From assembly GCF_000332095.2 (NCBI RefSeq), contig NZ_KI913949.1, positions 2,729,602 through 2,793,601 of the forward strand: a DNA stretch of 64,000 bases. The letters are read 5' to 3'. The notes under the pieces were generated by a model. That model saw only the letters and a list, made by a program, of their open reading frames with translations. It did no database searches and had not been told where the DNA came from. Source of the stretch: Leptolyngbya sp. PCC 6406 (GTDB lineage Bacteria > Cyanobacteriota > Cyanobacteriia > Phormidesmidales > Phormidesmidaceae). Shown in pieces: positions 1 through 64,000 of the stretch. The position numbers were made by a program, and so were the translations under genes. Numbering within the stretch: position 1 is the stretch's first letter; the number at the start of each line of letters is the position of its first letter.

Positions 1-302
1 GTGATGCCCACTGCGTAGAGAGCATCTAAACCCCGTCCGAGACGGTCATCGTTGAGGTGTTTCGCCTCTACACCTGCTCCCAGTAAGTGGCTCACCGCTT
101 TGCTTTCAAAAAACTCGCTGAAGAGGTACAGCGGGGCACTCAGGAAGCCCATGGCGTTCAAAATCATCGCCTTCACTACTTGCCCGGTGCTGACGTGCTC
201 CAAGCTGTGGGGGGCGATCTCTTTATCGGTTAAATCCTCTAAGCCCAGTTCGTCGATGATGCCAGCCACCAAACCTAGATGGTCAATATTCTCGATACGC
301 AC
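1..302 (-). CDS. Transposase, IS1634-type (DUF4277 N-terminus), cut by window edge
   Basis: About 100 codons of the N-terminus are visible, running off the left edge. The start is a GTG (bases 302-300), giving MRIENIDHLGLVAGIIDELG, the characteristic opening of DUF4277/IS1634-family transposases. The family pattern continues with VVKAMILNAMGFLSAPLYLF and LNDDRLGRGLDALYAVG. An in-frame TAG lies a few codons upstream of the GTG, so the start is well bounded. This family cuts and pastes its own insertion sequence. The catalytic DDE part lies outside the window, so I cannot tell whether the gene is intact. It marks the left border of the nitrile hydratase island. Recognition is by recall of the family pattern. 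Confidence 0.8.
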   Translation of the reverse strand, partial: MRIENIDHLGLVAGIIDELGLEDLTDKEIAPHSLEHVSTGQVVKAMILNAMGFLSAPLYLFSEFFESKAVSHLLGAGVEAKHLNDDRLGRGLDALYAVGI

Positions 303-405
303 GCTTTCTATCCTGTCCTAAGGGCCGCTTGCCTAGCTTGCACACAACATAACTTCTATTCTCTGTCAACCTGCGGAATGTAGGTTTAAAACATCCTCTT
401 AGACA

Positions 406-744
406 TTAATGGTGATGATCTCTTTCTTGTTCTGCCATCATCTGATTAATTCTCTCATCGATGGCTTGAGCATCCAGCAGTCCTTTATCTGCGAGCAGCT
501 TTTCACAGGCCATGACCCAATGTTCGTAATAAGTCACTGCGCCAGGGGCGGCCTTTTCTGTCGCCGCAATTGCCGATGACAAATATTGAGTCCATTCAGG
601 CCAGGTATAGTGTTCAAGGATTGCCAGGTGATTCACAATGGCAAATGCCTTGGCCTCCCAGGGCGCGTTGAACACGGGTTCCTGATCTTGATCGCGCATT
701 CCAGAATTGGGCATTAGGGCAGCAGACTCTTGGGGTGATTGCAT
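406..744 (-). CDS. Nitrile hydratase accessory protein (locus A)
   Basis: 112 residues, last gene of the locus A operon, starting 5 nt after the preceding stop. It resembles the N-terminal half of a nitrile hydratase beta subunit (EPVFNAPWEAKAFAIV, then YYEHWVMACEKLLADKGLL), which is typical of the small accessory/activator proteins encoded beside Co-type enzymes. These are thought to carry the alpha subunit during cobalt insertion and cysteine oxidation. It ends in an acidic, His-rich tail (ERDHHH) that could bind metal; that is inference. It is paralogous to the accessory gene of locus B at 10469-10834, which is slightly longer. The alternative, a third beta-type structural subunit, cannot be excluded from sequence alone. 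Confidence 0.8.
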   Translation of the reverse strand: MQSPQESAALMPNSGMRDQDQEPVFNAPWEAKAFAIVNHLAILEHYTWPEWTQYLSSAIAATEKAAPGAVTYYEHWVMACEKLLADKGLLDAQAIDERINQMMAEQERDHHH

Positions 745-749
745 CAGCT

Positions 750-1118
750 TCAGGGTGCGTCTAAATGGTCGTCAAACAGATCAATGTAGAGAAAATCTTT
801 GGCAGAGGCATCTGGCCCCCAGAGTTCTTGGGCGGCAAAGCGCACACTGTAGACATATTGGGGTTTGGTCTCCAAGCGCTGGCCTAGGGTGTCTGGAAAG
901 ACATAAACTCCGTGCACCTTGGTAATGGTGCCTATTTTCCCCCGCACATAACGGGGCAGGCGAGTGTAGGTGGCCGGGTGCATAACCTTCGCTCGAATGA
1001 TATCCTCCACCTGAAACCGGGGCGGATGATTGCTCACGCCACGGCAGTCAACGCCAGACTGGAGCAGGGCTTTAGCCTGGTCTACACCCATGCACTCATT
1101 GCTGGTTTCGATGGCCAT
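750..1118 (-). CDS. Nitrile hydratase beta subunit, C-terminal half (split gene)
   Basis: 122 residues corresponding only to the C-terminal SH3-like domain of nitrile hydratase beta: FQVEDIIRAKVMHP, then LPRYVRGKIGTI, then YSVRFAAQELWG. The Arg in YVRGK matches the conserved beta Arg that contacts the oxidised active-site cysteines in known enzymes. The ATG at 1118 has an AAGGAG-type ribosome site overlapping the end of the preceding gene. The N-terminal half is a separate gene 5 nt upstream (1124-1429), so the beta subunit is made as two chains, as in thiocyanate hydrolase and toyocamycin nitrile hydratase. The two halves lie in different frames (ends at 1124 and 1118) with a stop and a fresh ribosome site between them, so this looks like a real split rather than a sequencing frameshift. 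Confidence 0.85.
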   Translation of the reverse strand: MAIETSNECMGVDQAKALLQSGVDCRGVSNHPPRFQVEDIIRAKVMHPATYTRLPRYVRGKIGTITKVHGVYVFPDTLGQRLETKPQYVYSVRFAAQELWGPDASAKDFLYIDLFDDHLDAP

Positions 1119-1123
1119 TGTGG

Positions 1124-1429
1124 TTACTCTCCTTGTGCCAACTCGGCCATACGTTGCTCAATTTCTTCGGGCGTGACCAGGTTGTGCTCAGTAATCAAGA
1201 GCTCCAGGGCATAGAGCCACCGTTCGTAGTAAGAAGAACTGAGATAGGCACCCGGTGGCATCCGTTCACAGGCATGGCGAGTTTCATCAACTGGGAAAAA
1301 GTTGCAGAAGGTGGCAAAGCTCATGGCAAAGACCTTAGCTTCCCAGGCAGAATGGAAGACGGGCTCATCCGGTTCCATGGGAATCGACCCCATGCCGTGC
1401 ATGCCGCCCATGTCGTGGGGGCCATTCAT
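1124..1429 (-). CDS. Nitrile hydratase beta subunit, N-terminal half (split gene)
   Basis: 101 residues from the ATG at 1429. A TTG two codons further upstream is less likely, because a near-perfect AGGAGG lies 8-9 nt before the ATG and overlaps the alpha stop codon. It opens with MNGPHDMGGMHGMG, the classic nitrile hydratase beta N-terminus, followed by PVFHSAWEAKVFAMS and YYERWLYALELLI. It ends at AELAQGE with a true stop, before the SH3-like domain that the next gene supplies. With the alpha and C-half genes it should form an (alpha, beta-N, beta-C) heterotrimer. The MNGPHDMGG opening looks more like nitrile hydratase than thiocyanate hydrolase beta. Substrate is unknown. Confidence 0.85.
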   Translation of the reverse strand: MNGPHDMGGMHGMGSIPMEPDEPVFHSAWEAKVFAMSFATFCNFFPVDETRHACERMPPGAYLSSSYYERWLYALELLITEHNLVTPEEIEQRMAELAQGE

Positions 1430-1440
1430 GATCAATCCTC

Positions 1441-2058
1441 CTAAGCTGCAAGGGGTGAAGGTGATTCAGGGGGCTGAACTTTCGCGGTGCCAACCATGGC
1501 GTTGCGGGTCACTAAACCCGCCAGGGACTCTTCAGACATGCCCTCGGTACCTTCTGGCCGTTCTGGCAGTACCAGATACCGCAAATCAGCATTGCTGTCC
1601 CAGACTCGAATTTCAACGTCATCGGCAATTTCTAGCCCAAACTCTTTCAGCACTTGACGCGGTTCGATCACAGCCCGAGACCGATAGGCAAAGGATTTGT
1701 ACCAGGTAGGCGGCAGGCCCAAAATCCCCCAGGGATAGCAAGAACAGAGGGTGCAAACAATTAGGTTGTGGACCTGGGGGGTGTTTTCGACCACTACCAT
1801 GTGTTCGCTAGAAAATCCAGTGAGACCCAGTTCTGCGATCGCACTCGTCCCATCCACCAGCAATCGCTGCTTGTATTCGGTGTCCACCCAGGCTTTAGCC
1901 ACAATGCGCGCCCCATTGTGAGGTCCAATTCGGCTTTCATAGGCATCGATGATGGTGTCCAGGGTAGCTGGATCAACAATACCTTTTTCGATGAGAAGGG
2001 ACTCAATTGCCTTGACACGAAGGGCAATATCGGCTTCTGAATGAGAAGAATGGGCCAT
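1441..2058 (-). CDS. Nitrile hydratase alpha subunit, cobalt type (locus A)
   Basis: 205 residues from the ATG at 2058; an upstream ATG at 2082 and a TTG at 2085 are also in frame and cannot be excluded. The metal-binding motif CTLCSC lies at residues 102-107 and continues [14 protein letters not shown]. Thr at the second position of CTLCSC is the mark of Co-type rather than Fe-type enzymes. The family hydrates nitriles to amides with a low-spin Co(III) bound by two backbone amides and three cysteines, two of them oxidised. It is the first gene of a four-gene minus-strand operon with 5-nt gaps. It is clearly paralogous to the alpha at 9816-10445. Because its partner beta is split, thiocyanate hydrolase gamma is an alternative name. 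Confidence 0.88.
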
Positions 2059-2151
2059 GATCCAAGAACAAGTAACGGACATCAACTGAGAAGTTATTCA
2101 GCAATCATATTCAGGAGATTGCAGTAGAAGACAAGGTATACATGGACAATC

Positions 2152-2257
2152 TATAGCGGTTCCCTAACGTATGAGAGACACCTCAACTTAATGACACTTC
2201 AGCGAACAAGGGGCTTAAGCCCCTTGTCTGTCCTTAACCCGAGGAAAAACCGCTATA
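2152..2257. repeat. MITE-like repeat, TATAGCGGTT family, copy 1
   Basis: About 106 bp bounded by inverted ends TATAGCGGTT and AACCGCTATA, with an internal palindrome ending GGGGCTTAAGCCCC. It matches a copy at 15301-15406 along its whole length and, in opposite orientation and more diverged, one at 6915-7016. No coding capacity. It sits in the divergent promoter region between nitrile hydratase locus A and the cysteine hydrolase, so it may affect transcription there. Confidence 0.8.
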
Positions 2258-2336
2258 TAGACAAATGGTATACGAAAGATTATAAGGATTAGAGTGCAAT
2301 TTCAGACTGAAAGAATCAAATTCCTGGAGAGTTTCT

Positions 2337-3011
2337 ATGGCAAAAGTTGAAACCTACACTCATCTGTTCGAACTTCCTTTGGAGGATACGGCGCTGCTGA
2401 TTATCGACATGCAAAACGATTTCTGTCATCCTGATGGCTTCAATGGAAGTGAACTCAACCTGGATTTAACCTCAATCAGAGCTATTATTCCATCAATTCA
2501 GACTCTTCTGGACTGGTCTCGAAAATTGGGGCTGATGGTTATTTTTACCCGTGAAAGCCATCCTCCTAATTTGTCTGATTTGACCTCTAGCAAACAACAA
2601 CGATATACCAACGCCGGTTCCCCCATTGGCGAACTCGGAAAGATGGGCCGATTTCTAGTTCAAGGAGAAAAGGGTGTTGAAATCATTGATGAATTGCGCC
2701 CTTTGCCCCATGAAATACAGCTAGATAAACCGGCCCATTCTTGCTTTGTCAACACCCAACTCGACCATAAACTCCAGAACCAAAATATCACTCACTTAAT
2801 CATTGTGGGTGTAACAACTCAATGCTGTGTTCTGGCAACCTACCGCCATGCCAGCGATCTGGGCTATTACTGCCTGCTGCTGGATGACTGCTGCGCCACC
2901 TTCGACCGTGCAGATCACGATGCCACCATCCGCATCCTGCAATCTGAAGGGGGCGTTTTGGGGTGGGTTGCGCATTCCTCAATGCTTTACCATGACTCGC
3001 TTGCCCATTAA
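2337..3011 (+). CDS. Isochorismatase-like cysteine hydrolase
   Basis: 224 residues, a complete isochorismatase-family fold. The catalytic triad is visible: Asp in LLIIDMQNDF near residue 26, Lys in LDKPAHSCF, and the nucleophilic Cys in GVTTQCCVLAT, followed by the family's cis-peptide region. Members are nicotinamidase, N-carbamoylsarcosine amidase, ureidoacrylate amidohydrolase, biuret hydrolase and isochorismatase itself; this sequence does not tell me which reaction it performs. It lies between nitrile hydratase locus A (divergent) and a NitT/TauT ABC importer (same strand, about 300 bp downstream). I infer that it may hydrolyse the amide or carbamoyl product of the hydratases, since no classical amidase-signature amidase is visible nearby. 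GAGAG lies just before the ATG. Confidence 0.85.
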   Translation: MAKVETYTHLFELPLEDTALLIIDMQNDFCHPDGFNGSELNLDLTSIRAIIPSIQTLLDWSRKLGLMVIFTRESHPPNLSDLTSSKQQRYTNAGSPIGELGKMGRFLVQGEKGVEIIDELRPLPHEIQLDKPAHSCFVNTQLDHKLQNQNITHLIIVGVTTQCCVLATYRHASDLGYYCLLLDDCCATFDRADHDATIRILQSEGGVLGWVAHSSMLYHDSLAH

Positions 3012-3312
3012 ATCCCGACTCTAGACCGTACCCTCCCCAAGCCAAATCATGATGGAAAACCATGAATATTGCGAAATGCGCAGACAAAAAAGGACTTGGT
3101 TGTTCTATAAGCAAATAATGGCAGCATTTTTTGCGAAAGTTGTGCCTCTGGCTACAAAAAATACGCGCCGATGCCTTTACTGTCAAAACCAAGCAGGTCG
3201 TTTGCCCCACCACTTCTTCTGGTATCAGGGCGTTCAGTTGAAACGTTGAAACAGCGACTCATAGTCAGGTTTATTGGTCTCGTCGAGCTTTGAGATGTCG
3301 AGGTGTGTTCCC
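3012..3312. other. Intergenic region with no recognised gene
   Basis: About 300 bp between the cysteine hydrolase and the ABC binding protein. Short open frames here have no recognisable family features. I see no clear terminator or riboswitch fold. Confidence 0.5.
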
Positions 3313-4359
3313 ATGTTGCCGAAGCAGACTTTCATTTTTTTCGTACTGAGCACTTTGTTTGTGGGGGGCTGTGGAGTATCACCCCCCGCCGAGACGACCG
3401 CCCCCCCCTTGTCAAGCAGTGCAGAAACAGCACCTTCAGATGAATTGGTAGCGATTAAAGCGGGTCACTTAGTGGCGCTGGATATGGCTCCATTGTTCGT
3501 GGGTGTGGAATCGGGCTGTTTTGAGCAGAATGGGTTGGCCGTGGAAACGGTATTCTTCAGCAATCCTGGCGATAACAATGCAGCCCTGGCTGGGGGGCAG
3601 ATCGACTTCAGCACCAATCCCTTTACGCTGCCGTTTTTTGCCGCCAATAGCGGTGTACCCATTAAGACGGTGGCCGCAGCCGGGGGATGGGGGGTGATGC
3701 AGGTGATTATTGACAGCGAATACGGGGTCGAATCCATCGCTGATTTAGCGACCTTTGTGGCCGACAACCCTGACCAGAAATTAAAAATTGCCACCCTACG
3801 GGGAGACACACTGGAGTTAATTTTGGTGGACGGGCTTGAGCAGGCAGGCATCGACCCAGATGCGTTTGAAATGGTTTACTTTGACGATCTACTAGCAATG
3901 GTCGATGCCTTTCGTCTAGGAGAAGTCAACATCCTCAGCCACATTAAGCCCTACACCACACAGTTTGTAGTCACTGGTGATGCCAACGTGATCACCGATA
4001 ATGCTGAGGTCTGGTCGCCGACCACGCCGAATACTGTGGTTAGCGTCTTAGAGAAAACCCTCAATGAGCGACCTGAAGTGGTGAAAGCCTACATCCAGGG
4101 ATTGCAATGTGCGGCAGAAATCATTAATACCGACCCCGATCAGGCCATTGAACTATTGGTCAGTGGCAACTACTACCGGGTTGAGGATGATGTGTTGCTG
4201 ACTGCCTTCAAAACCCAACCCTCTCCCATCACGTTTACCCCTGACTTAGATGCTGTCCAAACTGTGGTCGATAAGATGGTGCAGTTGCAATACATTCAGG
4301 CCGATGTGCCAGCAAAGGATATCTTTGATGTCTCTATTGTGAAAGAGCTAGAGCAGTAG
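3313..4359 (+). CDS. ABC transporter substrate-binding lipoprotein, NitT/TauT (SsuA/NMT1-like)
   Basis: About 348 residues from the ATG at 3313, which is chosen because a lipoprotein signal follows at once: MLPKQTFIFFVLSTLFVGGC, with the lipobox Cys after GG. Earlier in-frame ATGs (3274, 3295) would put extra residues before the signal. The mature protein fits the NMT1/SsuA fold of the nitrate, taurine, sulfonate and cyanate binding proteins: IKAGHLVALDMAPLFVG near the start, GQIDFSTNPFTLPFF, and AAEIINTDPDQAIELL near the end. The permease begins 1 nt after its stop. Such proteins bind small anions or organic N/S compounds in the periplasm. The context suggests a nitrile-related or thiocyanate-like ligand, which is inference. 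Confidence 0.85.
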   Translation: MLPKQTFIFFVLSTLFVGGCGVSPPAETTAPPLSSSAETAPSDELVAIKAGHLVALDMAPLFVGVESGCFEQNGLAVETVFFSNPGDNNAALAGGQIDFSTNPFTLPFFAANSGVPIKTVAAAGGWGVMQVIIDSEYGVESIADLATFVADNPDQKLKIATLRGDTLELILVDGLEQAGIDPDAFEMVYFDDLLAMVDAFRLGEVNILSHIKPYTTQFVVTGDANVITDNAEVWSPTTPNTVVSVLEKTLNERPEVVKAYIQGLQCAAEIINTDPDQAIELLVSGNYYRVEDDVLLTAFKTQPSPITFTPDLDAVQTVVDKMVQLQYIQADVPAKDIFDVSIVKELEQ

Positions 4360-4360
4360 C

Positions 4361-5173
4361 ATGGTAAAGGGCACCGCTGGCTGGGAAAGTTCTATTTCGC
4401 GATCGCTGTTGCCCCTTACTTGTGGGTTAATCTCTTGCGCTATTTTTGTGGGAGCTTGGGAAGTTATTGGTGCGAATCCTGAAAATCCTATTTCTCAGGT
4501 GCTACCGCCCCCATCAAAGTTTCTACCAGTTCTGTTTGAGAATGACTTTAAGATTGGTCTGGGATCTCAATCCGCATCCATTTACCAGTCTGTAACCGTC
4601 ACCCTGGTTCGAGTCCTTTTGGGGATGACGATTGCCTTTGTGGGCTCAATTGTTTTTGGTCTGCTGATTAGCCTGTCAAAGTGGTCAGAGTTGTTTATTC
4701 TGCCGATTTTAGGTCTGATCGCTCCCATCGCTCCAATTGCTTGGGTGCCGCTGGCATTAGTCATCTTTGGAGTCAGTAATTTGACTGCGGTGTTCATTGT
4801 CTTTATGGGAGTCTTTTTTACCCTGACCATTGCCACCGTAGCCGAAATCAAAAGAATTCCCGACAACTTACTAATCACGGCAGAAAACCTAGGGGGAGGA
4901 AATTTTGCCCGATGGAAGTTTGTTGTTATTCCTGCTATCTTACCTGGGGTATTTACCCTGCTCAGACTAAACTTTATCGCCGCCTGGATGGCTGTACTAG
5001 CGGCTGAGATGACTGGGTTAAGAGATGGCCTTGGCACCGTTGTCATGACCGGACGAAACCTGTTCAACAGCAACCTGATTTTGCTGGGTATTTGTATTAT
5101 CGGCATTACTGGATTTGCAATTGACCGACTACTACTGGTAATTCAAAGAAGGTTTTTCTGGTGGAGAATCTAA
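4361..5173 (+). CDS. ABC transporter permease, NitT/TauT (SsuC/TauC-like)
   Basis: 270 residues, hydrophobic, with about six predicted membrane spans and the binding-protein-dependent permease fold. The EAA-like coupling loop is visible around AENLGGGNFARWKFVVIPAI, which docks on the ATPase. It starts 1 nt after the binding-protein stop and ends 3 nt before the ATPase start, so the three genes form one operon. Length and architecture match SsuC/TauC/NrtB permeases, which work as homodimers. Confidence 0.87.
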   Translation: MVKGTAGWESSISRSLLPLTCGLISCAIFVGAWEVIGANPENPISQVLPPPSKFLPVLFENDFKIGLGSQSASIYQSVTVTLVRVLLGMTIAFVGSIVFGLLISLSKWSELFILPILGLIAPIAPIAWVPLALVIFGVSNLTAVFIVFMGVFFTLTIATVAEIKRIPDNLLITAENLGGGNFARWKFVVIPAILPGVFTLLRLNFIAAWMAVLAAEMTGLRDGLGTVVMTGRNLFNSNLILLGICIIGITGFAIDRLLLVIQRRFFWWRI

Positions 5174-5176
5174 GCA

Positions 5177-6013
5177 ATGAGCAGTCATTTATCAGCTCTG
5201 AATGAATTCCACCAACAGCCCATTCTAGCTTGTCAGAATGTGGCAAAAACCTTCCAAGTTACTCGAAAATCTCCATTTATCGCTCTACAAAAAATTGATC
5301 TAAAAGTCGCAAAGGGAGATTTTGTTACCATTTTGGGTCGTTCAGGTGGAGGAAAGTCAACCCTGCTCAAGTTGTTGGGCGGTTTTATACCTCCCACGTC
5401 TGGACAGATTTTATTTCATGGGGTGCCATTACAGGGAATAACGCCCAAAATCGGTATGGTGTTTCAGGAAAACACCCTATATCCCTGGTTAACTGTCGAG
5501 CAAAACATTGGTTTTGGTTTCAAAGTGCGGGGAAAACAAAAGCGCCACTATGGCTTGCGCGTTCAAGAGGTGATGGAACATGTTGGCCTGACCCAGTCCG
5601 GAAACCTTTATCCTCATCAACTTTCAGGGGGAATGAAACAGCGGGTTTCCATTGCCCGATCCCTGGCCATCCAGCCCGATGTGCTACTGCTGGATGAACC
5701 CTTTTCGGCTCTGGATATTCAATTGCGAAGACGACTGCAAAAATTTCTGCTGAATATCTGGCAGGAGACTGAAGCCACTATGGTGCTGGTAACCCATGAT
5801 GTAGAAGAGGCGATATTGCTAGGGCAAAAACTCATCGTAGTTGGTGGCCAACCGGGACACATCATTGCAGAGGTGGATATCTCTGCCTCGGCCTTTAGAG
5901 ATCGGTACGACCGGCAATTTTTAGAACTTCAGCAACATCTAGAGGGGGTGATTGGCGAAGAACCTGACATGATGGAAAAGTCCCGAGACTTAGCGGCTGT
6001 ACAAAGTAAGTAG
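5177..6013 (+). CDS. ABC transporter ATPase, NitT/TauT (SsuB/TauB-like)
   Basis: 278 residues with all ABC ATPase motifs: Walker A GRSGGGKST, Q-loop VFQENTLYPWLTVEQN, signature LSGGMKQR, Walker B VLLLDEPF and switch His in LVTHDVEEA. The Q-loop and the VEEA after the switch His are typical of the SsuB/TauB/NrtD group. Last gene of the importer operon; two strong dyads follow about 75-120 bp downstream. The C-terminal stretch of about 60 residues after the switch His is the usual short tail and lacks the CpmA-like extension of NrtC. Confidence 0.9.
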   Translation: MSSHLSALNEFHQQPILACQNVAKTFQVTRKSPFIALQKIDLKVAKGDFVTILGRSGGGKSTLLKLLGGFIPPTSGQILFHGVPLQGITPKIGMVFQENTLYPWLTVEQNIGFGFKVRGKQKRHYGLRVQEVMEHVGLTQSGNLYPHQLSGGMKQRVSIARSLAIQPDVLLLDEPFSALDIQLRRRLQKFLLNIWQETEATMVLVTHDVEEAILLGQKLIVVGGQPGHIIAEVDISASAFRDRYDRQFLELQQHLEGVIGEEPDMMEKSRDLAAVQSK

Positions 6014-6087
6014 GTCGAATCAAACTATGTACAGCCCAACCCCAGACTGGAGCTGATTGGGTGCACCCCAGGTTTGTAAATGTCATT

Positions 6088-6131
6088 CGGTTGCTCCGAA
6101 GGAGCAACCGACCCAACCCAAAATTTTGGGT
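6088..6131. terminator. Two adjacent perfect dyads after the importer operon
   Basis: A 10-bp stem with a 3-nt loop (CGGTTGCTCC / GGAGCAACCG, 6088-6110) is followed by a 16-bp perfect palindrome ACCCAAAATTTTGGGT (6116-6131). They lie between the end of the importer operon and the convergent Lrp gene, a natural place for a bidirectional terminator. There is no long T tract, so a dispersed repeat is an alternative. Confidence 0.5.
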
Positions 6132-6214
6132 AATACCCGGAAGAAACAGAGGGAAATTTCTTGGACGCCGTTTCACAAACAGGGTGATAAAAGTGGGATG
6201 CCCCTGTTCCGGAC

Positions 6215-6709
6215 TCACTCCTGGCTGATTCTAGCCGGATACTGAGCCTTATAGATTTTTAAAATATTTCTAGAATTTAACCCCGTGACGACGCCCTTGT
6301 TCTTTAGCCAGTTGATAAACGACAGGAGGTCTTCATTGTCTTTGTAAATGTACTCCAGCATGATATCGAACTCACCTGTCACAGCGGATAGATAACTAAT
6401 ACTTTCCATGCTGACTAGTTCTTCTAAGGCCGTTCCAAAAAAGTCCGGCTCGACCTTCAGTTCAATATAGGCAACATTCTCATACCTCACTTTGCCGGTA
6501 TTTATAAAAGCACTGATGGTAATAATTCCATCATCCAGCAGCCGCTTCATCCGGTATCTGATAGTTGCTTCTGGAGTATCAATTGAACGGGCAATATCAC
6601 GGTAGGGAATCCTACCATTTTGTTGCAATAGCTCAATAATCTTAAGGTCAAGACTATCGACTTCATGGTCTCGGAGATTCTCTATGGTGACATTACTGCT
6701 AGTCATCAT
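6215..6709 (-). CDS. Lrp/AsnC-family transcriptional regulator
   Basis: 164 residues. The N-terminal helix-turn-helix is clear: LDLKIIELLQQNGRIPYRDIA followed by TPEATIRYRMKRLLDDGII. The C-terminal half has the RAM/AsnC ligand domain, with VTGEFDIMLEYIYKDNEDLLSF matching the usual G-x-(F/Y)-D pattern. These proteins sense amino acids or other small N compounds and bind DNA as octamers or dimers. It is transcribed away from the CobW gene and convergent with the importer. I infer it controls one or both nitrile hydratase loci; Lrp-type regulators are known beside nitrile and amide catabolic genes. No operator was identified. Confidence 0.87.
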   Translation of the reverse strand: MMTSSNVTIENLRDHEVDSLDLKIIELLQQNGRIPYRDIARSIDTPEATIRYRMKRLLDDGIITISAFINTGKVRYENVAYIELKVEPDFFGTALEELVSMESISYLSAVTGEFDIMLEYIYKDNEDLLSFINWLKNKGVVTGLNSRNILKIYKAQYPARISQE

Positions 6710-6914
6710 TGAATTGATTTTAGAATGTTTGAGATCAGTATAGCAGCTAACTTTTGATTGACAGGGCTGACAGTTATTCGGGAAGTGGTATTTTCGGAAT
6801 TACAGGGCAACTTTGCTACAATCAATCTTGTGCTATGTTGCTTTTTATACAGTTTTTTTAGATCATTTTATTTAATATCTTTCTAGATTCGTCGCAGGAG
6901 ATAGATGTTGTCAT

Positions 6915-7016
6915 GCAGCGGTCCTCAATTGACTTAAGTACAGGCAAAGGACTTAAGCCCTTCGTTCACTGAGGTGCCATTGAATTGACGTATACTTTAT
7001 GCGTTAAAACCGCTGC
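6915..7016. repeat. MITE-like repeat, TATAGCGGTT family, diverged inverted copy
   Basis: About 102 bp bounded by GCAGCGGT and ACCGCTGC. Its interior aligns with the reverse complement of the copy at 2152-2257 (CAAAGGACTTAAGCCC against CAAGGGGCTTAAGCCC, then GTTCACTGAGGTGCCATT). It lies in the 430-bp gap between the divergent Lrp regulator and the CobW gene, which otherwise holds only AT-rich presumed promoter sequence. Confidence 0.65.
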
Positions 7017-7136
7017 AAGCATGAAAATAAATGCCCTCGTAAATGTTTCGCAATTCTGTTTCTGAAGGGGAAAATACCATCCCAAGAATATCTCTGAGGC
7101 TGGGTCAACTGACGAATCTGAAGCTGATTTAGTGTT

Positions 7137-8111
7137 ATGCGGAGGGTATTATCCTTGCAAGATCTGACTCCGACCACCGTTTTGACGGGTTATCTGGGTG
7201 CTGGCAAGACGACCCTGCTCAACTACATCCTCACCGCCCAGCACGGCAAGCGGATTGCCGTTATTGTCAACGAGTTTGGTGAAGTCGGTATCGATCATCA
7301 GCTCGTGATTGATGCCGATGAAGAAATCTTTGAGATGAATAACGGCTGCATCTGCTGCACGGTGCGGAGTGATTTAATTCGTATCGTCAGCAATCTGATG
7401 GAACGCTCTGGGGATTTCGACTACCTCATGATTGAAACGACGGGATTAGCCGACCCAGCCCCTGTGATTCAATCCTTTTTTGTGGATGAGGTGATGCGAT
7501 CGCGTCTCCTACTGGATGCCATTGTCACCGTTGTCGATGCCAAATATATCTGGGATCACTGGGACAGCAGCGAAGCTCAAGAGCAGATCGCCTTTGCTGA
7601 TGTGATTCTGCTGAACAAGGTCGATCTGGTTTCGCCCCCAGTGCTGGAAGAACTGGAGCAACGGATTCGGGGTATGAATGCGATCGCCAAAATCCAGAAA
7701 ACTCAGCATTGCCAGATCCCTCTGGATACCGTGCTGGGAGTCGGCGCATTCGACCTGAAGAACGCCCTCAGCATCGATCCAGAATTTCTGGACGAAGATG
7801 CCCACGATCATGACGAGACCGTTTCATCGGTCGCGATTCAGGAGCCTGGGGTGGTGAACGGAGATCACTTCAATCGCTGGCTTTATCAACTGGTGCAGGC
7901 CCGAGGTCCCGACCTTTTCCGCATGAAAGGCATTCTGGATATGGATAGCGAAGACCGGCGATTCGTATTTCAAGGGGTGCACATGACCCTGGATGGTCGC
8001 CCCGGTAGGCCCTGGCAACCGGGGGAGATGCGCCGGAATGAATTGGTCTTTATTGGCCGCAACTTAGATGAAGCTGAACTGCGACGTGGTTTTAGCGAGT
8101 GCTTGATGTAA
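7137..8111 (+). CDS. CobW/P47K-family metallochaperone GTPase
   Basis: 324 residues. Walker A GYLGAGKT is at residues 18-25, the family metal motif CICC at 71-74 and the guanine-specificity motif NKVD at 160-163. A short acidic His segment (DEDAHDHDE, about 219-227) may bind metal, and a CobW C-terminal domain follows. COG0523 proteins use GTP hydrolysis to deliver metals; homologues beside nitrile hydratases act as activators. Because both hydratases here have Co-type motifs, delivery of cobalt is the likely role. It precedes a DUF1097 gene by 29 nt and nitrile hydratase locus B by about 700 nt, all on the same strand. A TTG at codon 7 is an alternative start. Confidence 0.9.
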
Positions 8112-8140
8112 CCCAAAAATAATTCGGAGCGCAATCTGCT

Positions 8141-8674
8141 ATGAAACAATCCGAAGCCTTAACCCTTAGCATTGGCGTGCTCGGCGGTGTCGATGTGTTC
8201 TTGACCGCAACGGTCATCCCTGTCCCGGTTTGGGTGACCTTTACCGCCTGGGCTTCCTTCTTTATTGTGGGGGGCGGCATACAGGGATTTATTAAGTCTA
8301 TTTCTTGCAATATTACGGGGATTATTATTGCGGCCCTGTCCCTATGGGCGATCGACTTAATTGGCCCCAATCCCCTGGTCGCCGCCATTTGTGTGGGGAT
8401 TGGCAGTGCGGCTATGGTGCAGGCTTCTAAACTTCCCTTCACCTACGGCATTACTCCGGCCATTGTGTGGGGCTTTTCCCAAACCGTTGGCACAGTTGCG
8501 GTCACTGGTCTGCCCGTGACCGCTGCCTTGCCCAATAACCCGGTCTTAATTGCGATCGCCGCCATGATTTTGGGCAACATCTTCGGCTACCTTTCCGAAG
8601 CCTGGGGCAAGGCGATGACAACCGCCCCCGCCATAGCTACCGCTGGGGAATCCGCCAGGAAAATCCAAAGCTAA
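8141..8674 (+). CDS. DUF1097 family membrane protein
   Basis: 177 residues, strongly hydrophobic, about five membrane spans separated by short loops. The segment VPVWVTFTAWASFFIVGGG matches the DUF1097 pattern (E. coli YcdZ-like). Function of the family is not established. It lies 29 nt after the CobW gene and about 140 nt before the nitrile hydratase beta gene, so it probably belongs to the same transcription unit. I infer a possible role in uptake or export of a substrate, product or metal of the hydratase. Confidence 0.75.
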   Translation: MKQSEALTLSIGVLGGVDVFLTATVIPVPVWVTFTAWASFFIVGGGIQGFIKSISCNITGIIIAALSLWAIDLIGPNPLVAAICVGIGSAAMVQASKLPFTYGITPAIVWGFSQTVGTVAVTGLPVTAALPNNPVLIAIAAMILGNIFGYLSEAWGKAMTTAPAIATAGESARKIQS

Positions 8675-8812
8675 ACCATTGCCAAGTCCAGTAGGGCGTT
8701 TTTGGCTAGGGCAGGCTTAAGATTCTGGCTTGGATAGGCTACCGCTCAATTCTCGATATCTCAATCCGGTAAATTCTCGACATCACAATCAGACAAAGGA
8801 GCTAAGACGCGG

Positions 8813-9559
8813 ATGAAATTACAACACTCCCTGGGAGGGCTGGAAGGACTCGGCCCCGTTGACTTTCAGAAAAAAGTATTCGTTGAACAGTGGGAAAAGC
8901 GCATTTTCGGCATCCATACAGCCATGATGAGCTTAAGTGCTCATTTAAAAGATGCCCTGCCCCAATATCCCATTGATCAAGTGCCGACCACCTTTAAGGA
9001 TATCTGGACCTGGGCGGATCTCCGGCGGGGGGCAGAAGCCATGAATCCCTTCGACTATTTTAAGCTGCGCTATTACGAAAAGTGGCTGGGAGGGATTTCA
9101 GGATTCTTTGTTGAGAAAGGCTATATTTCCCAAGCAGAGTTAGACGAGAAAACCAAGTTCTATCTGAAGGAGGGTAACGTCGATCCGACTCCACTACCTG
9201 AGAAGGAACTCCCTGCCGTAGACGAACAAGTGGTCAAGTATTTAGAGCTGGGCGACTCCCCCAAGCGGGATGTGGGTATCCAACCCAAATTTTCGGTGGG
9301 GAACGCCGTCATTGTCAAAGATCTGCCCGTGGCTGAGCATACCCGATTGCCAGGGCATTTACGTGGTAAACCTGGGGTGATTGATCTGGTTTATGAAGGC
9401 TGCTATGCCTATTTTCCAGGCCCTTCTGATGGCTTAGGGCCTGCTCAACCCAGCTACAGTGTGCGGTTTGATCCTAAGGATATTTGGGGTGAAGATTTGG
9501 CCGAACCAGGTTCCACTTTTTATGCGGACATATTCGAGATGTATCTCGATGCTGACTAA
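8813..9559 (+). CDS. Nitrile hydratase beta subunit, full length (locus B)
   Basis: 248 residues, a normal single-chain beta. The helical N-terminal part has LGGLEGLGPVDF (residues about 7-18), VFVEQWEKRIFGIH and YYEKWLGGISGFFVEKG. The C-terminal SH3-like domain has FSVGNAVIVKDLP, LPGHLRGKPGVI and YSVRFDPKDIWG. The Arg of LRGK corresponds to the conserved active-site Arg. AAAGGAG lies about 12 nt upstream of the ATG. Gene order is beta then alpha, as in most Co-type operons, but a 141-bp MITE separates beta from alpha. Compared with locus A, whose beta is split, this copy has the standard architecture. Confidence 0.92.
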   Translation: MKLQHSLGGLEGLGPVDFQKKVFVEQWEKRIFGIHTAMMSLSAHLKDALPQYPIDQVPTTFKDIWTWADLRRGAEAMNPFDYFKLRYYEKWLGGISGFFVEKGYISQAELDEKTKFYLKEGNVDPTPLPEKELPAVDEQVVKYLELGDSPKRDVGIQPKFSVGNAVIVKDLPVAEHTRLPGHLRGKPGVIDLVYEGCYAYFPGPSDGLGPAQPSYSVRFDPKDIWGEDLAEPGSTFYADIFEMYLDAD

Positions 9560-9568
9560 ACGTTCATG

Positions 9569-9709
9569 GTAACCGTCCCCTGAGCGGAGTCGTTGGCTTT
9601 GCCGCCCCAGCGGGGCTAGGGGACATTCTGGTTGGGTTTTGGCTTTCTCCCTTCGGGAGACGTTTCACGAACGACTTCGCTCAGCCAGCGTAATTCCTTG
9701 GACGGTTAC
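9569..9709. mobile_element. 141-bp MITE with 10-bp inverted ends and 9-bp target duplication
   Basis: The element begins GTAACCGTCC and ends GGACGGTTAC (perfect 10-bp inverted ends) and is flanked on both sides by ACGTTCATG (9560-9568 and 9710-9718), a perfect 9-bp direct duplication. A second inverted match inside (GAGCGGAGTCGTT against GAGCGAAGTCGTT) extends the symmetry. It has no coding capacity, so it was presumably moved by a transposase encoded elsewhere. It lies only 9 nt after the nitrile hydratase beta stop and about 100 bp before alpha, so it may form an RNA hairpin or weaken coupling of the two subunits. Confidence 0.9.
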
Positions 9710-9815
9710 ACGTTCATGCAGGATTGCTATATCAGCCCGATCACCCGTGAAATATTCGATCCATTTTGGGTCTGATTCTTGCGGTAATTCTTGAAAAAAG
9801 TGAGGTAAGTTTTTC

Positions 9816-10445
9816 ATGTCAATTCCTGGAGACGAGCAATTTAGCTACAGTTCCAATCGTGAGTTGGAAAGTGCGGCAAAAGTCAGGGCACTCGAAGCGC
9901 TGCTGATTGAAAAAGGAATTATCGGTAGTGAGACAGTCAATACAGTGCTGGACTACTTTGAGTCCAAAATGGGGCCTTTTAATGGGGCCAAACTTGTGGC
10001 AAAAGCCTGGACAGATCCAGAATTCAAGGAGCTGCTGATCAAAGATTGTAATGCTGCCTGTAGTGCCCTGGGCATGACCACTGGGATGTCTGGCGCAGAA
10101 GGGGAACACATGCGGGTGGCTGAGAATACCCCCGCTGTCCATAACTTGATTATTTGTACCCTGTGTTCCTGTTACCCCTGGCCAACCTTAGGGCTGCCCC
10201 CTTACTGGTATAAAGATCCGACGTTTAGGGCTAGGGCGGCCCGTGAGCCGCGCAAGGTTTTGCAAGAGTTTGGCCTGGATCTGGATGGCGCTGTCGATAT
10301 TCGGGTATGGGATAGCAGTGGCCAGATTCGCTGGTGGGTGTTACCTGAGCAACCTCCTGGTACCGAACATCTGAGTGAAGAAGAGCTGGCTACCCTCGTC
10401 ACGCCAGAGGCGATGATGGGCGTTGCTAAGGTCACCGCTTCTTAG
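9816..10445 (+). CDS. Nitrile hydratase alpha subunit, cobalt type (locus B)
   Basis: 209 residues with the metal site CTLCSC at 114-119 followed by YPWPTLGLPPYWYK. As in locus A, the Thr marks a Co-type enzyme. NTPAVHNLIICTLCSC and REPRKVLQEFGLDL are family signatures. GTGAGG lies upstream of the ATG at 9816. It should pair with the beta at 8813-9559 as an alpha2-beta2 enzyme that hydrates nitriles to amides. It differs from the locus A alpha by small insertions (for example TTGMSGAEGE before the metal site), so the two are not recent duplicates. Confidence 0.93.
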   Translation: MSIPGDEQFSYSSNRELESAAKVRALEALLIEKGIIGSETVNTVLDYFESKMGPFNGAKLVAKAWTDPEFKELLIKDCNAACSALGMTTGMSGAEGEHMRVAENTPAVHNLIICTLCSCYPWPTLGLPPYWYKDPTFRARAAREPRKVLQEFGLDLDGAVDIRVWDSSGQIRWWVLPEQPPGTEHLSEEELATLVTPEAMMGVAKVTAS

Positions 10446-10468
10446 ATGAATGAGAAATAACAGTCCCC

Positions 10469-10834
10469 ATGTTTACCCGATTTGAACATTTTGCTGCCTC
10501 TAGCTTGATGGGTAGCGAAGAGTCTCCCCCTCGGGAGAATGGGCACCTTGCCTTCAATCGCAGTTGGGAGCAGGTTGCGTTTGCCCTTGCTATTGCCCTG
10601 TCAAAAAGTGGTCACTATGAGTGGGAGGATTTTCGCAAAAATCTAATCGCCACTATTGGTGAATGGGAGTCAGACCATGACTTGTCAGATCCTACCTGGG
10701 ATTACTACCAGCGCTGGTACACCGTTTTGGAAAAGCTCGTTCTAGAAGCGGGTCTAGTCGATAAATCAGAACTGGATGAGAAATCATCTGCTTTGCTGAA
10801 CTGCGCCAGTACCCATGAAGAGCCAACTCATTAA
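10469..10834 (+). CDS. Nitrile hydratase accessory protein (locus B)
   Basis: 121 residues resembling the N-terminal half of a beta subunit: LAFNRSWEQVAFALAIALSKSGHYEW, then YYQRWYTVLEKLVLEAGLV. This is the pattern of the small activators encoded after alpha in Co-type operons, which form a complex with alpha during cobalt insertion. It starts 23 nt after the alpha stop and is followed 33 nt later by the HupE-like gene. Paralogue of 406-744. Confidence 0.83.
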   Translation: MFTRFEHFAASSLMGSEESPPRENGHLAFNRSWEQVAFALAIALSKSGHYEWEDFRKNLIATIGEWESDHDLSDPTWDYYQRWYTVLEKLVLEAGLVDKSELDEKSSALLNCASTHEEPTH

Positions 10835-10867
10835 AACACCTGAGACACTGTAGAGGAGAGATTCACC

Positions 10868-11515
10868 ATGCCTACTAGATCTTTTGCGAACCTGAGCCCA
10901 AAACTCATCATGGGTGCTCTGGCAGTAATTGGCTCATTACTACTTTGCGCCCCGGCTATGGCCCATCACCCTTTTGGTGGTGAAGCACCGACTAATGCCA
11001 TTGAAGGGTTTCTATCTGGAGTTGGACACCCAGTAATTGGCCTTGATCACTTGGCATTTATCATTACTGTCGGTTTATTAGCGGCCATTTTTAATCGAGG
11101 CTTACTCATTCCAGTGGCTTTTGTGGTGACTTCGCTGCTGGGCACAGTAGTACATCTTTTGAATGTCAATTTACCGGCACCAGAATTCTTCATTTCTGCA
11201 TCGGTATTGGTGTTTGGATTACTGTTAGCCATGAAAAATTCATTGCCATCAGGAATTATGATCGCCCTGGCAGCAGCAGCAGGTCTATTTCACGGCTATG
11301 CCTATGGAGAAGCCGTTGTGGGTGCAGGTATGCCATCCTTGCTGGCCTACCTGATCGGGTTTTCTACCATTCAAATGGCGATCTCTGTCGGTGTTTATCT
11401 GACAGCAAAGCAGCTTGGAGCTAGCAGTGATGTAAAACCTTTAAATCTGCGCTTTGCTGGGTTTACCCTGATGGGTATTGGCGCGGCTTTCCTCTCTGCC
11501 ACAGTTTTAGGCTAG
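10868..11515 (+). CDS. HupE/UreJ-family metal permease, probably cobalt
   Basis: 215 residues with an N-terminal signal segment ending near APAMAHHPFGG, then about six membrane spans. The conserved HPVIGLDHLAFI motif, with its His and Asp, and the second His region LFHGYAYGEAV identify HupE/UreJ, a family of Ni(II) or Co(II) transporters. A GAGGAGAG ribosome site precedes the ATG. As the last gene of a Co-type nitrile hydratase operon, cobalt uptake is the most likely job. The TAG stop lies within the CTAG boundary of a dispersed repeat element. Confidence 0.88.
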   Translation: MPTRSFANLSPKLIMGALAVIGSLLLCAPAMAHHPFGGEAPTNAIEGFLSGVGHPVIGLDHLAFIITVGLLAAIFNRGLLIPVAFVVTSLLGTVVHLLNVNLPAPEFFISASVLVFGLLLAMKNSLPSGIMIALAAAAGLFHGYAYGEAVVGAGMPSLLAYLIGFSTIQMAISVGVYLTAKQLGASSDVKPLNLRFAGFTLMGIGAAFLSATVLG

Positions 11516-11681
11516 TACTGGGCGGCGGAAATACCCTGGCCGTTCCATCGTGGCACACTCGGCCCCTCACCGTTCGGCTGATCTCACGCCGAAGCCCTAG
11601 CCCTCTCCCACGGGGAGAGGGGACCGGAAAATGTTGGGCTGACGCGACAATAGTGGACTGATGTACGCCCTGCGGTACTAG
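11512..11681. repeat. CTAG-bounded dispersed element, copy 1
   Basis: 170 bp that starts CTAGTACTGGGCGGCGG and ends GCGGTACTAG, with short inverted ends CTAGTAC(C/T)G. Copy 2 lies at 17795-17938 and shares most of the length, including GAGAGGGGACCGGAAAATG and GACGCGACAATAGTGG; copy 1 has an extra short segment. The left boundary supplies the stop codon of the HupE-like gene. Non-coding. Confidence 0.8.
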
Positions 11682-11739
11682 CGATCGAGACCACAGTTAG
11701 TCCTCGCGGGCTAGCTGAAGCAAGTTTCAGTCTTGCTTT

Positions 11740-12318
11740 TCAGTCGGGAACCTCGATAACCACGATGGTCTCAATCGCTTGACCATCGTGGATCAGGGCC
11801 TCATGTCCATTGGCATTGAGGCTGACGGTGATTTCATTGCGACCGGGGGGTAGCTCAGGCAAATGTAGCCATGGACCATAGACCCGCGCTCCCTTTTCGC
11901 CATTGATATACAAGTGGCCGTGGCCCACATTGGGCTGGTTAGTCTGGTTGACTTGTTCCGGAGCAAATTGGAAGTTGGTGGTTTGGATCTCCAAATTCCA
12001 GCCGCGCATGGGGTCAGCATGGGCAACCAGGTTAATGGTTGGTACAGGTTGTCCAGGGGGAATTTCGATGGCACCATGACCATCGGTATGACCATGGCCA
12101 GTATGATTCGCGGCTGCATGTTCATGGGCCTGGTTTTCAGCTCTAGGGCTGTGACCGTTCTCTGCCTCACTGTGACCCTGAGCAACATCGCTGGCTTCCT
12201 CTCCAGTATCTGTGGAGGTTGCTGTCGGGGTTGTTTGACCGCAACTAACATTCAGCCCTAGCACCAGCCCAGCCAGGACCAAGTTAGACATCGAACCTAA
12301 GCGTTGGGTGCCGCGCAT
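11740..12318 (-). CDS. His-rich lipoprotein, function unknown
   Basis: 192 residues, or 183 from the internal ATG at 12291, which opens directly into a lipoprotein signal (MSNLVLAGLVLGLNVSCG). After the lipobox Cys comes a Thr/Ser-rich then His-rich linker (residues about 48-85, with HEHAAANHTGHGHTDGHG), and then a compact beta-rich domain (LEIQTTNFQFAPEQ, GHGHLYINGEK, LPELPPGRNEITVSLNANGHEAL). The His-rich part suggests binding of Cu, Zn, Ni or Co outside the cytoplasmic membrane. It is divergent from a BlaI/M56 pair and follows the HupE operon across a repeat. I do not recognise a named family. Confidence 0.7.
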   Translation of the reverse strand: MRGTQRLGSMSNLVLAGLVLGLNVSCGQTTPTATSTDTGEEASDVAQGHSEAENGHSPRAENQAHEHAAANHTGHGHTDGHGAIEIPPGQPVPTINLVAHADPMRGWNLEIQTTNFQFAPEQVNQTNQPNVGHGHLYINGEKGARVYGPWLHLPELPPGRNEITVSLNANGHEALIHDGQAIETIVVIEVPD

Positions 12319-12638
12319 TCAATCCACTCCTTACTAGCCCTGCTCCGCTTGACCGAGAATATAAACGGCCACATTAGACTTTTATCGATTACAAGGAAGT
12401 TACGCTATCAGTAGTGGTTTATAAGAACAATTGTCTCGGCTTTGGCACTACCAGTAGAGCCCTCAATTTGTTTCCAATTAAGTCTATTGTCTAGATCGGG
12501 GGTGATGGAATCAAAAGACAGCCTGTCAAATGTTGCGAAATGCAAAGAGGCTAAACTTAAGCCAAGGTCAGAAAGGGGGTAAGGTAACAGAGATTAGGTT
12601 GGCACCCGGTTTTTTATCTGTTTTCCCCTGCTTTTGTC
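12319..12638. other. Divergent intergenic region, presumed promoters
   Basis: About 320 bp between the His-rich lipoprotein and the BlaI-type regulator. It is AT-rich near 12360-12480 and holds no long open frame. BlaI-type regulators bind short dyads near their own promoter, but I could not pick a convincing operator by eye. Confidence 0.4.
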
Positions 12639-13097
12639 ATGGCTCCTTTGCCCCGTCATCAACCCCATCAACTTTCTTTGGGGCCACTAGAGGCCGAGAT
12701 TCTGGCGATTATTTGGCTACGGGGCAGTGCTACGGTGAAAGAAATTCACGACCACATTCTGGCTGATCCCGATCGCGATCTCACTCAAGCTTCGGTGACT
12801 ACGGTGCTCCAACGGTTGGCCAAGAAGGGCTGGTTACGACGCGAAGCGATCGCCCCCCAAGTTCCGGGCCGTGTTCGTCGTATCTATCGGTGGTTCCCCA
12901 TGGTGTCTCAGCAGGAAGCGAAGCTGCTTGTGGCTCACCAGAAACTTCAGAGCTTTTTAGCTGTAGGAAATCCTGACTTGGTAGCTGCCTTTGCTGACAG
13001 CCTGGATCTGGCGGAACTGGATCGGTTGGATGCGATCGCAACTCGGTTGCGTGCCCTGCGCCCCCCTCAGCTCCCTAGTTCCAGGGAGGAGGAATAA
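12639..13097 (+). CDS. BlaI/MecI/CopY-family transcriptional regulator
   Basis: 152 residues. The winged helix is evident: LGPLEAEILAIIWLRGSATVKE, then TQASVTTVLQRLAKKGWL and VRRIYRWFPMVS. The family acts as dimeric repressors that are inactivated by cleavage by a partner M56 protease, encoded directly downstream with a 1-nt stop/start overlap (TAATG). In Synechocystis the equivalent pair, PetR/PetP, controls the plastocyanin/cytochrome c6 switch in response to copper. Whether this pair does the same is inference. The adjacent His-rich lipoprotein fits a metal theme. Confidence 0.87.
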   Translation: MAPLPRHQPHQLSLGPLEAEILAIIWLRGSATVKEIHDHILADPDRDLTQASVTTVLQRLAKKGWLRREAIAPQVPGRVRRIYRWFPMVSQQEAKLLVAHQKLQSFLAVGNPDLVAAFADSLDLAELDRLDAIATRLRALRPPQLPSSREEE

Positions 13098-13966
13098 TGC
13101 ACAGTGGCCTGCTGTTATTGACATTACTTATCGCCTTAGTCTGGCGGTGGCAGTGGCGATCGCCCACAGGTTCCTGGCAAGGGCGCTGGCAGTCTGCCCT
13201 CAGTACCTTTTGTCTGCCGCCATTAATGGTGATCTTGGCCGCTGGAGTTGTACTGATGATGGGACACCACGGCACCATGATGGGCTGGTCTGTGAGCCCA
13301 ATGGGGTGTTGGCTCAGTGGAGGTATCCTTGGGAGCCTGGGGGCAATAGTTTGCTATAGCCTGGGACAAGCCCTGGCAACTGAGTTATGGCTGCGCCAGC
13401 ATTCCATCGTGGCTTTACCCCATGGGGGCCTAGCCCGCTGTATCGACATCGACCTGCCAGTGGTTGCTGTGGTAGGGCTGTACCCCACTACTCTGGTTGT
13501 CAGCCGGGGTTGGCTGACCCAATTCACCCCGACAGAACAACAGGCGATGCTGGCCCACGAACAGGCCCATATCCACTATGGCGACCCGATGTGGTTTATG
13601 GGGTTAAGCATCTTGCGCCAATTTTCTGGCTGGCTACCCCAAACCCAGGCCCTATGGGAAGAATTGCTATTACTGCGAGAAATGCGAGCCGACCATCGAG
13701 CTGCCGCCAGCAGCGATCCCCTACTCTTGGCTGAGTTGCTCGTCAGCCTCTGTCGCCAGATTGTCTTAGCTACCCAGAAGGGCATCCCTCTCCTGGAACC
13801 CTACCTGGCCTTTGACGAATCCCTCACCCCTAGTCGTCTAGAGCAACGAGTCAACGCTTTGCTGGATCCCAACTTTAAGGCAGAGGTGGGAACGCCGCAG
13901 TCAGGGGAACTGCTGGGGATACTCCTGACCGCACTGCCTTTGGCCACACCTTGGTGGCATGCCTAG
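13097..13966 (+). CDS. M56-family membrane metalloprotease (BlaR1/PetP-like)
   Basis: 289 residues with hydrophobic spans near the N-terminus and the zinc motif HEQAH in QQAMLAHEQAHIHYGD. The conserved downstream LLREMRADHRAA supplies the third ligand Glu and Asp. Unlike BlaR1 it has no C-terminal penicillin-sensor domain, as in cyanobacterial PetP. The ATG overlaps the BlaI stop (TAATG) and a GGGAGGAGGA ribosome site lies in the end of the BlaI gene, so the two are translationally coupled. Expected role: cleave the partner repressor in response to a signal, probably a metal. Confidence 0.85.
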   Translation: MHSGLLLLTLLIALVWRWQWRSPTGSWQGRWQSALSTFCLPPLMVILAAGVVLMMGHHGTMMGWSVSPMGCWLSGGILGSLGAIVCYSLGQALATELWLRQHSIVALPHGGLARCIDIDLPVVAVVGLYPTTLVVSRGWLTQFTPTEQQAMLAHEQAHIHYGDPMWFMGLSILRQFSGWLPQTQALWEELLLLREMRADHRAAASSDPLLLAELLVSLCRQIVLATQKGIPLLEPYLAFDESLTPSRLEQRVNALLDPNFKAEVGTPQSGELLGILLTALPLATPWWHA

Positions 13967-14012
13967 TACATCGCGGCGGAAATGTCATGACCGACCGTAG
14001 TCACTCCCCCCT

Positions 14013-15122
14013 ATGAAAATCTCCGATTGGATTGGTCTCATTTGTCTGCTGATTGCCTTGGCGATTCTGTGGCGATTTCGACAGATCGTGCTGCTCCTGT
14101 TTGCCGCGATGGTGATTGCGATCGCACTGAATAGTATTGTGCGCCGTTTCGTCAGACAGTTTCGGATACCCCGTGGTCAGGCAGTAGCACTTACCCTAGG
14201 GCTAGTCTTCTTCAGCCTTGTGCTGTTTGTGGTACTGGTATTACCCCTGTTTATCAGCCAGTTTGAGCAAGTGCTGGAACTGGTGCCCAAGGGCTTTAAC
14301 CGACTGCGCGAATGGGGAACTGCCCTCTTGAATGACCCGCCGCTTTGGTTGCCGGAGCAGGCTACTACCACGGAAATTCCTCGGTTTTCGGACCTAATCA
14401 GCCAATTTTGGGACATTGGTGGCGAATTTTTCAGTAACTTCTTCAGCTTCTTCTCCGAGTCCTTGACGACACTGCTGCAACTCTTGCTACTGGTGGTGAT
14501 CAGCTTGATGCTGTTGATCGATCCCCTGTCCTATCGTCGTCTGACACTGCGATTGTTCCCCAGTTGGTATCGCCGCCGCGCCGATGAGATTTTGACCAAG
14601 TGCGAAGATGCACTGATGTGCTGGCTGGTGGGTGTTTCCATTAGTTCCCTATTTGTCGCCACCCTCAGCTTTGCTGGGCTATTGGTGCTGCGGGTGCCCT
14701 TTCCCTTTGCCAATGCAATGCTGGCGGGCATTTTCAACTTTATTCCCAATATCGGCCCAACCCTGAGTGCGATCTTTCCCATCATTGTGGCCCTGTCCCA
14801 ATCCTTTGGCAGTGCGATCGCGGTAATTGTGCTCTATGTCCTGATCCAAAACTTAGAAAGCTACTGGCTCAGCCCCATGCTGATGCAACAGCAGGTCTCC
14901 CTACTGCCCGCTGCCACCCTCACAGCCCAGATCTTTTTTGCCACCTTCCTCGGGCCAGCGGGCCTGATTCTGGCCCTTCCCCTCGCGGTAGTGTGTAAAA
15001 CCTGGCTAGAGGAAGCTTGGATTATTGACATCCTGGAAAAGGACCAGCCCGACACCAAGGCAATGCCCGCTCTCAGTGAATTGGAGAAAGAGCGGTCGGC
15101 ACCTGAACCCTCGAAATCCTAA
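14013..15122 (+). CDS. AI-2E family transporter (UPF0118 membrane protein)
   Basis: 369 residues, typical length for the family. N-terminal spans (IGLICLLIALAILW, VLLLFAAMVIAIALNSIVR), a soluble central part, then the conserved membrane bundle with AGIFNFIPNIGPTLSAIFP and LGPAGLILALPLAVVCKTWLEE. Members include the putative AI-2 exporter TqsA and Na+/H+ antiporters, so the substrate cannot be stated. A remnant of the CTAG-bounded repeat (CTAGTACATCGCGGCGG) lies just upstream at about 13963. Confidence 0.9.
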   Translation: MKISDWIGLICLLIALAILWRFRQIVLLLFAAMVIAIALNSIVRRFVRQFRIPRGQAVALTLGLVFFSLVLFVVLVLPLFISQFEQVLELVPKGFNRLREWGTALLNDPPLWLPEQATTTEIPRFSDLISQFWDIGGEFFSNFFSFFSESLTTLLQLLLLVVISLMLLIDPLSYRRLTLRLFPSWYRRRADEILTKCEDALMCWLVGVSISSLFVATLSFAGLLVLRVPFPFANAMLAGIFNFIPNIGPTLSAIFPIIVALSQSFGSAIAVIVLYVLIQNLESYWLSPMLMQQQVSLLPAATLTAQIFFATFLGPAGLILALPLAVVCKTWLEEAWIIDILEKDQPDTKAMPALSELEKERSAPEPSKS

Positions 15123-15280
15123 ATCATGGACATTACGGGTATCAACTCAAAGCGGGACAAATCTCTTGGGGAGGAGTTAGGAGTCAGGGGTCAGCATCTA
15201 GGAGAGTACTGACTCCTGACTTCTGAATTCCTCGGAGCCCATGATGCCCGCCTGCCGCTTTAGCGCAGCCATGCCGCAGG

Positions 15281-15418
15281 CAATACGCATCCTACGAATA
15301 TATAGCGGTTCCCTAATGGATGAGGTACAGCTCAACTTGATGGCAATTCGGGGAACAAGGGGCTTAAGCCCCTTGTCTGTACTTAACCCGAGTGAGAAGC
15401 GCTATAGGATGCGTATTG
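15281..15418. repeat. TATAGCGGTT-family MITE copy 2 inside an outer palindrome
   Basis: The inner element 15301-15406 (TATAGCGGTTCCCTAATG to GCGCTATA) is close in sequence to the copy at 2152-2257. It is flanked by the 14-bp inverted pair CAATACGCATCCTA (15281-15294) and TAGGATGCGTATTG (15405-15418). The outer arms belong to another common cyanobacterial repeat, so one repeat appears to have inserted in the loop of another. Confidence 0.75.
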
Positions 15419-15429
15419 AGTCCACCGAC

Positions 15430-16368
15430 TTAGCAGCGCTGCACCTGGGAAATGTGGAGCACCATTTGATCGATGGTTTGCACCATCACCGTGCCGGTTT
15501 GCCCTGGCTGATTAATGACTAGGCTAAAGGCGATCTCGCCATAGTCCCCATTCTGGACATACCCGGACAATGCCCTGACCCCTTGCAAAGTCCCCGTCTT
15601 GGCCCGTACCCGCCCCTGCAAAGGGGAATCGCGAAAACGGTTGCGAAGGGTGCCGCTGACCCCTCCCACCGGGAGGGAGGCATAAAACAGTCCAGTGTCT
15701 TCATGGGCTGCCATGGCCTTGAGCAGGGTAACCAGGGTGGCAGGGCGCATCCGGTTCTGGCGAGATAGTCCAGAACCATCCACCTGCTGATAGCCCTCGG
15801 GATCAATCCCTAGGGGCAGAAGCGCTTGTCGTACCGCATGTTGGCCGCCAATGCGGCGCAGGAGGGCGTCGGCAGCTCGGTTATCACTGTTGCGGTTCAC
15901 CGGGTCAATCCATTGGCGCAACTGGTTGAGATCTTGGGGGCTACGACTGCCCACAATTCGCAGCGCCGCCGCCGTAGTCAATAGCTTGATGTTCGAGGCG
16001 GGAATCATCAATGTCTCGGCATTGTGGCTGTAGAGCGGACTGGTATCCGTCAGCGGTTCCACCACAATGCCCCACTGAGCGGTGGCAAAGCGGGGCTGGC
16101 TGACGATGGTGTTGAGGGTGGCACTCAGATCAGGGGGACACAGGGTAGGGCTGGGTGCAGCCTGGGCGATGGCCCCGTTGGGCCGATCATTGACCATCCC
16201 AGTTCCAGTTGCAGATACCGCTACGATTTCCAAACTAGGGTCGGCAGAAGACGCAGACTCCAGGGTAGCGTTGGCCCCACTGCCTACCGCCACCATCATC
16301 ACGGCCCCGATCGCTACGGTGAATCCTTGTCCCCAGGTGGAAAAATGTTGCTGCCAAGCCATAGACAT
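15430..16368 (-). CDS. PBP4/DacB-like D-Ala-D-Ala carboxypeptidase (S13), minimal form
   Basis: 312 residues with a hydrophobic signal segment (FTVAIGAVMMVAVGSGANA). All three penicillin-binding motifs are present: SNIK at 125-128, SDN at 161-163 and KTG at 257-259. In E. coli PBP4 the SxxK and SxN motifs are about 240 residues apart because two extra domains lie between them; here the gap is about 33, so the insert domains are absent. Expected role is trimming of peptidoglycan stem peptides in the periplasm. It is convergent with the repeat region before the AI-2E gene and 65 nt downstream of aroC, same strand. Confidence 0.87.
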   Translation of the reverse strand: MSMAWQQHFSTWGQGFTVAIGAVMMVAVGSGANATLESASSADPSLEIVAVSATGTGMVNDRPNGAIAQAAPSPTLCPPDLSATLNTIVSQPRFATAQWGIVVEPLTDTSPLYSHNAETLMIPASNIKLLTTAAALRIVGSRSPQDLNQLRQWIDPVNRNSDNRAADALLRRIGGQHAVRQALLPLGIDPEGYQQVDGSGLSRQNRMRPATLVTLLKAMAAHEDTGLFYASLPVGGVSGTLRNRFRDSPLQGRVRAKTGTLQGVRALSGYVQNGDYGEIAFSLVINQPGQTGTVMVQTIDQMVLHISQVQRC

Positions 16369-16433
16369 CGTTGCTCCTATACGACGGACGAGATATCACC
16401 CCGCGTTCTATTAAACGCGCCTGCCTACCGTCC

Positions 16434-17525
16434 TCAGGACAACAATCTGCATTGAGCATGGTGACGCAGGAGATGGTCACACAGTACCAGGGCTACCATC
16501 GCCTCCACCATCGGTACCGCCCGAGGCAGCACACAGGGATCGTGCCGTCCCCGTGCCGCCAGCACCGTTTCTTCCCCTGCTTGGGTGACGGTATTTTGGG
16601 CCTTGCGGATGGTGGCGGTGGGTTTGAAGGCGACTCGAATCACGATATCTTCGCCGTTACTGATGCCCCCCTGGGTGCCACCGGAGCGGTTGGTGCGGGT
16701 GCGCCAGTCGCCACTGTCATCCATATAAAATTCGTCGTTGTGTTCGCTGCCGGTTAAGAGGGTGCCTGCAAAACCGGACCCTAGTTCAAACCCCTTGCTG
16801 GCGGGGAGGGACATGACGCCCTTAGCCAAATCTGCCTCCAGCTTGTCAAATACGGGGGAACCCAGCCCCTTGGGCACCCGGCGGGCAATGCATTCCACTA
16901 CGCCGCCGATGGAGTCGCCTTGGTCACGGATTTGTTCTACCCGATCCACCATGCGTTGGGCGGCCTCGGTGTCAGGACAACGGACAATGTTGCTCTCGAC
17001 CTGGGCTAGGGTGACGGTGGTGGGGTCAATGGCGGCCTCGATATCCTGGATGCGCTTGACGTAGGCAATGACCTCGACGCCAGCGTACTGGTAGAGAATT
17101 TTTTTTGCGATCGCACCCGCCGCTACCCGCCCAATGGTTTCCCGCGCCGAGGAACGACCGCCCCCCTGGTAGTTGCGGATGCCATACTTGGCGTCGTAGG
17201 TGGCATCGGCATGGGAAGGTCGATAGGTGGTGACCATCTCGCTGTAGTCCTGGGGTCGAGTATTCTCGTTCCGCACCAGGATGGAAATAGGCGTCCCTAG
17301 TGTCTGGCCCTGAAATATGCCGGAGAGGATCTCGCAGCGATCGGCTTCTTTGCGAGGGGTGGTGATCTTGCTTTGGCCAGGGCGACGACGATCAAGTTCC
17401 GCCTGGATTTCGGCCTCAGAGATTTCCACCTGGGGCGGGCAACCATCGATCACCACGCCGACACCCCCGCCGTGGGACTCGCCAAAGGTGGTAATGCGAA
17501 AAAGATGGCCGAAGGTGTTGCCCAT
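16434..17525 (-). CDS. aroC: Chorismate synthase
   Basis: 363 residues, full length. Signatures: [20 protein letters not shown] at the start, [37 protein letters not shown], and [21 protein letters not shown] near the end. It converts 5-enolpyruvylshikimate-3-phosphate to chorismate using reduced FMN, the last common step of aromatic amino acid, folate and quinone synthesis. The two conserved FMN-site His regions are present. The gene upstream of the DacB-like peptidase on the same strand. No anomalies seen. Confidence 0.96.
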
Positions 17526-17762
17526 GACAGTGCCGGATGAAGTGCTTTTTCATCCTAGTACTGGCTGGCAGAAATTCTGTCCCTGGTTGACTGACAAACG
17601 TTAAGGGGCGGGTGGTTAAAACCGCCCCTGCACAGCCCCTAGCGCAGCATACCCGAAGGGTTATAACCCGCCAGTTCTACGAACCGCTTCGCTAACGTGA
17701 CCTGAGTTCGACAAGGAGTAGAGGGCTAAAAAACGTCAATTCGGTATCAGCGCTGTCACCCC

Positions 17763-18063
17763 GCCGGGAATTCAAAATTCCCGGCTAACAGGCTCTAGTG
17801 CTGGGCGGCGGAAATACCCTGGCCGTTCCATTGTGGCACACTCGGCCCCTCACCCTAGCCCTCTCCCAGGGGGAGAGGGGACCGGAAAATGTTGGGCGAC
17901 GCGACAATAGTGGTTTGATTTACGCCCTACTGTACTAGTCCATTTTTAATGGTCATTAAAAATGGACTGGGAGCTGGGCTGGAGATAGGGGGGCGAGTCC
18001 GTTTTAACGGACTTCTGCTGTGAGCCAGGGCAATTTATTCCCTGGCGGATGGGCAGCGAAGCT
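17763..18063 (+). repeat. Modular palindrome cluster, copy A (interrupted)
   Basis: Four dyads in a row: GCCGGGAATT/AATTCCCGGC (17763-17785), GTCCATTTTTAATG/CATTAAAAATGGAC (17938-17967), AGTCCGTT/AACGGACT (17996-18013) and GCCAGGG/CCCTGGC (18024-18046), then GATGGGCAGCGAAGC. The same modules in the same order, on the other strand, form copy B at 49333-49487. In copy A the first two dyads are pushed apart by a 144-bp CTAG-bounded element. Confidence 0.8.
17795..17938. mobile_element. CTAG-bounded dispersed element, copy 2, nested in a palindrome cluster
   Basis: 144 bp from CTAGTGCTGGGCGGCGG to CTACTGTACTAG. Comparison with cluster copy B (uninterrupted: GGCTAACAGGGTCAAGTCC) shows that this element sits exactly between GGCTAACAGG and GTCC, so it is a true insertion. 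CTAG at each edge may be a 4-bp target duplication or part of the ends. Confidence 0.8.
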
Positions 18064-18227
18064 TAAATCGAACTCAGGTTAACGTGGGTTTGTGAGTCGG
18101 CGAAGGCCGACTTTATCTATATAGCAGCGGTTTTAACCGCCGTGAGCCTGATGGCCTGGGCGTAAATCCATCAATGGGCAAGGGGTTCTGCATAAAATAA
18201 AGTTCCATCCTTTTTTAGACCCTAACC

Positions 18228-18722
18228 ATGCTGAAGTTTGCCGATGCCATCGCCCGCCGTCAGGCCGATATGCTGATGCAGCCCGCCCTGATCCGCGTAA
18301 TCGACAACATTCGCAAACACCTAGAAGACTCGACTTGGCAGGGCACCTATCAGGAAACCCAGATGTGGCCCCCGGACACCAGTGAAGCAGAGATGCGCCA
18401 GGTCAAGGCGCTCCAAGCCCAAGTGGTCACCGCCTCCCCGGAAGAGATCCCAGCCCTCCAAGCAGCCCTAGAGCCCCTACCCACTCCATTTCCCGGCTAT
18501 GAGCTGCACTTGGAGAAGGACGACCAGCAGCGGATCGTGGACGTGTGGGAACTGTGTTGCTGTGTCTGCTTTCAGCACTTTCCCACTGGCGATGCCCCCG
18601 TCGCGGTGGACACAACCCTGTGGGATGCCGACATCGATGATGTGGATTGGCTTAGGCTAGACACTAAAGCCAAGGAATTGGTGGACGAAGTTTTTACCAC
18701 CATCGAAGCCCACCATGCTTGA
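18228..18722 (+). CDS. Conserved cyanobacterial protein, function unknown
   Basis: 164 residues, mostly helical and acidic, with no signal peptide or membrane span. A cysteine cluster (ELCCCVCFQHF, residues about 105-115) stands out and could bind metal or form disulfides. The stop overlaps the start of the PHP phosphoesterase gene by 8 nt (ATG at 18715, TGA at 18720-18722), so the two are co-translated. I do not recognise a named family. The pairing with a PHP protein suggests a linked role in nucleotide or RNA metabolism, but this is only context. Confidence 0.7.
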   Translation: MLKFADAIARRQADMLMQPALIRVIDNIRKHLEDSTWQGTYQETQMWPPDTSEAEMRQVKALQAQVVTASPEEIPALQAALEPLPTPFPGYELHLEKDDQQRIVDVWELCCCVCFQHFPTGDAPVAVDTTLWDADIDDVDWLRLDTKAKELVDEVFTTIEAHHA

Positions 18723-19581
18723 ACTCCACTGCCACACCACCTGTTCAGACGGCACCCTCAGCCCCGAGGCGCTGGTGGAAGCCGCGATCGCGGTGGGGGT
18801 GAAAGCCCTCGCCATCACCGACCATGACACCCTGGCCGGTTGGGATACGGCCCTGGCCACAGCGGGGGATCGCTTAGAGATTGTCCCCGGCTTAGAACTG
18901 AGCACGGTCTATAACGGGCGATCGCTCCACATACTAGGCTTTTACCCCAACCGAGACCAGCTAGCAGTACCGCTCCAGGAGCGCATCGCTGGTCGCCACC
19001 GTCGCGCCCAGGCCATGGCGGCTAATCTGGCAGCATTGGGCTACCCCATCCAACTGCCGGAAATGTCTGGAGAGATGGCCCCAGGGCGTCCCCACATTGC
19101 CGCTGCCCTAGTGGCGGCAGGCCATGCTAAAACCAGCCAAGAAGCCTTTGAGCGCTGGCTGGGGGATGGGGGACCAGCCTACGTTCCCTATGACAAGTTT
19201 TCCGCCCAGGAGGGGATTCAATTGCTGCGGGCCTGTGGGGCCGTCCCAGTGTGGGCGCATCCCTATTTGTTTCGCGGCGGGACGGTGGATCAGGTGTTGC
19301 CCGATCTCATTGCCGCTGGGCTCATGGGGTTGGAGGTCTATCACCCCAACCATAGCCCCAGCGATGTGCGACATCTGGAGGAATTGTGCAGGCGCAACGG
19401 GCTACTCAAAACCGGGGGCAGCGATTACCACGGCCCTTCCCGATCCGATGCCAAGGCGGGGGTGGGGCTGAATGGGCTGAAGGTGCCTCTGGATCTCCTT
19501 GCGCCGTTGAAACAAGCCGCCCAAGAATTGCACGTCGCCCATAGGATGGGAATCGCCCAGAGGCAAAGGGTTTCACCCTAA
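18715..19581 (+). CDS. PHP-domain phosphoesterase (YciV/RNase AM-like)
   Basis: 288 residues. The four PHP motifs are visible: MLELHCHTTCSDGTLSP at the start, KALAITDHDTLAGW, the Glu of VPGLELSTV, VPVWAHPYLFRGG, and GGSDYHGPSRSDAKAG near the end. These residues hold two or three metal ions. E. coli YciV/RNase AM removes 5'-nucleotides from RNA and 3',5'-bisphosphates. The length and motif order fit that group. It overlaps the preceding gene by 8 nt. Confidence 0.9.
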   Translation: MLELHCHTTCSDGTLSPEALVEAAIAVGVKALAITDHDTLAGWDTALATAGDRLEIVPGLELSTVYNGRSLHILGFYPNRDQLAVPLQERIAGRHRRAQAMAANLAALGYPIQLPEMSGEMAPGRPHIAAALVAAGHAKTSQEAFERWLGDGGPAYVPYDKFSAQEGIQLLRACGAVPVWAHPYLFRGGTVDQVLPDLIAAGLMGLEVYHPNHSPSDVRHLEELCRRNGLLKTGGSDYHGPSRSDAKAGVGLNGLKVPLDLLAPLKQAAQELHVAHRMGIAQRQRVSP

Positions 19582-19699
19582 GAACCTTGAAGATAGACCC
19601 CAGTCTTCCCAGGCCATTGCCATAATCGAGAAATAAGGAAGGATTGTGACAGTTGCCGTCAATGCGGTTTTGCCCACAGTCCCGTATTGAGGTATTCCC

Positions 19700-20689
19700 A
19701 TGGCATTCCCCTCCCTATCCGAGGTCCGCTCCATCCCTCGCGTCACGGTGGTCGGGGCTGGCAACGTAGGTAGCGCCTTAGCAAAGCGAATTTTAGACCG
19801 CCATCTGGCCGATGTGGTGTTGATTGATGTGGTGGCGGGCCGTCCCCAGGGTATTGCCCTAGACCTGACCCAGGCCGCTGCCTTGGAAGGCCACACCCAC
19901 TCGATTCTGGGCACCAATGACTATGACGATACGGCCAATTCCGATGTGGTGGTGGTGACAGCGGGGAAACCCCGCCAGCCCGGAATGACACGGGATGATT
20001 TAGCCCTGGTGAATGGTCCTATTGTCATGGAAACAGTGCGTCAGGCCCTGGCCCGATCCCCCCAGGCCCGCCTGATCATCGTCACCAATCCCCTAGATGT
20101 GATGGCTTATTTGGCTTGGCAGGTGAGTGGTCTACCCCCTCGTCAGGTCATGGGCATGGCAGGGGTTCTGGATGCGGCTCGGTTCCGCGCCTTTATTGCC
20201 ATGGAACTACGGGTGCCTGTTTCCGAGGTTTCGGCGCTAGTACTCGGGGGACACGGTGACCTGATGGTGCCGTTACCGCACCATGCCGCTGTGGGGGGAA
20301 TTCCCATCACCCAGCTTCTGGACACCGGGACGATTCAGCGTCTGATTGAACGCACCCAGCACGGCGGGGCGGAAATTGTGAATTTGCTCAAAACTGGTGG
20401 GGCCTACTACGCCCCTGGTGCAGCGGTGGCTACGATGGTGGAGGCCATTCTCCGCAACCGTCACACGATTTTGCCCGCTGCCGCCTATCTCCAGGGGGAA
20501 TATCAGCAACAGGATCTCTATCTGGGGGTGCCCTGCCGCTTGGGTCTCAGTGGGGTGGAAGCGGTGGTGGAACTGGCCTTGACGGAGTCAGAACAGGCAG
20601 CCTTGACTCGATCTGCGATCGCGGTTCAGGCCCAGGTTCAACAGGCCATGACCGCCCTAGGGGCAAAATCCATGGCGGTGGTGGGCTAG
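19700..20689 (+). CDS. mdh: Malate dehydrogenase (LDH-like type)
   Basis: 329 residues. Rossmann motif VVGAGNVGSALA at about 18-29, NAD-binding Asp in VLIDVV, substrate loop GKPRQPGMTRDDL with the Arg that selects malate/oxaloacetate over lactate, TNPLDVM, and the catalytic His in LGGHGDLMVPL. It interconverts malate and oxaloacetate with NAD(H). The ATG at 19700 is the first after the gap from the PHP gene; V-A-F... shorter starts are not needed. Its stop overlaps the stop of a small ORF on the other strand. Confidence 0.93.
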   Translation: MAFPSLSEVRSIPRVTVVGAGNVGSALAKRILDRHLADVVLIDVVAGRPQGIALDLTQAAALEGHTHSILGTNDYDDTANSDVVVVTAGKPRQPGMTRDDLALVNGPIVMETVRQALARSPQARLIIVTNPLDVMAYLAWQVSGLPPRQVMGMAGVLDAARFRAFIAMELRVPVSEVSALVLGGHGDLMVPLPHHAAVGGIPITQLLDTGTIQRLIERTQHGGAEIVNLLKTGGAYYAPGAAVATMVEAILRNRHTILPAAAYLQGEYQQQDLYLGVPCRLGLSGVEAVVELALTESEQAALTRSAIAVQAQVQQAMTALGAKSMAVVG

Positions 20690-20817
20690 GCCAGCAACGC
20701 CACCAAAAGCAGGAACCCCAGAATAGAAAGTGTAGACTGCCAGAAAATTTGTGTAGCGGGGTTAGCAACCACAACTTCTGAGGACAGGATTGGGGGGTTG
20801 GATTTCAGGTTTAACAT
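20686..20817 (-). CDS. Candidate 43-residue single-span membrane protein
   Basis: ATG at 20817, stop at 20686-20688. The protein begins MLNLKSNPPILSSEVVVANP and ends in a hydrophobic span IFWQSTLSILGFLLLVALLA. AAAGGTCTTAAGGTC precedes the ATG. Small one-span proteins of this size are common in cyanobacterial photosynthetic and NDH-1 complexes, but I do not recognise this one as any of them. It shares 4 nt (CTAG overlap) with the end of mdh. The case rests on a clean start, good SD-like sequence and sensible amphipathic/hydrophobic layout. Confidence 0.45.
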   Translation of the reverse strand: MLNLKSNPPILSSEVVVANPATQIFWQSTLSILGFLLLVALLA

Positions 20818-21113
20818 GACCTTAAGACCTTTGAATGGGGGCAAATCAGTAAACTTTGTTCTTACGCCCTTAGTGTGCCTCAGAGCTAGGAACCGGGATG
20901 TCGTAAGGGCCGGTTTTCACAGTGTCTTTAAAATCGGGGTAGAGGTGAGCCCTACGCTAAGGACCATCGCTTTATAAATTGGATGCTTCTGAACATCTAT
21001 ACACCGTGAATTTATGCAATTCCTGAATTCCTGACCACTGTCCCCCAATTCCCCCCAGGGCTGGGTATCCTCAGAGGGTAACGGGGTGAGCTACCCCCTG
21101 TCTCCGCAATGCC

Positions 21114-21443
21114 ATGTACTTCCGTCGTCCCCCTGCCCGCTCTGCCCCCAAGATCAGCACGATGCCCCGCCAGCAGTCGGAGTCAGCCCACTACTTGGAT
21201 ATTTACAAGCTCACCGTTGAGAAAAAACGCCTTCAGCAAGAGCTAACGGAACTGGATCAGCGACGGCTGCATCTCCAGCAACGACTTGCCACCCTAGAGA
21301 CCCAAGTGACCCAGCTTGCCCAAAGTGCTGAAACCCTACGCCAACCGACAATGCCCGCAGCACCCCGCAGTGTGGTTTACCCCCCGAACGCTAAGGTCAA
21401 AGGGAGCAATGCCACCTTTGAAATGCTGACTTTGGAGTATTAG
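21114..21443 (+). CDS. Small coiled-coil protein, possibly GvpV-like
   Basis: 109 residues: a basic N-terminus, the segment PKISTMPRQQSESAHYLDIY, then a long coiled coil (YKLTVEKKRLQQELTELDQRR through QVTQLAQSAETL, about 30-80), then a Pro-rich tail. The KISTMPRQ...YLDIYKL pattern reminds me of cyanobacterial gas-vesicle GvpV-type proteins, but no other gas-vesicle gene is in the window, so the name is uncertain. An in-frame ATG at codon 17 is an alternative start. Confidence 0.5.
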   Translation: MYFRRPPARSAPKISTMPRQQSESAHYLDIYKLTVEKKRLQQELTELDQRRLHLQQRLATLETQVTQLAQSAETLRQPTMPAAPRSVVYPPNAKVKGSNATFEMLTLEY

Positions 21444-21592
21444 GGGGAGCTTATTTCACCTGGCCTGCGGCAAGCGGGACGCTTGCGCGACGATAGTCGG
21501 GAGACTTCCGCCAAGCAGTACTAAACACACGACTTGGGAGGCTAGCTGTGTTACCACGGGGAACCGGCGTATTTTGGCTTAAATACCGGGGC

Positions 21593-21802
21593 TTAAATAC
21601 CGGGAATTTCTGAGAGGTCGCCCTCCAGTTCTTCTACAGAAAAACGTGTCATTTCCCGCCATTCCGCCTCGGTGAAGGTGTAGCCTAGCTGGGCGGCCAT
21701 GGCGATAAAGGCTTCTACATTCGGGGCGGTGCTGAGGTGCTGGCGCAGATCGGTGTCGCTCTGGGCGGCACGGAAGAGACGGGCAACGTCTTCTTTGGGC
21801 AT
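21593..21802 (-). CDS. Nif11-domain small protein
   Basis: 69 residues matching the Nif11 / Nif11-like leader pattern: FRAAQSDTDLRQHLS, then VEAFIAMAAQLGYTFTEAEW and an acidic VEELEGDLSEIPGI end. Nif11-type sequences serve as leader peptides of ribosomally made peptides or as stand-alone proteins. Here the gene stops right where a double-Gly cleavage site and core peptide would follow, and no lanthionine synthetase or peptidase transporter is nearby, so it is probably a stand-alone or orphan form. Confidence 0.7.
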   Translation of the reverse strand: MPKEDVARLFRAAQSDTDLRQHLSTAPNVEAFIAMAAQLGYTFTEAEWREMTRFSVEELEGDLSEIPGI

Positions 21803-21920
21803 GGGTATGGAATCCTATGAACGCTTCTAGGCTAATGCTTACCTAGAACTCTGGGGGGGATCCCACGGGGAAAATTTAATCTGAAACCCACAGAGGGGAT
21901 AACAGAGACGTACCCTATGG

Positions 21921-24143
21921 ATGGCGCGTAACTGCGATCGCGCCTTGGCCCCCCGCGTAGACGCCATGAAAAACATCCCGCAAATTCTGCTCAAGCGCTA
22001 CCTGAGGAGTCAGCCTACCCGAATCCGGCTGTCGCAGTTCAACTTTTTATCCCGCTATGCTTGGCTCTCGGATCTGCTGAAGGAGATTCAGCCCGAGCTA
22101 TTTCCCCCAGAGCCCAAGGCCGAGGAGGTGGTTGCGTCGCCTGAGGCAGAATTGCCGGATGAGAGCGTTCTGCAAATCATCGACGCCCATATTCGGGGCC
22201 AGCGGGGCACCTATCATGTGGAGCGCTGGATCGGCCAACGGGGCACGGGCCACCTGTTTGCTGGGATGCAGGTGGGGGCTAACCAACCCGTAGTCGTGAA
22301 GGAATTTCTCCTTCCTCCCCGCTTTTTTAACGATGAAGAGGCCACCGAACGCCAGCAAGCCTTTACCAGCTTGGCGGGGGTGAAGTTAGCCGATGGGCGG
22401 GTTCAGGACTCCCGCGTCTTGGCTCCCCTAGAAGCGATCGCAGATACCCACACTTTTCAACGCTGTTATCTGGTCACCGATAGCCGGGATGCCAGCCCCA
22501 CCCTGCGTCAGCACCTCAGCGCCGCTGGTCCCTTTTCTCCCCTCCAAGTGCGGGAAGTACTGGATCAAGTCTTACAGACCCTGATTTTTCTCCATCAGCA
22601 GCGGTTTGTACTGCCCGCTGGCCAGTTGCAGACGGGGCTAGTCCACGGCAACCTCAGTCTTGATAGCCTGCTTTGGGTTGAGCAGCCAGAGAAATTTTTC
22701 ATCTACCTCTGTGACCTCGCCCTTTGGGAGCGGTTATTTGACCCCCCTATGGTCAAGACCATTACCCATACGGTGGCCCAGGATCTGATGGATTTGGGGC
22801 AAGTCGCCTTTGCCCTACTGGTGGGCAACGAACCCTCAAAGCAGGATTTCACCCAGGCCCAAAACTGGCCTGAGGTGGATGCCGACCTGCGGTACTTTAT
22901 CCAGCGACTCCTGGCCCTAGCTCCCCCTTTTGAAACGGCGGCGGCGGCACGGGAGGCCCTGCGGGCCTTGCCTCGACCCCTAGTGGTGTCGGATACGGCG
23001 GAACCTGTGGAATTGGCGCAACGGCGAAGGCGGCGTATTCCTTGGCGAAACTTGGGTTTGGGCCTAGTTGGTCTGCTACTGGTAGGGGCCGTAGGCTGGT
23101 GGCTCTGGCAGCGTTGGAGCAGTCGGCAGGCGCTGGCCCAACCCCGCCTCTGTTGCCTTAAGGATGTGTCGGCGGTGCCCGAGGAGCCGTTTCTCTATAC
23201 CGCCGTGGAGGGAAGCACCTGGAGCCAGATTGCCCGTCAAGGCCCCACGACCCTGGGGCTACCCTCTCTACAGGAACAATTGGCGGCGGCTCAGCCCAGC
23301 TTTCAACCCGTATTTCGGCCAGCGGAGTCTCTAGAGGCTGCGATCGCGGCGGTGGAATCCCAGGAAGCCGCCTTTGCCGTGATTCCCCTAGTGGGGGACT
23401 TGCCCTACACCGTGGCCACCCAAATTATTGCCTACGATGCCCTAGCGGTGGTCGTGCCCTATAGCTACGCCCAGCGCCAGCGGGGTTTGCCCCGCACCCT
23501 CGGGGGGCAACTGAGTTTGGAGCAAGTACGACGACTCTATGCCGGAGAGTTTTTTACCTGGCGCAGCCTCGGCGGTGCAGATATGCCCGTGCGTCTCTAT
23601 GCCCCCGAAAATGCAGAATCCCTAGCCCTGTTTGGAGCCCTGCTCTATGGCCAAGCAGGGCTCCAGCCCCAACCCCCGACCCAGCAGGTGACCTTACTTC
23701 CCCCCCTGGAGATGCTACGGACCCTCATTCGGGATTTTGAAACCGAGGGGGTGGGTAGCATCGCCTTTGCCCCCCTGAGTCAAATCAGCGGCCAATGCTC
23801 AATCTATCCCCTGGCCTTGGCGGATCAAGGCCGGGGCGCAACCCAACCCTTGACCCTAACCACAGGGGACTCCATCACGCCCCAAATCGATCTGTGCAAC
23901 CGCAAGGGGCAGTATTTTCCCGATTTGGATGCCCTAAAAACGGGAGCCTATCCTCTCTCCTACCCAATTGCAGTGATCTATCCCCTGGACAATCGCCGGC
24001 CCCCCTTTGGCCAGAAATTTGCCGAACTAATGCTGACGGATGAGGGCCAGCAGTTTCTATGGCAAAAGGGCTTCGTGCCTGTGCATCAGGAGGCAGGGCG
24101 GGTTAACCCCCGACGAATCTCGGAGCAAAACGTGGCCAACTGA
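21921..24143 (+). CDS. Membrane pseudokinase fused to a PstS-like solute-binding domain
   Basis: 740 residues from 21921; an ATG at 21966 is an equally plausible start. Residues about 95-355 look like a Ser/Thr kinase fold (YHVERWIGQRGTGHLFAG, VVVKEFLLPP with the ATP-site Lys), but the catalytic loop reads HGNLSLDSLL instead of HRDxxxxN and the DFG position reads CDLALWE, so catalysis is doubtful. A span follows (LGLVGLLLVGAVGWWLW, near 375-395). The outer part (about 405-735) resembles the phosphate/anion-binding PBP-like domain: VEGSTWSQIA, LAVVVPYSYA, YPIAVIYPL, LMLTDEGQQFLWQKGFVPV. I infer an extracytoplasmic sensor coupled to a pseudokinase. The 3' end overlaps cpcS by 58 nt, convergent. 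Confidence 0.78.
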   Translation: MARNCDRALAPRVDAMKNIPQILLKRYLRSQPTRIRLSQFNFLSRYAWLSDLLKEIQPELFPPEPKAEEVVASPEAELPDESVLQIIDAHIRGQRGTYHVERWIGQRGTGHLFAGMQVGANQPVVVKEFLLPPRFFNDEEATERQQAFTSLAGVKLADGRVQDSRVLAPLEAIADTHTFQRCYLVTDSRDASPTLRQHLSAAGPFSPLQVREVLDQVLQTLIFLHQQRFVLPAGQLQTGLVHGNLSLDSLLWVEQPEKFFIYLCDLALWERLFDPPMVKTITHTVAQDLMDLGQVAFALLVGNEPSKQDFTQAQNWPEVDADLRYFIQRLLALAPPFETAAAAREALRALPRPLVVSDTAEPVELAQRRRRRIPWRNLGLGLVGLLLVGAVGWWLWQRWSSRQALAQPRLCCLKDVSAVPEEPFLYTAVEGSTWSQIARQGPTTLGLPSLQEQLAAAQPSFQPVFRPAESLEAAIAAVESQEAAFAVIPLVGDLPYTVATQIIAYDALAVVVPYSYAQRQRGLPRTLGGQLSLEQVRRLYAGEFFTWRSLGGADMPVRLYAPENAESLALFGALLYGQAGLQPQPPTQQVTLLPPLEMLRTLIRDFETEGVGSIAFAPLSQISGQCSIYPLALADQGRGATQPLTLTTGDSITPQIDLCNRKGQYFPDLDALKTGAYPLSYPIAVIYPLDNRRPPFGQKFAELMLTDEGQQFLWQKGFVPVHQEAGRVNPRRISEQNVAN

Positions 24144-24607
24144 GTGCCATCGGCCTGATCCACCAGACAGGTCCGCATCCGCAGGTTGGGATTCAGGTAC
24201 CAGAGGCGCTCCTGGGATCGCCGCCCCTCGGCTTCGGAGACAAAGGTGAGGGCGTCACCCTCTAGGTGATACTGGCCGCTGGTGGCGGGGGCGGTTCCGG
24301 TTTGACTCAGGAATCGGCCCGTCTCCGCTGCACCATTTTGCGCTGAATCACTGTCCTGGTCAGGCTTCAGCGCCACCAACAGCGTCGGTTGACCGCCCTC
24401 ATGGCTGACCTGAAAGGCCACCAGGGTATGGCTGGGATCCGCCTCATATTGCTGACAGAGGCGGGCCACGGTGGCATCCTCGGCGGCAAGGCGGGTAATT
24501 TCCAGGGTGGTTTGCCCCGTGTGGGATGTTTGGGCCGGTAGTCGATGGGTTGTGCGCTGAGAAAACCAAGTCCCCTCAACTGTTTCAAAAAAATTAACGA
24601 TATCCAT
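24086..24607 (-). CDS. cpcS: Phycobilin:phycobiliprotein lyase, CpcS/CpeS family
   Basis: 173 residues. Matches the CpcS pattern: MDIVNFFETVEGTWFSQRTTH at the N-terminus (longer than quoted continues HRL), CQQYEADPSHTL, SGQYHLEGDALT, ERLWYLNPNLRMRTC and a terminal FCSEIRRG. The family is a lipocalin-like beta barrel that attaches phycocyanobilin or phycoerythrobilin to Cys-82-type sites of phycobiliprotein beta and allophycocyanin subunits. Its end overlaps the end of the pseudokinase gene on the other strand by 58 nt. Which bilin or acceptor is used cannot be seen here; CpcS, CpeS and CpcU are close alternatives. Confidence 0.82.
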   Translation of the reverse strand: MDIVNFFETVEGTWFSQRTTHRLPAQTSHTGQTTLEITRLAAEDATVARLCQQYEADPSHTLVAFQVSHEGGQPTLLVALKPDQDSDSAQNGAAETGRFLSQTGTAPATSGQYHLEGDALTFVSEAEGRRSQERLWYLNPNLRMRTCLVDQADGTQLATFCSEIRRGLTRPAS

Positions 24608-24780
24608 AATGCTGCTGACAGGGGCTGAAAACGAACGGTGACCTTCATTTTACGCCCAAGGGATCGCCTCACCGGGATGTAATCGTCCCATCGCCCCAGG
24701 GCCTTGCTATTTCTGGGATTCGCAGGATGATACCCTAGCCAATGCGCTCAAAATGTTTTTTAACACTGGTAGAAGATTCA

Positions 24781-25845
24781 ATGATCGGACAAGATCAGGT
24801 TCCCTGTTTATTGCGGGCGGCTCGGGGAGAAACTCTAGATCGCCCTCCGGTGTGGATGATGCGACAGGCGGGGCGGTACATGCAGGTTTACCGCGATCTC
24901 CGGGATAAATATCCCTCCTTTCGAGAGCGGTCTGAGAACCCTGATCTAGCCATTGAAATTTCCCTTCAGCCCTGGCGAGCCTTCCGTCCCGATGGGGTGA
25001 TTCTGTTTTCTGACATCCTCACGCCCTTAACGGGGATGGGGATTCCCTTTGACATCATCGAAAGCAAGGGACCGATCATCGATCCCCCCATCCGCTCCCA
25101 GGCTCAGGTGGATGCGGTCCATACCCTAGACCCCGATAGTGCCACACCCTTCATCCGCACCATCCTGACCAGTCTGCGGCAGGAAGTGGGGAATGAGGCG
25201 GCGGTGCTGGGCTTTGTCGGCTCCCCCTGGACCCTAGCGGCCTACGCTGTGGAGGGTCGTACCTCCAAGAGCTATGCCCACATCAAGGGCATGGCCTTTT
25301 CTGAACCGGGCATGCTGCATCAGTTGCTGAGCAAGCTGGCGGACAATATTGCCATCTACGCCTGCCACCAGATCGAGTGTGGTGCCCAGGTGGTGCAGCT
25401 CTTTGACTCTTGGGCGGGGCAGTTGAGCCCCATGGACTATCGCACCTTTGCCCTGCCCTATCAGCAGCAGGTGGTGCGCCGGGTGAAGGCAAAATATCCC
25501 GATACGCCCCTGATTCTCTACATCAGCGGCAGCGCTGGGGTGTTGGATCTCATGGGCGAGTCTGGGGTGGATATCGTCAGCGTGGACTGGACGGTGGATA
25601 TGGCGGATGCCCGTCGTCGCCTGGGGGCCAACATGGTGGTGCAGGGCAATGTGGACCCGGCGGCTCTATTTGGCTCTAAGGCGTTTATCCGCGATCGCAT
25701 TCTCGACACCGTGCAAAAGGCGGGGCGACGGGGGCACATTCTGAACTTGGGTCACGGGATTCTCCCCGGCACCCCTGAGGAAAACGCCGCTTTCTTCTTT
25801 GAAACGGCGAAACAGTTGGACCAACTGCTGGCGGTCCCCGCCTAG
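24781..25845 (+). CDS. hemE: Uroporphyrinogen decarboxylase
   Basis: About 354 residues from the ATG at 24781, chosen because the family start ([14 protein letters not shown]) follows it directly; an ATG at 24742 would add 13 residues. Signatures: [14 protein letters not shown] near the start and [35 protein letters not shown], and [11 protein letters not shown] near the end. The enzyme removes four carboxyls from uroporphyrinogen III to give coproporphyrinogen III, for haem and chlorophyll. Confidence 0.96.
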
Positions 25846-25870
25846 GGGCGATTCCCTTCGGTGATAGGCT

Positions 25871-25960
25871 GTAAATACTCTGAATCTCTGATCAAGGTTA
25901 ACCCCGAGATCAAGGTTAACCCCGAGACGACTTTGGGGAATGCTGGGTCAGAGTATTTAC
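25871..25960. repeat. 13-bp inverted repeat enclosing an 18-bp tandem duplication
   Basis: GTAAATACTCTGA (25871-25883) is inverted at 25948-25960, and between them ATCAAGGTTAACCCCGAG occurs twice in tandem (25890-25925). It lies after hemE and overlaps the first possible start of the next gene, so it could act as terminator or leader structure. Confidence 0.7.
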
Positions 25961-26956
25961 CCTGTTGGCAAGAGTTCGTTGGTGTCTGACGCTGCCTCCG
26001 TTTCCCCCAAACGTATTTTCATCACCGGCGGCAGTGGCTGCATTGGCCACTATCTGGTCGAAGCCCTGCTCCAAGACACGCCCCATGAGCTGTTTTTGCT
26101 GCTGAGAAATCCGGCCAAGCTGCTGCTGAACTGGCAACATCAGCCCCGTCTCCACGTGATTACCGGAGACCTGCGGCAAGCCCAGACCCACGCGGGTTTA
26201 TTGGCCACCATGGATACGGTGGTGCTGGCAGCTACGTCCTGGGGCGGTGCCCAAGAGATTTACGACATTAATGTCACGGCCAATCTGGACCTCATGGCCC
26301 TGCTGGACCCTGAGCGCTGCCAGCAGGTGGTGTATTTCTCCACCGCCAGTATTTTGAACCAGGCCAATGAGCCGCTGCCGGAGGCGGGAGCCCTGGGCAC
26401 GGACTATATTCGCAGCAAGTACGATTGCTATTTGCGGTTGCCGGAGCAAGCTATCGCCCCGCGCATTACCAGTGTCTTTCCCACGCTAGTGTTTGGGGGC
26501 GATAAGGATAAGCCCTATTCCCACATTTCGGCGGGTCTCCCGGAGGTCTGCAAGTGGATGTGGTTGATTCGTTTCCTGCAAGCCGATGGTAGCTTCCACT
26601 TTTCCCACGGGCGCGACATCGCTCAAGTGGTGGCCCACCTGATCGACCATCCACCGTTGCCCGGAGCTGACCGTCGGGTGGTGATTGGCAATCCATCCCT
26701 GAGGGTGAATGATGCGATCGCAGAAATGACCGAATATTTAGGGATGCGCCAGTTCTTTGGCATTCCCCTCTCGGCATGGCTGGCGGATCGCATCATTGAT
26801 CTGTTCAAGATTGAAATGGCCCCCTGGGACCGCTTCTGCATACAATATCGCCATTTCATCTACCAAAATCCCATTAATCCCGCTAGCCTGGGCCTACCCA
26901 CCTACTGCCCCACCGTCAGCGACCTTCTGCGGGTCAGTGGGATTCCAGCAGGTTGA
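25940..26956 (+). CDS. NAD-dependent epimerase/dehydratase (SDR extended)
   Basis: Up to 338 residues. The dinucleotide-binding motif [18 protein letters not shown] is near residues 26-43, and the extended-SDR layout follows ([36 protein letters not shown] where the Tyr and Lys match YxxxK). The first ATG (25940) lies within an inverted repeat; a GTG at 25982 ([13 protein letters not shown]) is an alternative and fits the usual short N-terminus. Substrate unknown; related proteins act on nucleotide sugars or carotenoid/isoprenoid-like compounds. Its stop is 35 nt before the ruvB start. Confidence 0.85.
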
Positions 26957-26991
26957 GGCGCTGCTCCCCTCATCCGTCAGGACTGCCCCCC

Positions 26992-28215
26992 ATGGCCATC
27001 ATTTCCTCCAAACAACCCGATAAAGGAGATCAGCCCCCCCAGCAGCCCGCCTCAAACCCCAGGCAGGCTGCTGTCCCCTCGAAGCAGGCCAAGGAGAAGT
27101 CGCCCGCAACGGAAACGCCATTAGACAAGGCATCAGAAAATCCATCAGACAAGGCATTAGACAAGGCATCCAAGGAAAAGCCATCGTCTCTGGTGCGAGA
27201 CACCCCCAATCCCCCCCAGGGACCCCAGGAGGACGGCCTGCGACCCCAGCGGATTCGGGACTACATCGGCCAAAAAGCCCTGAAGGAAGTGCTAGACATC
27301 GCCATTCGGGCGGCCCAATCGCGCAAGGAACCCCTGGACCATCTCTTGCTCTACGGTCCACCGGGATTGGGAAAAACCACCATGGCCCTGATCTTGGCCC
27401 AAGAGATGGGAGTGGCCTGTAAGATCACCACCGCCCCAGCCCTAGAACGTCCCCGAGACATTGCCGGGTTGCTGGTAAATCTCCAACCGGGGGATGTGCT
27501 GTTCATCGACGAAATCCACCGCCTGCCTCGGGTGACAGAGGAAATCCTCTACCCGGCCATGGAAGATGCCCGCCTGGATATCACCATTGGCAAGGGCCAG
27601 AGCGCCCGTACCCGCAGCTTGCCCTTGCAACCCTTCACCCTCGTCGGGGCCACCACACGGGTCGGAGCCCTGTCTTCCCCCCTGCGCGATCGCTTTGGGC
27701 TGATCCAGCGGCTGCGCTTCTACGAGGTGGATGAACTGACGGAGATTGTCCTGCGAACGGCCAAGGTGCTCAAAACCGCCATCCACCCCGATGGGGCAGG
27801 GGAAATTGCCCGTCGGGCTCGGGGTACCCCCCGCATCGCCAACCGCCTGCTGAAGCGGGTGCGGGACTTTGTCCAGGTGAAGGCATCCGGGCCAATCACG
27901 GAGGCGATCGCGGCTGAGGCTCTGGAACTGTTCAATGTCGATCCCTGTGGATTGGACTGGACCGATCGCCGCCTGCTCACGGTGATGATTGAACATTTCA
28001 ACGGTGGCCCGGTGGGTCTTGACACGATGGCCGCTGCTACCGGCGAAGATGCCCAAACCATCGAAGAGGTCTACGAGCCCTACCTGATGCAGATTGGCTA
28101 TCTCCATCGCACCCCCCGAGGCCGCATGGTCACCCCCGCCGCTTGCCGCCATCTGGGCTACGCCGAGGGCACCGTCCCCACCGCCCCCGGCGATGGGCAA
28201 ATGTCCCTGATGTAG
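26992..28215 (+). CDS. ruvB: Holliday junction helicase RuvB, with long N-terminal extension
   Basis: About 407 residues from the ATG at 26992; a TTG at 26953 overlapping the previous stop is unlikely. Walker [13 protein letters not shown], Walker [11 protein letters not shown], sensor [19 protein letters not shown] and the C-terminal winged helix ([19 protein letters not shown]) are all present. RuvB is the hexameric motor of branch migration with RuvA. The first 75 or so residues form a Pro/Lys/Ser-rich low-complexity tail with internal repeats of DKAS and SDKALDKAS, absent from E. coli RuvB and common in cyanobacterial homologues. Confidence 0.95.
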
Positions 28216-28434
28216 CTGATTTTCCTGGAATTTAGTGGACTCCCCAGGTCTCAACCGCTACATCTAGGGGGGCTGGCTCAACTAGGACGCTAAGAGATTG
28301 GCGAAAACCCGCAAAAAAAATCTGTCAAAGGGTGTGGAGATCAGAGATTAGTCCAGTAAAATACAGCGGCATAGTTGCCCTCGGGTGTAGCTGTTGACTT
28401 CCCGGCTGTGCGCCCTTTTGTCAGGACTTGTACT

Positions 28435-29271
28435 ATGACCTCTGTTGTGACTCGCCCCGATAGCCGCTACGAGCACCTGCCAGAAGAGGTGCGATCGCGC
28501 CTGCGCACTCGCTTACAGATGGTCAGTCCAGACCCCCAACCCCCAGCCGTAGACAAGACCGCCCCAACTACGCCACCCCCTGCTAAGCCCCCCAGCAATC
28601 AGCCCAGCACGGTCATCCTCCGGAACGTCAGCAAGACCTACCGCAACGGTAGCCGCGCCCTAGTCAATGTGAACCTAGAGGTCAAAGCGGGCGACTTTCT
28701 TTTCATTACTGGGCCATCTGGCTCAGGCAAATCCACCCTGCTGAAATTGCTCTACGGTCAAGAGCGCCCCTCCTCAGGGGAAGTAGATGTCGCCGGACAA
28801 ACGGTCAACCAGCTCAAGGGCAATCGTCTCGCCCTTGTGCGGCGGCGCATCGGCGTGGTCTTTCAGGATTACAAACTCATTCCCCGCCGCACCGTATCCG
28901 AAAATGTCGCCTTTGTCCTCTGGGCTCAGGGCTACACCCGTAAGGAAATCCATCGCCGCCTCTGGCCTACTCTCAAGATGGTGGGCTTGCAAGACAAAGC
29001 CCAATGCTTTCCCGATGAACTCTCGGGGGGAGAACAACAGCGAGTGAGTATCGCCCGAGCGGTGGTGGGAACCCCACCGCTGTTGCTGGCGGACGAGCCC
29101 ACGGGCAACCTGGATGCGGAAAATTCCCTTCAGGTCGTCAAAATTCTAAAAAAGCTCAACTCCATCGGCATCACCGTCATCGTCACCACCCATGACGAAC
29201 ATCTGGTGCGTCTCTCCAACCATCCCGTAGTGCAACTCCGGAATGGCTACCTCCGTCATCTGCGCCATTAA
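28435..29271 (+). CDS. ftsE: FtsE-like cell division ABC ATPase
   Basis: 278 residues from the ATG at 28435. After a Pro/Thr-rich N-terminal extension of about 55 residues comes a standard ABC ATPase: Walker [11 protein letters not shown]-loop [16 protein letters not shown], signature [14 protein letters not shown], Walker [13 protein letters not shown] and switch His in [16 protein letters not shown] and the short C-terminus are typical of FtsE. FtsE works with the membrane partner FtsX to control peptidoglycan hydrolases at division. No ftsX follows; the next gene is an IS110 transposase, so the pair may be split in this genome. LolD-type ATPases are the alternative. Confidence 0.8.
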
Positions 29272-29305
29272 GCGCTCTGAGAACTAGTGCTCTGTCAAGC
29301 CTCAA

Positions 29306-29386
29306 TTTGTAGGTTGGGTAGAGCGCTAGCGGAACCCAACATGGCCCACCGCTGTTGGGTTTCACTTCGTTTCACCCAACCTTGTA
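29306..29386. repeat. Dispersed hairpin repeat (TAGGTTGGGT / ACCCAACCT)
   Basis: Outer arms TGTAGGTTGGGT and ACCCAACCTTGTA enclose GGAACCCAACA and TGTTGGGTTTC. This is a widespread bacterial intergenic hairpin repeat. It follows ftsE and may act as its terminator. The rest of the gap to the IS110 gene holds the presumed left end of that element. Confidence 0.65.
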
Positions 29387-29622
29387 TGTAAGCGGCCTGC
29401 CATCGAGAGTTATTTTGGAAGCAGACCGTCAGGGGAGAACTCCGAACCCAACCCCAAGCCTTCAAGCTTGTTTCGTAGATTCATTGAGCCTCCCCCCTCC
29501 CCCAAGGGCATCGCCAATCAGCCTGGACAGTATCATGAGCGGCCCGACTGGGCACCTCGAATTTAGCAAGGATAGTGCGATTGTTGAGCCCCTGCCAACC
29601 TCTATTCTCTGGAGCCAGTCCA

Positions 29623-30621
29623 ATGAGTACAGCCCCCATCATCTTCCTCGGTATTGATATCAGCAAAGCCACCTTTGACGTAGCTTTACTGAGTGGTGGT
29701 AAGCGTAATGGCAAATCCTCTAAACACGCCAAGTTTGACAACACCCCCAGCGGCTTTGAGCAGTTGAGCCATTGGCTCCAAGGGAATGCTCTCGGGGCAA
29801 TTCATGCCTGTCTGGAGGCGACCAACATCTATGGCCATGACTTAGCTACCTATCTCCATGAGCAGGGCCACCAGGTCAGTATCGTCAACCCAGCCCGCAT
29901 CAAGGGGTATGCCAAAAGTCAACTCAGCCGCACCAAGAACGATGCCGCTGATGCCGCCCTGATTGCCCGCTTTTGTCGAGATATCCAGCCCAGTCTGTGG
30001 CATCCCACGCCAGCGGCGATCGCCCAGCTCCAGAGCCTCACCCGCCGTCTGAAGGCGCTGGAGCAGATGCTCACCCAAGAGAAAAATCGCCTTGAGCTCT
30101 GTCGTGACTCGGAACTGAGAACGGATATTGAGGCCCATATCGAGTTTCTCGAAAAACAGGCTAAGGCTCTCAAGGAGCGCTGCCAGCAGCATATTCAAGG
30201 GGAGGAATCGTTGGCGGAGCCCTGCCGCTTGTTGACCTCCATTACTGGCATTGCTGAACATAGCGCTAGCATTATCCTGGCGGAAATTGGCTCGATTAAG
30301 GTCTTTGGCTCTGCCGCTCAACTGGCGGCTTTTGCTGGGTTGACTCCCCAGGAGCATCAGTCTGGCTCTTCTATCAATGGCAAGGCGCGGTTGTGCAAAA
30401 TTGGCAATGCCCATCTGCGCGAAGCTCTTTTTTTCCCAGCGCTGAGTCTGATGCGTCATTGCCCTGAGGTCAGAGCTTTTCGCCAACGGCTCTTGGACAA
30501 TGGCAAGCACAAGATGGCGGTGGTGGGGGCGGTGATGCACAAGCTCATTCGTGTGATCTATGCGGTCTTGTCCTCTGGACAGGAATTTGACCCCAAAAAG
30601 CTAGCGCCTCAGCAGTCTTGA
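29623..30621 (+). mobile_element. IS110-family transposase, apparently intact
   Basis: 332 residues from the ATG at 29623. The N-terminal DEDD RuvC-like domain shows Asp in FLGIDISKATFDVAL, Glu in CLEATNIYG, and two Asp in RTKNDAADAALIARF. The C-terminal transposase_20 region contains ITGIAEHSASIILAEIG and the Ser-rich AGLTPQEHQSGSSINGKA with the likely nucleophilic Ser. A coiled coil lies between. IS110 elements lack clear inverted ends and make no target duplication, so I cannot give the outer borders; presumed limits are about 29430 and 30650. Full length without stops suggests recent activity. Confidence 0.9.
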
Positions 30622-30700
30622 CCCTAAGGCGCTAACACAGTATCTACGAGTACCCTAATCTTTAGTCTTGACGCTGCACTATTCTGCCTGTGTCGTAATC

Positions 30701-30952
30701 TCAATCAGACTGGCGGCGCGGTCCGACCAAGGCTGTGATCAGGGCTATTGTTCCCCCCAGAAGCCCCCAAGGTAGCCATAGGCCCAGATTTCCCCCTTTT
30801 TTGTAGGCGGTGCGGGCAGCGACCAGACCAATGAGGCAGTGGAGCCACAGCATCAGCCCCAACACCAGGGGGAAGTCTATGGCGGCGGTTTCTGTGAGGG
30901 AGAGGGCAGGCAAAAACGGCAAGGGGGGCATGGTTAAAATCAGCTTGTTCAC
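30701..30952 (-). CDS. Small membrane protein, unknown
   Basis: 83 residues with two predicted spans (FPLVLGLMLWLHCLIGLVAA and LWLPWGLLGGTIALITALVG) joined by a short basic loop ARTAYKKGG. It is divergent from the membrane protein at 30971, only 18 nt apart, so promoters must overlap one or the other coding region. Not a family I recognise. Confidence 0.55.
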   Translation of the reverse strand: MNKLILTMPPLPFLPALSLTETAAIDFPLVLGLMLWLHCLIGLVAARTAYKKGGNLGLWLPWGLLGGTIALITALVGPRRQSD

Positions 30953-30970
30953 GAATGAGGTCGAGTAACT

Positions 30971-31375
30971 ATGCGTAATCCCTTTTGGCGGATGAAAACT
31001 CTGCCTTGGCTGGTGTTACTCCAGGTTTCCCTGTTCACGCTGATTATTGCCACTGCCTTAGACACCCTGCTGGTGCTGCTGATGCAGACTCTCCCCCAGG
31101 GTATGGCGCTGTTGGGGTCTGGGGTGACGCTGATGCTTTTGCAATTACTGGCAGCGGGGGGCATTGGGGCGCTGGCGGTGGTCATTATGGAGCGTATCTT
31201 CCCCCGTGTTTTGATCAATCAAGGGGTGCTGTGGGGGTTACTGGCCTGTGTCACGGCGATGATATTCCTCAAGTCGTTTTTGCCCCTGACCACTCTTTTT
31301 GTCTCCTTGAGCCAGTACCAGTTTGTGGGGATGACGGTGGGTCTGTTTTCCCAGGGGCGGCGCTATTGGCGATGA
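30971..31375 (+). CDS. Four-span membrane protein, unknown
   Basis: 134 residues with four hydrophobic spans (LPWLVLLQVSLFTLIIATAL, LLQLLAAGGIGALAVVIME, VLWGLLACVTAMIFLKSF, and a weaker last one), short loops and a basic end QGRRYWR. An ATG at 30992 is an alternative start. About 108 bp before the lipase-like gene on the same strand. Confidence 0.6.
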   Translation: MRNPFWRMKTLPWLVLLQVSLFTLIIATALDTLLVLLMQTLPQGMALLGSGVTLMLLQLLAAGGIGALAVVIMERIFPRVLINQGVLWGLLACVTAMIFLKSFLPLTTLFVSLSQYQFVGMTVGLFSQGRRYWR

Positions 31376-31482
31376 TCGTGGGTCTGCAAGTCTGGCGTCA
31401 GACTCTAACGGGGAAAGCCGCGTACCTTTAGGCCGGGGAGTATGTCAAAATTTGAGCCATTACTGATCCTTAGGGGAGGACC

Positions 31483-32301
31483 GTGCTAGAGCCGCTACGC
31501 ACCATACCAGCCTGGGCTTTACTGTCCCTGGTGATGAATGGCCTCCTCTTTGCGGCGGTACTGGCCAGTCTGCGGCAGCCAGATGCCGACAGTCAGCGGA
31601 GGCTGTCCCAGGCCAGTGCCTCTATGCCCCCCATGACTGGATCGGGAGCCTTGGTGCCTCAACTTGGGGACCGACAGTACTTGGACTATCAGCAGTGGGT
31701 AAACCTGCTGCGCCAAGAAGCGATCGCGGCTCAAAATCTGCCTCGACTCACGGTGTTGTTGGGGGATTCCATTAGTCTCTGGTTTCCGCCGGAGTTGTTG
31801 CCCGGTCGGCGCAGTTGGCTGAATCAGGGAATCTCAGGAGAGTGGTCGGCGGGATTGCAACAGCGGTTGAATCTGCTGGATGACGCTCAGGTCGAGACTG
31901 TTTTTGTGATGATTGGCATCAATGACCTGATTGGTGGTGAACCGGAATGGCAGGTGGTGGATAACGTGGAGGCGACTATTGTCTACCTCCAGGCCCAGCA
32001 TCCGGGGGCGGATATTGTGGTGCAGCCGATTTTGCCCCATGGGGGAGAGCGGGCCACTTGGGAGGGACGGGATCGCCTTTTGGATTTGCCCATTGGCCGT
32101 ATTCAGGCGGTGAATGAATCCCTCCAGACGGTGGCCCGTCGCCACGGGGTTCTGTATCTGGACCTGTATCCCCTTTTTGCCGATGGTGAGGGCTACCTGC
32201 GCCCGGACCTGACCACCGATGGTCTGCATTTGAATGCCCAGGGGTATTGGGTATGGCGTACTGCGATCGCGCTTATCCTGAATACAGAATTGGAGCCCTA
32301 G
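31483..32301 (+). CDS. SGNH/GDSL-family esterase, membrane-anchored
   Basis: 272 residues from a GTG preceded by a strong AGGGGAGGA. An N-terminal hydrophobic segment (WALLSLVMNGLLFAAVLASL) is a signal anchor. SGNH blocks: Ser in VLLGDSISLW, Gly in NQGISGEW, Asn in MIGINDLIGG and the Asp/His pair in TTDGLHLNAQGYW. The family hydrolyses ester or acyl bonds of lipids, sugars or peptidoglycan. Exported location is likely. The stop TAG lies in CTAGTACTG, an end of the CTAG-bounded repeat. Confidence 0.87.
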   Translation: MLEPLRTIPAWALLSLVMNGLLFAAVLASLRQPDADSQRRLSQASASMPPMTGSGALVPQLGDRQYLDYQQWVNLLRQEAIAAQNLPRLTVLLGDSISLWFPPELLPGRRSWLNQGISGEWSAGLQQRLNLLDDAQVETVFVMIGINDLIGGEPEWQVVDNVEATIVYLQAQHPGADIVVQPILPHGGERATWEGRDRLLDLPIGRIQAVNESLQTVARRHGVLYLDLYPLFADGEGYLRPDLTTDGLHLNAQGYWVWRTAIALILNTELEP

Positions 32302-32413
32302 TACTGCAAGGCAGAAGGCAGAAGGATGAAAGGGATTCCAGGACACACAAGAGGTTTTGCCTTGGTGAATAGGCAGGTTACTTCCACCGTCAGATAATAG
32401 CTTCTAGCCCTCG

Positions 32414-33508
32414 TCATTGGGCGTAGGGGATGACCGCACCGCCGAGGGCCGTGACAATAGTTTCGGTATTGGTGGCCATCATCGTCATGTAGGTGTCGGC
32501 TCCGCTGCCCGGTGCTCCCAGGGCATCGGCATAGAGGGCAGGCTCTGCCAGTCTCACCCCAGCCTCTGTCGCTACCGTGGTAATCAGAGCCGGGTTGATG
32601 GTGGTTTCGGCAAAGATGGCGGGGACTTGGGCCTGCCGAATTGCATCTACCAACAGCCGCACCGTCTGGGCGCTGGGCTGCTCCTCGGTGCTGATGCCGA
32701 TCAGCGTACCGAGTACCGTCAGTCCGTAGGCTTGGGCGTAGTACTGAAAGGCGTCGTGGGTCGTAACTAGGGTGCGCTGGTTGGCGGGAATGGTGTCAAC
32801 TTGGTCGCCAATCCAACCGTGGAGGGTCTGGAGTTCCGCTGTGAGGGCGGCGGCGTTGCGATCAAAGGTGGCAGCGTCTGCGGGAAATTTCTGCCCCAGG
32901 GTGACACGGATGGTGTCTACCATCGCGATCGCGTTTTCCACGTTCCCCCACACATGGGGGTCCGGCTGGCGTTGTCCCTCCTCTTCAAAGGTCAGGGGCT
33001 GAATCTCTTCCCCCAGAGCCACCTTTTCCGCCTGAACGCCTGCCCCCTCGATTAACCGAATCAAAGCGGGCTCCAAATTATAGCCATTGTAAAAAATCAA
33101 GTCTGCCCGCTCCAGCGCCACTGTGTCCTGGGGCACTGGCTCGTAAAGGTGGGGATCATCACCGGGGTCCAGCAACCCGGTCACCGCAATGTTATCTCCG
33201 CCCACGGTGGCCACCAAATCCGTCAAGATTGTGCTGGTGACGACGACTTGGGGGGCATCCGTTCCAGATTCATCGGGGGCCATCGACTGTTGCCAACACC
33301 CCGATAGTGTCAGGGTCGCAACGCCTAGAATCCCAAGGTTCTGGGCGATGGCCCCAATGGACCAGTCTGTAACTATCGCGGCTAGGGCTGTCTTGGGAAT
33401 ATTGCTCTGTCGCCTTACCTGCTTTGAGCCTGGGGCAGTTATGGCGAAATTGGGGAGAGGGCGCAGAAAAAGGCTGGGTTTTATGGCAATGTTTCTTTTC
33501 ATAATCAT
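32414..33508 (-). CDS. Mn/Zn ABC transporter substrate-binding lipoprotein (MntC/ZnuA-like)
   Basis: 364 residues as drawn; the ATG at 33508 lies inside the proposed operator, so a later start is likely. The lipoprotein signal is LGILGVATLTLSGC, after an unusually long N-terminal stretch of about 60 residues. Metal ligands of the cluster A-I family are present: His in GDDPHLYEP, His in PDPHVWGN, Glu in IFAETTIN and Asp in LYADALG. There is no His-rich loop, which favours Mn over Zn. It is divergent from the ATPase gene and convergent with the esterase. Confidence 0.85.
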   Translation of the reverse strand: MIMKRNIAIKPSLFLRPLPNFAITAPGSKQVRRQSNIPKTALAAIVTDWSIGAIAQNLGILGVATLTLSGCWQQSMAPDESGTDAPQVVVTSTILTDLVATVGGDNIAVTGLLDPGDDPHLYEPVPQDTVALERADLIFYNGYNLEPALIRLIEGAGVQAEKVALGEEIQPLTFEEEGQRQPDPHVWGNVENAIAMVDTIRVTLGQKFPADAATFDRNAAALTAELQTLHGWIGDQVDTIPANQRTLVTTHDAFQYYAQAYGLTVLGTLIGISTEEQPSAQTVRLLVDAIRQAQVPAIFAETTINPALITTVATEAGVRLAEPALYADALGAPGSGADTYMTMMATNTETIVTALGGAVIPYAQ

Positions 33509-33562
33509 TTCATTATTCGCTAGAAGTTAGTCTACAATAATTTCATAATGGTTTCATTTTCG
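33497..33562. promoter_or_regulatory. Four TTTCAT boxes in helical phase in the divergent metal-transport promoter
   Basis: TTTCAT occurs at 33497, 33508, 33541 and 33552: spacings 11, 33 and 11 bp, all multiples of 11. Two longer units are visible, TTTCATAATcaTTTCATTAT and TTTCATAATggTTTCATTTT. They lie exactly between the binding-protein gene and the ATPase gene. This layout suits a response regulator or other direct-repeat binder on one DNA face, perhaps of the ManS/ManR type known for mnt genes. Identity of the regulator is inference. Confidence 0.6.
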
Positions 33563-33574
33563 ATGGGAATTCTC

Positions 33575-34414
33575 ATGACTCAGTCCCCTTTCTTCCCCCC
33601 GGTTCTGCAACTGGTGTCCTCTGGTCGTGATGGTCAGGAACCGGCCCAAAGGGTTCATGGTCAGGGACTGGCCCCTTTGGGCCACGGCATTTTCTCCGTC
33701 CAGATTCAGGGGCTAGAGGTGCAGTATCGAGGTATGCAGGCACTAGAGGGAATAACTCTGACCCTCCAACCTGGTCGCCTCACGGGGTTAATTGGTCCCA
33801 ATGGCGCGGGGAAAAGTACCCTGATCAAGGCCCTGCTAGGGCTGGTGCCCCCCACGGCGGGGACGGCTCGGTGGGGGGATAGGTCCGTGCTGGACCAGCG
33901 CGATCGCATCGCCTACGTCCCGCAACGCAACCAAATTGACTGGCGCTACCCTGCCACCGTCTGGGATGTCGTGATGATGGGACGAGTGAGTAAAACCGGG
34001 TGGCTGCGGCGATTTTCCAGCGTCAGCCGTCGCGTCGCCTTGGCAGCTCTAGAGCGGGTGGCCATTGCCGACCTGCGCGATCGTCCCCTAGGCGACCTTT
34101 CCGGGGGGCAACAGCAGCGGGTGTTTCTGGCCCGTTCCCTAGCCCAGGAGGCGGATTTTTTCTGCTTCGACGAGCCCTTCACCGGAGTCGATCAGAAAAC
34201 AGAGTCGATTCTGTTCCAAGTCTTTCAAGATCTAGCCGCAGCAGGCAAGCTGGTGCTGGTGGTCAACCACGATCTGGGGGAAGCCATCACCCACTTTGAT
34301 GACTTGATCCTGCTGAACCGCTCCCTAGTCGCCGCTGGTTCCCGTCAGCAAGTCCTCACCCCCACCCACCTCCACCACGCCTACGGTGGCCAGGTCAATT
34401 TCCACGCCGCTTAG
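33575..34414 (+). CDS. Mn/Zn ABC transporter ATPase (MntA/ZnuC-like)
   Basis: 280 residues from the ATG at 33575, preferred because GGGA lies just upstream and the earlier ATG at 33548 falls inside the TTTCAT boxes. Walker A GPNGAGKST, Q-loop YVPQRNQIDW, signature LSGGQQQRVFLARSLA, Walker B FFCFDEPF and switch His in VVNHDLGEA. The YVPQRxxIDW motif is typical of manganese/zinc ATPases. Residues about 18-40 (SGRDGQEPAQRVHGQGLAPL) derive from a dispersed palindromic element and are foreign to the family. Confidence 0.87.
   Translation: MTQSPFFPPVLQLVSSGRDGQEPAQRVHGQGLAPLGHGIFSVQIQGLEVQYRGMQALEGITLTLQPGRLTGLIGPNGAGKSTLIKALLGLVPPTAGTARWGDRSVLDQRDRIAYVPQRNQIDWRYPATVWDVVMMGRVSKTGWLRRFSSVSRRVALAALERVAIADLRDRPLGDLSGGQQQRVFLARSLAQEADFFCFDEPFTGVDQKTESILFQVFQDLAAAGKLVLVVNHDLGEAITHFDDLILLNRSLVAAGSRQQVLTPTHLHHAYGGQVNFHAA
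33627..33685. repeat. Gene-embedded palindromic element, tandem copy in ATPase gene
   Basis: GATGGTCAGGAACCGGCCCAAAGGG followed by ATGGTCAGGGACTGGCCCCTTTGGGCC. Both match the core GATGGTCAGGGACCAGCCCAAAG seen at 37821-37861, 38088-38125 and 62699-62737. It is in frame and codes near the N-terminus of the ATPase. Confidence 0.65.
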
Positions 34415-34482
34415 GGATCTGAAAATTAGAACCATTACGGGATCTATCCACCCAAGCCCTCCGGGCAGGCTCCGCCTTTCTT

Positions 34483-34690
34483 GAATGTCGTTAGGCTATA
34501 CACACCCATTCACCCCGACACGGGTCACCCGGCAACAAGGGCAACCACAAGGGATTGCCCCTACGGAATTAACCTCAATCTTGGATTTCCCGGCACTGGG
34601 CAGGGCGGGTTTTGAGCCTCCCATTTGGGATTTCCCAGTCAATACGAGCCAAACCCGCCCCTACGGGATTTACCCCAATACCCCAATACC
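34483..34690. repeat. Dispersed GC-rich repeat R1 (plus orientation)
   Basis: About 208 bp including CACCCGGCAACAAGGGCAA, GGGATTGCCCCTACGG, GATTTCCCGGCACTGGGCAG and CAATACGAGCCAAACCCG, ending in CCCCAATACC steps. Two inverted copies lie at 38888-39110 and 39172-39364. It is open in frame with the Uma2-type gene and makes that gene look 100 codons too long. Sits between the metal-transport ATPase and permease genes. Confidence 0.8.
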
Positions 34691-34787
34691 CCATCACCCC
34701 CCACCCCCACCCCAAGGGCTACAGTGGACTCATCTGGCTCATCAAAGACTGCCTCAGGATCAAAAACACTGCTGCTCTATCTTGACC

Positions 34788-35498
34788 ATGGTTGATACTG
34801 CTAGTGCTCGGTCCCGGATTAACCCTCACCAGATTCCACCCTTGGAAAATGGCGATTGTCTCACGCGCCCTGAATTTGAGCGCCGCTACCGGGCCATGCC
34901 CCAGGTGAAGAAAGCAGAGCTGATCGAAGGTACCGTCTACATGGCTTCCCCCCTCCGGTTTGAACCCCATGCTGAGCCCCATGGTGATCTGATGGGCTGG
35001 CTCTGGACCTATAAGGTTGCCACTCCTGGGATTCGTTTGGGGGACAATCCCACCGTGCGTCTGGATCTGGATAATGAACCCCAACCCGATGCAGTGCTAC
35101 TCATCGACCCGGCCTATGGTGGCGGGGCTAGCCTTAGCCCCGATGGCTATTTGGAGGGGGCACCGGAACTCGCCGCTGAAATCGCCGCCAGTAGTGCCAC
35201 TGTTGATCTGGGGGACAAAAAGCGGGCCTATCGTCGTAATGGCATTCGGGAGTATCTGGTGTGGCAGGTCTTTGATCAAAAGATTGACTGGCTGAATTTG
35301 GAAGCAGAGGACTATGTGCCTTTGCAGGCCGATGATGACGGCATCCTCCGTAGCAGGGTATTTCCGGGATTATGGCTGGATCGGGCGGCGATGCTGGCGG
35401 GGGATATGCCCCAGGTGCTCGCGGTGCTGCAACAGGGGCTGAATTCCCCAGGGCATCGAGACTTTGTCGAAACTTTGTCCCAGTCTTCTCGCAAATAG
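34788..35498 (+). CDS. Uma2-family (DUF820) restriction-like nuclease
   Basis: 236 residues from the ATG at 34788; upstream in-frame codons belong to repeat R1. The Uma2 fold is evident: ENGDCLTRPEFERRYRAM, KAELIEGTVYMAS, EPQPDAVLLIDP, LAAEIAASSAT and DKKRAYRRNGIREYLVW. Glu and Lys of the PD-(D/E)xK-like site are present. These genes are very abundant in cyanobacteria, with roles mostly unknown; mobile behaviour is suspected. It is inserted, with R1, between the ATPase and the permease of the metal transporter and ends 17 nt before the permease. Confidence 0.85.
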   Translation: MVDTASARSRINPHQIPPLENGDCLTRPEFERRYRAMPQVKKAELIEGTVYMASPLRFEPHAEPHGDLMGWLWTYKVATPGIRLGDNPTVRLDLDNEPQPDAVLLIDPAYGGGASLSPDGYLEGAPELAAEIAASSATVDLGDKKRAYRRNGIREYLVWQVFDQKIDWLNLEAEDYVPLQADDDGILRSRVFPGLWLDRAAMLAGDMPQVLAVLQQGLNSPGHRDFVETLSQSSRK

Positions 35499-35515
35499 CG
35501 GCCTGAGGCATTGCC

Positions 35516-36418
35516 ATGGACTTCCTGGATATTTTTATCGAACCGTTGCAGTACGGCTTTATGCAGCGATCGCTGGTGGTGGCGGTCCTGGTCGGTATCA
35601 TCTGTGCCGTGGTGGGCAGCTATCTCCTCGTGCAGCGCCTCGCTCTGATGGGAGACGCCATCAGCCATTCGGTGTTGCCGGGACTTGCGATCGCATTTTG
35701 GCTCGGGATGAATATCTTCGTCGGAGCCTTCATCGCCGGGGTGCTGAGCACCCTGGTGATTGGCTGGATTCGGACACGATCACCGATTAAAGAAGACGCC
35801 GCCATGGGCATTGTCTTCTCCGCCTTCTTTGCTCTAGGCATCACCCTGATCACCCTGATTCAGAAACAGAACAAGATCGACCTCAACCACTTCCTCTTCG
35901 GCAATATTTTGGGCGTCACCCCCAGCGACGTGCGCGACACCTTGATCATGGCCATACTGGTTTTATGGGTCGTCGCCCTGCTGTATAAGGAACTCCTCTT
36001 TTACACCTTTGATCCCCAAGGAGCCCAGGCGGCGGGCCTGCCCGTCAACCTTCTGAACTTTGGTCTCATGGCCCTGATTGCCCTGACGGTGGTGGCCAGC
36101 CTCAAGGCGGTGGGGGTAGTCCTGGTATTGGCGCTGCTGATCACGCCGGGAGCCACTGCCTACCTGTTGGTCCCTCGCCTGCATCAAGTCATGGCCGTGG
36201 GAGCCGCCGTCGGTGTCCTGTCCAGCCTCAGCGGGCTGTACCTGAGCTACTGGTTCAATCTGCCCTCAGGCCCCGCGATTGTACTGGTAGTGTCGGGTCT
36301 GTTTCTCATGGCGCTGCTATTTAGCCCCCGCCACGGCATCCTCACCCAGCCCGCTGCCCCCTCGACCCCCTCCCCCCTCTGGCAAGAACTGCGGAGCCTC
36401 TGGCAACAACGCTCCTGA
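35516..36418 (+). CDS. Mn/Zn ABC transporter permease (MntB/ZnuB-like)
   Basis: 300 residues, about eight or nine spans, ABC-3 family. PLQYGFMQRSLVVAVLVGI at the start, then LVQRLALMGDAISHSVLPGLA, LFGNILGV, LKAVGVVLVLALLITPGATAYLL. It partners the ATPase at 33575-34414 and the binding protein at 32414-33508, but is separated from the ATPase by about 1.1 kb of repeat and Uma2 gene. It may still be read through from the same promoter. Fifteen nt separate it from the GH104-like gene. Confidence 0.9.
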   Translation: MDFLDIFIEPLQYGFMQRSLVVAVLVGIICAVVGSYLLVQRLALMGDAISHSVLPGLAIAFWLGMNIFVGAFIAGVLSTLVIGWIRTRSPIKEDAAMGIVFSAFFALGITLITLIQKQNKIDLNHFLFGNILGVTPSDVRDTLIMAILVLWVVALLYKELLFYTFDPQGAQAAGLPVNLLNFGLMALIALTVVASLKAVGVVLVLALLITPGATAYLLVPRLHQVMAVGAAVGVLSSLSGLYLSYWFNLPSGPAIVLVVSGLFLMALLFSPRHGILTQPAAPSTPSPLWQELRSLWQQRS

Positions 36419-36432
36419 GAGGATGCGCTACC

Positions 36433-37218
36433 ATGGCCCTGTCTAGGTTTTATCCTGCCCCCCTTGGTTCTCTCCGCTTGGCTTCCCTAGAGTCTTCTCC
36501 CCAAGATCCCCAGCCCCCCCAAAAGCCCCCCCAGTCCCAACGGGCAGACCACGGGCCATTATTGCTGACGGCACTCATGATGTTGGGGGTGTCTTGGTTG
36601 ATTTCCAGCAATCACCCCCTGTTGCGGTGGACGCCTGGTCAGCAGCTACCCTGGCAGACCACTGGCCATCGCCAATCTAGCAACTGGGTCGCGGACCCCC
36701 TGCCCCTAGAGATGGAGGGGGGTGATCCCTATCTGCGGGCCTTGATGCGGACCATTTCAGCAGCGGAATCTAATACAGATGCCCCCTACAACGTCCTCTA
36801 CGGTGGCGAAACGGTGGCGGATTTGAGTCAGCATCCCGACCTTTGCATCACGATTGTCACGGGTCCGAATATGGGGGACTGCACCACCGCAGCGGGGCGG
36901 TACCAGTTTCTCACCACGACCTGGGACGCCAAGGCAGCAGAGTACCATCCTCGCCCGCCCCGTTGGTCAGTTTTTCATTCCACTTACAGCTTCGAGCCTG
37001 TCTATCAGGACCAGGTGGTCTATCGCTGGCTCAGCGATCGCACCGCCTGGGGCGTAGATATCCCCGCCATGCTCCGCCAAGACCGTCTCAATGAGGTGCT
37101 GGAAATGCTCTCCGGCACTTGGACCAGTCTGGGCTACGGTATCGAGGACAACTCTACGACTCCCTACCTGGCCCAGATCTATCAGACCCTACTGGAACAG
37201 GAACTCAACGGCGGTTGA
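36433..37218 (+). CDS. GH104-like muramidase (lambda endolysin-type), exported
   Basis: 261 residues. A hydrophobic segment (LLLTALMMLGVSWLI, about 46-60) suggests a membrane anchor. The catalytic part (about 95-255) matches lambda-R-type lytic transglycosylases: LMRTISAAESN with the likely catalytic Glu, YNVLYGGETVADLSQHP, AAGRYQFLTTTWD and YQDQVVYRWLSDR. It cleaves MurNAc-GlcNAc bonds of peptidoglycan. Cellular copies of this phage-type domain occur in cyanobacteria. It overlaps the end of the ChaN gene on the other strand by 14 nt. Confidence 0.83.
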   Translation: MALSRFYPAPLGSLRLASLESSPQDPQPPQKPPQSQRADHGPLLLTALMMLGVSWLISSNHPLLRWTPGQQLPWQTTGHRQSSNWVADPLPLEMEGGDPYLRALMRTISAAESNTDAPYNVLYGGETVADLSQHPDLCITIVTGPNMGDCTTAAGRYQFLTTTWDAKAAEYHPRPPRWSVFHSTYSFEPVYQDQVVYRWLSDRTAWGVDIPAMLRQDRLNEVLEMLSGTWTSLGYGIEDNSTTPYLAQIYQTLLEQELNGG

Positions 37219-38179
37219 TTACCCCCTCCCAATCTGCCCGCACGCCCTCCCCCGCAGGCCAGCCCGTCGCCGGACTCAGCAGTACAGTCGCTTGGGAAAT
37301 ATCGGGGTGTCGTCGCTGAAGACGATCGGGGATGCCGTAGCCGTAAATGATGTGGCCTTGGCCCGCAAGTACGACTACCTGGGTATCGGGATGATCGGTG
37401 TGAAATTGGGCGATGCGGTCGGCCATTGTTTCATCCCACAGCACTTGGGCCTGGAAGAAAAAGTCAAATCCGGCACTGGATCCGTGGCCTTGGTGCATAT
37501 CGTCGTAGAGGCGGCGCAGGAGGTCGCGATAGGACTGATTACTGAGATCGATACTGCTCAGGGGGGGCAGAGTGGGGAAATCCTGGGAATTCAGTGCCTG
37601 CAATCCCTGACGGGCCACTAGGCGCACAGCTTCGGAGGGGGCGTTGAGGGCAATCAGGGGCACCCCTTCCTGGCGGGCAAATTCCAAAATGGGGGCGTAG
37701 TCGTCCCAAGCGTAGCCCCAGCGCTGGTCATAGTCACTCTGCTGACGCAGTTCCGCTAAGGTGATCTCCCCGGCAAGATAGGCATCCAAGACGGGCTGGT
37801 AGGGCTGCTGAAACATTTCCATCGCGATAGCCACTTTGGGCTGGTCCCCGACCATCGCGATTTTCGGATTCTGCCCATGGAGTGCCTGGAGGATAGCCAG
37901 TTGGGCTTGGTGATCGCCAGGGTTATCGTGAATTTCTCCGAGGTAGACAATATCTGCCGCTGTCAGGGCCGTAATTAAGGCTGGGAAATCCACCTGGCTC
38001 CCTGTGGCGGTCTGGAATAGTTCAGCAGTGGGGGACAGGAGGGGCGGCGTCTCCGCTAGGGCTGGGAAGGGTAGCAGGGTGAAAGTTGCGATGGTCAGGG
38101 ACCAGCCCAAAGGGACTATCGCGATCCCGAGGCTACAGGAGCAACAGCGTGAAAGGACTATGGTCAAGCGATCGGGCAT
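37205..38179 (-). CDS. ChaN-family (DUF399) exported haem-binding-like protein
   Basis: 324 residues from the ATG at 38179 (MPDRLTIVLSRCC...), giving a signal peptide that ends near PALAETPP; an ATG at 38296 would add 39 residues and overlap the divergent gene. DUF399 signatures: ADIVYLGEIHDNPGDHQ, AMEMFQQPYQ, GHGSSAGFDFFFQAQ and VVVLAGQGHIIYG. Relatives such as Campylobacter ChaN bind haem. Two in-frame copies of a palindromic element occur in the gene: one in the signal region (AIVPLGWSLTIATF) and one inserting about nine residues (IAMVGDQPK) before AMEMF. Confidence 0.83.
   Translation of the reverse strand: MPDRLTIVLSRCCSCSLGIAIVPLGWSLTIATFTLLPFPALAETPPLLSPTAELFQTATGSQVDFPALITALTAADIVYLGEIHDNPGDHQAQLAILQALHGQNPKIAMVGDQPKVAIAMEMFQQPYQPVLDAYLAGEITLAELRQQSDYDQRWGYAWDDYAPILEFARQEGVPLIALNAPSEAVRLVARQGLQALNSQDFPTLPPLSSIDLSNQSYRDLLRRLYDDMHQGHGSSAGFDFFFQAQVLWDETMADRIAQFHTDHPDTQVVVLAGQGHIIYGYGIPDRLQRRHPDISQATVLLSPATGWPAGEGVRADWEGVINRR
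37821..37861. repeat. Gene-embedded palindromic element inside ChaN, copy 1
   Basis: Begins and ends with ATCGCGAT; the interior has CCACTTTGGGC and GGTCCCCGACC, that is two small hairpins within a longer dyad. It adds codons to the ChaN frame just before the conserved AMEMF. Confidence 0.75.
38088..38125. repeat. Gene-embedded palindromic element inside ChaN, copy 2
   Basis: GCGATGGTCAGGGACCAG followed by CCCAAAGGGACTATCGCGAT, the reverse-complement orientation of copy 1. It is read in a different frame and encodes part of the hydrophobic signal segment. Confidence 0.75.
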
Positions 38180-38240
38180 AGGTCTTTCTCCGCGTAATGA
38201 ATAGCGTGATGGATACAAATGAATAGCGTGATGGGTATAG

Positions 38241-38831
38241 ATGCAGATGAATAGGAAAGCAGTGAATACCAGGATACAGCCCCTGATTTTGCTCACCTCC
38301 TTCGCCCCATGGCGAGCACATCAGAAATCGAATGCCTCCGATGATCTCCTGGAGGTGGTGGCCAACCATCCTCGACGGCCTCAAAATATGGCTTTTTTGC
38401 GCAAGCTACCCGTGCATTTTGACCTAGCACCGATGTGGGTCATGGCGGAGATCTTTGCCCTGCGCCCGGATGTCGTGGTGTGCTGCGGCATGGCAGAAGC
38501 ACGGGCCTTGCTCACCCTAGAGCAGTTCGGACGGCAGCGTGAGGGGGAAAAGTCCTCGCTCCGAGGCCATCGCCGTCTCCAGACCGGGCTGAATCTCCCG
38601 GTCCTAGCGCACAATCTAGCTCTGACCGCCATCAGCCGTGATGCAGGGAACTATGTCTGTAATCATCTTTACTATCGTTTGCTAGAATCCCTGCCCACCG
38701 CCTTGCCCCATTGTCAGGGACTCTTTGTCCATGTACCCCGACTCCATTATCGAGTGCGACCTTGGCTCTTGATGGATTTTTTGACAGTGCTAGAGCGGCT
38801 GGAAGTCTTGGTGGGTGAGGGTGGGGGGTGA
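38241..38831 (+). CDS. Pyroglutamyl-peptidase-like protein (C15 family)
   Basis: 196 residues. PLILLTSFAPWRAHQKSNAS at the start, then VVVCCGMAEARALLTLEQFG with the likely Glu, DAGNYVCNHLYYRLL with the catalytic Cys (normally AGTYVCN), and GLFVHVPRLH with the His. This is the Glu-Cys-His triad order of pyrrolidone-carboxylate peptidases, which remove N-terminal pyroglutamate. Overall similarity is low and the protein lacks some usual loops, so another substrate is possible. It is divergent from ChaN, 61 nt apart. Confidence 0.72.
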   Translation: MQMNRKAVNTRIQPLILLTSFAPWRAHQKSNASDDLLEVVANHPRRPQNMAFLRKLPVHFDLAPMWVMAEIFALRPDVVVCCGMAEARALLTLEQFGRQREGEKSSLRGHRRLQTGLNLPVLAHNLALTAISRDAGNYVCNHLYYRLLESLPTALPHCQGLFVHVPRLHYRVRPWLLMDFLTVLERLEVLVGEGGG

Positions 38832-38852
38832 TGGGGTGATGGGGTGGGGGTG

Positions 38853-38900
38853 TTGGGGTATTGGGGTATTGGGGTATTGGGGTATTGGGGTATTGGGGTA
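38853..38900. repeat. 8-bp tandem repeat (GGGGTATT)
   Basis: GGGGTATT repeated five times or more after a GGGGGTGTT start. Short tandem repeats of this kind are common in cyanobacteria. It directly abuts repeat R2. Confidence 0.85.
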
Positions 38901-39110
38901 AATCCCGTAGGGGCGGGTTTGGCTCGTATTGACTGGGAAATCCAGGATGGGAACCTCAAAACCCGCCCTGCCCAGTGCCGGGAAATCCAAAATTGAGGTT
39001 AATACCGTAGGGGCAATCCCTTGTGGTTGCCCTTGTTGCCGGGTGACCCGTGTCGGGGTGTATAGCCTAACGGCATTCAAGAAAGGCGTTGGCGAAGCCA
39101 CTCCCAGGGA
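38888..39110. repeat. Dispersed GC-rich repeat R2 (minus orientation)
   Basis: Inverted copy of R1 (34483-34690): GTAGGGGCGGGTTTGGC, TGACTGGGAAATCC, TGCCCAGTGCCGGGAAATCC, GTAGGGGCAATCCC and GTCGGGGTGTATAGCC in reverse order. Non-coding, though open in one frame. Part of the 750-bp gene-free region 38832-39587, which otherwise holds the tandem repeat and R3. Confidence 0.85.
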
Positions 39111-39171
39111 GTTAGCCTGCCCGGAGGGCTTTGCGGTAGGGGCGCGGTTTCCGCGCCCAATGTAGGATGTC

Positions 39172-39364
39172 GCCGTAGGGGCGGGTTTGGCTCGTATTGA
39201 CTGGGAAATCCCAAATGGGAGGCTCAAAACCCGCCCTCCCAGTGCCGGGAAATCCAGGATTGAAGTTAATTCCGTAGGGGCAATCCCTTGCTTGCCCTGT
39301 TCGCGTAGCGGCTCAGGAGGAGCAACATAGCCGTAGGGTGGTTGCCCTTGTGGCGGGTGACCCG
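39172..39364. repeat. Dispersed GC-rich repeat R3 (minus orientation)
   Basis: Second inverted copy of R1, more diverged, with an extra stretch (GTTCGCGTAGCGGCTC) before the GGCGGGTGACCCGTG end. R2 and R3 lie in direct tandem, about 60 bp apart. Confidence 0.8.
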
Positions 39365-39587
39365 TGATGGGGGGTGGGGCAAAAAAAATTCCCCGGCCCG
39401 GAGGCTGGGGAATTGCTATCAGGGTGCATCTACCACCCCACTTTTCCCAGGGCATATACCCCATCCGGACAATTCGCAAAAATTCTCTCTCCAGTTTCCT
39501 CGGAGCATTTCATGGCCGATCTGACGGATCACGAACTCAGGTTTGCCCCGCTAGGATAGGGATTGCGCAAACGCCGAGGGTAAGAGC

Positions 39588-41381
39588 ATGGTGGGGAGGA
39601 AAAAAGGACAGCGGGTTGCCATGGCCATGGCGATCGGGGGGCTGCTGCTGGGGGGGCTGGGAGCCTGTAGTCAGATCGACTTGACGGCTTCGACTCCTTC
39701 TACTCCGACGGTGGTGGATCCCTTAACCCAACGCGATCGCACCGTGTTGAGAATGCTCTATAGTCGCGCCCCGATTACCCTCAACCCCCACCTAGCGACT
39801 GGAACTCAGGATTTTGAAGCGGGGCGGATTATCTTTGAGCCCCTAGCCAGTGCCAATGGCGATGGGGAACTAGTGCCGATTTTGGCGGAAATGATTCCCA
39901 CCGTAGAGAATGGCGGTGTAGCTGTCGATGGCCGCTCTGTCACTTGGACGCTGCAACCGGATTTGCAATGGGCCGATGGCACCCCCCTCACCGCCGATGA
40001 TGTGGTCTTTACCTACGAGTTCGTCAGCAATCCCCAAGTGGCGGCGGCGACGGCCCAGTACTACGAGGTGGTGGAAACAGTGGAAGCGGTGGATGATCGC
40101 ACCGTTAGAGTCACCTTCAAGACGGTCAATTCTGCTTGGCAAATTCCCTTCACCGGTCAGACAGGGGTAATTTTACCCCGGCACATTTTTACGGAGTCCA
40201 ACGGGGCCAATGCTCGGGATGCAGATGCTAACCTGCGTCCGGTGGGGACTGGCCCCTACCAAGTTATGGCGTTTCAGCCCGGACTGGTGACCTTTGACCC
40301 CAACCCGAACTATCGGGGAGCATCCCCGGCCTTTGAGCGGGTGGATCTGGTGGGGGGCATTGCCCCCTATGCGGCGGCGCGGGAGGTGCTGAATCAAGGA
40401 TCTGCTGACTTTGCCCATAGCCTCCAGGTGGAGGTGGATGCTCTGAAGGAACTGCAACAGGAGGGACTGGGGGTTGTCGTGCCCGTATTCGGCGGCTTGG
40501 TGGAGCGCTTGATGTTGAACCCCACGGATCCGCTGATGGAAACGGAGAGTGGGGAGCGATCGAGTCAGGCGGCAGCCCATCCCTTTCTGAGTGATGTGCA
40601 GGTGCGGCGGGCGATCGCATTGGCCATTGATCGCGATGCGATCGCGACAGATCTCTATGGGTTCACAGGCCGACCCACTGCCCAATTACTGGTGGCCCCA
40701 GGGTCCAAGGTGACTCCCCAACCCATTCCCTATGAATACAATCTGGAGCAGGCCAATGCCCTCCTTGATGAGGCTGGCTGGGTAGATACCGATGGCAATG
40801 GCATCCGCGATCGCGACGGCATTGAGATGCGAGTCACCTTCCAAACCGCCGTCAACCCCGTGCGCCAGAAAACCCAGGCCATGGTGCAAGAAAGCCTGAG
40901 GCAAATCGGCATTGCCGTGGATATCAAGCGGGTGCGGGTGGATGACTTTTTCTCCGCTAATCCCAGCGAAACCAATAGCATCAACCTGTTCTACGCCGAT
41001 ATGCAAGCTTACACCACGGGTAATGATCACCCAGACCCGACCATTTATCTAAGCTGGTGGACCTGCGAGCAAATTGCCACCCAGGCCAACAATTGGCAAA
41101 GCCCTAACAATGCCCGTTACTGCAACCCCGACTACGATGCCCTGTGGCAAGCCGCTCAACAGGAGCTGGATCCAGCCCGACGGATCGCCCTGTTTCAACA
41201 AATGGATGCCCTACTGGCCCAGGATGTAGCGGTAGTACCCCTCGTGCATCGGGCCATTGCCAATGGCGTCAGCAAAACCTTGACCGGACTGGAGCCCACT
41301 CCCTGGGATACGAGCACCTGGGATATTGCCCAGTGGCAGCGACGCCCGGAAGACGTAGAAGCACCGGGGCCGAGTCCTTAA
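39588..41381 (+). CDS. Peptide/oligopeptide ABC transporter binding protein (SBP_bac_5), lipoprotein
   Basis: 597 residues. A lipoprotein signal MAMAIGGLLLGGLGAC is followed by a Thr/Ser linker and the family 5 binding fold: TLNPHLATGTQDFEAGRIIFEPL, TADDVVFTYEFV, VGTGPYQVMAF, RRAIALAIDRDAIA. Such proteins deliver peptides, nickel, or other solutes to Dpp/Opp-type permeases. No permease genes are adjacent, so the partners are elsewhere. Upstream is the repeat region R2/R3; a 200-bp gap follows. Confidence 0.9.
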   Translation: MVGRKKGQRVAMAMAIGGLLLGGLGACSQIDLTASTPSTPTVVDPLTQRDRTVLRMLYSRAPITLNPHLATGTQDFEAGRIIFEPLASANGDGELVPILAEMIPTVENGGVAVDGRSVTWTLQPDLQWADGTPLTADDVVFTYEFVSNPQVAAATAQYYEVVETVEAVDDRTVRVTFKTVNSAWQIPFTGQTGVILPRHIFTESNGANARDADANLRPVGTGPYQVMAFQPGLVTFDPNPNYRGASPAFERVDLVGGIAPYAAAREVLNQGSADFAHSLQVEVDALKELQQEGLGVVVPVFGGLVERLMLNPTDPLMETESGERSSQAAAHPFLSDVQVRRAIALAIDRDAIATDLYGFTGRPTAQLLVAPGSKVTPQPIPYEYNLEQANALLDEAGWVDTDGNGIRDRDGIEMRVTFQTAVNPVRQKTQAMVQESLRQIGIAVDIKRVRVDDFFSANPSETNSINLFYADMQAYTTGNDHPDPTIYLSWWTCEQIATQANNWQSPNNARYCNPDYDALWQAAQQELDPARRIALFQQMDALLAQDVAVVPLVHRAIANGVSKTLTGLEPTPWDTSTWDIAQWQRRPEDVEAPGPSP

Positions 41382-41586
41382 AGCTTTGTTATTCTGCCCA
41401 GTACCCTAGCCGCCTAAAATTTATCTAAACCCTATGATTTGCCGCAAAAGTCTCAGGATTTGATGAAGGGAATGGGATAACGCGCCAGTTTAGTCCTCAA
41501 CTGGGGAATTAGTAACAACTGGAGCCACACACGCGAGGTTATCTCCAGGAGTTGATTCACACTGATTTAGGAATCGATTGACATCC

Positions 41587-42555
41587 ATGTTTTCCATTTA
41601 CATCCTCACCTATAACGAAGAACTGGATATTGCCGCCTGCATCGAGTCAGCTTTACTCTCCGATGATGTGATTGTGGTGGATTCGTGCAGCCGCGATCGC
41701 ACCCAAGCCATCGCTGCCCAGTATCCCGTCCGCGTTGTGGAACATGCCTTCGAGAGCCACGGCAAACAGCGCACCTGGATGCTGGAGAACATTCCCGCTA
41801 AGTACGACTGGGCCTACATCCTAGAGGCCGACGAGCGCATGACCCCCGAACTCTTTCAGGAATGCCTGGAGGCCATGCAGCACCCCCAACAGGTGGGCTA
41901 TTACGTGGCGGAGCGGGTGATGTTTATGGATCACTGGATTCGCCACAGCACCCAATACCCCCGCTACCAACTGCGCCTACTGAAACGAGGCCAAGTCTGG
42001 TTTACCGACTATGGCCACACAGAACGAGAGGTGTGTGACGGCCCCACCGGGTTTCTCCGAGAAACCTACCCCCACTACACCTGCGGCAAAGGTCTGGCTC
42101 GCTGGATCGAGAAGCACAATCGCTACTCTACCGATGAGGCTCGGGAAACGCTGCGGCAATTGGATGCGGGGCGTGTGGACTGGAAGCAGTTATTTTGGGG
42201 CAAGTCGGAGGTGGCGCGGCGGCGGGCTTTGAAGGATCTCTCTCTGCGGCTACCCCTACGCCCCATTATTCGCTGGGTGTATATGTACCTGATATTGGGG
42301 GGCTGGCGGGATGGCCATGCCGGATTTGCCTGGTGTACCCTCCAGGCGTTCTATGAGTATTTGATTGTGCTGAAGGTGCGGGAACTGAAGCGGGAGCGGC
42401 AAACCGCGATGGCTAAAGGCCGGTCGGAGACCATGGCATCGCCCCCCTCTGGCGGGATGACGGTAGAAACCGCCGCCTATCCGACCACAATGCCTCCCCT
42501 CAGTGGAAAAGATCGGCCCTTGCAGGCCATCACCACCAAGCCGATTAACGGATAA
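41587..42555 (+). CDS. Glycosyltransferase family 2 (WaaE-like)
   Basis: 322 residues from the ATG at 41587; a TTG at 41578 is less likely. GT2 core: SIYILTYNEELDIAACIES at the start, VIVVDSCSRDRTQAIA, and the DXD-like EADERMTPEL. The C-terminal half has RHSTQYPRYQLRLLKRG and YPHYTCGKGLARWIEKHNRYS, which resembles LPS core glycosyltransferases of the WaaE/KdtX type. It probably transfers a sugar to a lipid or polysaccharide at the cytoplasmic membrane. A Pro/Thr-rich tail ends the protein. Confidence 0.87.
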   Translation: MFSIYILTYNEELDIAACIESALLSDDVIVVDSCSRDRTQAIAAQYPVRVVEHAFESHGKQRTWMLENIPAKYDWAYILEADERMTPELFQECLEAMQHPQQVGYYVAERVMFMDHWIRHSTQYPRYQLRLLKRGQVWFTDYGHTEREVCDGPTGFLRETYPHYTCGKGLARWIEKHNRYSTDEARETLRQLDAGRVDWKQLFWGKSEVARRRALKDLSLRLPLRPIIRWVYMYLILGGWRDGHAGFAWCTLQAFYEYLIVLKVRELKRERQTAMAKGRSETMASPPSGGMTVETAAYPTTMPPLSGKDRPLQAITTKPING

Positions 42556-42618
42556 GTGGCGCTTTGTCGCTTGGGGTAGACGCCACGGGTATGATTAGGT
42601 TCAATAAAGGCAAAGGCA

Positions 42619-43173
42619 ATGGATGCCGCCATGGTGCAGTTTCCCCAGTCCAGTACTACTCCTGACCCAATCCAGGCCGCAGCAGTGGAGGTCACCACAG
42701 AAAAGCTCGAAGGGCGAAATCGCCGCATTCGAGCCCGGATTACGGTGCCCTGTTCTCTAGAGCAGGTGTGGCAGGTCTTGACGGACTACGATGGCCTAGC
42801 GGACTTTATTCCTAATCTTGCCCTCAGTCGCCGCATCGACCATCCCACCCAGGGTATTCGCCTAGAGCAGGTGGGGGCGCAATGCTTTTTGAATATCAAG
42901 TTCTGTGCCCGTGTGGTGCTGGACATGGTGGAGCAGTTTCCCCACCAACTCTCGTTTCAGATGGTGGAGGGAGACTTCAAGCGCTTTCAGGGCTGTTGGA
43001 GCCTGGAGGCGGTGGATTCTCCTGAAGGCATGATGACCCAATTGGCCTATGAGGTGACTCTGCTGCCCCCCCGAGCTATTCCAGGGACGTTGATTGAGCG
43101 CCACCTTTGCCAACATTTGACCCAAAATTTACAGGCTATTCGCCACCAAGCCATGGTGGTCTGTGGGGCCTGA
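42619..43173 (+). CDS. SRPBCC (START-like) family protein
   Basis: 184 residues. [19 protein letters not shown], then [19 protein letters not shown] and [16 protein letters not shown] match the polyketide-cyclase/dehydrase-type SRPBCC fold found in many cyanobacteria. It has a helix-grip hydrophobic pocket; ligand unknown. ATG at 42631 (codon 5) is an alternative start. It ends 13 nt before the lipA start, so co-transcription is likely. Confidence 0.8.
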
Positions 43174-43186
43174 TCATCCTTTCTCT

Positions 43187-44068
43187 ATGACCTCAACCTC
43201 CCCGCGCCCGACCCTGCCGCCCTGGCTCCGCCCCGGTTTGGGCAAGGCCAGTGATCTCTCGACTGTGCAGCGCATCATCAAGCAGCGGGGGATTCACACC
43301 ATCTGCGAAGAGGGGCGTTGTCCCAATCGGGGGGAATGCTATGCCAACCACACCGCCACATTTCTGCTTATGGGGCCGACCTGTACCCGTGCCTGTGGCT
43401 TCTGTCAGGTGGATAAGGGCCATGCCCCCATGCCCCTTGATCCGGCGGAACCCCAGAAGGTGGCGGAGTCTGTGGCACTGTTGGGGCTGCGCTATGTGGT
43501 GCTGACTGCTGTAGCGCGAGATGATCTACCAGACAAGGGGGCGGGCTGGTTTGTGGCGACGATGACGGCGATCCGAGATCGCGTTCCCAACACCCAAATT
43601 GAGGTGTTGACCCCGGATTTTTGGGGCGGAGATCATGCTGCTGAGCAACAGCGCCAGCGGGTCACCACGGTTACCCAGGCCCGCCCCGCCTGCTATAACC
43701 ACAATGTGGAAACGGTACCCCGGCTACAAGGCCCGGTGCGGCGAGGGGGGCGCTACGAGCGCTCCCTGGCGGTGTTGCAACAGGTGAAGGCGATAGACCC
43801 CAGCATTCCCACCAAATCGGGGTTGATGCTGGGCCACGGCGAGACGGAAGCGGAGGTGCTGGCAACCCTGGCGGATCTGCGATCGGTGAATTGCGATCGC
43901 GTCACCCTCGGACAATACATGCGCCCCTCTTTGGATCACCTGCCTGTGCAGCGGTACTGGACCCCTGAGGAATTTGAGTCTTTAGGGGAGCAGGCCCGCA
44001 ATCTGGGGTTTTCCCATGTGCGATCTGGCCCCCTAGTCCGCAGCTCTTACCACGCGGGAGAGGCGTAG
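43187..44068 (+). CDS. lipA: Lipoyl synthase
   Basis: 293 residues from the ATG at 43187. The auxiliary iron-sulfur motif C-x4-C-x5-C is in [15 protein letters not shown], and the radical SAM motif C-x3-C-x2-C in [38 protein letters not shown] and [10 protein letters not shown] are further signatures, with RSSYHAGE at the end. It inserts sulfur at C6 and C8 of octanoyl groups on lipoate-dependent enzymes. Cyanobacteria often carry two lipA copies; I cannot tell which one this is. Confidence 0.95.
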
Positions 44069-44242
44069 TGTGGAAAGGCAGAAGGATGAAGGATGAAGGG
44101 CTGTGCCCGTGCATAGTAGACAGATTGCTGGGGGCAATCGCTAACCATCTGGGGGAAATCAGGAAATGATCCCATAGGGATGGGGTGATCGCGCCTCGGG
44201 GCGTAGAATGGGGGTGCCCTGTTAGCGACAGGTGCAGCGTAT

Positions 44243-45874
44243 ATGGTGTCCCGTTCTCTGCGGGAAGTAAGGCAGATGGTCAGTCCCATGGTTTGGAAGC
44301 GCCCAATCTTGGTCGGGGGGCTTGGTCTGACGGCCAGCCTGTGGCTCCTCAACAGTCTCCAAGACAGTATTGACGGTTCGATGGTGACCAGTGCTGTGGT
44401 GCTGGGTGCTGGGGTTTGGTGGTGGCGGCATCGGCTTCCCGAGGTAAAGTCTACTGCCGCGATCGCAGTTTCTTCCGTCGATCGCAGAGCCGTTGTCACG
44501 GCTCTAGAAGAACTTTCCCCTCTGCTGGCCACACTGGCTACCGAGGGAGCCGCCGCCGCCGATGCCGCCCTTGGGCAAACCCAGGTAGATAGCTTTACTC
44601 GTCAACGGTCGGATCTACTCGCGGCGCTGGATCGCACCGACTTGCGCCTAGCCCTAGTGGGGGCACCGGGCACGGGCAAGACCACGGTGGCATCCTATCT
44701 AGCATCCCAGTCTCCCCAGACCCAACTGTCTGACATCCCTGCTTCTATCACCCTACCGGCGACGGTACCCCTGACGGTGACGGAACAATCGCGCTCTGCC
44801 CTTGCCGTCGAAACTGATACCCTGGATTGGACGGGTGCGATCGCAGATCAAGATGCCCTTTTTTACCTGGTCACAGAAGATCTCACCGCCTCAGCCCAGG
44901 CTGATCTGACGGCCCTCACCACCACGGGTCATGCTGTGGTGCTAGTGCTGAATAAACAGGACCATTACCTACCTGAAGACCGCGCTACCATTCTTGAACG
45001 CCTGCGCCAGCGGGCAGCGGTTCTACCCCATCCGGTGACGGTGGCGGCGATCGCGGCGGCTCCCAACCCCATCAAGGTCCGCACCCATCAAGCTGAGGGG
45101 ACAATCGAAGAGCGCTGGGAAACCCCCGCCCCGGACCTAGCTGCTCTGGAACCCTTGCTGGCCCAGTGGGCTACAGAACAGGCCCATCTGGTGGTGCAAA
45201 CCACCCATCGCCAAGCCCAGCAGTTGCGTCGCCAGATTCAAACTGCCCTGAATCAACTGCGTCGCGATCGCGCCCGTCCCCTAGTGGAGCAAATGCAGTG
45301 GACTGCTGCCGCTACCGCCGCCGCCAGTCCACTGCCCAGCCTGGATCTACTCGCCACCGTAGCCATCAATAGCCAACTGGTTCTGGATTTGGGTCGGGTC
45401 TATGGCCAACCCCTATCCCTCGCTCAAGCTCAGGCGGCAGCGAAGGAACTGGCGGGGTTAGTGGTGAAACTGGGGCTGGTGGAGGCATCTACCCAGCTTT
45501 TGACCACCGCCCTCAAAAGTCATGCCGCCACCTATCTGGTGGGGGGGGTGGTGCAGGGGCTCAGCGCCGCCTATCTCACCCACCTCGTGGGCGAAGGATT
45601 GATGGCCTATCTAGAATCGCGGGCTCTGGCAGGGGAAATGGAAACGCCCCTCTGTCCCAGTGCCATTGCCCAGACCCTCAAAGCTTTGATGCAGCGCACC
45701 CAGCAGGGGGATTTCCTCAAAGCCTTAGTCCAGCAGGGGGCACAACGCCTTCAGGGTACCCTGGCCCTGGCCCGAGGTCCAGCCTCGCCCTTAGCCCTAG
45801 GGGAAGGAACTGCCCTCACTGGACCGCAGGCGGAACCGATCTCTGCCCTGTCACCCCTTGAGTCGGCAACCTAA
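44243..45874 (+). CDS. P-loop GTPase-like membrane protein with DUF697-like C-terminus
   Basis: 543 residues. Two N-terminal spans (PILVGGLGLTASLWLL, TSAVVLGAGVWWW), P-loop LVGAPGTGKTTVAS near residue 140-155, and the G4-like LVLNKQDHYL. The G3 DxxG motif is not clear, so the nucleotide site is degenerate. The C-terminal third is Ala-rich and hydrophobic and looks like DUF697 (LDLGRVYGQPLSLAQAQ, LVGGVVQGLSAAYLTHLVGEGL). It is a paralogue of the next gene and overlaps it by 17 nt if that gene starts at the TTG. Confidence 0.75.
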   Translation: MVSRSLREVRQMVSPMVWKRPILVGGLGLTASLWLLNSLQDSIDGSMVTSAVVLGAGVWWWRHRLPEVKSTAAIAVSSVDRRAVVTALEELSPLLATLATEGAAAADAALGQTQVDSFTRQRSDLLAALDRTDLRLALVGAPGTGKTTVASYLASQSPQTQLSDIPASITLPATVPLTVTEQSRSALAVETDTLDWTGAIADQDALFYLVTEDLTASAQADLTALTTTGHAVVLVLNKQDHYLPEDRATILERLRQRAAVLPHPVTVAAIAAAPNPIKVRTHQAEGTIEERWETPAPDLAALEPLLAQWATEQAHLVVQTTHRQAQQLRRQIQTALNQLRRDRARPLVEQMQWTAAATAAASPLPSLDLLATVAINSQLVLDLGRVYGQPLSLAQAQAAAKELAGLVVKLGLVEASTQLLTTALKSHAATYLVGGVVQGLSAAYLTHLVGEGLMAYLESRALAGEMETPLCPSAIAQTLKALMQRTQQGDFLKALVQQGAQRLQGTLALARGPASPLALGEGTALTGPQAEPISALSPLESAT

Positions 45875-47312
45875 TCCGGTGCCTGTTCCCGAGCCCGCCG
45901 CCTATTCTTCCGTCCCTACCCTTGCCTATATGCTCCAGCGGGTCCGGCAGAGCCTACGCCAAACTATTCAGCGCCAGAGTCGTCCCCTCCAAACCCCGGT
46001 GCCGGAGGGTGAGGCTCAACGGGCTGCTGCCAAAGCCAATGTCGATGCCCTGGCAGCCCTGGATGCCCGCTTGGCTAATCCGGTGCTGCGGGTGGCGGTA
46101 TTTGGCTTGGTGAGCCGGGGCAAATCGGCGGTGATTAATGCTCTATTGGGGGAAGCGATATTGCCTACGGGGCCGCTCCATGGCGTTACTCGCTGGCCGC
46201 GATCGGTCTACTGGCGACCCCCTATCGATGCGGTGCGCGATCGCAATGATCTGCCCCAGATTGAACTCATCGACACCCCCGGCCTGGACGAAGTGGACGG
46301 CGAAGCCCGCAGCGCCATGGCTCAGGAGGTGGCCCATCAGGCAGATTTAATCCTGTTTGTAGTGGCGGGGGACATTACCCGCACAGAATACAGCGCCCTC
46401 GTGGAGCTGCAACTGGCCCGCAAGCCTCTAGTGCTGGTATTCAACAAAATCGATCTCTACCCCGAGACCGATCGCCAAGCCATCTACGATGCCCTGGGGG
46501 CGCTCTGGCGCGACAGCCCCCGACAGGCCAACGCCGCCCTGGCTGTGGACGACATTATCATGGTGGCTGCTGCCCCGGCTCCAGTGCAGGTGCGGGTGGA
46601 ATGGCCCGATGGCCGCATTACCCACGAGTGGGAAACGCCGCCTCCCGACATCACGCCCCTAAAAAAGGCCCTGCTGACCCTGGCCCGTCAGGATGGCATG
46701 ACCCTGATGGCCCTGAATACTCTGCGGGAGGCCGATGTGCTGGAAATGGATCTAGCCCAGCGGGCGATTGCCTTGCACCAATCTGATGCCGAAGCGCTGA
46801 TCTGGCGATTTGCCAAGTACAAGGCGCTGGCGGTGGCCTTTAACCCGATTGCGGTGTTGGATCTCCTGGGGGGACTGGTGGCGGATTTGGCCATGATTCG
46901 TGCCCTGGCAAACCTCTATGGTCTGCCCATCACCCGCCACGAAGCTCGACAACTGTGGCGTGCGATCGCAACCAGCGCCGGCACGCTGCTCCTCAGCGAG
47001 TTGGGCACTGGGCTACTGCTGGGGACGGGCAAAACCGCCGCCGCTGCCTGGAGTTTCTTCGACGGGGTTGGGGGGCTGACGGCACTGACCGGGGCCATGG
47101 CCGCCCAAGCCGGAGCCGCCGGATATGGCACCTACGCCGTGGGCAAAGCGGCCCAGGTCTATCTGGAACGGGGTTGCACCTGGGGACCCCAGGGGGTGAA
47201 ATCCGTCATGCAGGACATTTTGAGCCAGATCGATGCCAATTCGACGGTGGCTCGCCTACGGCGGGAAATTGAGGCGGAACTGGCAGCGGAGACTTCGGCT
47301 TCCGGATCCTGA
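45858..47312 (+). CDS. Era/dynamin-like GTPase with DUF697 domain
   Basis: 484 residues from the TTG at 45858; a GTG at 45879, 5 nt after the previous stop, is an equally good start. G1 FGLVSRGKSAVIN near 80-93, G3 DTPGLDEVDGEA, G4 LVFNKIDLY are all present. DUF697 follows with NPIAVLDLLGGLVADLAMIRALANLYGLP and hydrophobic Ala/Gly-rich spans. Members are thought to act at membranes in stress or remodelling; the exact function is unknown. Its partner is the degenerate P-loop protein just upstream, so a heteromeric pair is plausible. Confidence 0.83.
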   Translation: MSRQPNPVPVPEPAAYSSVPTLAYMLQRVRQSLRQTIQRQSRPLQTPVPEGEAQRAAAKANVDALAALDARLANPVLRVAVFGLVSRGKSAVINALLGEAILPTGPLHGVTRWPRSVYWRPPIDAVRDRNDLPQIELIDTPGLDEVDGEARSAMAQEVAHQADLILFVVAGDITRTEYSALVELQLARKPLVLVFNKIDLYPETDRQAIYDALGALWRDSPRQANAALAVDDIIMVAAAPAPVQVRVEWPDGRITHEWETPPPDITPLKKALLTLARQDGMTLMALNTLREADVLEMDLAQRAIALHQSDAEALIWRFAKYKALAVAFNPIAVLDLLGGLVADLAMIRALANLYGLPITRHEARQLWRAIATSAGTLLLSELGTGLLLGTGKTAAAAWSFFDGVGGLTALTGAMAAQAGAAGYGTYAVGKAAQVYLERGCTWGPQGVKSVMQDILSQIDANSTVARLRREIEAELAAETSASGS

Positions 47313-47455
47313 TAGGGGTAGGTCAGGTTATACAATGCCTTAGGACTGGAGGGTGGAGGGGTTTGGTGAACCCTGAGCGGAGTCGAAGGATGGAGGGTGA
47401 AGGGTGGTACCCGTCCATGACCAGGAAACTAGAGACGAGCGGAGAAAACATCACT

Positions 47456-47662
47456 ATGGCCGAGATTAACTGTGCCGAAGCCTGCGTTAACGGTTGTGTT
47501 CTGGGGGAAGACTGTCCCCATTTGGACTACCAAAAAAAGGCAACCCAGTTTATTCAAGACACTCCCCTGGATCAAATCCTGACCATGGCTGATGAAGCAG
47601 TGCGGAAGAGAATGATCGAGCGGGCTTCCCAGCCCCCCAAGTGGGTGTTCCCCGAGGAATAG
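47456..47662 (+). CDS. Small Cys-rich conserved cyanobacterial protein
   Basis: 68 residues from the ATG at 47456; the open frame continues upstream, but those codons come from a low-complexity repeat (GGATGGAGGGTGAAGGG). Three to four Cys at the N-terminus (INCAEACVNGCVLGEDCPHL) with C-x3-C-x3-C-x5-C spacing suggest metal or iron-sulfur binding. The rest is helical, with KKATQFIQDTPLDQIL and KRMIERASQPPKWVFPEE. Not a family I can name, though the pattern seems conserved in cyanobacteria. A perfect dyad follows the stop. Confidence 0.65.
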   Translation: MAEINCAEACVNGCVLGEDCPHLDYQKKATQFIQDTPLDQILTMADEAVRKRMIERASQPPKWVFPEE

Positions 47663-47670
47663 ATTGCTCT

Positions 47671-47703
47671 CAGGCCGATTGTGATAGCGATCACAATCGG
47701 CCC
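47671..47703. promoter_or_regulatory. Perfect dyad with CRP consensus TGTGA-N6-TCACA
   Basis: GGCCGATTGTGA-TAGCGA-TCACAATCGGCC, a 12-bp perfect stem. Its core equals the CRP/SyCRP1 consensus exactly. It starts about 10 bp after the stop of the Cys-rich protein gene and 180 bp before the next start, so it could be a cAMP-receptor-protein operator, a terminator hairpin, or both. No T tract follows, which favours the operator. Confidence 0.55.
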
Positions 47704-47809
47704 TGCTCTCCATCACCTTTGGGAATAACCGCCATCACGCAGATCAGCGCCGTGGAGTCACGGAGGTGCGCTAATAACATCACGGAGACATCCCCGTATC
47801 ATCACGGAG
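47691..47809. repeat. Six TCAC units at 22-bp spacing (iteron-like)
   Basis: TCAC begins at 47691, 47713, 47735, 47758, 47780 and 47802: spacings 22, 22, 23, 22, 22. The last three extend to TCACGGAG and the fourth from the end to TCACGCAG. The first is the right half of the CRP-like dyad. The sequence between units is not conserved, so this is phased spacing rather than simple tandem duplication. Confidence 0.65.
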
Positions 47810-47870
47810 TTTTTGACCGAAATCCATCATAGTTAAACAACATACGGTTCTGTTGTGACTCCCGACTGCC

Positions 47871-48149
47871 ATGACTTCCACGATGACTCCCACCGCCACC
47901 CCCATGATCCTGGCTCAGACTTCCCTGACCTCCAAGCGCACTAGCGTGAAGCGGATCGGTGTTGTCTACTGGCAGCTCTTGATGAAGGCCGGAATCCCCC
48001 AAGCCGATGCTCTCAAAATTGCCGCCGCGATCGCAAAATTTGACATCGTCAATCGCCGCCCCTCCTCAGCCCAAAAGCTCCTCATCTCCCGCTTCAGCCC
48101 CCTGATCTGCCGCGCTCAACTCTGGCGGAGTCAACTGCTGCTGTCCTAA
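47871..48149 (+). CDS. Small basic protein, unknown
   Basis: 92 residues, Thr-rich N-terminus then basic helical segments (RIGVVYWQLLMKAGIPQADALK, SSAQKLLISRFSPLICRAQLW). No recognised family. It is the first gene after the 22-bp phased repeats and a presumed promoter; GACTGCC just before the ATG is not a good ribosome site. It may be real because the frame is clean and sits in a good position, but the evidence is modest. An ATG at codon 12 is an alternative start. Confidence 0.45.
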   Translation: MTSTMTPTATPMILAQTSLTSKRTSVKRIGVVYWQLLMKAGIPQADALKIAAAIAKFDIVNRRPSSAQKLLISRFSPLICRAQLWRSQLLLS

Positions 48150-48189
48150 CCTTGAGGATTCTCAGAGATAAGCAGGTGGACATAATTAA

Positions 48190-48300
48190 ATGCTGTCATT
48201 CCGACCAAAGGAGGAATCTCGGACTCCGACAACGACCGAGATGTCTCGACTGCGCTTCGCTCCGTTACTCCGTTGGAGTCCCTCCGCAGCATGACAGAAC
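48190..48300. repeat. Dispersed long-hairpin repeat (GCTGTCATTCCGACC...GCATGACAG)
   Basis: Outer arms TGCTGTCATTC and GCATGACAG enclose GGAATCTCGG and CCGAGATGTCTCGAC. This is the widespread intergenic repeat of the form TGTCATTC...GAATCTC...GAGAT...ATGACA. Non-coding, between two convergent genes. Confidence 0.75.
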
Positions 48301-48335
48301 TACGTTTATTAATGTCCACCTACTTACTCCCCTGA

Positions 48336-48971
48336 TTAACGCGGGCGGGCTTTGACCTGACCCGGTTTAGCCATCGATACTTTGGCCTTCGCCCTCGATT
48401 CAATGCGGAATTCAGGAATATCCCAGAGTTCTTTTTCCTCTAGACAATACTGCTCACAGACCAAACTAAGCCGGGTGCCGGGACTGGTGACAGCATTCAC
48501 CCCATGGGTTAAATCGCCCTGGAAATGCAGTAAAAGGTTGAGTTTAGGCGTGATCCGTCCTACGGATTGAGAGCCCCGCCGCAGGACCAACTCACCGCCC
48601 ACCAGTTCCCTAGGCACCTGGACATAGAGCACACTGACATGCAGCGGTGGGGCAATGGTTTTGCAATAGGCCCGCAGAGAGCGGTCGATATGGGGATCTA
48701 CTCGCGATCCTTGCTGCAACATCAGGGGGTTGAGATAAAAGGCATTGCAGGTCGGCTGGAGCGCCCGATCTAGATAGGGCTTAAAAAATGGGAACCGCTG
48801 ATCGAGGGCAGATCGTCCCGAGGGCTTAAAGACCACCGAAAAGCCCCGAGTTCCAACAAAGTCCCGATTCAGATTATTGGTATCGAAATACTGACACGCC
48901 TGGATTTCACCGCGCAGAGTATGGAGATACTCCAGGTCAAAGGCATTGGGTTGGCAATGGTAATAGGGCAC
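48336..48971 (-). CDS. 2OG-Fe(II) oxygenase-like protein
   Basis: 211 residues. The 2-His-1-carboxylate triad is visible as HID in VDPHIDRSLRAYC and a later His in GDLTHGVNAV, with the 2-oxoglutarate-binding Arg in PGTRLSLVCEQYCL. GGELVLRRG lies between, as in prolyl-hydroxylase-type folds. It probably hydroxylates a small molecule or peptide; target unknown. Basic C-terminal tail (SRAKAKVSMAKPGQVKARPR). Convergent with the small basic protein gene. Confidence 0.78.
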   Translation of the reverse strand: MPYYHCQPNAFDLEYLHTLRGEIQACQYFDTNNLNRDFVGTRGFSVVFKPSGRSALDQRFPFFKPYLDRALQPTCNAFYLNPLMLQQGSRVDPHIDRSLRAYCKTIAPPLHVSVLYVQVPRELVGGELVLRRGSQSVGRITPKLNLLLHFQGDLTHGVNAVTSPGTRLSLVCEQYCLEEKELWDIPEFRIESRAKAKVSMAKPGQVKARPR

Positions 48972-49217
48972 GGAGCAAGGGATGCTGATGGGGTGAACTG
49001 GCTTTATGGACTGAGACTGAGTAGTTGCGTATCACGCAATCACTCAATACGCTCAAAGCCTTACCAAAAAAGGGACTTAAGACTGGTGCCAATAGCCATG
49101 GACTAGAATTGGACTAAATTCAGACGGCCTTTTGAGTGCGAAAATCTCTGACCGATCCTTGGTCCTTGCGCTGCCAAATTGTAGCAACCCCCGTCCATTT
49201 CTCGATCAGGCATTATT

Positions 49218-49616
49218 GACCAATCTTTTCGTAAGACCCACAAAGCACGAAGCAAGACCATAAACAAGGCTTGCGAGTCTCACAAAAAGACACCCCTTGT
49301 TGATTGCGTACTTGCATAATCTGAGTTCGGGCTAGGCTTCGCTGCCCATCCGCCAGGGAATCAATTCCCTGGCTCACAGCAAACGTCCGTTGAAACGGAC
49401 TCAAGATCAGAGCGAGACACTGAATCGACAGTCCATTGAAAATGGACTTGACCCTGTTAGCCGGGAATTCAAATTCCGGGCGGGGATGTCAGCACTTATC
49501 CCGAACTGAGGTTGATCAGTCTTTTTGCAAGACCCACAAGGTACGAAGCAAGACCGTGAACAAGGCTTATGAGTCTCACAAAAAGACACCCCTTGTTGAT
49601 TGCGTATTTGCATAAC
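49218..49616. repeat. 103-bp direct repeats enclosing palindrome cluster B
   Basis: The two repeats share AAGACCCACAA, CGAAGCAAGACC, AACAAGGCTT and GAGTCTCACAAAAAGACACC, then TTGTTGATTGCGTA. Between them lies cluster B (49333-49487): GCCAGGGAAT/ATTCCCTGGC, GTCCGTT/AACGGAC, GTCCATT/AATGGAC, and GCCGGGAATT/AATTCCGGGC. Cluster B is the uninterrupted version of cluster A at 17763-18063, inverted. Confidence 0.8.
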
Positions 49617-49708
49617 TGCGGCACCCAGTTTTTCTGTCCACAAAGACTTTCTTTCAATGAGATTCAACTGTATCGCAGCAAGACTCAATCCAGGCCGCAC
49701 AAGTCTCG

Positions 49709-49753
49709 GTATAAGATGAATAGTCTACACAGATGGGCCTAGCCAATCTCGCA
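49709..49753. repeat. Left flank repeat of the defence-like gene
   Basis: GTATAAG then AGTCTACACAGATGGGCCTAGC and AATCTCGCA. A related sequence (GTATAAG, AGTCCAAATAGATGGGACTAGC, AGTCTCGCA) lies at 55037-55090 in the same orientation, after the gene. The pair may mark the borders of an acquired segment. Confidence 0.5.
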
Positions 49754-52037
49754 AGACCTGTGCTGAGTCAGCAGAAGCTGCCATCTAGCATTTACCCACA
49801 AGAGCATTTCTTGCCATGAGGCTTAAGTATCTTATTCAGAGATCCAAGTCAGTTCGACTAAGTCTCTAAATAAGACATGCGATTTGGAAGGTTATGTCTT
49901 GAAACGAGCTGAAAAGCCTGCTAAGTCGCTTGGCAGGTGACAACGTGCTTAGGAAGCTGCTAGGGCGTAGAAGCCGCGCCCTAGCTCCCGTATGGGTCGC
50001 AGACAACCTGAAGTCAGGCGATCGCGATTCCAGTGGTGGGGATGGTGATTACGCCGGCGCAGGGGGAGGTGTTTGGTTTGTTGTGGTGGGTGAATGAGGC
50101 AATCGCTGCTTGAAATAGCTACAATCGCTCCTTAGAGGCAGAAACATACAGCATTTCCCCCTCTAGTGAGGTGCGAATTCGGGGCTGAAACCCTTATTTT
50201 GCCAGGATTAGGTGTACCTCACTAGCCTTGGAAAGGCCGTAATATTGCCCAAATCTTCAAAGCGTTATTTGAGATATTTCTTTTGAATGAGTGGTAGTGG
50301 TGGCTCTGGCGGATACGAATATCAACACAATGCTATTGGATATGTAGCTGCTCACATTTTGGCAGATGAATCACTTGAGTGGCTTGAAATCGGAGCCCCA
50401 GATATTCCAGTAGCCGTAGCTGCTGAAACAGGTGGACCGGGCGATGATCTTTCCATTACGCTTCACAATAATGTCTTAGTTGAGCTACAAGCAAAACATG
50501 GCTTACAGAAGGGAAAACTATTTGAACCACTTTTGAAGTTAGCCAAGGGGTTATACGAAAATCCAAATTTATATGGGGTCTTACTGACAGATACAACGGC
50601 TAGTCAGCCAATTCGAGAACACTTGCGTAAAGACCTACTAAAGATGGGACAAGGTCGCTTTGACAGCTTGAAGCCTATTACAAAAGAATTTCAAGAGCAG
50701 CTTGCTAACGCAAACCTGCCAAAAGATAGCTCGGGCATCTTTTGTAGGCTTCGTATTATTGTTCTGGACTTGGATGATGACTTACAAGGGGCCAAAATTG
50801 CTCAGATGCTTTTATCGAAACTGATTTCGGATCAGGATCAAGCGAGTGTGGTCTGGAAAATACTTTGTGACGAAGGACAAAGGCTCACTAGTAATCGTGG
50901 AAGAAGAGATCAAGAGACTTGGTATTCTCTCCTTAACAGCCATTCCATCCCTATCAGTAACAGATCACAACCTAAAGGATCAGAGCAGGAGAACTGGCGA
51001 GTAACTTGCCCGGTTCTCTTGGAACAGGTCGCAGAGAAATCTGTTCGGCCAAAATTGTTCTTTGAGACTTCTAATGATGACTGTAATTATCCCGTCATTT
51101 CCGCCTTTTTTGGACGTGAGGAAATCATACAAGAAATCAGTTCTGCAATTCAAGATAATGGAATGGTTATTCTTGGAGGGATTTCGGGGATTGGTAAATC
51201 TACCTTGGCGGCAAAACTAGCCCAGCAGATGAATGAAGAACATCCGGTACTGTGGTTAAATTGTGAAATCTACGGCCAACTAGAAAAGATTATCGTTAAA
51301 ATTTCGTCTTTTTTAGCTAATCGATTTGCAGATCAAAGTTTATCCCGAGCACTACAAATCTCAAAACTTGATGAAAACGATCGTTGCGAAATGGCTGTCA
51401 ATGCTTTACGTAGATATAAATGTCTTATGGTTTGGGACCAGTTTGACCAGAAGTATAATAATTCATTAATACCTCTTCTTAAAATAATCAGCCAGTTAGG
51501 ACACAACATTAAGCTTCTGATTACAACACAAGAATGGTATCCCATACACGAATTACTCAACCCTCCTCGTGTTTTCACTGTTGAAAGTTTAAGTTACCAA
51601 GCAAGTTACTCTCTTTTTAAGCACCATTCTCAAATTCTGGGGGTTCCTGCACCATCTATGTCAACCTTTAATCAGATATATTCAAGAGTTGCTGGACACC
51701 CCTATATTCTACTTCTACTCATAGGTTTAAGTGAGGTTTTTCCACTGACTAAATTACTGGAAGAGCTTCCTTGTTTTATAGATGAAGCTCATGCTTACAT
51801 TCAAGATAAAGTATTTGAAAAATTGCCTGTAGAAGCTCAGGGGCTTTTACTTAAGTTGTCAATATTTCGGTTTGATTTTGAATTGGACGCCGTCAAATAT
51901 CTTGAAGACTCATCAAAAAGACTTAAAATATTTGAGCTTTTGTCCAGAAGATTCTTGATAACTAGGATATCTCAGAAAGAAGCTCGATACGAACTACACA
52001 GTCTAGTGAAAAGTTATTCCTGCAAGCTACAAACTTC

Positions 52038-53438
52038 GGCTCTTCCGGTCTGGCTATGGACAAAGGGCTACTGAGCAGGGGAAATGGAGAGAGAAATAAA
52101 CGCTAGAAAGGCGTTAAGTGTTTGATATACAAGGGATTGGCTAGAATTAAAGGGTGAGAGAAAGTCGCCATATATGGGTGAGCGCCATGATCACAGAATC
52201 TGACGCGAGGCAATTGACAGAGCTACTGGGTCTTCCTGAGACAAAAGTAGAGGATATGACAATGATAGATGGGGTGGGGCTATTTTTTGTAATTAGCCCC
52301 ACCCGCCGAGATGCAGAGTGTCCCCGGTGTGGGAAGCGAAGTCGTCATTTGCATGAGAATCATCGGTATAACATTGAGGATTTGCCGTGGAATCAACAGC
52401 CCGTAGTGTTGCGAGTCAATCGCCGCCAGTTTTGGTGCCAGGAATGTGGACAAGTGTTTAGCGAAGAACTGGCCTTTGTTAAGAAAAGGCGGTTGTATAC
52501 GCAGCGGCTAGCGAAGCAGATTGTCGGCCAAGTGTTAGGGAGTAGCATTCACAGTGTGGCGGCTCGGACAGGGCTGAGTGACGAGCAGATTGAGACGATG
52601 ATAAAGGATGCCGGAAAGGCGTATTTACCCGAGAGCCCAGAACCGATTAGATATCTCGGGATAGACGAGATAGCGGTCGTCAAAGGTCAGGGTAACTATT
52701 ATGGGGTGCTAGTGAACCTAGAGACGCACCAGCCGATCACCCTTCTACCCTCACGAACACAAGAGGGATTGCGCCAAGTCCTTAGCCAATGGGGACCAGA
52801 GGTGCTTGAGGGGATTGAAGGGGTGAGCATAGACCTGTGGAAGCCCTACCAAAGTTTGGTAAAAGAGATGATGCCGAATGCGACCATTGTCGCGGATAGA
52901 TTCCATGTCACCAAACTCGTCAATGAGGAGTTAGATAACGAACGGAAAGCGGAGAAGAGAGCGGCCAAGAAGATCGCAAAAAAGGCTGAGAGGGAGCGCG
53001 TCATAGAGGGTCTTAATGGCAGTAAGTATGCGTTACTAAAGAACGAAGGGAATTTGAATGAGAAACAGAAGAAGAAGCTCATAGAAGTGAGCGAAGTATC
53101 CCCTAAATTAGCAACGATGCATCGATTGAAAGAAGAGTTCAGAGAAATCTTTGAATCCTTCGAGAATTGGGCAGAAGGGACGTTAAAGTTACTGGACTGG
53201 ATGGCGGATTCATCGACATTTTTCAATCAGAGTTGTGGCACGATTAAACGATGGTTTGATGAGGTGACATCATACTTTGAACTGAGAATAACTAATGGGG
53301 TTGTGGAGGGAATAAATAACAAGCTTAAGTTGATCAAGAGATTAGGTTATGGCTTTGGCAATTTTGACAATTTCAAGTTAAGAGCTTTGTTGCCGTGGGT
53401 ATTTCCTTTTGAAACACCATAGCCAGACCGGAAGAGCC
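52038..53438 (+). mobile_element. ISL3-family insertion sequence, 1401 bp, complete
   Basis: Ends GGCTCTTCCGGTCTGGCTAT and, inverted, ATAGCCAGACCGGAAGAGCC; flanked by CAAACTTC on both sides (52030-52037 and 53439-53446), a perfect 8-bp target duplication as expected for ISL3. Near-perfect ends and the intact transposase point to a recent insertion. Confidence 0.95.
52187..53422 (+). CDS. ISL3-family transposase
   Basis: 411 residues from the ATG at 52187, which has GGTGAG about 5 nt upstream; a GTG at 52154 would add 11 residues. The N-terminal zinc ribbon shows ECPRCGKRSRHLH and FWCQECGQVF. The DDE catalytic core is present: Asp in YLGIDEIAVVKGQ, Asp in IVADRFHV and Glu in NGVVEGINNKLK. A Lys-rich insert separates the second Asp from the Glu, as usual in ISL3. 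Its stop is 16 bp before the right end of the element. Intact and probably active. Confidence 0.95.
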   Translation: MITESDARQLTELLGLPETKVEDMTMIDGVGLFFVISPTRRDAECPRCGKRSRHLHENHRYNIEDLPWNQQPVVLRVNRRQFWCQECGQVFSEELAFVKKRRLYTQRLAKQIVGQVLGSSIHSVAARTGLSDEQIETMIKDAGKAYLPESPEPIRYLGIDEIAVVKGQGNYYGVLVNLETHQPITLLPSRTQEGLRQVLSQWGPEVLEGIEGVSIDLWKPYQSLVKEMMPNATIVADRFHVTKLVNEELDNERKAEKRAAKKIAKKAERERVIEGLNGSKYALLKNEGNLNEKQKKKLIEVSEVSPKLATMHRLKEEFREIFESFENWAEGTLKLLDWMADSSTFFNQSCGTIKRWFDEVTSYFELRITNGVVEGINNKLKLIKRLGYGFGNFDNFKLRALLPWVFPFETP

Positions 53439-54854
53439 CAAACTTCTCCTGAAGATTTGTTGGCATTGCATGAAAAAGCTGCGTTATATTATCAGTCATT
53501 ACCAGAAAAGCGCTACTTGGATGCTTTAGAGTTAATTCATCATGCCCTAGAGGCTGAATTAGATGAAACTGCAATAAAAACAGCTGAGCAGGTATTAGCG
53601 AGTTCAATAAATAGTGGTAAATATGATTACGCCTTGGATATTTCCTTGGGCCTTCTTAAGAATCCGAAAGTACGCGATTGGGGTTTTGTCAATCATTTTC
53701 GAGGTCGTGCTTTTCGCTTCAAGGAGAAACTTGAAGAAGCAAGAAGAGAATATGAAATTTGCTTATCTAAAGCAGGCAACGAATTTTATAGAATTTCAGC
53801 AAAAAGTGAAATAGCTAGTGTTCTACTTAAAATGTCAGCAAGAGAAGGGCAAGACAAATCAAAATTGTATGAGCTTGCTACAGAATACTGTATTGATTTA
53901 TTGAATTGTGATCAACCGAGAATAAGGCTTGGAGCTTTATCTATTTTAGGTAGTATAAAAGTTAATCTTGGCGAAAAAAATGAAGGCTTAGAAATACTTC
54001 TAGATGCTTTAGATATAGCTAAAAAAGAAGGCTTTCCTGAGCTGGTGTCTGGCATCAACTTTCACTTATCACAAATTTTTGAGAGTTTAAATGAGTTTGA
54101 AAAACAAATTAAATATTTGGAAGAAAGCCAATCTATCCAAAAATATATGAAAGAAAAACTCAATGTTTATGACGTTGAGGCTGAGTATTTTATATCCTCA
54201 GGACTTGGCAAAGCATACAGTAGGCTAAAAAGACATCAAGAGAGTGTCCCATATTGGGAGAAATGTGTTGAAATAGACCGCACCATAAATGTTGATCATC
54301 GTTTGGCCCACTCCTTAAATCATTTGGGAAAAAATCAATGTTTATTGAAAATTTTTGATCATGCTCATAACAATCTGCGTGAATCCTTAGGCATCATCCG
54401 CCAACATGAGATTAAAGATGATGGAGCAGAAAGGCATACCCTTGCATGGTTAACCGTAACTTCTTGGTACCTTGAATACTATGAACAGGCATTTGAATTT
54501 TATTTGGAACATAACTCTATGTCTAGATTAGAGAAAAAACACCCATACTTTTTCTCTTTTATGGATGAGTGCTCTCTTACAAAGGATGTTGATTTTTATG
54601 AGTTTCATGAAAATCAAGCTTTCATGTTACTGCTTCCTCAGAAGTATAAAATCCAAGAAGTTATGCAAGTAGCTGTAACAAGCATAATCAAGCGTAGACC
54701 CGATTTAGAGCAAGAGGCTTTATCTTTAGAGCTGCTTACCTTTGAAAGACCTGCTGCGCGAGGCTTTGGCCCTTCTAAGGCTTCTCCAAATCAGAAGTGC
54801 CCGTGTGGAAGTGGGAAAAAATATAAGTCTTGTTGTGGGAAGCGCCGAAAGTGA

Positions 54855-55258
54855 GCTTTGTTAAAGTCGTGAAAATATTTTCCTTACTGAAATTCAGTTT
54901 GGTTCTATAAAAGCCTTAGGGACTCGCAGAAAAATAATGCCAAATCCGAGTCACATAACCCCGATTCACAAACGGTCAAACTGTAGAGGCGAATGCCATT
55001 CGCCCTTTTGAATCGGGGGTAACTAAGCAGGATTTAGTATAAGTCGTGTAAGACTAGCAGTCCAAATAGATGGGACTAGCAAGTCTCGCAGAAAGACTCG
55101 CATTGAGTTGACCGAGTCTTTGTATGAGAATCCCCTGCTGCGCTGCTGCCCTAGGGCAGCAGGCTTAACCGATCCAAGGCACGATTTTTTAGATGGAATA
55201 CTCTAGGGGCTTCAGACTCATGAAATTTCGTTCATCCCCCTACAGCGATTTCCCCATC
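54855..55258. other. Gene-free region with dyads and the right flank repeat
   Basis: No gene. A nested dyad CCCCGATTCA...TGAATCGGGG (54959-55018) encloses GGCGAAT/ATTCGCC. The flank repeat 55037-55090 mirrors that at 49709. A perfect 20-bp palindrome CTGCTGCCCTAGGGCAGCAG at 55143-55162 lies between converging genes and is a likely bidirectional terminator. Confidence 0.7.
55143..55162. terminator. Perfect 20-bp palindrome between convergent genes
   Basis: CTGCTGCCCTAGGGCAGCAG. It lies between the defence-like gene (plus) and the 912-residue protein gene (minus). A stem with no true loop and no T tract is weak evidence for a terminator. Confidence 0.4.
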
Positions 55259-57997
55259 TCAATCAAACTGGGGTGGAGTTTCCGAAGGAGAGAGGCGACC
55301 GGGATCACTGGGGGCAGGACGATCGAGAGCGGGGGGAGCACTGTCGCCGCTAGCCCCAGCCCCATTGCCTGCCCCTGCGCCCGCCTGAACCGCTGCTGCT
55401 GCCGCTGCCGCCGCCGCCGCTGCCGGATCGGTAGGATTGGGATCAAAGGTTTCCACCGTCACCGATCGCAGAATCGGCTCCCCGATGCCATTACTGACTT
55501 TTAGCGTCAGCGTAATGCTGCCCGGATCCTGACTGAGGGGAAAGGGGGCACTGCCCCGGAGTCCCACTGTGCCCGGAGAAGGTGACAGTTCAGCCACCGC
55601 CGTCGATCCCCCTTCAATCTCCCAGGAAATCACCAACACTGGCGGATCCTGCCCCTGAACCACAGGAACCAAATATTTGGGCTGGGCCTCCTGGCCGTTA
55701 ATCTGGAACGACAGCAAGCGAATAGGGCGGGGAATTACCTTGACCAAATCCGTGACGATGGGTTCTGCCGAACTATCCGGCTCACTAAAGGCTACCGGAC
55801 TCAGCTCAAAGGTGTACTCCCCCACTTCCCCAATCCCCGTCGCCACATTCTGACAAATCAGCCGTACTTGAACCGTGCAAAAGGGTTCTAACTCACTAGG
55901 GATGACAAATTCTCCAGTTTCCGGATCGCGGAAACGATAGCGCCGTCCCCCCAGAACCGAGCCATCCTGAGGGCGTACCACTAGCAGGAGATCTTGCAGA
56001 TTTTCTGGCGCTGCCAGCACCCAATTTAGGAGAATGCCGTCGGCAGTGACGGGGGGCAACCCTTGAGGATTTTCCGCATCAAAGGGGGTGCCCTGCTCTG
56101 CATATTGGGCCTGCCCCGGCACCAATTCCAGCACGGTGGGTAGGGGAACGGGATCGATGACAATCGCCGAGGTGCGGATGGGGGCAATATCCCGCTGACC
56201 ATCCTTGGGAATCAGGGTCAGTTCAAAGATGTATTCCCCCGGCTGACGGGCGTCGGTGTAGACATTGCGGCAACTGAGGAGACGAGCTTGTAAGGTGCAA
56301 AAGGGGGCCAGGGCACGGGGCAGTTCGTCGCCGGAGAGGTCGTATTCCAACGGTCCACTAAGGACGGCTCCATCGGGGGTGAGCCCGGTGAGACGCAGGG
56401 TTTGGAGGCGGTGGGAATGCTGAATTTGCCAACCCACCCGCGCCCGATCCCCCTTGGCGGCGGAATAGCGTTCATCTTCCACAAAGAAGCTCAGGGCCGT
56501 AGGCACAGCGGGGGGGCGAAAAAATAGCCACCACACCAGCCATATCAGCAGCGCTAAGACCCCCAGCCCCGCCAAAATCACGAGCAGCAGATGCCACCAG
56601 GGGCGCGGCATCCAGGTGAAGTAGCCCTGGAACCCCTTGGTGGGCAAGGGTAGGGCGTCGGCATCGGCGATATCGACCTGAAAGTTAAACAACTGCCCAT
56701 TGCCGATAAAGGGACGCTGGCGAGAGCGGCTGGGCAGGACCGTCACCCCCACTTGGCGAGTTTGGCGGGGAGCCAGGGTCACGGTCTCCGCCTCTAGGGT
56801 GCAGGTGCAGAGTTCGGGATTGCCCAGCCCCCGGACTCCCAGGTTCAGGGTGCGGGGGCTATTGCCCTGGTTGGCCAGAAAAAGCTGAAAGAGGGCGGGT
56901 TGGGTGCGAACCTGATTGGCCAGCGTAATCAGCTCAGGCTGGAGCTGATAGATCGGCTTCACTTGCAGGTAGATCAGATCCAGCAGGGCTAGGTCAGGGT
57001 TATTTTCCGAAAGCAGTTGCAGCGTGGGGGTATAGATACTCGCTAGAGCTGCCTCTGGTGGCGAAAGGGTGAGCATGACCACACCCCGATCGCCGGGGTT
57101 GAGCCCTAGGCTGTCAGCAATCATCAACAGTCCCAACCCTTCGGGATCCTGAGGGTAGTCAAATTTCACCCAGTCAGGGGCTAGATCTAGACAGATCAGG
57201 CGAAAGCGGTCTACCTGCTCAGATCGGTTAAAGATCTGGATTTGGAATTGCAGGTGGTTTCCCGGTAGCACCGGCAGGGGTGACTGGGCACTGCTGACGG
57301 GGGTGATGGCGAAGGTGGGGTCAGCGGTCTGGGTCCGGTCCTGGACGGTGGGTAGGATCTGGATCTGTTGGGAATATCGAGCGGGGGGAAACTCGGGGTA
57401 ATGCTCTGGGGCATCTACCACCACCAGGTAGTTCAAGAGTCCCGGCATCACATCCACCGGAATCTTGAAGCGAAAGACCACTTCTCCTGACTGATCGGGG
57501 GCGAGGGCTAAGGCTCCCTGGCTGTCTTGGCACCACTGTCTCAGCGCTGGGGACATGTCGTCGATGAAGACATGGATAATGGCGCTCCGGGGGCCGCGAT
57601 TGCTAACGGTAATGCCTAGTTCAAAAGGTTTACCAGGGGTGACTAGATCCCGTCCGGGGGAACTCAGAATCACCGCTAGGGGTTTGGTGGGGCTGAGGGT
57701 TTGCAACAGACTATCGGCCACCTCCTGCTGGCGACGCTGGGGAGAATAGGCCCGGTAGCGGTCTTCCCCTAAAACAATAACCAAGCCCTGCTGGATCAAG
57801 GTTGCTATCTGAGATCGCACCTCTAGCTCTGGTAGCTCCATTTGGACTGCGATCGCATCAAAGTCCACAATGCCTTGGCGCAGCATCCACAGCATTAGCC
57901 GCCGCTGCCCTTCTGGTAAATCCAGGAGTTCTGCCAAGCTCTCAGGAGCGGCAGGCGCGAAGCCAGAGCTGCCAGAATCAGTCGAAGAATAGGTCAT
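55259..57997 (-). CDS. Large membrane protein: winged helix, Ig-like repeats, one span, unknown
   Basis: 912 residues. Residues about 20-95 look like a winged helix (LAELLDLPEGQRRLMLWML, DFDAIAVQMELPELEVRSQIATL, LVIVLGEDRYRAYSP). About 105-480 contains CARDB/NEW3-like beta repeats (PGKPFELGITVSNRGPRSA, GNHLQFQIQIFNRSEQVDRF, LFLANQGNSPRTL). One strong span follows (LLLVILAGLGVLALLIWLVWWLFF, near 488-512), then more beta-rich repeats. A run of about 13 Ala and a Gly/Ala/Pro-rich tail end the protein. The N-terminus is probably cytoplasmic and the repeats after the span outside, but this puts Ig-like repeats on both sides. Not a family with known function; the layout suggests a structural or sensory role. 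Confidence 0.75.
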   Translation of the reverse strand: MTYSSTDSGSSGFAPAAPESLAELLDLPEGQRRLMLWMLRQGIVDFDAIAVQMELPELEVRSQIATLIQQGLVIVLGEDRYRAYSPQRRQQEVADSLLQTLSPTKPLAVILSSPGRDLVTPGKPFELGITVSNRGPRSAIIHVFIDDMSPALRQWCQDSQGALALAPDQSGEVVFRFKIPVDVMPGLLNYLVVVDAPEHYPEFPPARYSQQIQILPTVQDRTQTADPTFAITPVSSAQSPLPVLPGNHLQFQIQIFNRSEQVDRFRLICLDLAPDWVKFDYPQDPEGLGLLMIADSLGLNPGDRGVVMLTLSPPEAALASIYTPTLQLLSENNPDLALLDLIYLQVKPIYQLQPELITLANQVRTQPALFQLFLANQGNSPRTLNLGVRGLGNPELCTCTLEAETVTLAPRQTRQVGVTVLPSRSRQRPFIGNGQLFNFQVDIADADALPLPTKGFQGYFTWMPRPWWHLLLVILAGLGVLALLIWLVWWLFFRPPAVPTALSFFVEDERYSAAKGDRARVGWQIQHSHRLQTLRLTGLTPDGAVLSGPLEYDLSGDELPRALAPFCTLQARLLSCRNVYTDARQPGEYIFELTLIPKDGQRDIAPIRTSAIVIDPVPLPTVLELVPGQAQYAEQGTPFDAENPQGLPPVTADGILLNWVLAAPENLQDLLLVVRPQDGSVLGGRRYRFRDPETGEFVIPSELEPFCTVQVRLICQNVATGIGEVGEYTFELSPVAFSEPDSSAEPIVTDLVKVIPRPIRLLSFQINGQEAQPKYLVPVVQGQDPPVLVISWEIEGGSTAVAELSPSPGTVGLRGSAPFPLSQDPGSITLTLKVSNGIGEPILRSVTVETFDPNPTDPAAAAAAAAAAAVQAGAGAGNGAGASGDSAPPALDRPAPSDPGRLSPSETPPQFD

Positions 57998-58135
57998 TAA
58001 CAGAGAGAGAGAGGGCTAGTACCGAAAGGCAGAAGCCTGCCCTGTTCGCGTAGCGGCTCCGAAGGAGCAACGTTGTGGAATAGAATAGCAAACTGCGAAA
58101 GCGCGACTCTCCAGTTTTTGATCAGCCAATCCCCT

Positions 58136-59266
58136 CTACCGCCGCCCCGGCAGCAGCCCCGTAGACAGCCGCTTAATGACCCGGTTAGCGATATCGCCGT
58201 AGCGAATATCCCCGGTCAGCAACTGGCCTAGGCGCTCTGTAGCTGTAGGGCGTTTAACCCCGACGCGGTAGGCAATTCCCGGTACCCGGTAGAAAACGCT
58301 AGCAATACGCTGCGCCCACTGCATGTCATTCCCCCATTCCTGTTGAATGATCTCGGTGTACTGGGCTAAGGCATTGGCCTCTCCCCCTAGGGCTTGGTGA
58401 ATCGCCGCTGCGGCCTTGACGCCGCTAAAGACACCGGGACGAATCCCCTCGGCGGTGAGGGGATCGACAATGGCCCCCGCTTCTCCCACTAAAAGGGCGC
58501 GATCGCAATGGAGGGGTTGATGACCATCCCAGAGCTTGACCAGATGGGTATACTCCTGCCCTTGAGCCGGGTCAATCCCCAAGCCCTGGGCATAGTCCCG
58601 CAGGGGAGCATGGAGATCTTTGATCTTGCCCCCCAGAAAATTGACAATACCAAACGTATAGCCCTGCTGCCGGGGAAACCCCCAAATACAAGCATTTTTC
58701 GCCAGCCCAAATTCAAAGTTCAGGGCAAAGGAATCCACCACCGGACCATCGGCATCCACCTCTAAAATTGCCGCCGTCCGCAACTTTTGCTCCGGGAAGC
58801 CCAGCCACTTTGCCATGGGTCCGGTGGCCCCATCGGCCCCGACCAAATATTGGCACTCCAGGGTTTCCCCAGGGACATGGACTTGCCAATGGTCACCCTG
58901 CAACGCAATCCCCGTCACAGGAGTCTGGTCCCGCACCTCAGCGCCTGCTCCCTGGGCCTGGGTAACGAGAAATTGATCAAACACATCCCGCCGCACCAAC
59001 CAGATCGGCTCCTGGGTCTTGAGTTCCGCGCAGACCTCATCCTCTAGCTTCCAGGTGTAGCGCAGCTTGCGCGTCGTCAGCTCTAGGCCAGGAGCCAGAT
59101 CGAAATCAAACCACTGGGCCACACTGGGGGACAAGGCTCCGCTACAGGGCTTGTATCGAGGCAGAACTGCCTGTTCCAACAACAGAACAGTATGACCCTG
59201 CTTGGCCAAGTGATAGGCCACAGTGCTGCCAGCGGGGCCAGCACCAACAATAATGCAGTCGTACAT
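58136..59266 (-). CDS. Geranylgeranyl-reductase-family FAD oxidoreductase
   Basis: 376 residues. FAD-binding CIIVGAGPAGSTVAYHLA at the N-terminus, LLLEQAVLPRYKPCSGAL (PxxKxCGG-like), YLVGADGATG and LLVGEAGAIVDPLTAEGI with the second FAD motif. Members reduce geranylgeranyl groups for chlorophyll, tocopherol and archaeal lipids, or act on other isoprenoids. Cyanobacterial chlP is usually about 405 residues and has additional signatures, so this is likely a paralogue. It is divergent from the Rieske oxygenase with a 265-bp gap. Confidence 0.83.
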   Translation of the reverse strand: MYDCIIVGAGPAGSTVAYHLAKQGHTVLLLEQAVLPRYKPCSGALSPSVAQWFDFDLAPGLELTTRKLRYTWKLEDEVCAELKTQEPIWLVRRDVFDQFLVTQAQGAGAEVRDQTPVTGIALQGDHWQVHVPGETLECQYLVGADGATGPMAKWLGFPEQKLRTAAILEVDADGPVVDSFALNFEFGLAKNACIWGFPRQQGYTFGIVNFLGGKIKDLHAPLRDYAQGLGIDPAQGQEYTHLVKLWDGHQPLHCDRALLVGEAGAIVDPLTAEGIRPGVFSGVKAAAAIHQALGGEANALAQYTEIIQQEWGNDMQWAQRIASVFYRVPGIAYRVGVKRPTATERLGQLLTGDIRYGDIANRVIKRLSTGLLPGRR

Positions 59267-59531
59267 CCCAGATTACTCCTGTAGTCGCATGGGGCAAGGC
59301 GAGGGGCGAGCTACCCCCGATGATCCCCTTTAAGTTGCCCAATTCGGCAGCACTTGCACGGTACCCCATTGCACGGGTAAAGAAATTTTTGCGCCCAGGA
59401 TATAGCGCGTGGCGGTCAACCATGAAGTTTTGCAACACAATGAAGGTAGGCTGCACGCCATTGTGTGTACAGCGTTTCCAGCGTTGCCCGTGATGCCAGT
59501 GTTGCCACCCTTGTATTGAACTATTGAAATC

Positions 59532-60956
59532 ATGACCGCCACCCAAGACGCCCCCAGAGTCCAAACCCTGGCCCCATCAAAAATTTCCACTGATCCCAGC
59601 CCCCAGGCTCTCGCCCCTGGTGGCCCAGATCCAGACAAGTTTGACTGGGCCGAGGCTTGGTATCCAGTCCACTATGTCGAAGATTTAGATCCCCAGCGAC
59701 CGACCCGTTTCACCCTGCTGGGTCAGGATTTGGTGATCTGGTGGGAGCCCCAGGCAAAAGCATGGCGGGTCTTTGCGAACCAATGCCCCCACCGTCTCGC
59801 TCCCCTTTCCGAAGGGCGCATCAATGAAGCGGGTCAGTTGGAATGCCCCTACCACGGTTGGACCTTCTCCGGCAGTGGAGCCTGTGAACAGATTCCCCAG
59901 CAGTCTCCGGAGACAGCGGCCCATCGCTCTCCCCGAGCCTGTGCCCATTCCTTGCCCACAGCGGTACGCCAGGGGCTGCTGTTCGTCTATCCCGGTCGGG
60001 TAGAAAACGCGCCCCAGGTGCCCGTCCCCATCATTGAGGCGGTGGAGGCGGAGCCCGAGGGCTGGGTGATGCTCAACACCTTTCGGGATCTACCCTACGA
60101 TGCCCTGACCCTGTTGGAAAACGTCCTAGACGCCAGCCACATTCCCTACACCCACCACAAAACTGTGGGCAAGCGGGAGAATGCTGCCCCCATGGAGATG
60201 ACGGTGATTGATCCCGGCAAACAGGGGTTCCAGGGGCTGTGGCCGGAGGGGCCGCGCAAGGGAAAACTGGGCACCCAATCCACCCGCTTTGTCGCACCGG
60301 GACTGATGTACCACGACCTCACTTCAAAGCAGTTTGGCCGCACCTTGACGGTGGTTTACGCTACGCCCATCCGCAAGGGGGAATGTCGCCTATTTGCTCG
60401 TTTTCCCTTCAAGTTTTCGTCACCACTACCCCGGTTTTTCATCGGAGTCATCCCCCGTTGGCTCAGCCACATCGGTAACAATGGCGTGCTGGAGGATGAT
60501 CAGATTTTCCTTCACCTCCAGGAGCGATTCCTGGCCCAGGCGGGGGACCAGCCCTATGCCCAAACCTGTTATCTGCCTACCCAGGCGGATCGCTATGTAA
60601 CTGCCTTTCGCCAGTGGGTGCAGCAGTTCCAGGCTGATCCCTTTGCGGGGGAATCTCTACCGCCAGAGTGGTCCCAGGCTGCCCTGTTGGATCGCTACCA
60701 GTCCCACACCCAACACTGTGGAAGCTGCCGCACGGCCCTGAGGCGGATTCAGCAAATCCGTCAGGTCGCTCTGGGGATCAGTGCGATCGCATGGTCCCTG
60801 ATTCCCCTCACCATCGCCCTTGCGGGTAGCCTATCCCTGGGGACGAGCCTTTTGCTCGCGGGAATTCCCCTGGCCACCACCGCCCTGTGGTTTTGGCTGG
60901 GCACCCTAGAGCCCCAATTCTCCGAGGGTCGCCGAATTCCCCCGCGTAATCTGTAG
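59532..60956 (+). CDS. Rieske non-haem iron oxygenase (PaO/Tic55/CAO-like)
   Basis: 474 residues. Rieske ligands: Cys85 and His87 in NQCPHRLAPLSEG, Cys105 and His108 in ECPYHGWTF. The mononuclear iron site follows (NVLDASHIPYTHHKTVG). The C-terminal CGSCRTALR carries the CxxC seen in PaO/Tic55-type proteins, and two spans at the end (VALGISAIAWSLIPLTIALAG and LLLAGIPLATTALWFWLG) anchor it in the membrane. Plant members act in chlorophyll breakdown; cyanobacterial relatives have mostly unknown substrates. CACCC start context is normal and the ATG at 59532 is the first. Confidence 0.88.
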   Translation: MTATQDAPRVQTLAPSKISTDPSPQALAPGGPDPDKFDWAEAWYPVHYVEDLDPQRPTRFTLLGQDLVIWWEPQAKAWRVFANQCPHRLAPLSEGRINEAGQLECPYHGWTFSGSGACEQIPQQSPETAAHRSPRACAHSLPTAVRQGLLFVYPGRVENAPQVPVPIIEAVEAEPEGWVMLNTFRDLPYDALTLLENVLDASHIPYTHHKTVGKRENAAPMEMTVIDPGKQGFQGLWPEGPRKGKLGTQSTRFVAPGLMYHDLTSKQFGRTLTVVYATPIRKGECRLFARFPFKFSSPLPRFFIGVIPRWLSHIGNNGVLEDDQIFLHLQERFLAQAGDQPYAQTCYLPTQADRYVTAFRQWVQQFQADPFAGESLPPEWSQAALLDRYQSHTQHCGSCRTALRRIQQIRQVALGISAIAWSLIPLTIALAGSLSLGTSLLLAGIPLATTALWFWLGTLEPQFSEGRRIPPRNL

Positions 60957-61013
60957 GGAGGTCCGGTAGCGCAATACGCTAGGAAGGCCCGGAATGATCC
61001 CCACGCCCTAGCC

Positions 61014-63380
61014 TCAACACCCTGCTCCACTACCCTGCTCCGCTGCCAACAACTGCCCCGCCGTCTCGGCATTGAGGGGGGGATAAAACCAGTAGCCTTG
61101 GCCATAGAGACAACCATGGTTGAGGAGAAATTCAGCCTGCTCAGCGGTTTCAATGCCCTCGGCCACCACCGCCAGCCCTAGGTTGCTGCCTAGGGTGAGG
61201 ATGGTTTTGATAATTTCCTGATGCTCTAGGTTTTCCTCCAGTTGAGAGACAAAGGACTTGTCAATTTTGAGCACATCTTTGGGGAAGCGCAGCAGGTAGC
61301 TGAGGGAAGAGTAGCCGGTGCCAAAGTCATCCATGGCCACCTGGATCTGGCGCTGACGAATTTCTTGGAGGGTGTGGAGGGCGGTTTCCTCGTTGTCGAG
61401 CAGGGCACTTTCAGTCACCTCCAGATGCAGATGACGACCCGAGAGGTTAGCCGCCGCTAGGGCCTGATCCACCAGCTCAATGAGGTTGGGCTGGGCAAAC
61501 TGCTTGGCGGAAAGGTTGACCGCAATGTGTAACCCATCGGTGGCGGGCCATTGGTGAATCCACTGTTGCAATTGGCGACAGGCTTCCTCCAAAACCCACT
61601 GCCCAATAGGCAGGATTAGTCCGGTCTGTTCCGCAATAGGAATGAAGTGGTCTGGCTGACGCAGACCATATTGGGGATCTTGCCAGCGCACGAGAGCCTC
61701 AAACCCGCAGAGACGCTGGCTGGGCAGGTGCAGAATGGGCTGGTAGTTGACGGTTAGTTCACTGCGAGAGATGGCCCGCCGTAGGCTGTTTTCTAGCCGC
61801 AGGTGTTCTTTGACCTGGGTGTGCATGGACTCGTTAAACACTTGGTATTGGCCGCGTCCCTGCCCCTTGGCTTGGTACATGGCGGTGTCGGCATCCCGCA
61901 GAAATTGGGCGGCATCGCTGTAGTCGTCGCCGTTGAACACAACCCCGATACAGGCGCTGACGAAGACCTCTTGGGTGTCTAGCTGGATGGACGTTTTGAG
62001 GGCGGTGTGGATGGTCTCGACGATGTGGGTGATATCGTCGATGCCGCTGATGCCCTCCAGCAGGATGGCAAATTCGTCGCCGCTGGTATGGGCTAGGGTA
62101 TCCCCAGCGCGCATACATCGGTTCAGCCGTTTGGCTACGACCTTGAGCAGGGTGTCTCCAGCATCATGGCCGAGGCTGTCGTTGACCATGCGAAAGTTGT
62201 CAAGATCGAGGAAGAGGACGGCAAAGCTGCGGATACTACTATCGGTCGTGTTGCGGTGGCGCTGGGCAATTTGCAGGGCGTGGGTGAGGCGATCTAGAAA
62301 TAAGGCTCGGTTAGGCAGGCCCGTAAGGGCATCGTGGAAGGCGTCGTGACGGAGTTGATCCTCCATGCGGCGGCGCTGGGCAAGTTCTTTTTGGGCGCGT
62401 TGGTAGAGTGCGACTTGATAAATCGCGATCGCACATTGCTCGGCAACAGCCCGCACCAAAGACAACTCCGAGGTGGTCCAGCGGCGACTGTATTGGATTT
62501 GGTGAAGGGAGAGGATGCCGTAGGGGGTGTGGTTATAGGTCAGAGCGGTGGCTAATAGCGACTGGGTGCCACTCGTGGCAAAAAACTTGGCCGCCTCTGA
62601 CGCGAGTTGCGGATCGTCAGCATTCAGAATGATCTGCCCATGGGTTTTGAGAATGGAAGCATATTGGGCATAGACATCGCAGGGCTGTCCCAGAAGTTGA
62701 TCGCGATAGCCCCTTTGGGCTGGTCCCTGACCATCGCCACTTTGGGCACTCAGGAACCGGATCACCATGCGTTGATCGGGGGTGGGCTTAACCACCGCAC
62801 AGTAGTCCACCCCCAGGGCTAGATGGAGCTGATCCACCATATTTTGCAGCACCTCCTCCAGCACCAGGGTTTCCCGCATAGCCTGGACGATCTGGTTGAG
62901 GATAGATTCCCGCCAAGCCTGCTCCTCCACTTGGGTGATGGCCGCCTGCTTTTGGCGACGCAGTGTCGCCTCATCTAGAGCCCGCTGAAGTACCGTCACC
63001 AGCCGATAGAGGCGATCCTTGAGGACATAGTCCGTCATGCCCGCCTTGATGCATTCCACCGCCGCCTCTTCCCCCAGACTACCAGTGATCAAAATAAAGG
63101 GCGTCAGAGGTTGGGTTTGCTGTACCACCTCCAGCACCTGGGGCGCATGGAGACCCGGTAGGCGATAGTCCGACAACACCGCATCATAATGGTGCTCCGT
63201 CAAGTAGTTTTGGCACTGGGCCAAGGTACTGGCCACATCGTATTGGAACAGAATGTCAGTGGTATCCAGAGCCAAAACCATCAGCTCCACATCTTCTGGA
63301 ACATCCTCTACGATCAAAAGCCGCAGCCCGGAAGAGACGGCGTGAAGATTCTGGGCTTCAGATTGAATTGAATCGGGCAT
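61014..63380 (-). CDS. REC-GAF-GGDEF-EAL cyclic-di-GMP signalling protein
   Basis: 788 residues. N-terminal receiver (LRLLIVEDVPEDVELM, phospho-acceptor Asp in VLSDYRLPG), a GAF domain (about 165-330), a GGDEF domain (FHDALTGLPNRALFLDRL, FLDLDNFRMVNDSLGHDAGD, then SGDEF in place of GGDEF) and an EAL domain (GFEALVRWQDP, AVNLSAKQF, MDDFGTGYSSLSYL, LKIDKSFV, VAEGIET). The EAL residues look complete, so phosphodiesterase activity is likely; the SGDEF form makes cyclase activity uncertain, although some SGDEF proteins are active. An in-frame palindromic element encodes SGDGQGPAQRGYRDQ in the GAF domain. Confidence 0.92.
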   Translation of the reverse strand: MPDSIQSEAQNLHAVSSGLRLLIVEDVPEDVELMVLALDTTDILFQYDVASTLAQCQNYLTEHHYDAVLSDYRLPGLHAPQVLEVVQQTQPLTPFILITGSLGEEAAVECIKAGMTDYVLKDRLYRLVTVLQRALDEATLRRQKQAAITQVEEQAWRESILNQIVQAMRETLVLEEVLQNMVDQLHLALGVDYCAVVKPTPDQRMVIRFLSAQSGDGQGPAQRGYRDQLLGQPCDVYAQYASILKTHGQIILNADDPQLASEAAKFFATSGTQSLLATALTYNHTPYGILSLHQIQYSRRWTTSELSLVRAVAEQCAIAIYQVALYQRAQKELAQRRRMEDQLRHDAFHDALTGLPNRALFLDRLTHALQIAQRHRNTTDSSIRSFAVLFLDLDNFRMVNDSLGHDAGDTLLKVVAKRLNRCMRAGDTLAHTSGDEFAILLEGISGIDDITHIVETIHTALKTSIQLDTQEVFVSACIGVVFNGDDYSDAAQFLRDADTAMYQAKGQGRGQYQVFNESMHTQVKEHLRLENSLRRAISRSELTVNYQPILHLPSQRLCGFEALVRWQDPQYGLRQPDHFIPIAEQTGLILPIGQWVLEEACRQLQQWIHQWPATDGLHIAVNLSAKQFAQPNLIELVDQALAAANLSGRHLHLEVTESALLDNEETALHTLQEIRQRQIQVAMDDFGTGYSSLSYLLRFPKDVLKIDKSFVSQLEENLEHQEIIKTILTLGSNLGLAVVAEGIETAEQAEFLLNHGCLYGQGYWFYPPLNAETAGQLLAAEQGSGAGC
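62699..62737. repeat. Gene-embedded palindromic element in the GAF domain
   Basis: GATCGCGATAGCCCCTTTGG then GCTGGTCCCTGACCATCGCC, matching the ChaN copies at 37821 and 38088 almost base for base. It is read in frame and adds about 13 residues to the GAF domain. Confidence 0.75.
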
Positions 63381-63653
63381 GAGTATAGACGCAGGAACTA
63401 GAGAGGCCGATCAGACAGTAGCCAGAACGGGTCCACATCATCCAGGGTTAGGACGGTGGAACAACGGCTTTATCTCTTTCCCATCATCTCCAGGGACCGG
63501 GGCTAAACTCTGAAATGCTGAAATAACGTAGGGATTGGCACCGCCGCCACTCACTTCACACTCCAGAATTGTAGCAAGGGACTCAGTCTGGTTTTGTCCA
63601 TCATTACTCGCAAAGCCAGAAACGAATCCATCTTGGACTGACAGCTTCTATAT

Positions 63654-64000
63654 TTACGAACTGCTAGAGACTAATCGATACCAGAACAGTAGGGATTGGA
63701 ACCCCCCAATTAGAAAGCCCAAAGCTCCCCCCAAATTCACAATAGCCTGAAGTTCACTGCGGACAATGCCCTGGATCGCCATTTCCAAGTTCTTAGGGGT
63801 GGTGGCATTAACCCGATCGATAATCACCTGATCAATATCCAGAATCGGAATCACCTGCGCCACCAGGGATTCCAAATCTCGCTCCAGGTAGCGTTCGAGC
63901 ACTAAGGCCAACTCTTCACTGACGGGCTGGAGAGATTGGGTCACTACCGGAGATCCCTGGAGCCGATTCAGCAGTTGAGTAGCTAGGGTTTGCCAATTAA
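63654..64000 (-). CDS. DUF445 family membrane protein, C-terminal part (cut by window edge)
   Basis: The frame is open to the right edge; about 115 residues of the C-terminus are visible. [37 protein letters not shown] and a terminal span [13 protein letters not shown] match the end of DUF445 proteins, which are anchored at both ends of the chain. A GTG at 63944 is not the true start, since family members are about 400 residues. Function unknown. The 270-bp gap to the GGDEF-EAL gene holds no recognised feature. Confidence 0.85.

Follow-up and report, generated by a model that had tools for sequence, protein, structure and literature searches.

Two genes for one beta chain: a conserved split in a predicted nitrile hydratase of Leptolyngbya sp. 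PCC 6406 and other cyanobacteria

Genes at the locus

The stretch of DNA analysed here (the window) comprises 64,000 nucleotides of Leptolyngbya sp. PCC 6406, whose 5.78 Mb genome is assembled in three contigs with a completeness of 99.96%. Four co-directional genes on the minus strand occupy the first 2.1 kb of the window and encode an alpha chain, two proteins that correspond to the N- and C-terminal halves of a nitrile hydratase beta chain (beta-N and beta-C), and an activator. These genes and their neighbours are listed by position in the window.

406-744, minus strand: activator, an accessory protein of the P14K/NhlE type, 112 aa (TIGR03889, PF21006)
750-1118, minus strand: beta-C, a gene of its own for the SH3-like C-terminal half of beta, 122 aa, 13.75 kDa (PF02211, PDB nitrile hydratase beta chains)
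1124-1429, minus strand: beta-N, a gene of its own for the N-terminal half of beta, 101 aa, 11.5 kDa (PF21006, PDB 3qxe_B, conservation)
1128-1133, minus strand: AAGGAG ribosome-binding motif for beta-C, within the final codons of beta-N (sequence)
1441-2058, minus strand: nitrile hydratase alpha chain, cobalt type, 205 aa (PF02979, TIGR01323, PDB match, claw motif CTLCSCYPW)
2337-3011, plus strand: divergent isochorismatase-family cysteine hydrolase (PF00857, 5.9e-41), conserved beside the split genes
3274-6013, plus strand: ABC transporter with NMT1-type binding protein, permease and ATPase (PF13379/PF09084, PF00528, PF00005), a conserved neighbour
6215-6709, minus strand: Lrp/AsnC-type regulator (PF13412/PF13404), a conserved neighbour
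7137-11515, plus strand: another nitrile hydratase locus, in which beta is fused, comprising CobW GTPase, DUF1097, beta (8813-9559), alpha (9816-10445), activator (10469-10834) and HupE/UreJ (Pfam/NCBIfam), in a distant clade of the tree

Beta-N runs from an ATG at 1429, directly preceded by TTAGGAGGATTGATC, to a stop codon at 1124; the listed start, at 1435, is a TTG that precedes this ATG by six bases, and the ATG is the better choice. The closing codons of beta-N, GCACAAGGAGAGTAA, contain the AAGGAG motif for beta-C, which starts with an ATG at 1118, five bases past the beta-N stop and in a different frame, and ends at 750. The open reading frame coordinates and the sequence thus bear out an earlier reading of this DNA (the preliminary description), according to which the N-half ends in a real stop and the C-half has its own ATG and AAGGAG. 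The motif ahead of beta-C is kept in near relatives. At the other end of the operon, a transposase-like (IS-like) reading frame, recognised by eye, occupies positions 1-321, adjoins the activator gene and runs past the left edge of the window.

Each of the two small proteins corresponds to one part of a full beta chain. PF21006 is the only Pfam domain in beta-N (1.1e-33) and PF02211 the only one in beta-C (4.9e-29), and the fused beta at 8813-9559 carries both. On the NCBIfam beta model TIGR03888, which has 226 positions, beta-N spans 1-99 and beta-C spans 115-224, each at about 106 bits and below the full-length cut-off of 152.2. Pfam and NCBIfam therefore agree with the earlier statement that each half matches only its own part of the full beta. 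Among proteins of solved structure, beta-N aligns with residues 1-93 of 3qxe_B and scores 78.9 bits to the P. putida cobalt nitrile hydratase beta chain versus 23.6 to that of thiocyanate hydrolase, and beta-C aligns with residues 126-224 of nitrile hydratase beta, with 89 bits to the cobalt-type chain versus 28.7 to the thiocyanate hydrolase chain. The AlphaFold model of beta-N is of moderate quality (pLDDT 64), its top structural matches in the PDB being nitrile hydratase beta chains with weak E-values; that of beta-C (pLDDT 40) is too poor for use.

The alpha chain is recognised by PF02979 (1.7e-89) and by the nitrile hydratase alpha equivalog TIGR01323 (307 bits versus a cut-off of 249.85), and its best PDB match is a cobalt-type nitrile hydratase alpha chain, at 311 bits versus 160 for thiocyanate hydrolase. 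Its claw motif CTLCSC, followed by YPW, has the Cys-x-x-Cys-Ser-Cys form of the superfamily, and both beta domains are present in adjacent genes, with both claw-binding arginines. The activator scores 70.3 bits on TIGR03889, against a cut-off of 46, and lies beside the structural genes, as a member of the P14K/NhlE family. It consists of a lone beta-N-like domain (PF21006, 5e-14), so that lone N-type domains occur twice in the operon, in the structural beta-N and in the chaperone activator.

Recurrence and conservation of the split

The split is found well beyond the window genome. Beta-C is present as a separate open reading frame in 17 of the 65 genomes of the order, at 64-100% identity, and beta-N is likewise a separate gene; three further genomes from two other families in a sample of the class have the same split, which was confirmed. 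In total, at least 20 sampled cyanobacterial genomes and a plasmid of Gloeocapsopsis dulcis have the alpha, N, C arrangement, and a scan of named genomes found it in Halomicronema, Nodosilinea, Leptolyngbya, Phormidesmis, Elainella, Phormidium, Vasconcelosia and Gloeocapsa. In the RefSeq record of the G. dulcis plasmid, nthA and the accessory gene flank two neighbouring genes for SH3-like proteins. All the cyanobacterial split loci have their genes in the order alpha, N, C, and the activator follows wherever the sequence extends far enough. No fused member of this clade was found in the order, class and named-genome samples, and every fused beta in those genomes belongs to other, distant types.

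The junction itself is variable: the gap from the N stop to the C start ranges from -4 to +218 nt among relatives, and all three stop codons and all three relative frames occur. Both halves are strongly conserved under purifying selection, with dN/dS values of about 0.04-0.10, like those of alpha, though these are rough values from near-saturated synonymous sites. Sequencing error and chance are excluded because many independent assemblies contain this junction; a shared error is excluded because stop codon, gap and frame vary between relatives, and programmed frameshifting to join the halves was rejected for the same reason. A gene decaying into a pseudogene, or a frameshift introduced by sequencing, might be suspected from the failure of either half alone to reach the full-length beta cut-off and from the IS-like transposase fragment adjoining the operon, but was rejected as exceedingly improbable given the same separation with different junctions in at least 20 independent assemblies, the low dN/dS of both halves, and the presence of separate start codons and a ribosome-binding motif. 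The split is thus confirmed as a real and stable variant, and the initial proposal that the beta subunit is encoded as two separate genes holds on the evidence of the reading frames, Pfam and the recurrence in independent assemblies.

Phylogeny and comparison with known enzymes

We placed these enzymes in an unrooted tree of 46 loci, built on their concatenated N, C and alpha sequences and rechecked without five long-branch rows. The cyanobacterial split enzymes are monophyletic (100/100) among enzymes with the alpha, beta, activator order, which supplies the monophyletic split clade that the preliminary description had named as the sign of a stable split. The alpha chain of the window is placed with the P. 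putida-type clade. The cyanobacterial split clade is distinct from the fused type found in cyanobacteria and also from a second, SCN-like split group, comprising loci of Microvirga, Polymorphobacter, Streptomyces and Planktothrix, that has a CTLCSC-YPR motif, lacks an adjacent activator gene and sits with the thiocyanate hydrolase of Roseomonas.

The arrangement is not confined to the window genome or its phylum. Within the alpha-beta-activator group, Rhizobium, Agrobacterium, Aminobacter sp. MSH1 (on pUSP2) and a Rokubacteria MAG share the alpha-N-C-activator order and the cut point, but in these the two halves overlap, as TGATG or TAATG, and they do not group with the cyanobacterial enzymes in one clade. 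Monophyly of all splits in the alpha-beta-activator group is rejected both with all rows (p 0.0023) and without the long branches (p 0.0028); a grouping of cyanobacteria with Aminobacter alone is not rejected (p 0.32), and one with Rokubacteria is not firmly rejected (p 0.06). Six changes between split and fused states are needed on the tree, or four without the long branches. Because a single clade of splits is rejected, the beta gene must have undergone either several fissions or a fission followed by re-fusions.

Alternatively, the split may have been inherited from split enzymes of the thiocyanate hydrolase or toyocamycin type rather than having arisen within the fused P. putida-type lineage, a history that we regard as improbable. 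When the five long rows are omitted, an AU test does not reject the cyanobacterial and SCN-like split rows falling together on one side (p 0.12), and an unrooted tree gives no direction that would distinguish fusion from fission. The same grouping is nevertheless rejected with all rows (p 0.00025), the cyanobacterial clade falls inside the alpha-beta-activator group with 98/96 support without the long branches, and its activator, YPW motif and gene order are all of the P. putida type.

Several other loci in the comparison merit mention. In the plasmid loci L114 (2699-3369) and L117 (2663-3330), the gene tables list an alpha and an accessory gene and no beta, and the sequence contains the two halves with a TGATG/TAATG overlap. 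A plasmid of Roseomonas marmotae (L119, 2026-2877) has ScnB-like and ScnA-like halves fused into one open reading frame of 283 aa, the reverse of the split. A nitrile hydratase-like locus of genome G444 (L052, 12551-13872), whose long branch lies close to the SCN-like group, has fused N and C parts and an alpha with CTLCSCYPR; no accessory gene was found beside this alpha. Split SCN-like nitrile hydratases in the order N, C, alpha follow an asnB-type gene on plasmid p1 of Planktothrix agardhii PCC 7805 (L111, 3042-6227) and in genome G312 (L060, 4748-8070), both with the look of a natural-product cluster.

Of characterized systems, the cobalt nitrile hydratase of P. putida NRRL-18668 (alpha, beta, P14K), for which the activator and the alpha-beta-activator order have been described (PMC3511329), is among the nearest solved structures to the window chains and shares their gene order, CTLCSC claw, claw arginines and MNG.HD.GG beta opening. 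It differs in having one two-domain beta polypeptide, with His71 and His147, where the window enzyme has two genes, with Arg and Tyr. Streptomyces rimosus ToyJKL is similar by description, with three chains, an (alpha beta gamma)2 plan and nitrile hydratase chemistry (PMC8574189, PMC12648386). The Streptomyces split enzyme in our tree (L110), unlike the window enzyme, falls in the SCN-like clade with a YPR motif and no adjacent activator, and a beta-C search of the named genomes' contigs gave no Streptomyces match. The window operon lies outside any deazapurine antibiotic cluster such as that of ToyJKL, its neighbours being a hydrolase, an ABC transporter, Lrp, CobW and a second nitrile hydratase.

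The remaining comparison is with the thiocyanate hydrolase of T. thioparus (ScnA, ScnB, ScnC; PDB 2dd4), which has three chains, the same interdomain division of beta and Tyr147, but differs in its YPR motif, gene order, clade and substrate. It seems unlikely to us that the window operon encodes a thiocyanate hydrolase, or an enzyme acting on some other small anionic nitrile, that shares the three-chain plan by chance. Three chains with beta in two are indeed found, together with a Tyr at beta 147 and an Arg at beta 71 as in the T. thioparus and Roseomonas thiocyanate hydrolases, and an NMT1-type ABC transporter adjoins the operon; a NitT/TauT transporter lies downstream of the Thiobacillus scn genes (PMC5328954). 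However, the alpha chain scores 193.9 bits on the thiocyanate hydrolase gamma model TIGR03887, short of the cut-off of 291.45, but exceeds the cut-off of the nitrile hydratase alpha model, its motif is CTLCSC-YPW rather than YPR, the clade and gene order are different, and the conserved neighbours include an amidase-like hydrolase. Identity with thiocyanate hydrolase was rejected on the gamma cut-off, the YPR motif and the placement in the tree. The contrast with thiocyanate hydrolase drawn at the outset is upheld by the cut-off, the YPW motif and the tree, but the MNGPHDMGG opening that had been cited for it is not special, MNGxHD.GG being ordinary in P. putida-type beta chains. Likewise, the order alpha, N-half, C-half, accessory does differ from that of thiocyanate hydrolase but amounts to the P. 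putida order with a divided beta gene.

Active site, assembly and possible role

Taken together, the sequence comparisons make it very likely that the operon encodes a cobalt-type nitrile hydratase of P. putida gene order in which beta is cut at the interdomain linker, giving three structural chains. The division point would be the linker between the helical N-domain and the SH3-like C-domain, and the chains would have masses of 22.4 kDa (alpha), 11.5 kDa (beta-N) and 13.8 kDa (beta-C). In nitrile hydratases, two arginines of beta, R52 and R157 by P. thermophila numbering, make salt bridges with the oxidised cysteines of the alpha claw and are proposed to drive subunit swapping (PMC7193024). 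In the window proteins they correspond to R51 of beta-N (P. putida Arg52) and R53 of beta-C (P. thermophila beta Arg157), and these claw arginines, R52 and R149 in P. putida numbering, are invariant in all 22 cyanobacterial rows, as are the beta-N equivalents of P. putida beta Glu56 and Tyr68. Because the two claw arginines are on separate polypeptides, the active site is expected to need three chains, and neither beta half should suffice alone, since each gives one claw-binding arginine.

Toyocamycin nitrile hydratase, with its three chains, forms an (alpha beta gamma)2 hexamer (PMC8574189), and on the same plan the window chains should associate noncovalently as an (alpha, beta-N, beta-C)2 heterohexamer with a mass of about 95 kDa. 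In this assembly alpha would hold the cobalt claw CTLCSC; the P14K-type activator would load cobalt into alpha, after which the two beta chains would take over. Beta-N and the activator, whose family is homologous to beta-N, may take turns on alpha.

The hydrolase, the NMT1-type ABC transporter, the Lrp-type regulator and the second nitrile hydratase with CobW form a neighbourhood that is kept in most relatives. These conserved neighbours fit the scavenging of nitrogen from an imported nitrile, which is the most likely role. A small imported nitrile would be hydrated to its amide, which the isochorismatase-family hydrolase would then break down for nitrogen; this hydrolase, which falls below the cut-off of the NCBIfam biuret amidohydrolase model, is a possible amidase for the amide product.

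The substrate, however, could be something other than an ordinary nitrile. In all 22 cyanobacterial split rows, Arg and Tyr stand in place of P. putida beta His71 and His147, of which His147 is reported to be important for activity (PMC8278588), and among the sequences compared Tyr at beta 147 occurs elsewhere only in thiocyanate hydrolases. A different substrate is possible because Arg71 and Tyr147 replace His and Tyr147 is like that of thiocyanate hydrolase. More speculatively, and with clear reservations, one may picture a beta chain that on several occasions was divided, and perhaps joined again, at a single linker, and a cyanobacterial line whose stable three-chain enzyme has beta-N and the activator changing places on alpha during cobalt loading, with Arg71 and Tyr147 suiting it to a substrate unlike those of known nitrile hydratases.

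Three-chain enzymes are already known in this superfamily, namely thiocyanate hydrolase and toyocamycin nitrile hydratase. A review of the family distinguishes six gene organisations, and the order alpha, N-half, C-half, activator is absent from them (PMC7193024); in the open-access literature we found no description of a split beta in the alpha-beta-activator type. A further three-chain lineage, with an activator and close fused sisters, suggests that the beta chain is modular and its linker dispensable. With claw-binding arginines on separate chains, these enzymes could serve as a natural test system for cobalt maturation and subunit swapping, and the natural split point may be usable in enzyme engineering. 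There is also a gap in annotation, as the genes are named SH3-like domain-containing proteins in RefSeq or are missing from gene tables. Finally, in the beta-C proteins of the cyanobacterial clade (window 750-1118), Cys25 is invariant and Cys9 nearly so, both within an N-terminal extension derived from the linker; the fused betas of Pantoea and Klebsiella that were inspected have no Cys in the corresponding linker.

What the first reader, a model, noticed from the sequence alone, without database searches (positions are those of the whole stretch)
50287..54854. Reconstructed 1052-residue nuclease-STAND-TPR-SEC-C protein, a possible undescribed defence architecture
Excision of the ISL3 element and one target duplicate restores a single frame (KLQTSPEDLL across the junction). 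The joined protein has a DUF4297/Cap4-like nuclease region, a STAND NTPase with Walker A and B, TPR-like sensor repeats and a C-terminal SEC-C zinc motif. Nuclease-STAND-TPR proteins are known anti-phage sensors (Avs-like), but I do not recall one ending in SEC-C. The surrounding DNA is AT-richer and repeat-flanked, as in acquired islands.
Basis: partly seen in the sequence, partly recalled or inferred. Interest (0 to 1): 0.85.

Follow-up and report, generated by a model that had tools for sequence, protein, structure and literature searches.

The report
Broken, likely phage-defence sensor gene
A cyanobacterium carries a probably borrowed gene that looks like a one-protein anti-virus alarm (a DNA-cutting head, a molecular switch, a sensor and an unusual zinc tail), recently cut in two by a jumping gene.

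Summary
A frame from 50287 is interrupted by a 1,401-bp ISL3 element (52038-53438) with identical 22-bp ends and an 8-bp target duplicate; the frame resumes at 53439 and ends at 54854 (581 + 471 codons). Ten near-identical copies, this one included, lie in the genome, so the break is recent. The first 228 residues match no Pfam model, but an AlphaFold2 model (pLDDT 85.5) is a PD-(D/E)xK fold; its best solved matches are anti-phage nucleases (HerA-linked DUF4297, Cap4, LmuA, Avs3, Hachiman). Then follow a STAND NTPase (narrowly NB-ARC), TPRs and a SEC-C zinc motif. Nine further proteins with this head were read; four have a NACHT above cut-off; four lie near restriction, Hachiman-like or CBASS-like genes. 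In the own genome the head is 79% DNA-identical to that of a NACHT-HEAT gene and the DNA match ends at the domain edge: a swapped effector module under purifying selection (dN/dS about 0.1). I read it as an abortive-infection sensor working like Avs3 or bNACHT25, but a member of neither by model score. No intact four-part copy and no other STAND with SEC-C turned up in limited searches. New variant of a known kind; defence is inferred, not shown.

The parts
50287..50970 (+). N-terminal effector module, residues 1-228: Cap4/DUF4297-like PD-(D/E)xK nuclease; conserved G9, Q13, E47, G52-D53-D54, E66-x-Q68-x-K70
   Evidence: AlphaFold2 pLDDT 85.5, pTM 0.85; fold matches Z 13-14; conservation over 8 rows
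51094..52017 (+). STAND NTPase, narrowly NB-ARC type, residues about 270-577; Walker A at residue 297, Walker B at 379, KLLITTQ at 409, GxP-like GHPYIL at 470
   Evidence: Pfam NB-ARC just above cut-off; phmmer to PH0952 (6mfv) E 2.1e-10 over 269-577; motif positions, motif names recalled
52030..52037 (+). target-site duplicate, first copy (CAAACTTC)
52038..53438 (+). ISL3-family insertion sequence, 1401 bp, 22-bp terminal inverted repeats
   Evidence: ten full-length copies in the genome, this one included
52154..53422 (+). ISL3 transposase
   Evidence: NF033550 E 1.7e-102; DDE_Tnp_ISL3 3.5e-67
53439..53446 (+). target-site duplicate, second copy
53439..54854 (+). C-terminal remainder of the broken gene (471 codons): TPR sensor region, then tail
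   Evidence: TPR_8 2e-13, TPR_12 4e-11; lone-sequence model too poor to use (pLDDT 45.5)
54789..54842 (+). SEC-C zinc motif (CPCGSGKKYKSCC), residue 1035 of the joined count
   Evidence: PF02810 27.8 bits, above cut-off 20.4; SecA and YchJ zinc peptides in the PDB, E 0.001-0.005; position
50099..50144 (+). 46-bp upstream stretch shared (85%) with the upstream region of the paralogue in L038

Best explanation
The gene encoded, until recently, a single-protein intracellular immune sensor that works like Avs proteins and nuclease-type bNACHT proteins. The TPR region (with the SEC-C tail) senses a phage protein or a disturbed host component; sensing releases the STAND NTPase, which binds ATP and oligomerises; that brings the N-terminal Cap4-like nuclease heads together so that they cut DNA, stopping phage and probably killing the cell. 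The nuclease head is a plug-in module exchanged among different STAND receptors. The gene was acquired laterally and has been inactivated by a recent ISL3 insertion that separates head and switch from the sensor. Shown here: gene anatomy, insertion, domain families, predicted nuclease fold with conserved acidic and Q-x-K residues, module sharing, defence neighbourhoods of four relatives. Inferred: DNA cutting, oligomerisation, trigger, lateral gain, loss of function. Speculative: the SEC-C tail docks the sensor on a partner such as the ribosome, as the SecA tail can.
For: Fold: best of five models pLDDT 85.5/pTM 0.85 (the five: 72-85), order H-E-E-E-H-E; Foldseek rows 1-13 (E 5.6e-5 to 5.8e-4) are Cap4 and Avs3, rows 14-17 (E 0.0014-0.05) Hachiman, LmuA and DUF4297; TM on the query 0.39-0.62; second aligner Z 14.1 (HerA-DUF 9c1m), 13.3 (Cap4), 13.2 (LmuA), 13.1 (Avs3), 12.7 (Hachiman) over 185-203 residues. 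Sequence: PADLOC candidate PDC-M54A N-terminus E 5e-10 for the head alone; the L079 relative hits LmuA at 3.5e-4. Invariant in 8 of 8 rows: Q13, E47, G52, D53, D54, Q68, K70 among others. STAND and TPR. Modules: head DNA 79% identical to L038 over window 50276-50965, L038 being NACHT-HEAT; head 68% identical in L085; dN/dS 0.10 window-L038. Context. Lateral gain: GC/GC3 and patchy presence. Passages: Avs1-4 nuclease effectors cause altruistic death (PMC12931631); bNACHT25/32 have an N-terminal PD-(D/E)XK DNase and D48A abolishes defence (PMC12169576).
Against: No experiment. Of nine neighbours of the window gene scanned, none is a clear defence gene: one hits LeoA/LeoBC (E 5e-12, over its GTPase region) and one a CRISPR-'associated' 2OG model (2e-83). 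No intact copy of the exact four-part protein was found, so the complete architecture rests on one broken gene. Neighbours of L038, L039, L042 and L085 were not scanned. Some chains of the same nuclease families score far lower in the second aligner (E. coli DUF4297 8zgi Z 7.2; LmuA 9uxi Z 5.8). The protein match to L038 runs weakly beyond the head, to residue 549 (45% overall), so the receptor parts are not wholly unrelated. The TPR part could not be modelled. Avs models match only at the P-loop.
Confidence: 0.78

Rival explanations
1. A signalling STAND protein (AP-ATPase/MalT-like) for stress or development, in which the head is a regulated nuclease acting on the cell's own nucleic acid (programmed cell death) rather than an anti-phage device.
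For: The best solved relative of the STAND part is the TPR sensor PH0952, not a known defence protein. STAND and TPR parts are common in the phylum: the first piece matches 107 of 386 genomes, mostly over the NTPase, and the C-terminal piece 214 of 386, through TPRs or through the SEC-C end (no listed match but its own spans both, and the list is cut). Neighbours of the window gene look like housekeeping genes.
Against: The head is rare and patchy, sits near restriction, Hachiman-like and CBASS-like genes or integrases in relatives, and the gene is foreign in composition. Cell death and defence are not exclusive.
Confidence: 0.12
2. The nuclease-like head is catalytically dead and serves only for oligomerisation or DNA binding.
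For: The active-site assignment is by position and conservation; no residue-level superposition was made.
Against: E47, D53, D54, Q68 and K70 are invariant in 8 of 8 rows although the most distant row is only 29% identical to the window; dN/dS 0.10; an acidic residue of the PD-(D/E)XK head of bNACHT25 (D48) is essential (PMC12169576; correspondence inferred).
Confidence: 0.06
3. The split gene still works: head-NTPase (595 aa, its last 14 codons running through the target duplicate into the IS) and sensor piece act as two proteins.
For: Both halves keep open frames, and the second listed ORF has a TTG start inside the IS at 53409.
Against: Ten near-identical IS copies mean there has been little time for decay to show, so open frames are no sign of function; promoter-like sites in the region are not clearly above chance (14 against 9.4, sd 3.0); STAND control normally needs the sensor in cis (recalled).
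Confidence: 0.05

Closest known systems
Avs (AVAST) sensors with nuclease heads, Avs1-4, e.g. Avs3 (8dgc)
   Same: N-terminal Cap4-like nuclease fold (Z 13.1, 203 residues); central STAND NTPase and C-terminal repeats (recalled for Avs3)
   Different: about half the length of the 8dgc chain (2028 residues); Avs models hit only the P-loop (Avs4 16.9 bits against a cut-off of 1500); SEC-C tail
bNACHT25/bNACHT32 (clade 6 bacterial NLR-related proteins)
   Same: N-terminal PD-(D/E)XK DNase plus STAND NTPase; the DNase is needed for defence (passages of PMC12169576)
   Different: the NTPase here is below the NACHT cut-off (21.1 of 26.7) and just above that of NB-ARC; TPR and SEC-C instead of NCH1. 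Their sequences were not compared here
PADLOC candidate system PDC-M54 (A+B)
   Same: the head is a relative of the M54A N-terminus (E 5e-10); a true M54A/B pair was found in G004
   Different: no whole-protein match; no M54B among nine neighbours scanned
Cap4 / LmuA / HerA-DUF4297 / HamA nucleases
   Same: fold of the head, best rows
   Different: there the nuclease is fused to SAVED or works with SMC, HerA or helicase partners (partly from PDB titles, partly recalled); here with STAND and TPR
PH0952 (6mfv) STAND-TPR sensor
   Same: STAND part E 2.1e-10; TPR sensor by its title
   Different: 653-residue chain whose match starts at residue 10, so no room for a head; archaeal (recalled)

Membership tests
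Cap4/DUF4297-like PD-(D/E)xK nucleases (superfamily) | alpha-beta3-alpha-beta core matching solved members | tested here: met
   predicted model
Cap4/DUF4297-like PD-(D/E)xK nucleases (superfamily) | conserved acidic residue(s) before strand 2 and E/Q-x-K in strand 3 | tested here: met
   D53, D54, Q68, K70 invariant in 8 of 8 rows; position 66 is E in seven and D in one; strand positions
Cap4/DUF4297-like PD-(D/E)xK nucleases (superfamily) | match to a Pfam family of this superfamily by sequence | tested here: not met
   0 of 8 heads match any Pfam model at E up to 10
Cap4/DUF4297-like PD-(D/E)xK nucleases (superfamily) | DNA cleavage | not testable with these tools
   -
STAND NTPases, NB-ARC/AP-ATPase branch | NB-ARC model above its cut-off, Walker A and B | tested here: met
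   24.1 bits against 23.5, a narrow pass; other STAND models have better E-values but miss their cut-offs; motif positions
Avs (AVAST) | family model over the whole protein | tested here: not met
   pieces searched apart: Avs4 E 0.003 on residues 271-322 only; 16.9 bits against 1500
Avs (AVAST) | binding of phage terminase or portal | not testable with these tools
   -
bNACHT proteins | NACHT model above cut-off | tested here: not met
   21.1 bits against 26.7; met by relatives L038, L040, L043, L079, not by L041 and L072 (18.7, 20.6)
PDC-M54 | full-length M54A with an adjacent M54B | tested here: not met
   only partial matches; none among nine neighbours scanned
SEC-C motif proteins | PF02810 above cut-off | tested here: met
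   again by genome search, 31.9 bits

The most novel reading that the evidence does not exclude
The SEC-C tail tethers a STAND immune sensor to the translating ribosome (or another SecA-tail partner), so that the TPR region inspects phage proteins as they are made: a translation-coupled nuclease-STAND alarm, a sensing mode I did not meet in the passages seen on Avs5 and bNACHT25.
Probability: 0.12. Interest if true: 0.8.

Novelty: new variant of a known kind. Interest (0 to 1): 0.52.

Why it matters
It adds an effector family without a Pfam model to nuclease-STAND immunity. In one genome the same head, still 79% identical in DNA, sits on two different receptor types, a direct picture of effector swapping between NACHT and NB-ARC-like immune receptors. 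The SEC-C tail suggests a testable link between immune sensing and the protein-synthesis or export machinery. The recent insertion may also show a costly immune gene being switched off.

Tried and rejected
Sequence-only search for the head's fold: its profile against PDB sequences gave nothing (best E 0.17, unrelated) and Pfam gave 0 of 8; structure was needed. Lone-sequence model of the C-terminal piece: pLDDT 45.5, not used. Plasmids: the head matches one record at 1e-3 (Rhizobium pRLa11; again), the C-terminal piece none at 1e-8; phages: the head none at 0.01. Viral contigs: the single-protein scan found no relative, two alignment scans found one contig (the same place twice).

SEC-C on STAND proteins elsewhere. 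In 194 genomes of the class only two SEC-C matches lie in frames over 240 aa: the window gene and a 739-aa frame in G461 that by eye is a NERD-like nuclease. Many SEC-C-end matches lie in frames of about 430-460 aa in small genomes of the phylum; three such loci read were two 430-445-aa proteins I cannot name and one SecA, and their similarity faded under composition correction. All are lower bounds.

Rfam over 47000-56500: nothing at gathering score. Considered and rejected: island with shared terminal repeats; a second copy of the same whole protein in the genome (only head-sharing paralogues and P-loop matches).

Literature: no relevant paper joining SEC-C with STAND, TPR or anti-phage terms among the rows listed (20 of 48, 20 of 29, 15 of 234, 10 of 30); the main texts of PMC7159879 and PMC8195603 have 0 occurrences of 'SEC-C'. 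The library is open-access only.
Full report
1. The observation. The frame opening at 50287 runs to 52074, but its last 14 codons run through a target duplicate into an insertion. The insertion is 52038-53438, 1,401 bp, with identical 22-bp terminal inverted repeats and the 8-bp duplicate CAAACTTC on both sides. Its transposase passes the NCBIfam ISL3 cut-off (343 bits against 180). Codon phase is continuous over the site: position 52030 starts codon 582, and the second duplicate at 53439 carries the frame on to the stop ending at 54854. Ten full-length copies of the element, this one included, lie in the genome, all 100% after rounding (bit scores 2516-2527), nine on contig C1 and one on C3, besides four weaker fragment matches. 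The insertion is therefore recent.

2. Host and composition. No tool names the host. I infer a cyanobacterium: all 11 plasmid records that match the transposase at 1e-100 and all 7 that match the Rieske protein at 59532-60956 at 1e-50 are cyanobacterial (one row is not listed, but is counted by genus name). The two gene pieces have GC 0.40 and 0.37 and GC3 0.33 and 0.29; seven other window genes have GC 0.54-0.63 and GC3 0.58-0.70; the IS has GC 0.47. The gene is compositionally foreign. The claim of flanking repeats was not upheld: the left flank holds a dispersed repeat (46 matches in the genome counting itself, some being pieces of one copy) bounded by two 104-nt direct repeats, and left and right flanks share nothing significant.

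3. Domains. In the first piece Pfam sees only the NTPase. NB-ARC is the one STAND model above its cut-off (24.1 against 23.5 bits); AAA_16, nSTAND6, nSTAND1 and nSTAND3 have better E-values and miss theirs narrowly; NACHT is below (21.1 against 26.7). phmmer finds the STAND part of PH0952 (6mfv) at E 2e-10 over residues 269-577. The second piece has TPR_8 (2e-13), TPR_12 (4e-11) and SEC-C (27.8 bits, cut-off 20.4).

4. The head. Residues 1-228 match no Pfam model and, in PADLOC, only the candidate PDC-M54A (5e-10). Foldseek's first 13 PDB rows (E below 0.001) are Cap4 (from 5.6e-5) and Avs3 (1.2e-4); the next four (E 0.0014 to 0.05) are Hachiman, LmuA, DUF4297-HerA and LmuABC. The second aligner's first 12 rows are HerA-DUF 9c1m (Z 14.1), Cap4 (11.4-13.3), LmuA (12.3-13.2), Avs3 (13.1) and Hachiman (12.7), over 181-203 residues; the next row, the restriction enzyme EcoT38I, has Z 9.1. 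Other chains of the same families score lower (LmuA complexes 5.8-8.0, E. coli DUF4297 6.2-7.2). D53/D54 precede strand 2 and E66-x-Q68-x-K70 lies in strand 3; D53, D54, Q68, K70, E47 and Q13 are invariant in 8 of 8 rows. I take these as the active site by position and conservation; that is inference.

5. The module is shared. The same genome has two more proteins with this head: L038, 1,133 aa with NACHT (28.7 bits, cut-off 26.7) and HEAT repeats, and L039, 938 aa with a STAND-like NTPase and TPRs; no SEC-C was among its Pfam matches. The DNA match between the window gene and L038 (79%) covers window 50276-50965 and stops at the end of the head; a 46-bp upstream stretch also matches. At the protein level the match to L038 runs on weakly to residue 549, so the receptor parts are distant relatives rather than unrelated. 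dN/dS over the head is 0.10 (dS 1.04). A genome of the same family, G531, has the head on a 718-aa protein that by eye is a NACHT protein, 68% identical over residues 10-245. More distant members, 1,103 to about 1,370 aa: L040 (same class), L041 (Hephaestia), L042 (Geminicoccaceae), L043 (gammaproteobacterium), L072 (Rhizobium plasmid), L079 (viral contig). NACHT is above cut-off in L040, L043 and L079, weak in L041 and L072, and L042 was not scanned (it aligns nearly end to end with L041 and L072). The head profile was found in 4 of 386 genomes of the phylum (own; G064; G004 with a full PDC-M54A, L080; G038 with a short frame) and in 2 of 63 of the family (own and G531).

6. Neighbourhoods. 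Within about 8 kb of the head-bearing gene: in L040 a BanI-like restriction enzyme (1.6e-112) and a C5 methylase (3e-94); in L043 a HamA (Pfam 5e-10; no PADLOC match at 1e-10), a HamB-like helicase (4e-70; also PDC-M23B 8e-65), an Mrr nuclease and a phage integrase; in L072 an E1/E2/JAB protein of CBASS type and an integrase, on a conjugative plasmid; in L079 a type I restriction protein and another protein with a NACHT just below cut-off whose N-terminus hits LmuA (3e-7); in L041 an integrase. I did not scan the neighbours of L042, L038, L039 or L085 by model. The window gene's own neighbours (nine scanned) show no clear defence system.

7. Mechanism. By analogy with nuclease-type Avs proteins and bNACHT25/32: the repeats sense, the NTPase oligomerises, the heads cut DNA and the cell dies or stops (passages of PMC12931631, and PMC12169576, where D48A in the PD-(D/E)XK domain abolishes defence). 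In the window genome the insertion separates sensor from effector, so loss of function is likely. What the SEC-C tail does is unknown. In SecA the same kind of motif binds 70S ribosomes and, in a solved structure, SecB (passages of PMC6620043; 1ozb). The same paper also reports that removing only this motif raised SecA's affinity for ribosomes (KD 160 against about 640 nM), so it may tune rather than simply tether. A docking role is plausible and untested.

8. What is known and what is new. Works like: Avs and nuclease-bNACHT. Member of: the Cap4-like nuclease superfamily by predicted fold, NB-ARC STAND by a narrow margin; not Avs, bNACHT or PDC-M54 by model score (membership table). Possibly new: a head family without a Pfam model, its sharing between NACHT and NB-ARC-like receptors inside one genome, and a SEC-C tail on such a protein. 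The last was not found in 78 SEC-C frames from viral contigs, nor in 194 genomes of the class apart from the window gene, nor in the literature rows listed; all three are limited in reach. SEC-C-like ends do occur in defence-labelled models (E1-E2, E2, PDC-S12), so the tail is not foreign to defence proteins. The complete four-part architecture rests on this one broken gene.

Noticed in passing
window 49216-49615: A roughly 200-bp dispersed repeat (49317-49513) with 45 further matches in the genome, here bounded by two 104-nt direct repeats (89% alike); the matches lie at 49312-49521, so the direct repeats themselves are hardly among the repeated part.
   Followed up: partly
L079 3740-15941: Viral contig IMGVR_UViG_2667528172: two adjacent genes with nuclease-like heads and NACHT-like NTPases (1192 and 1339 aa), a DUF697 GTPase and a type I restriction protein running in frame into an SMP-30-like C-terminus.
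   Followed up: partly
L083 1963-4152: A 729-aa protein of another genome of the class with an apparent NERD-like nuclease region (by eye) and a C-terminal SEC-C motif: possibly a second nuclease with this tail.
   Followed up: no
L080 2887-9407: A PDC-M54A/M54B candidate defence pair in a distant genome of the phylum (G004); M54A begins with a distant relative of the head.
   Followed up: partly
window 48336-48971: Reverse-strand 2OG-Fe(II) oxygenase matching nearly full length (2e-83) a PADLOC model labelled CRISPR-associated; no CRISPR-cas genes were looked for.
   Followed up: no
G000:C1:1249721-1250190: Fragments 77-88% identical to the ISL3 element, apparently an older decayed copy beside ten full-length ones elsewhere.
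   Followed up: no
L206 and L207: 430-445-aa proteins of unknown function ending in SEC-C in small genomes of the phylum.
   Followed up: no
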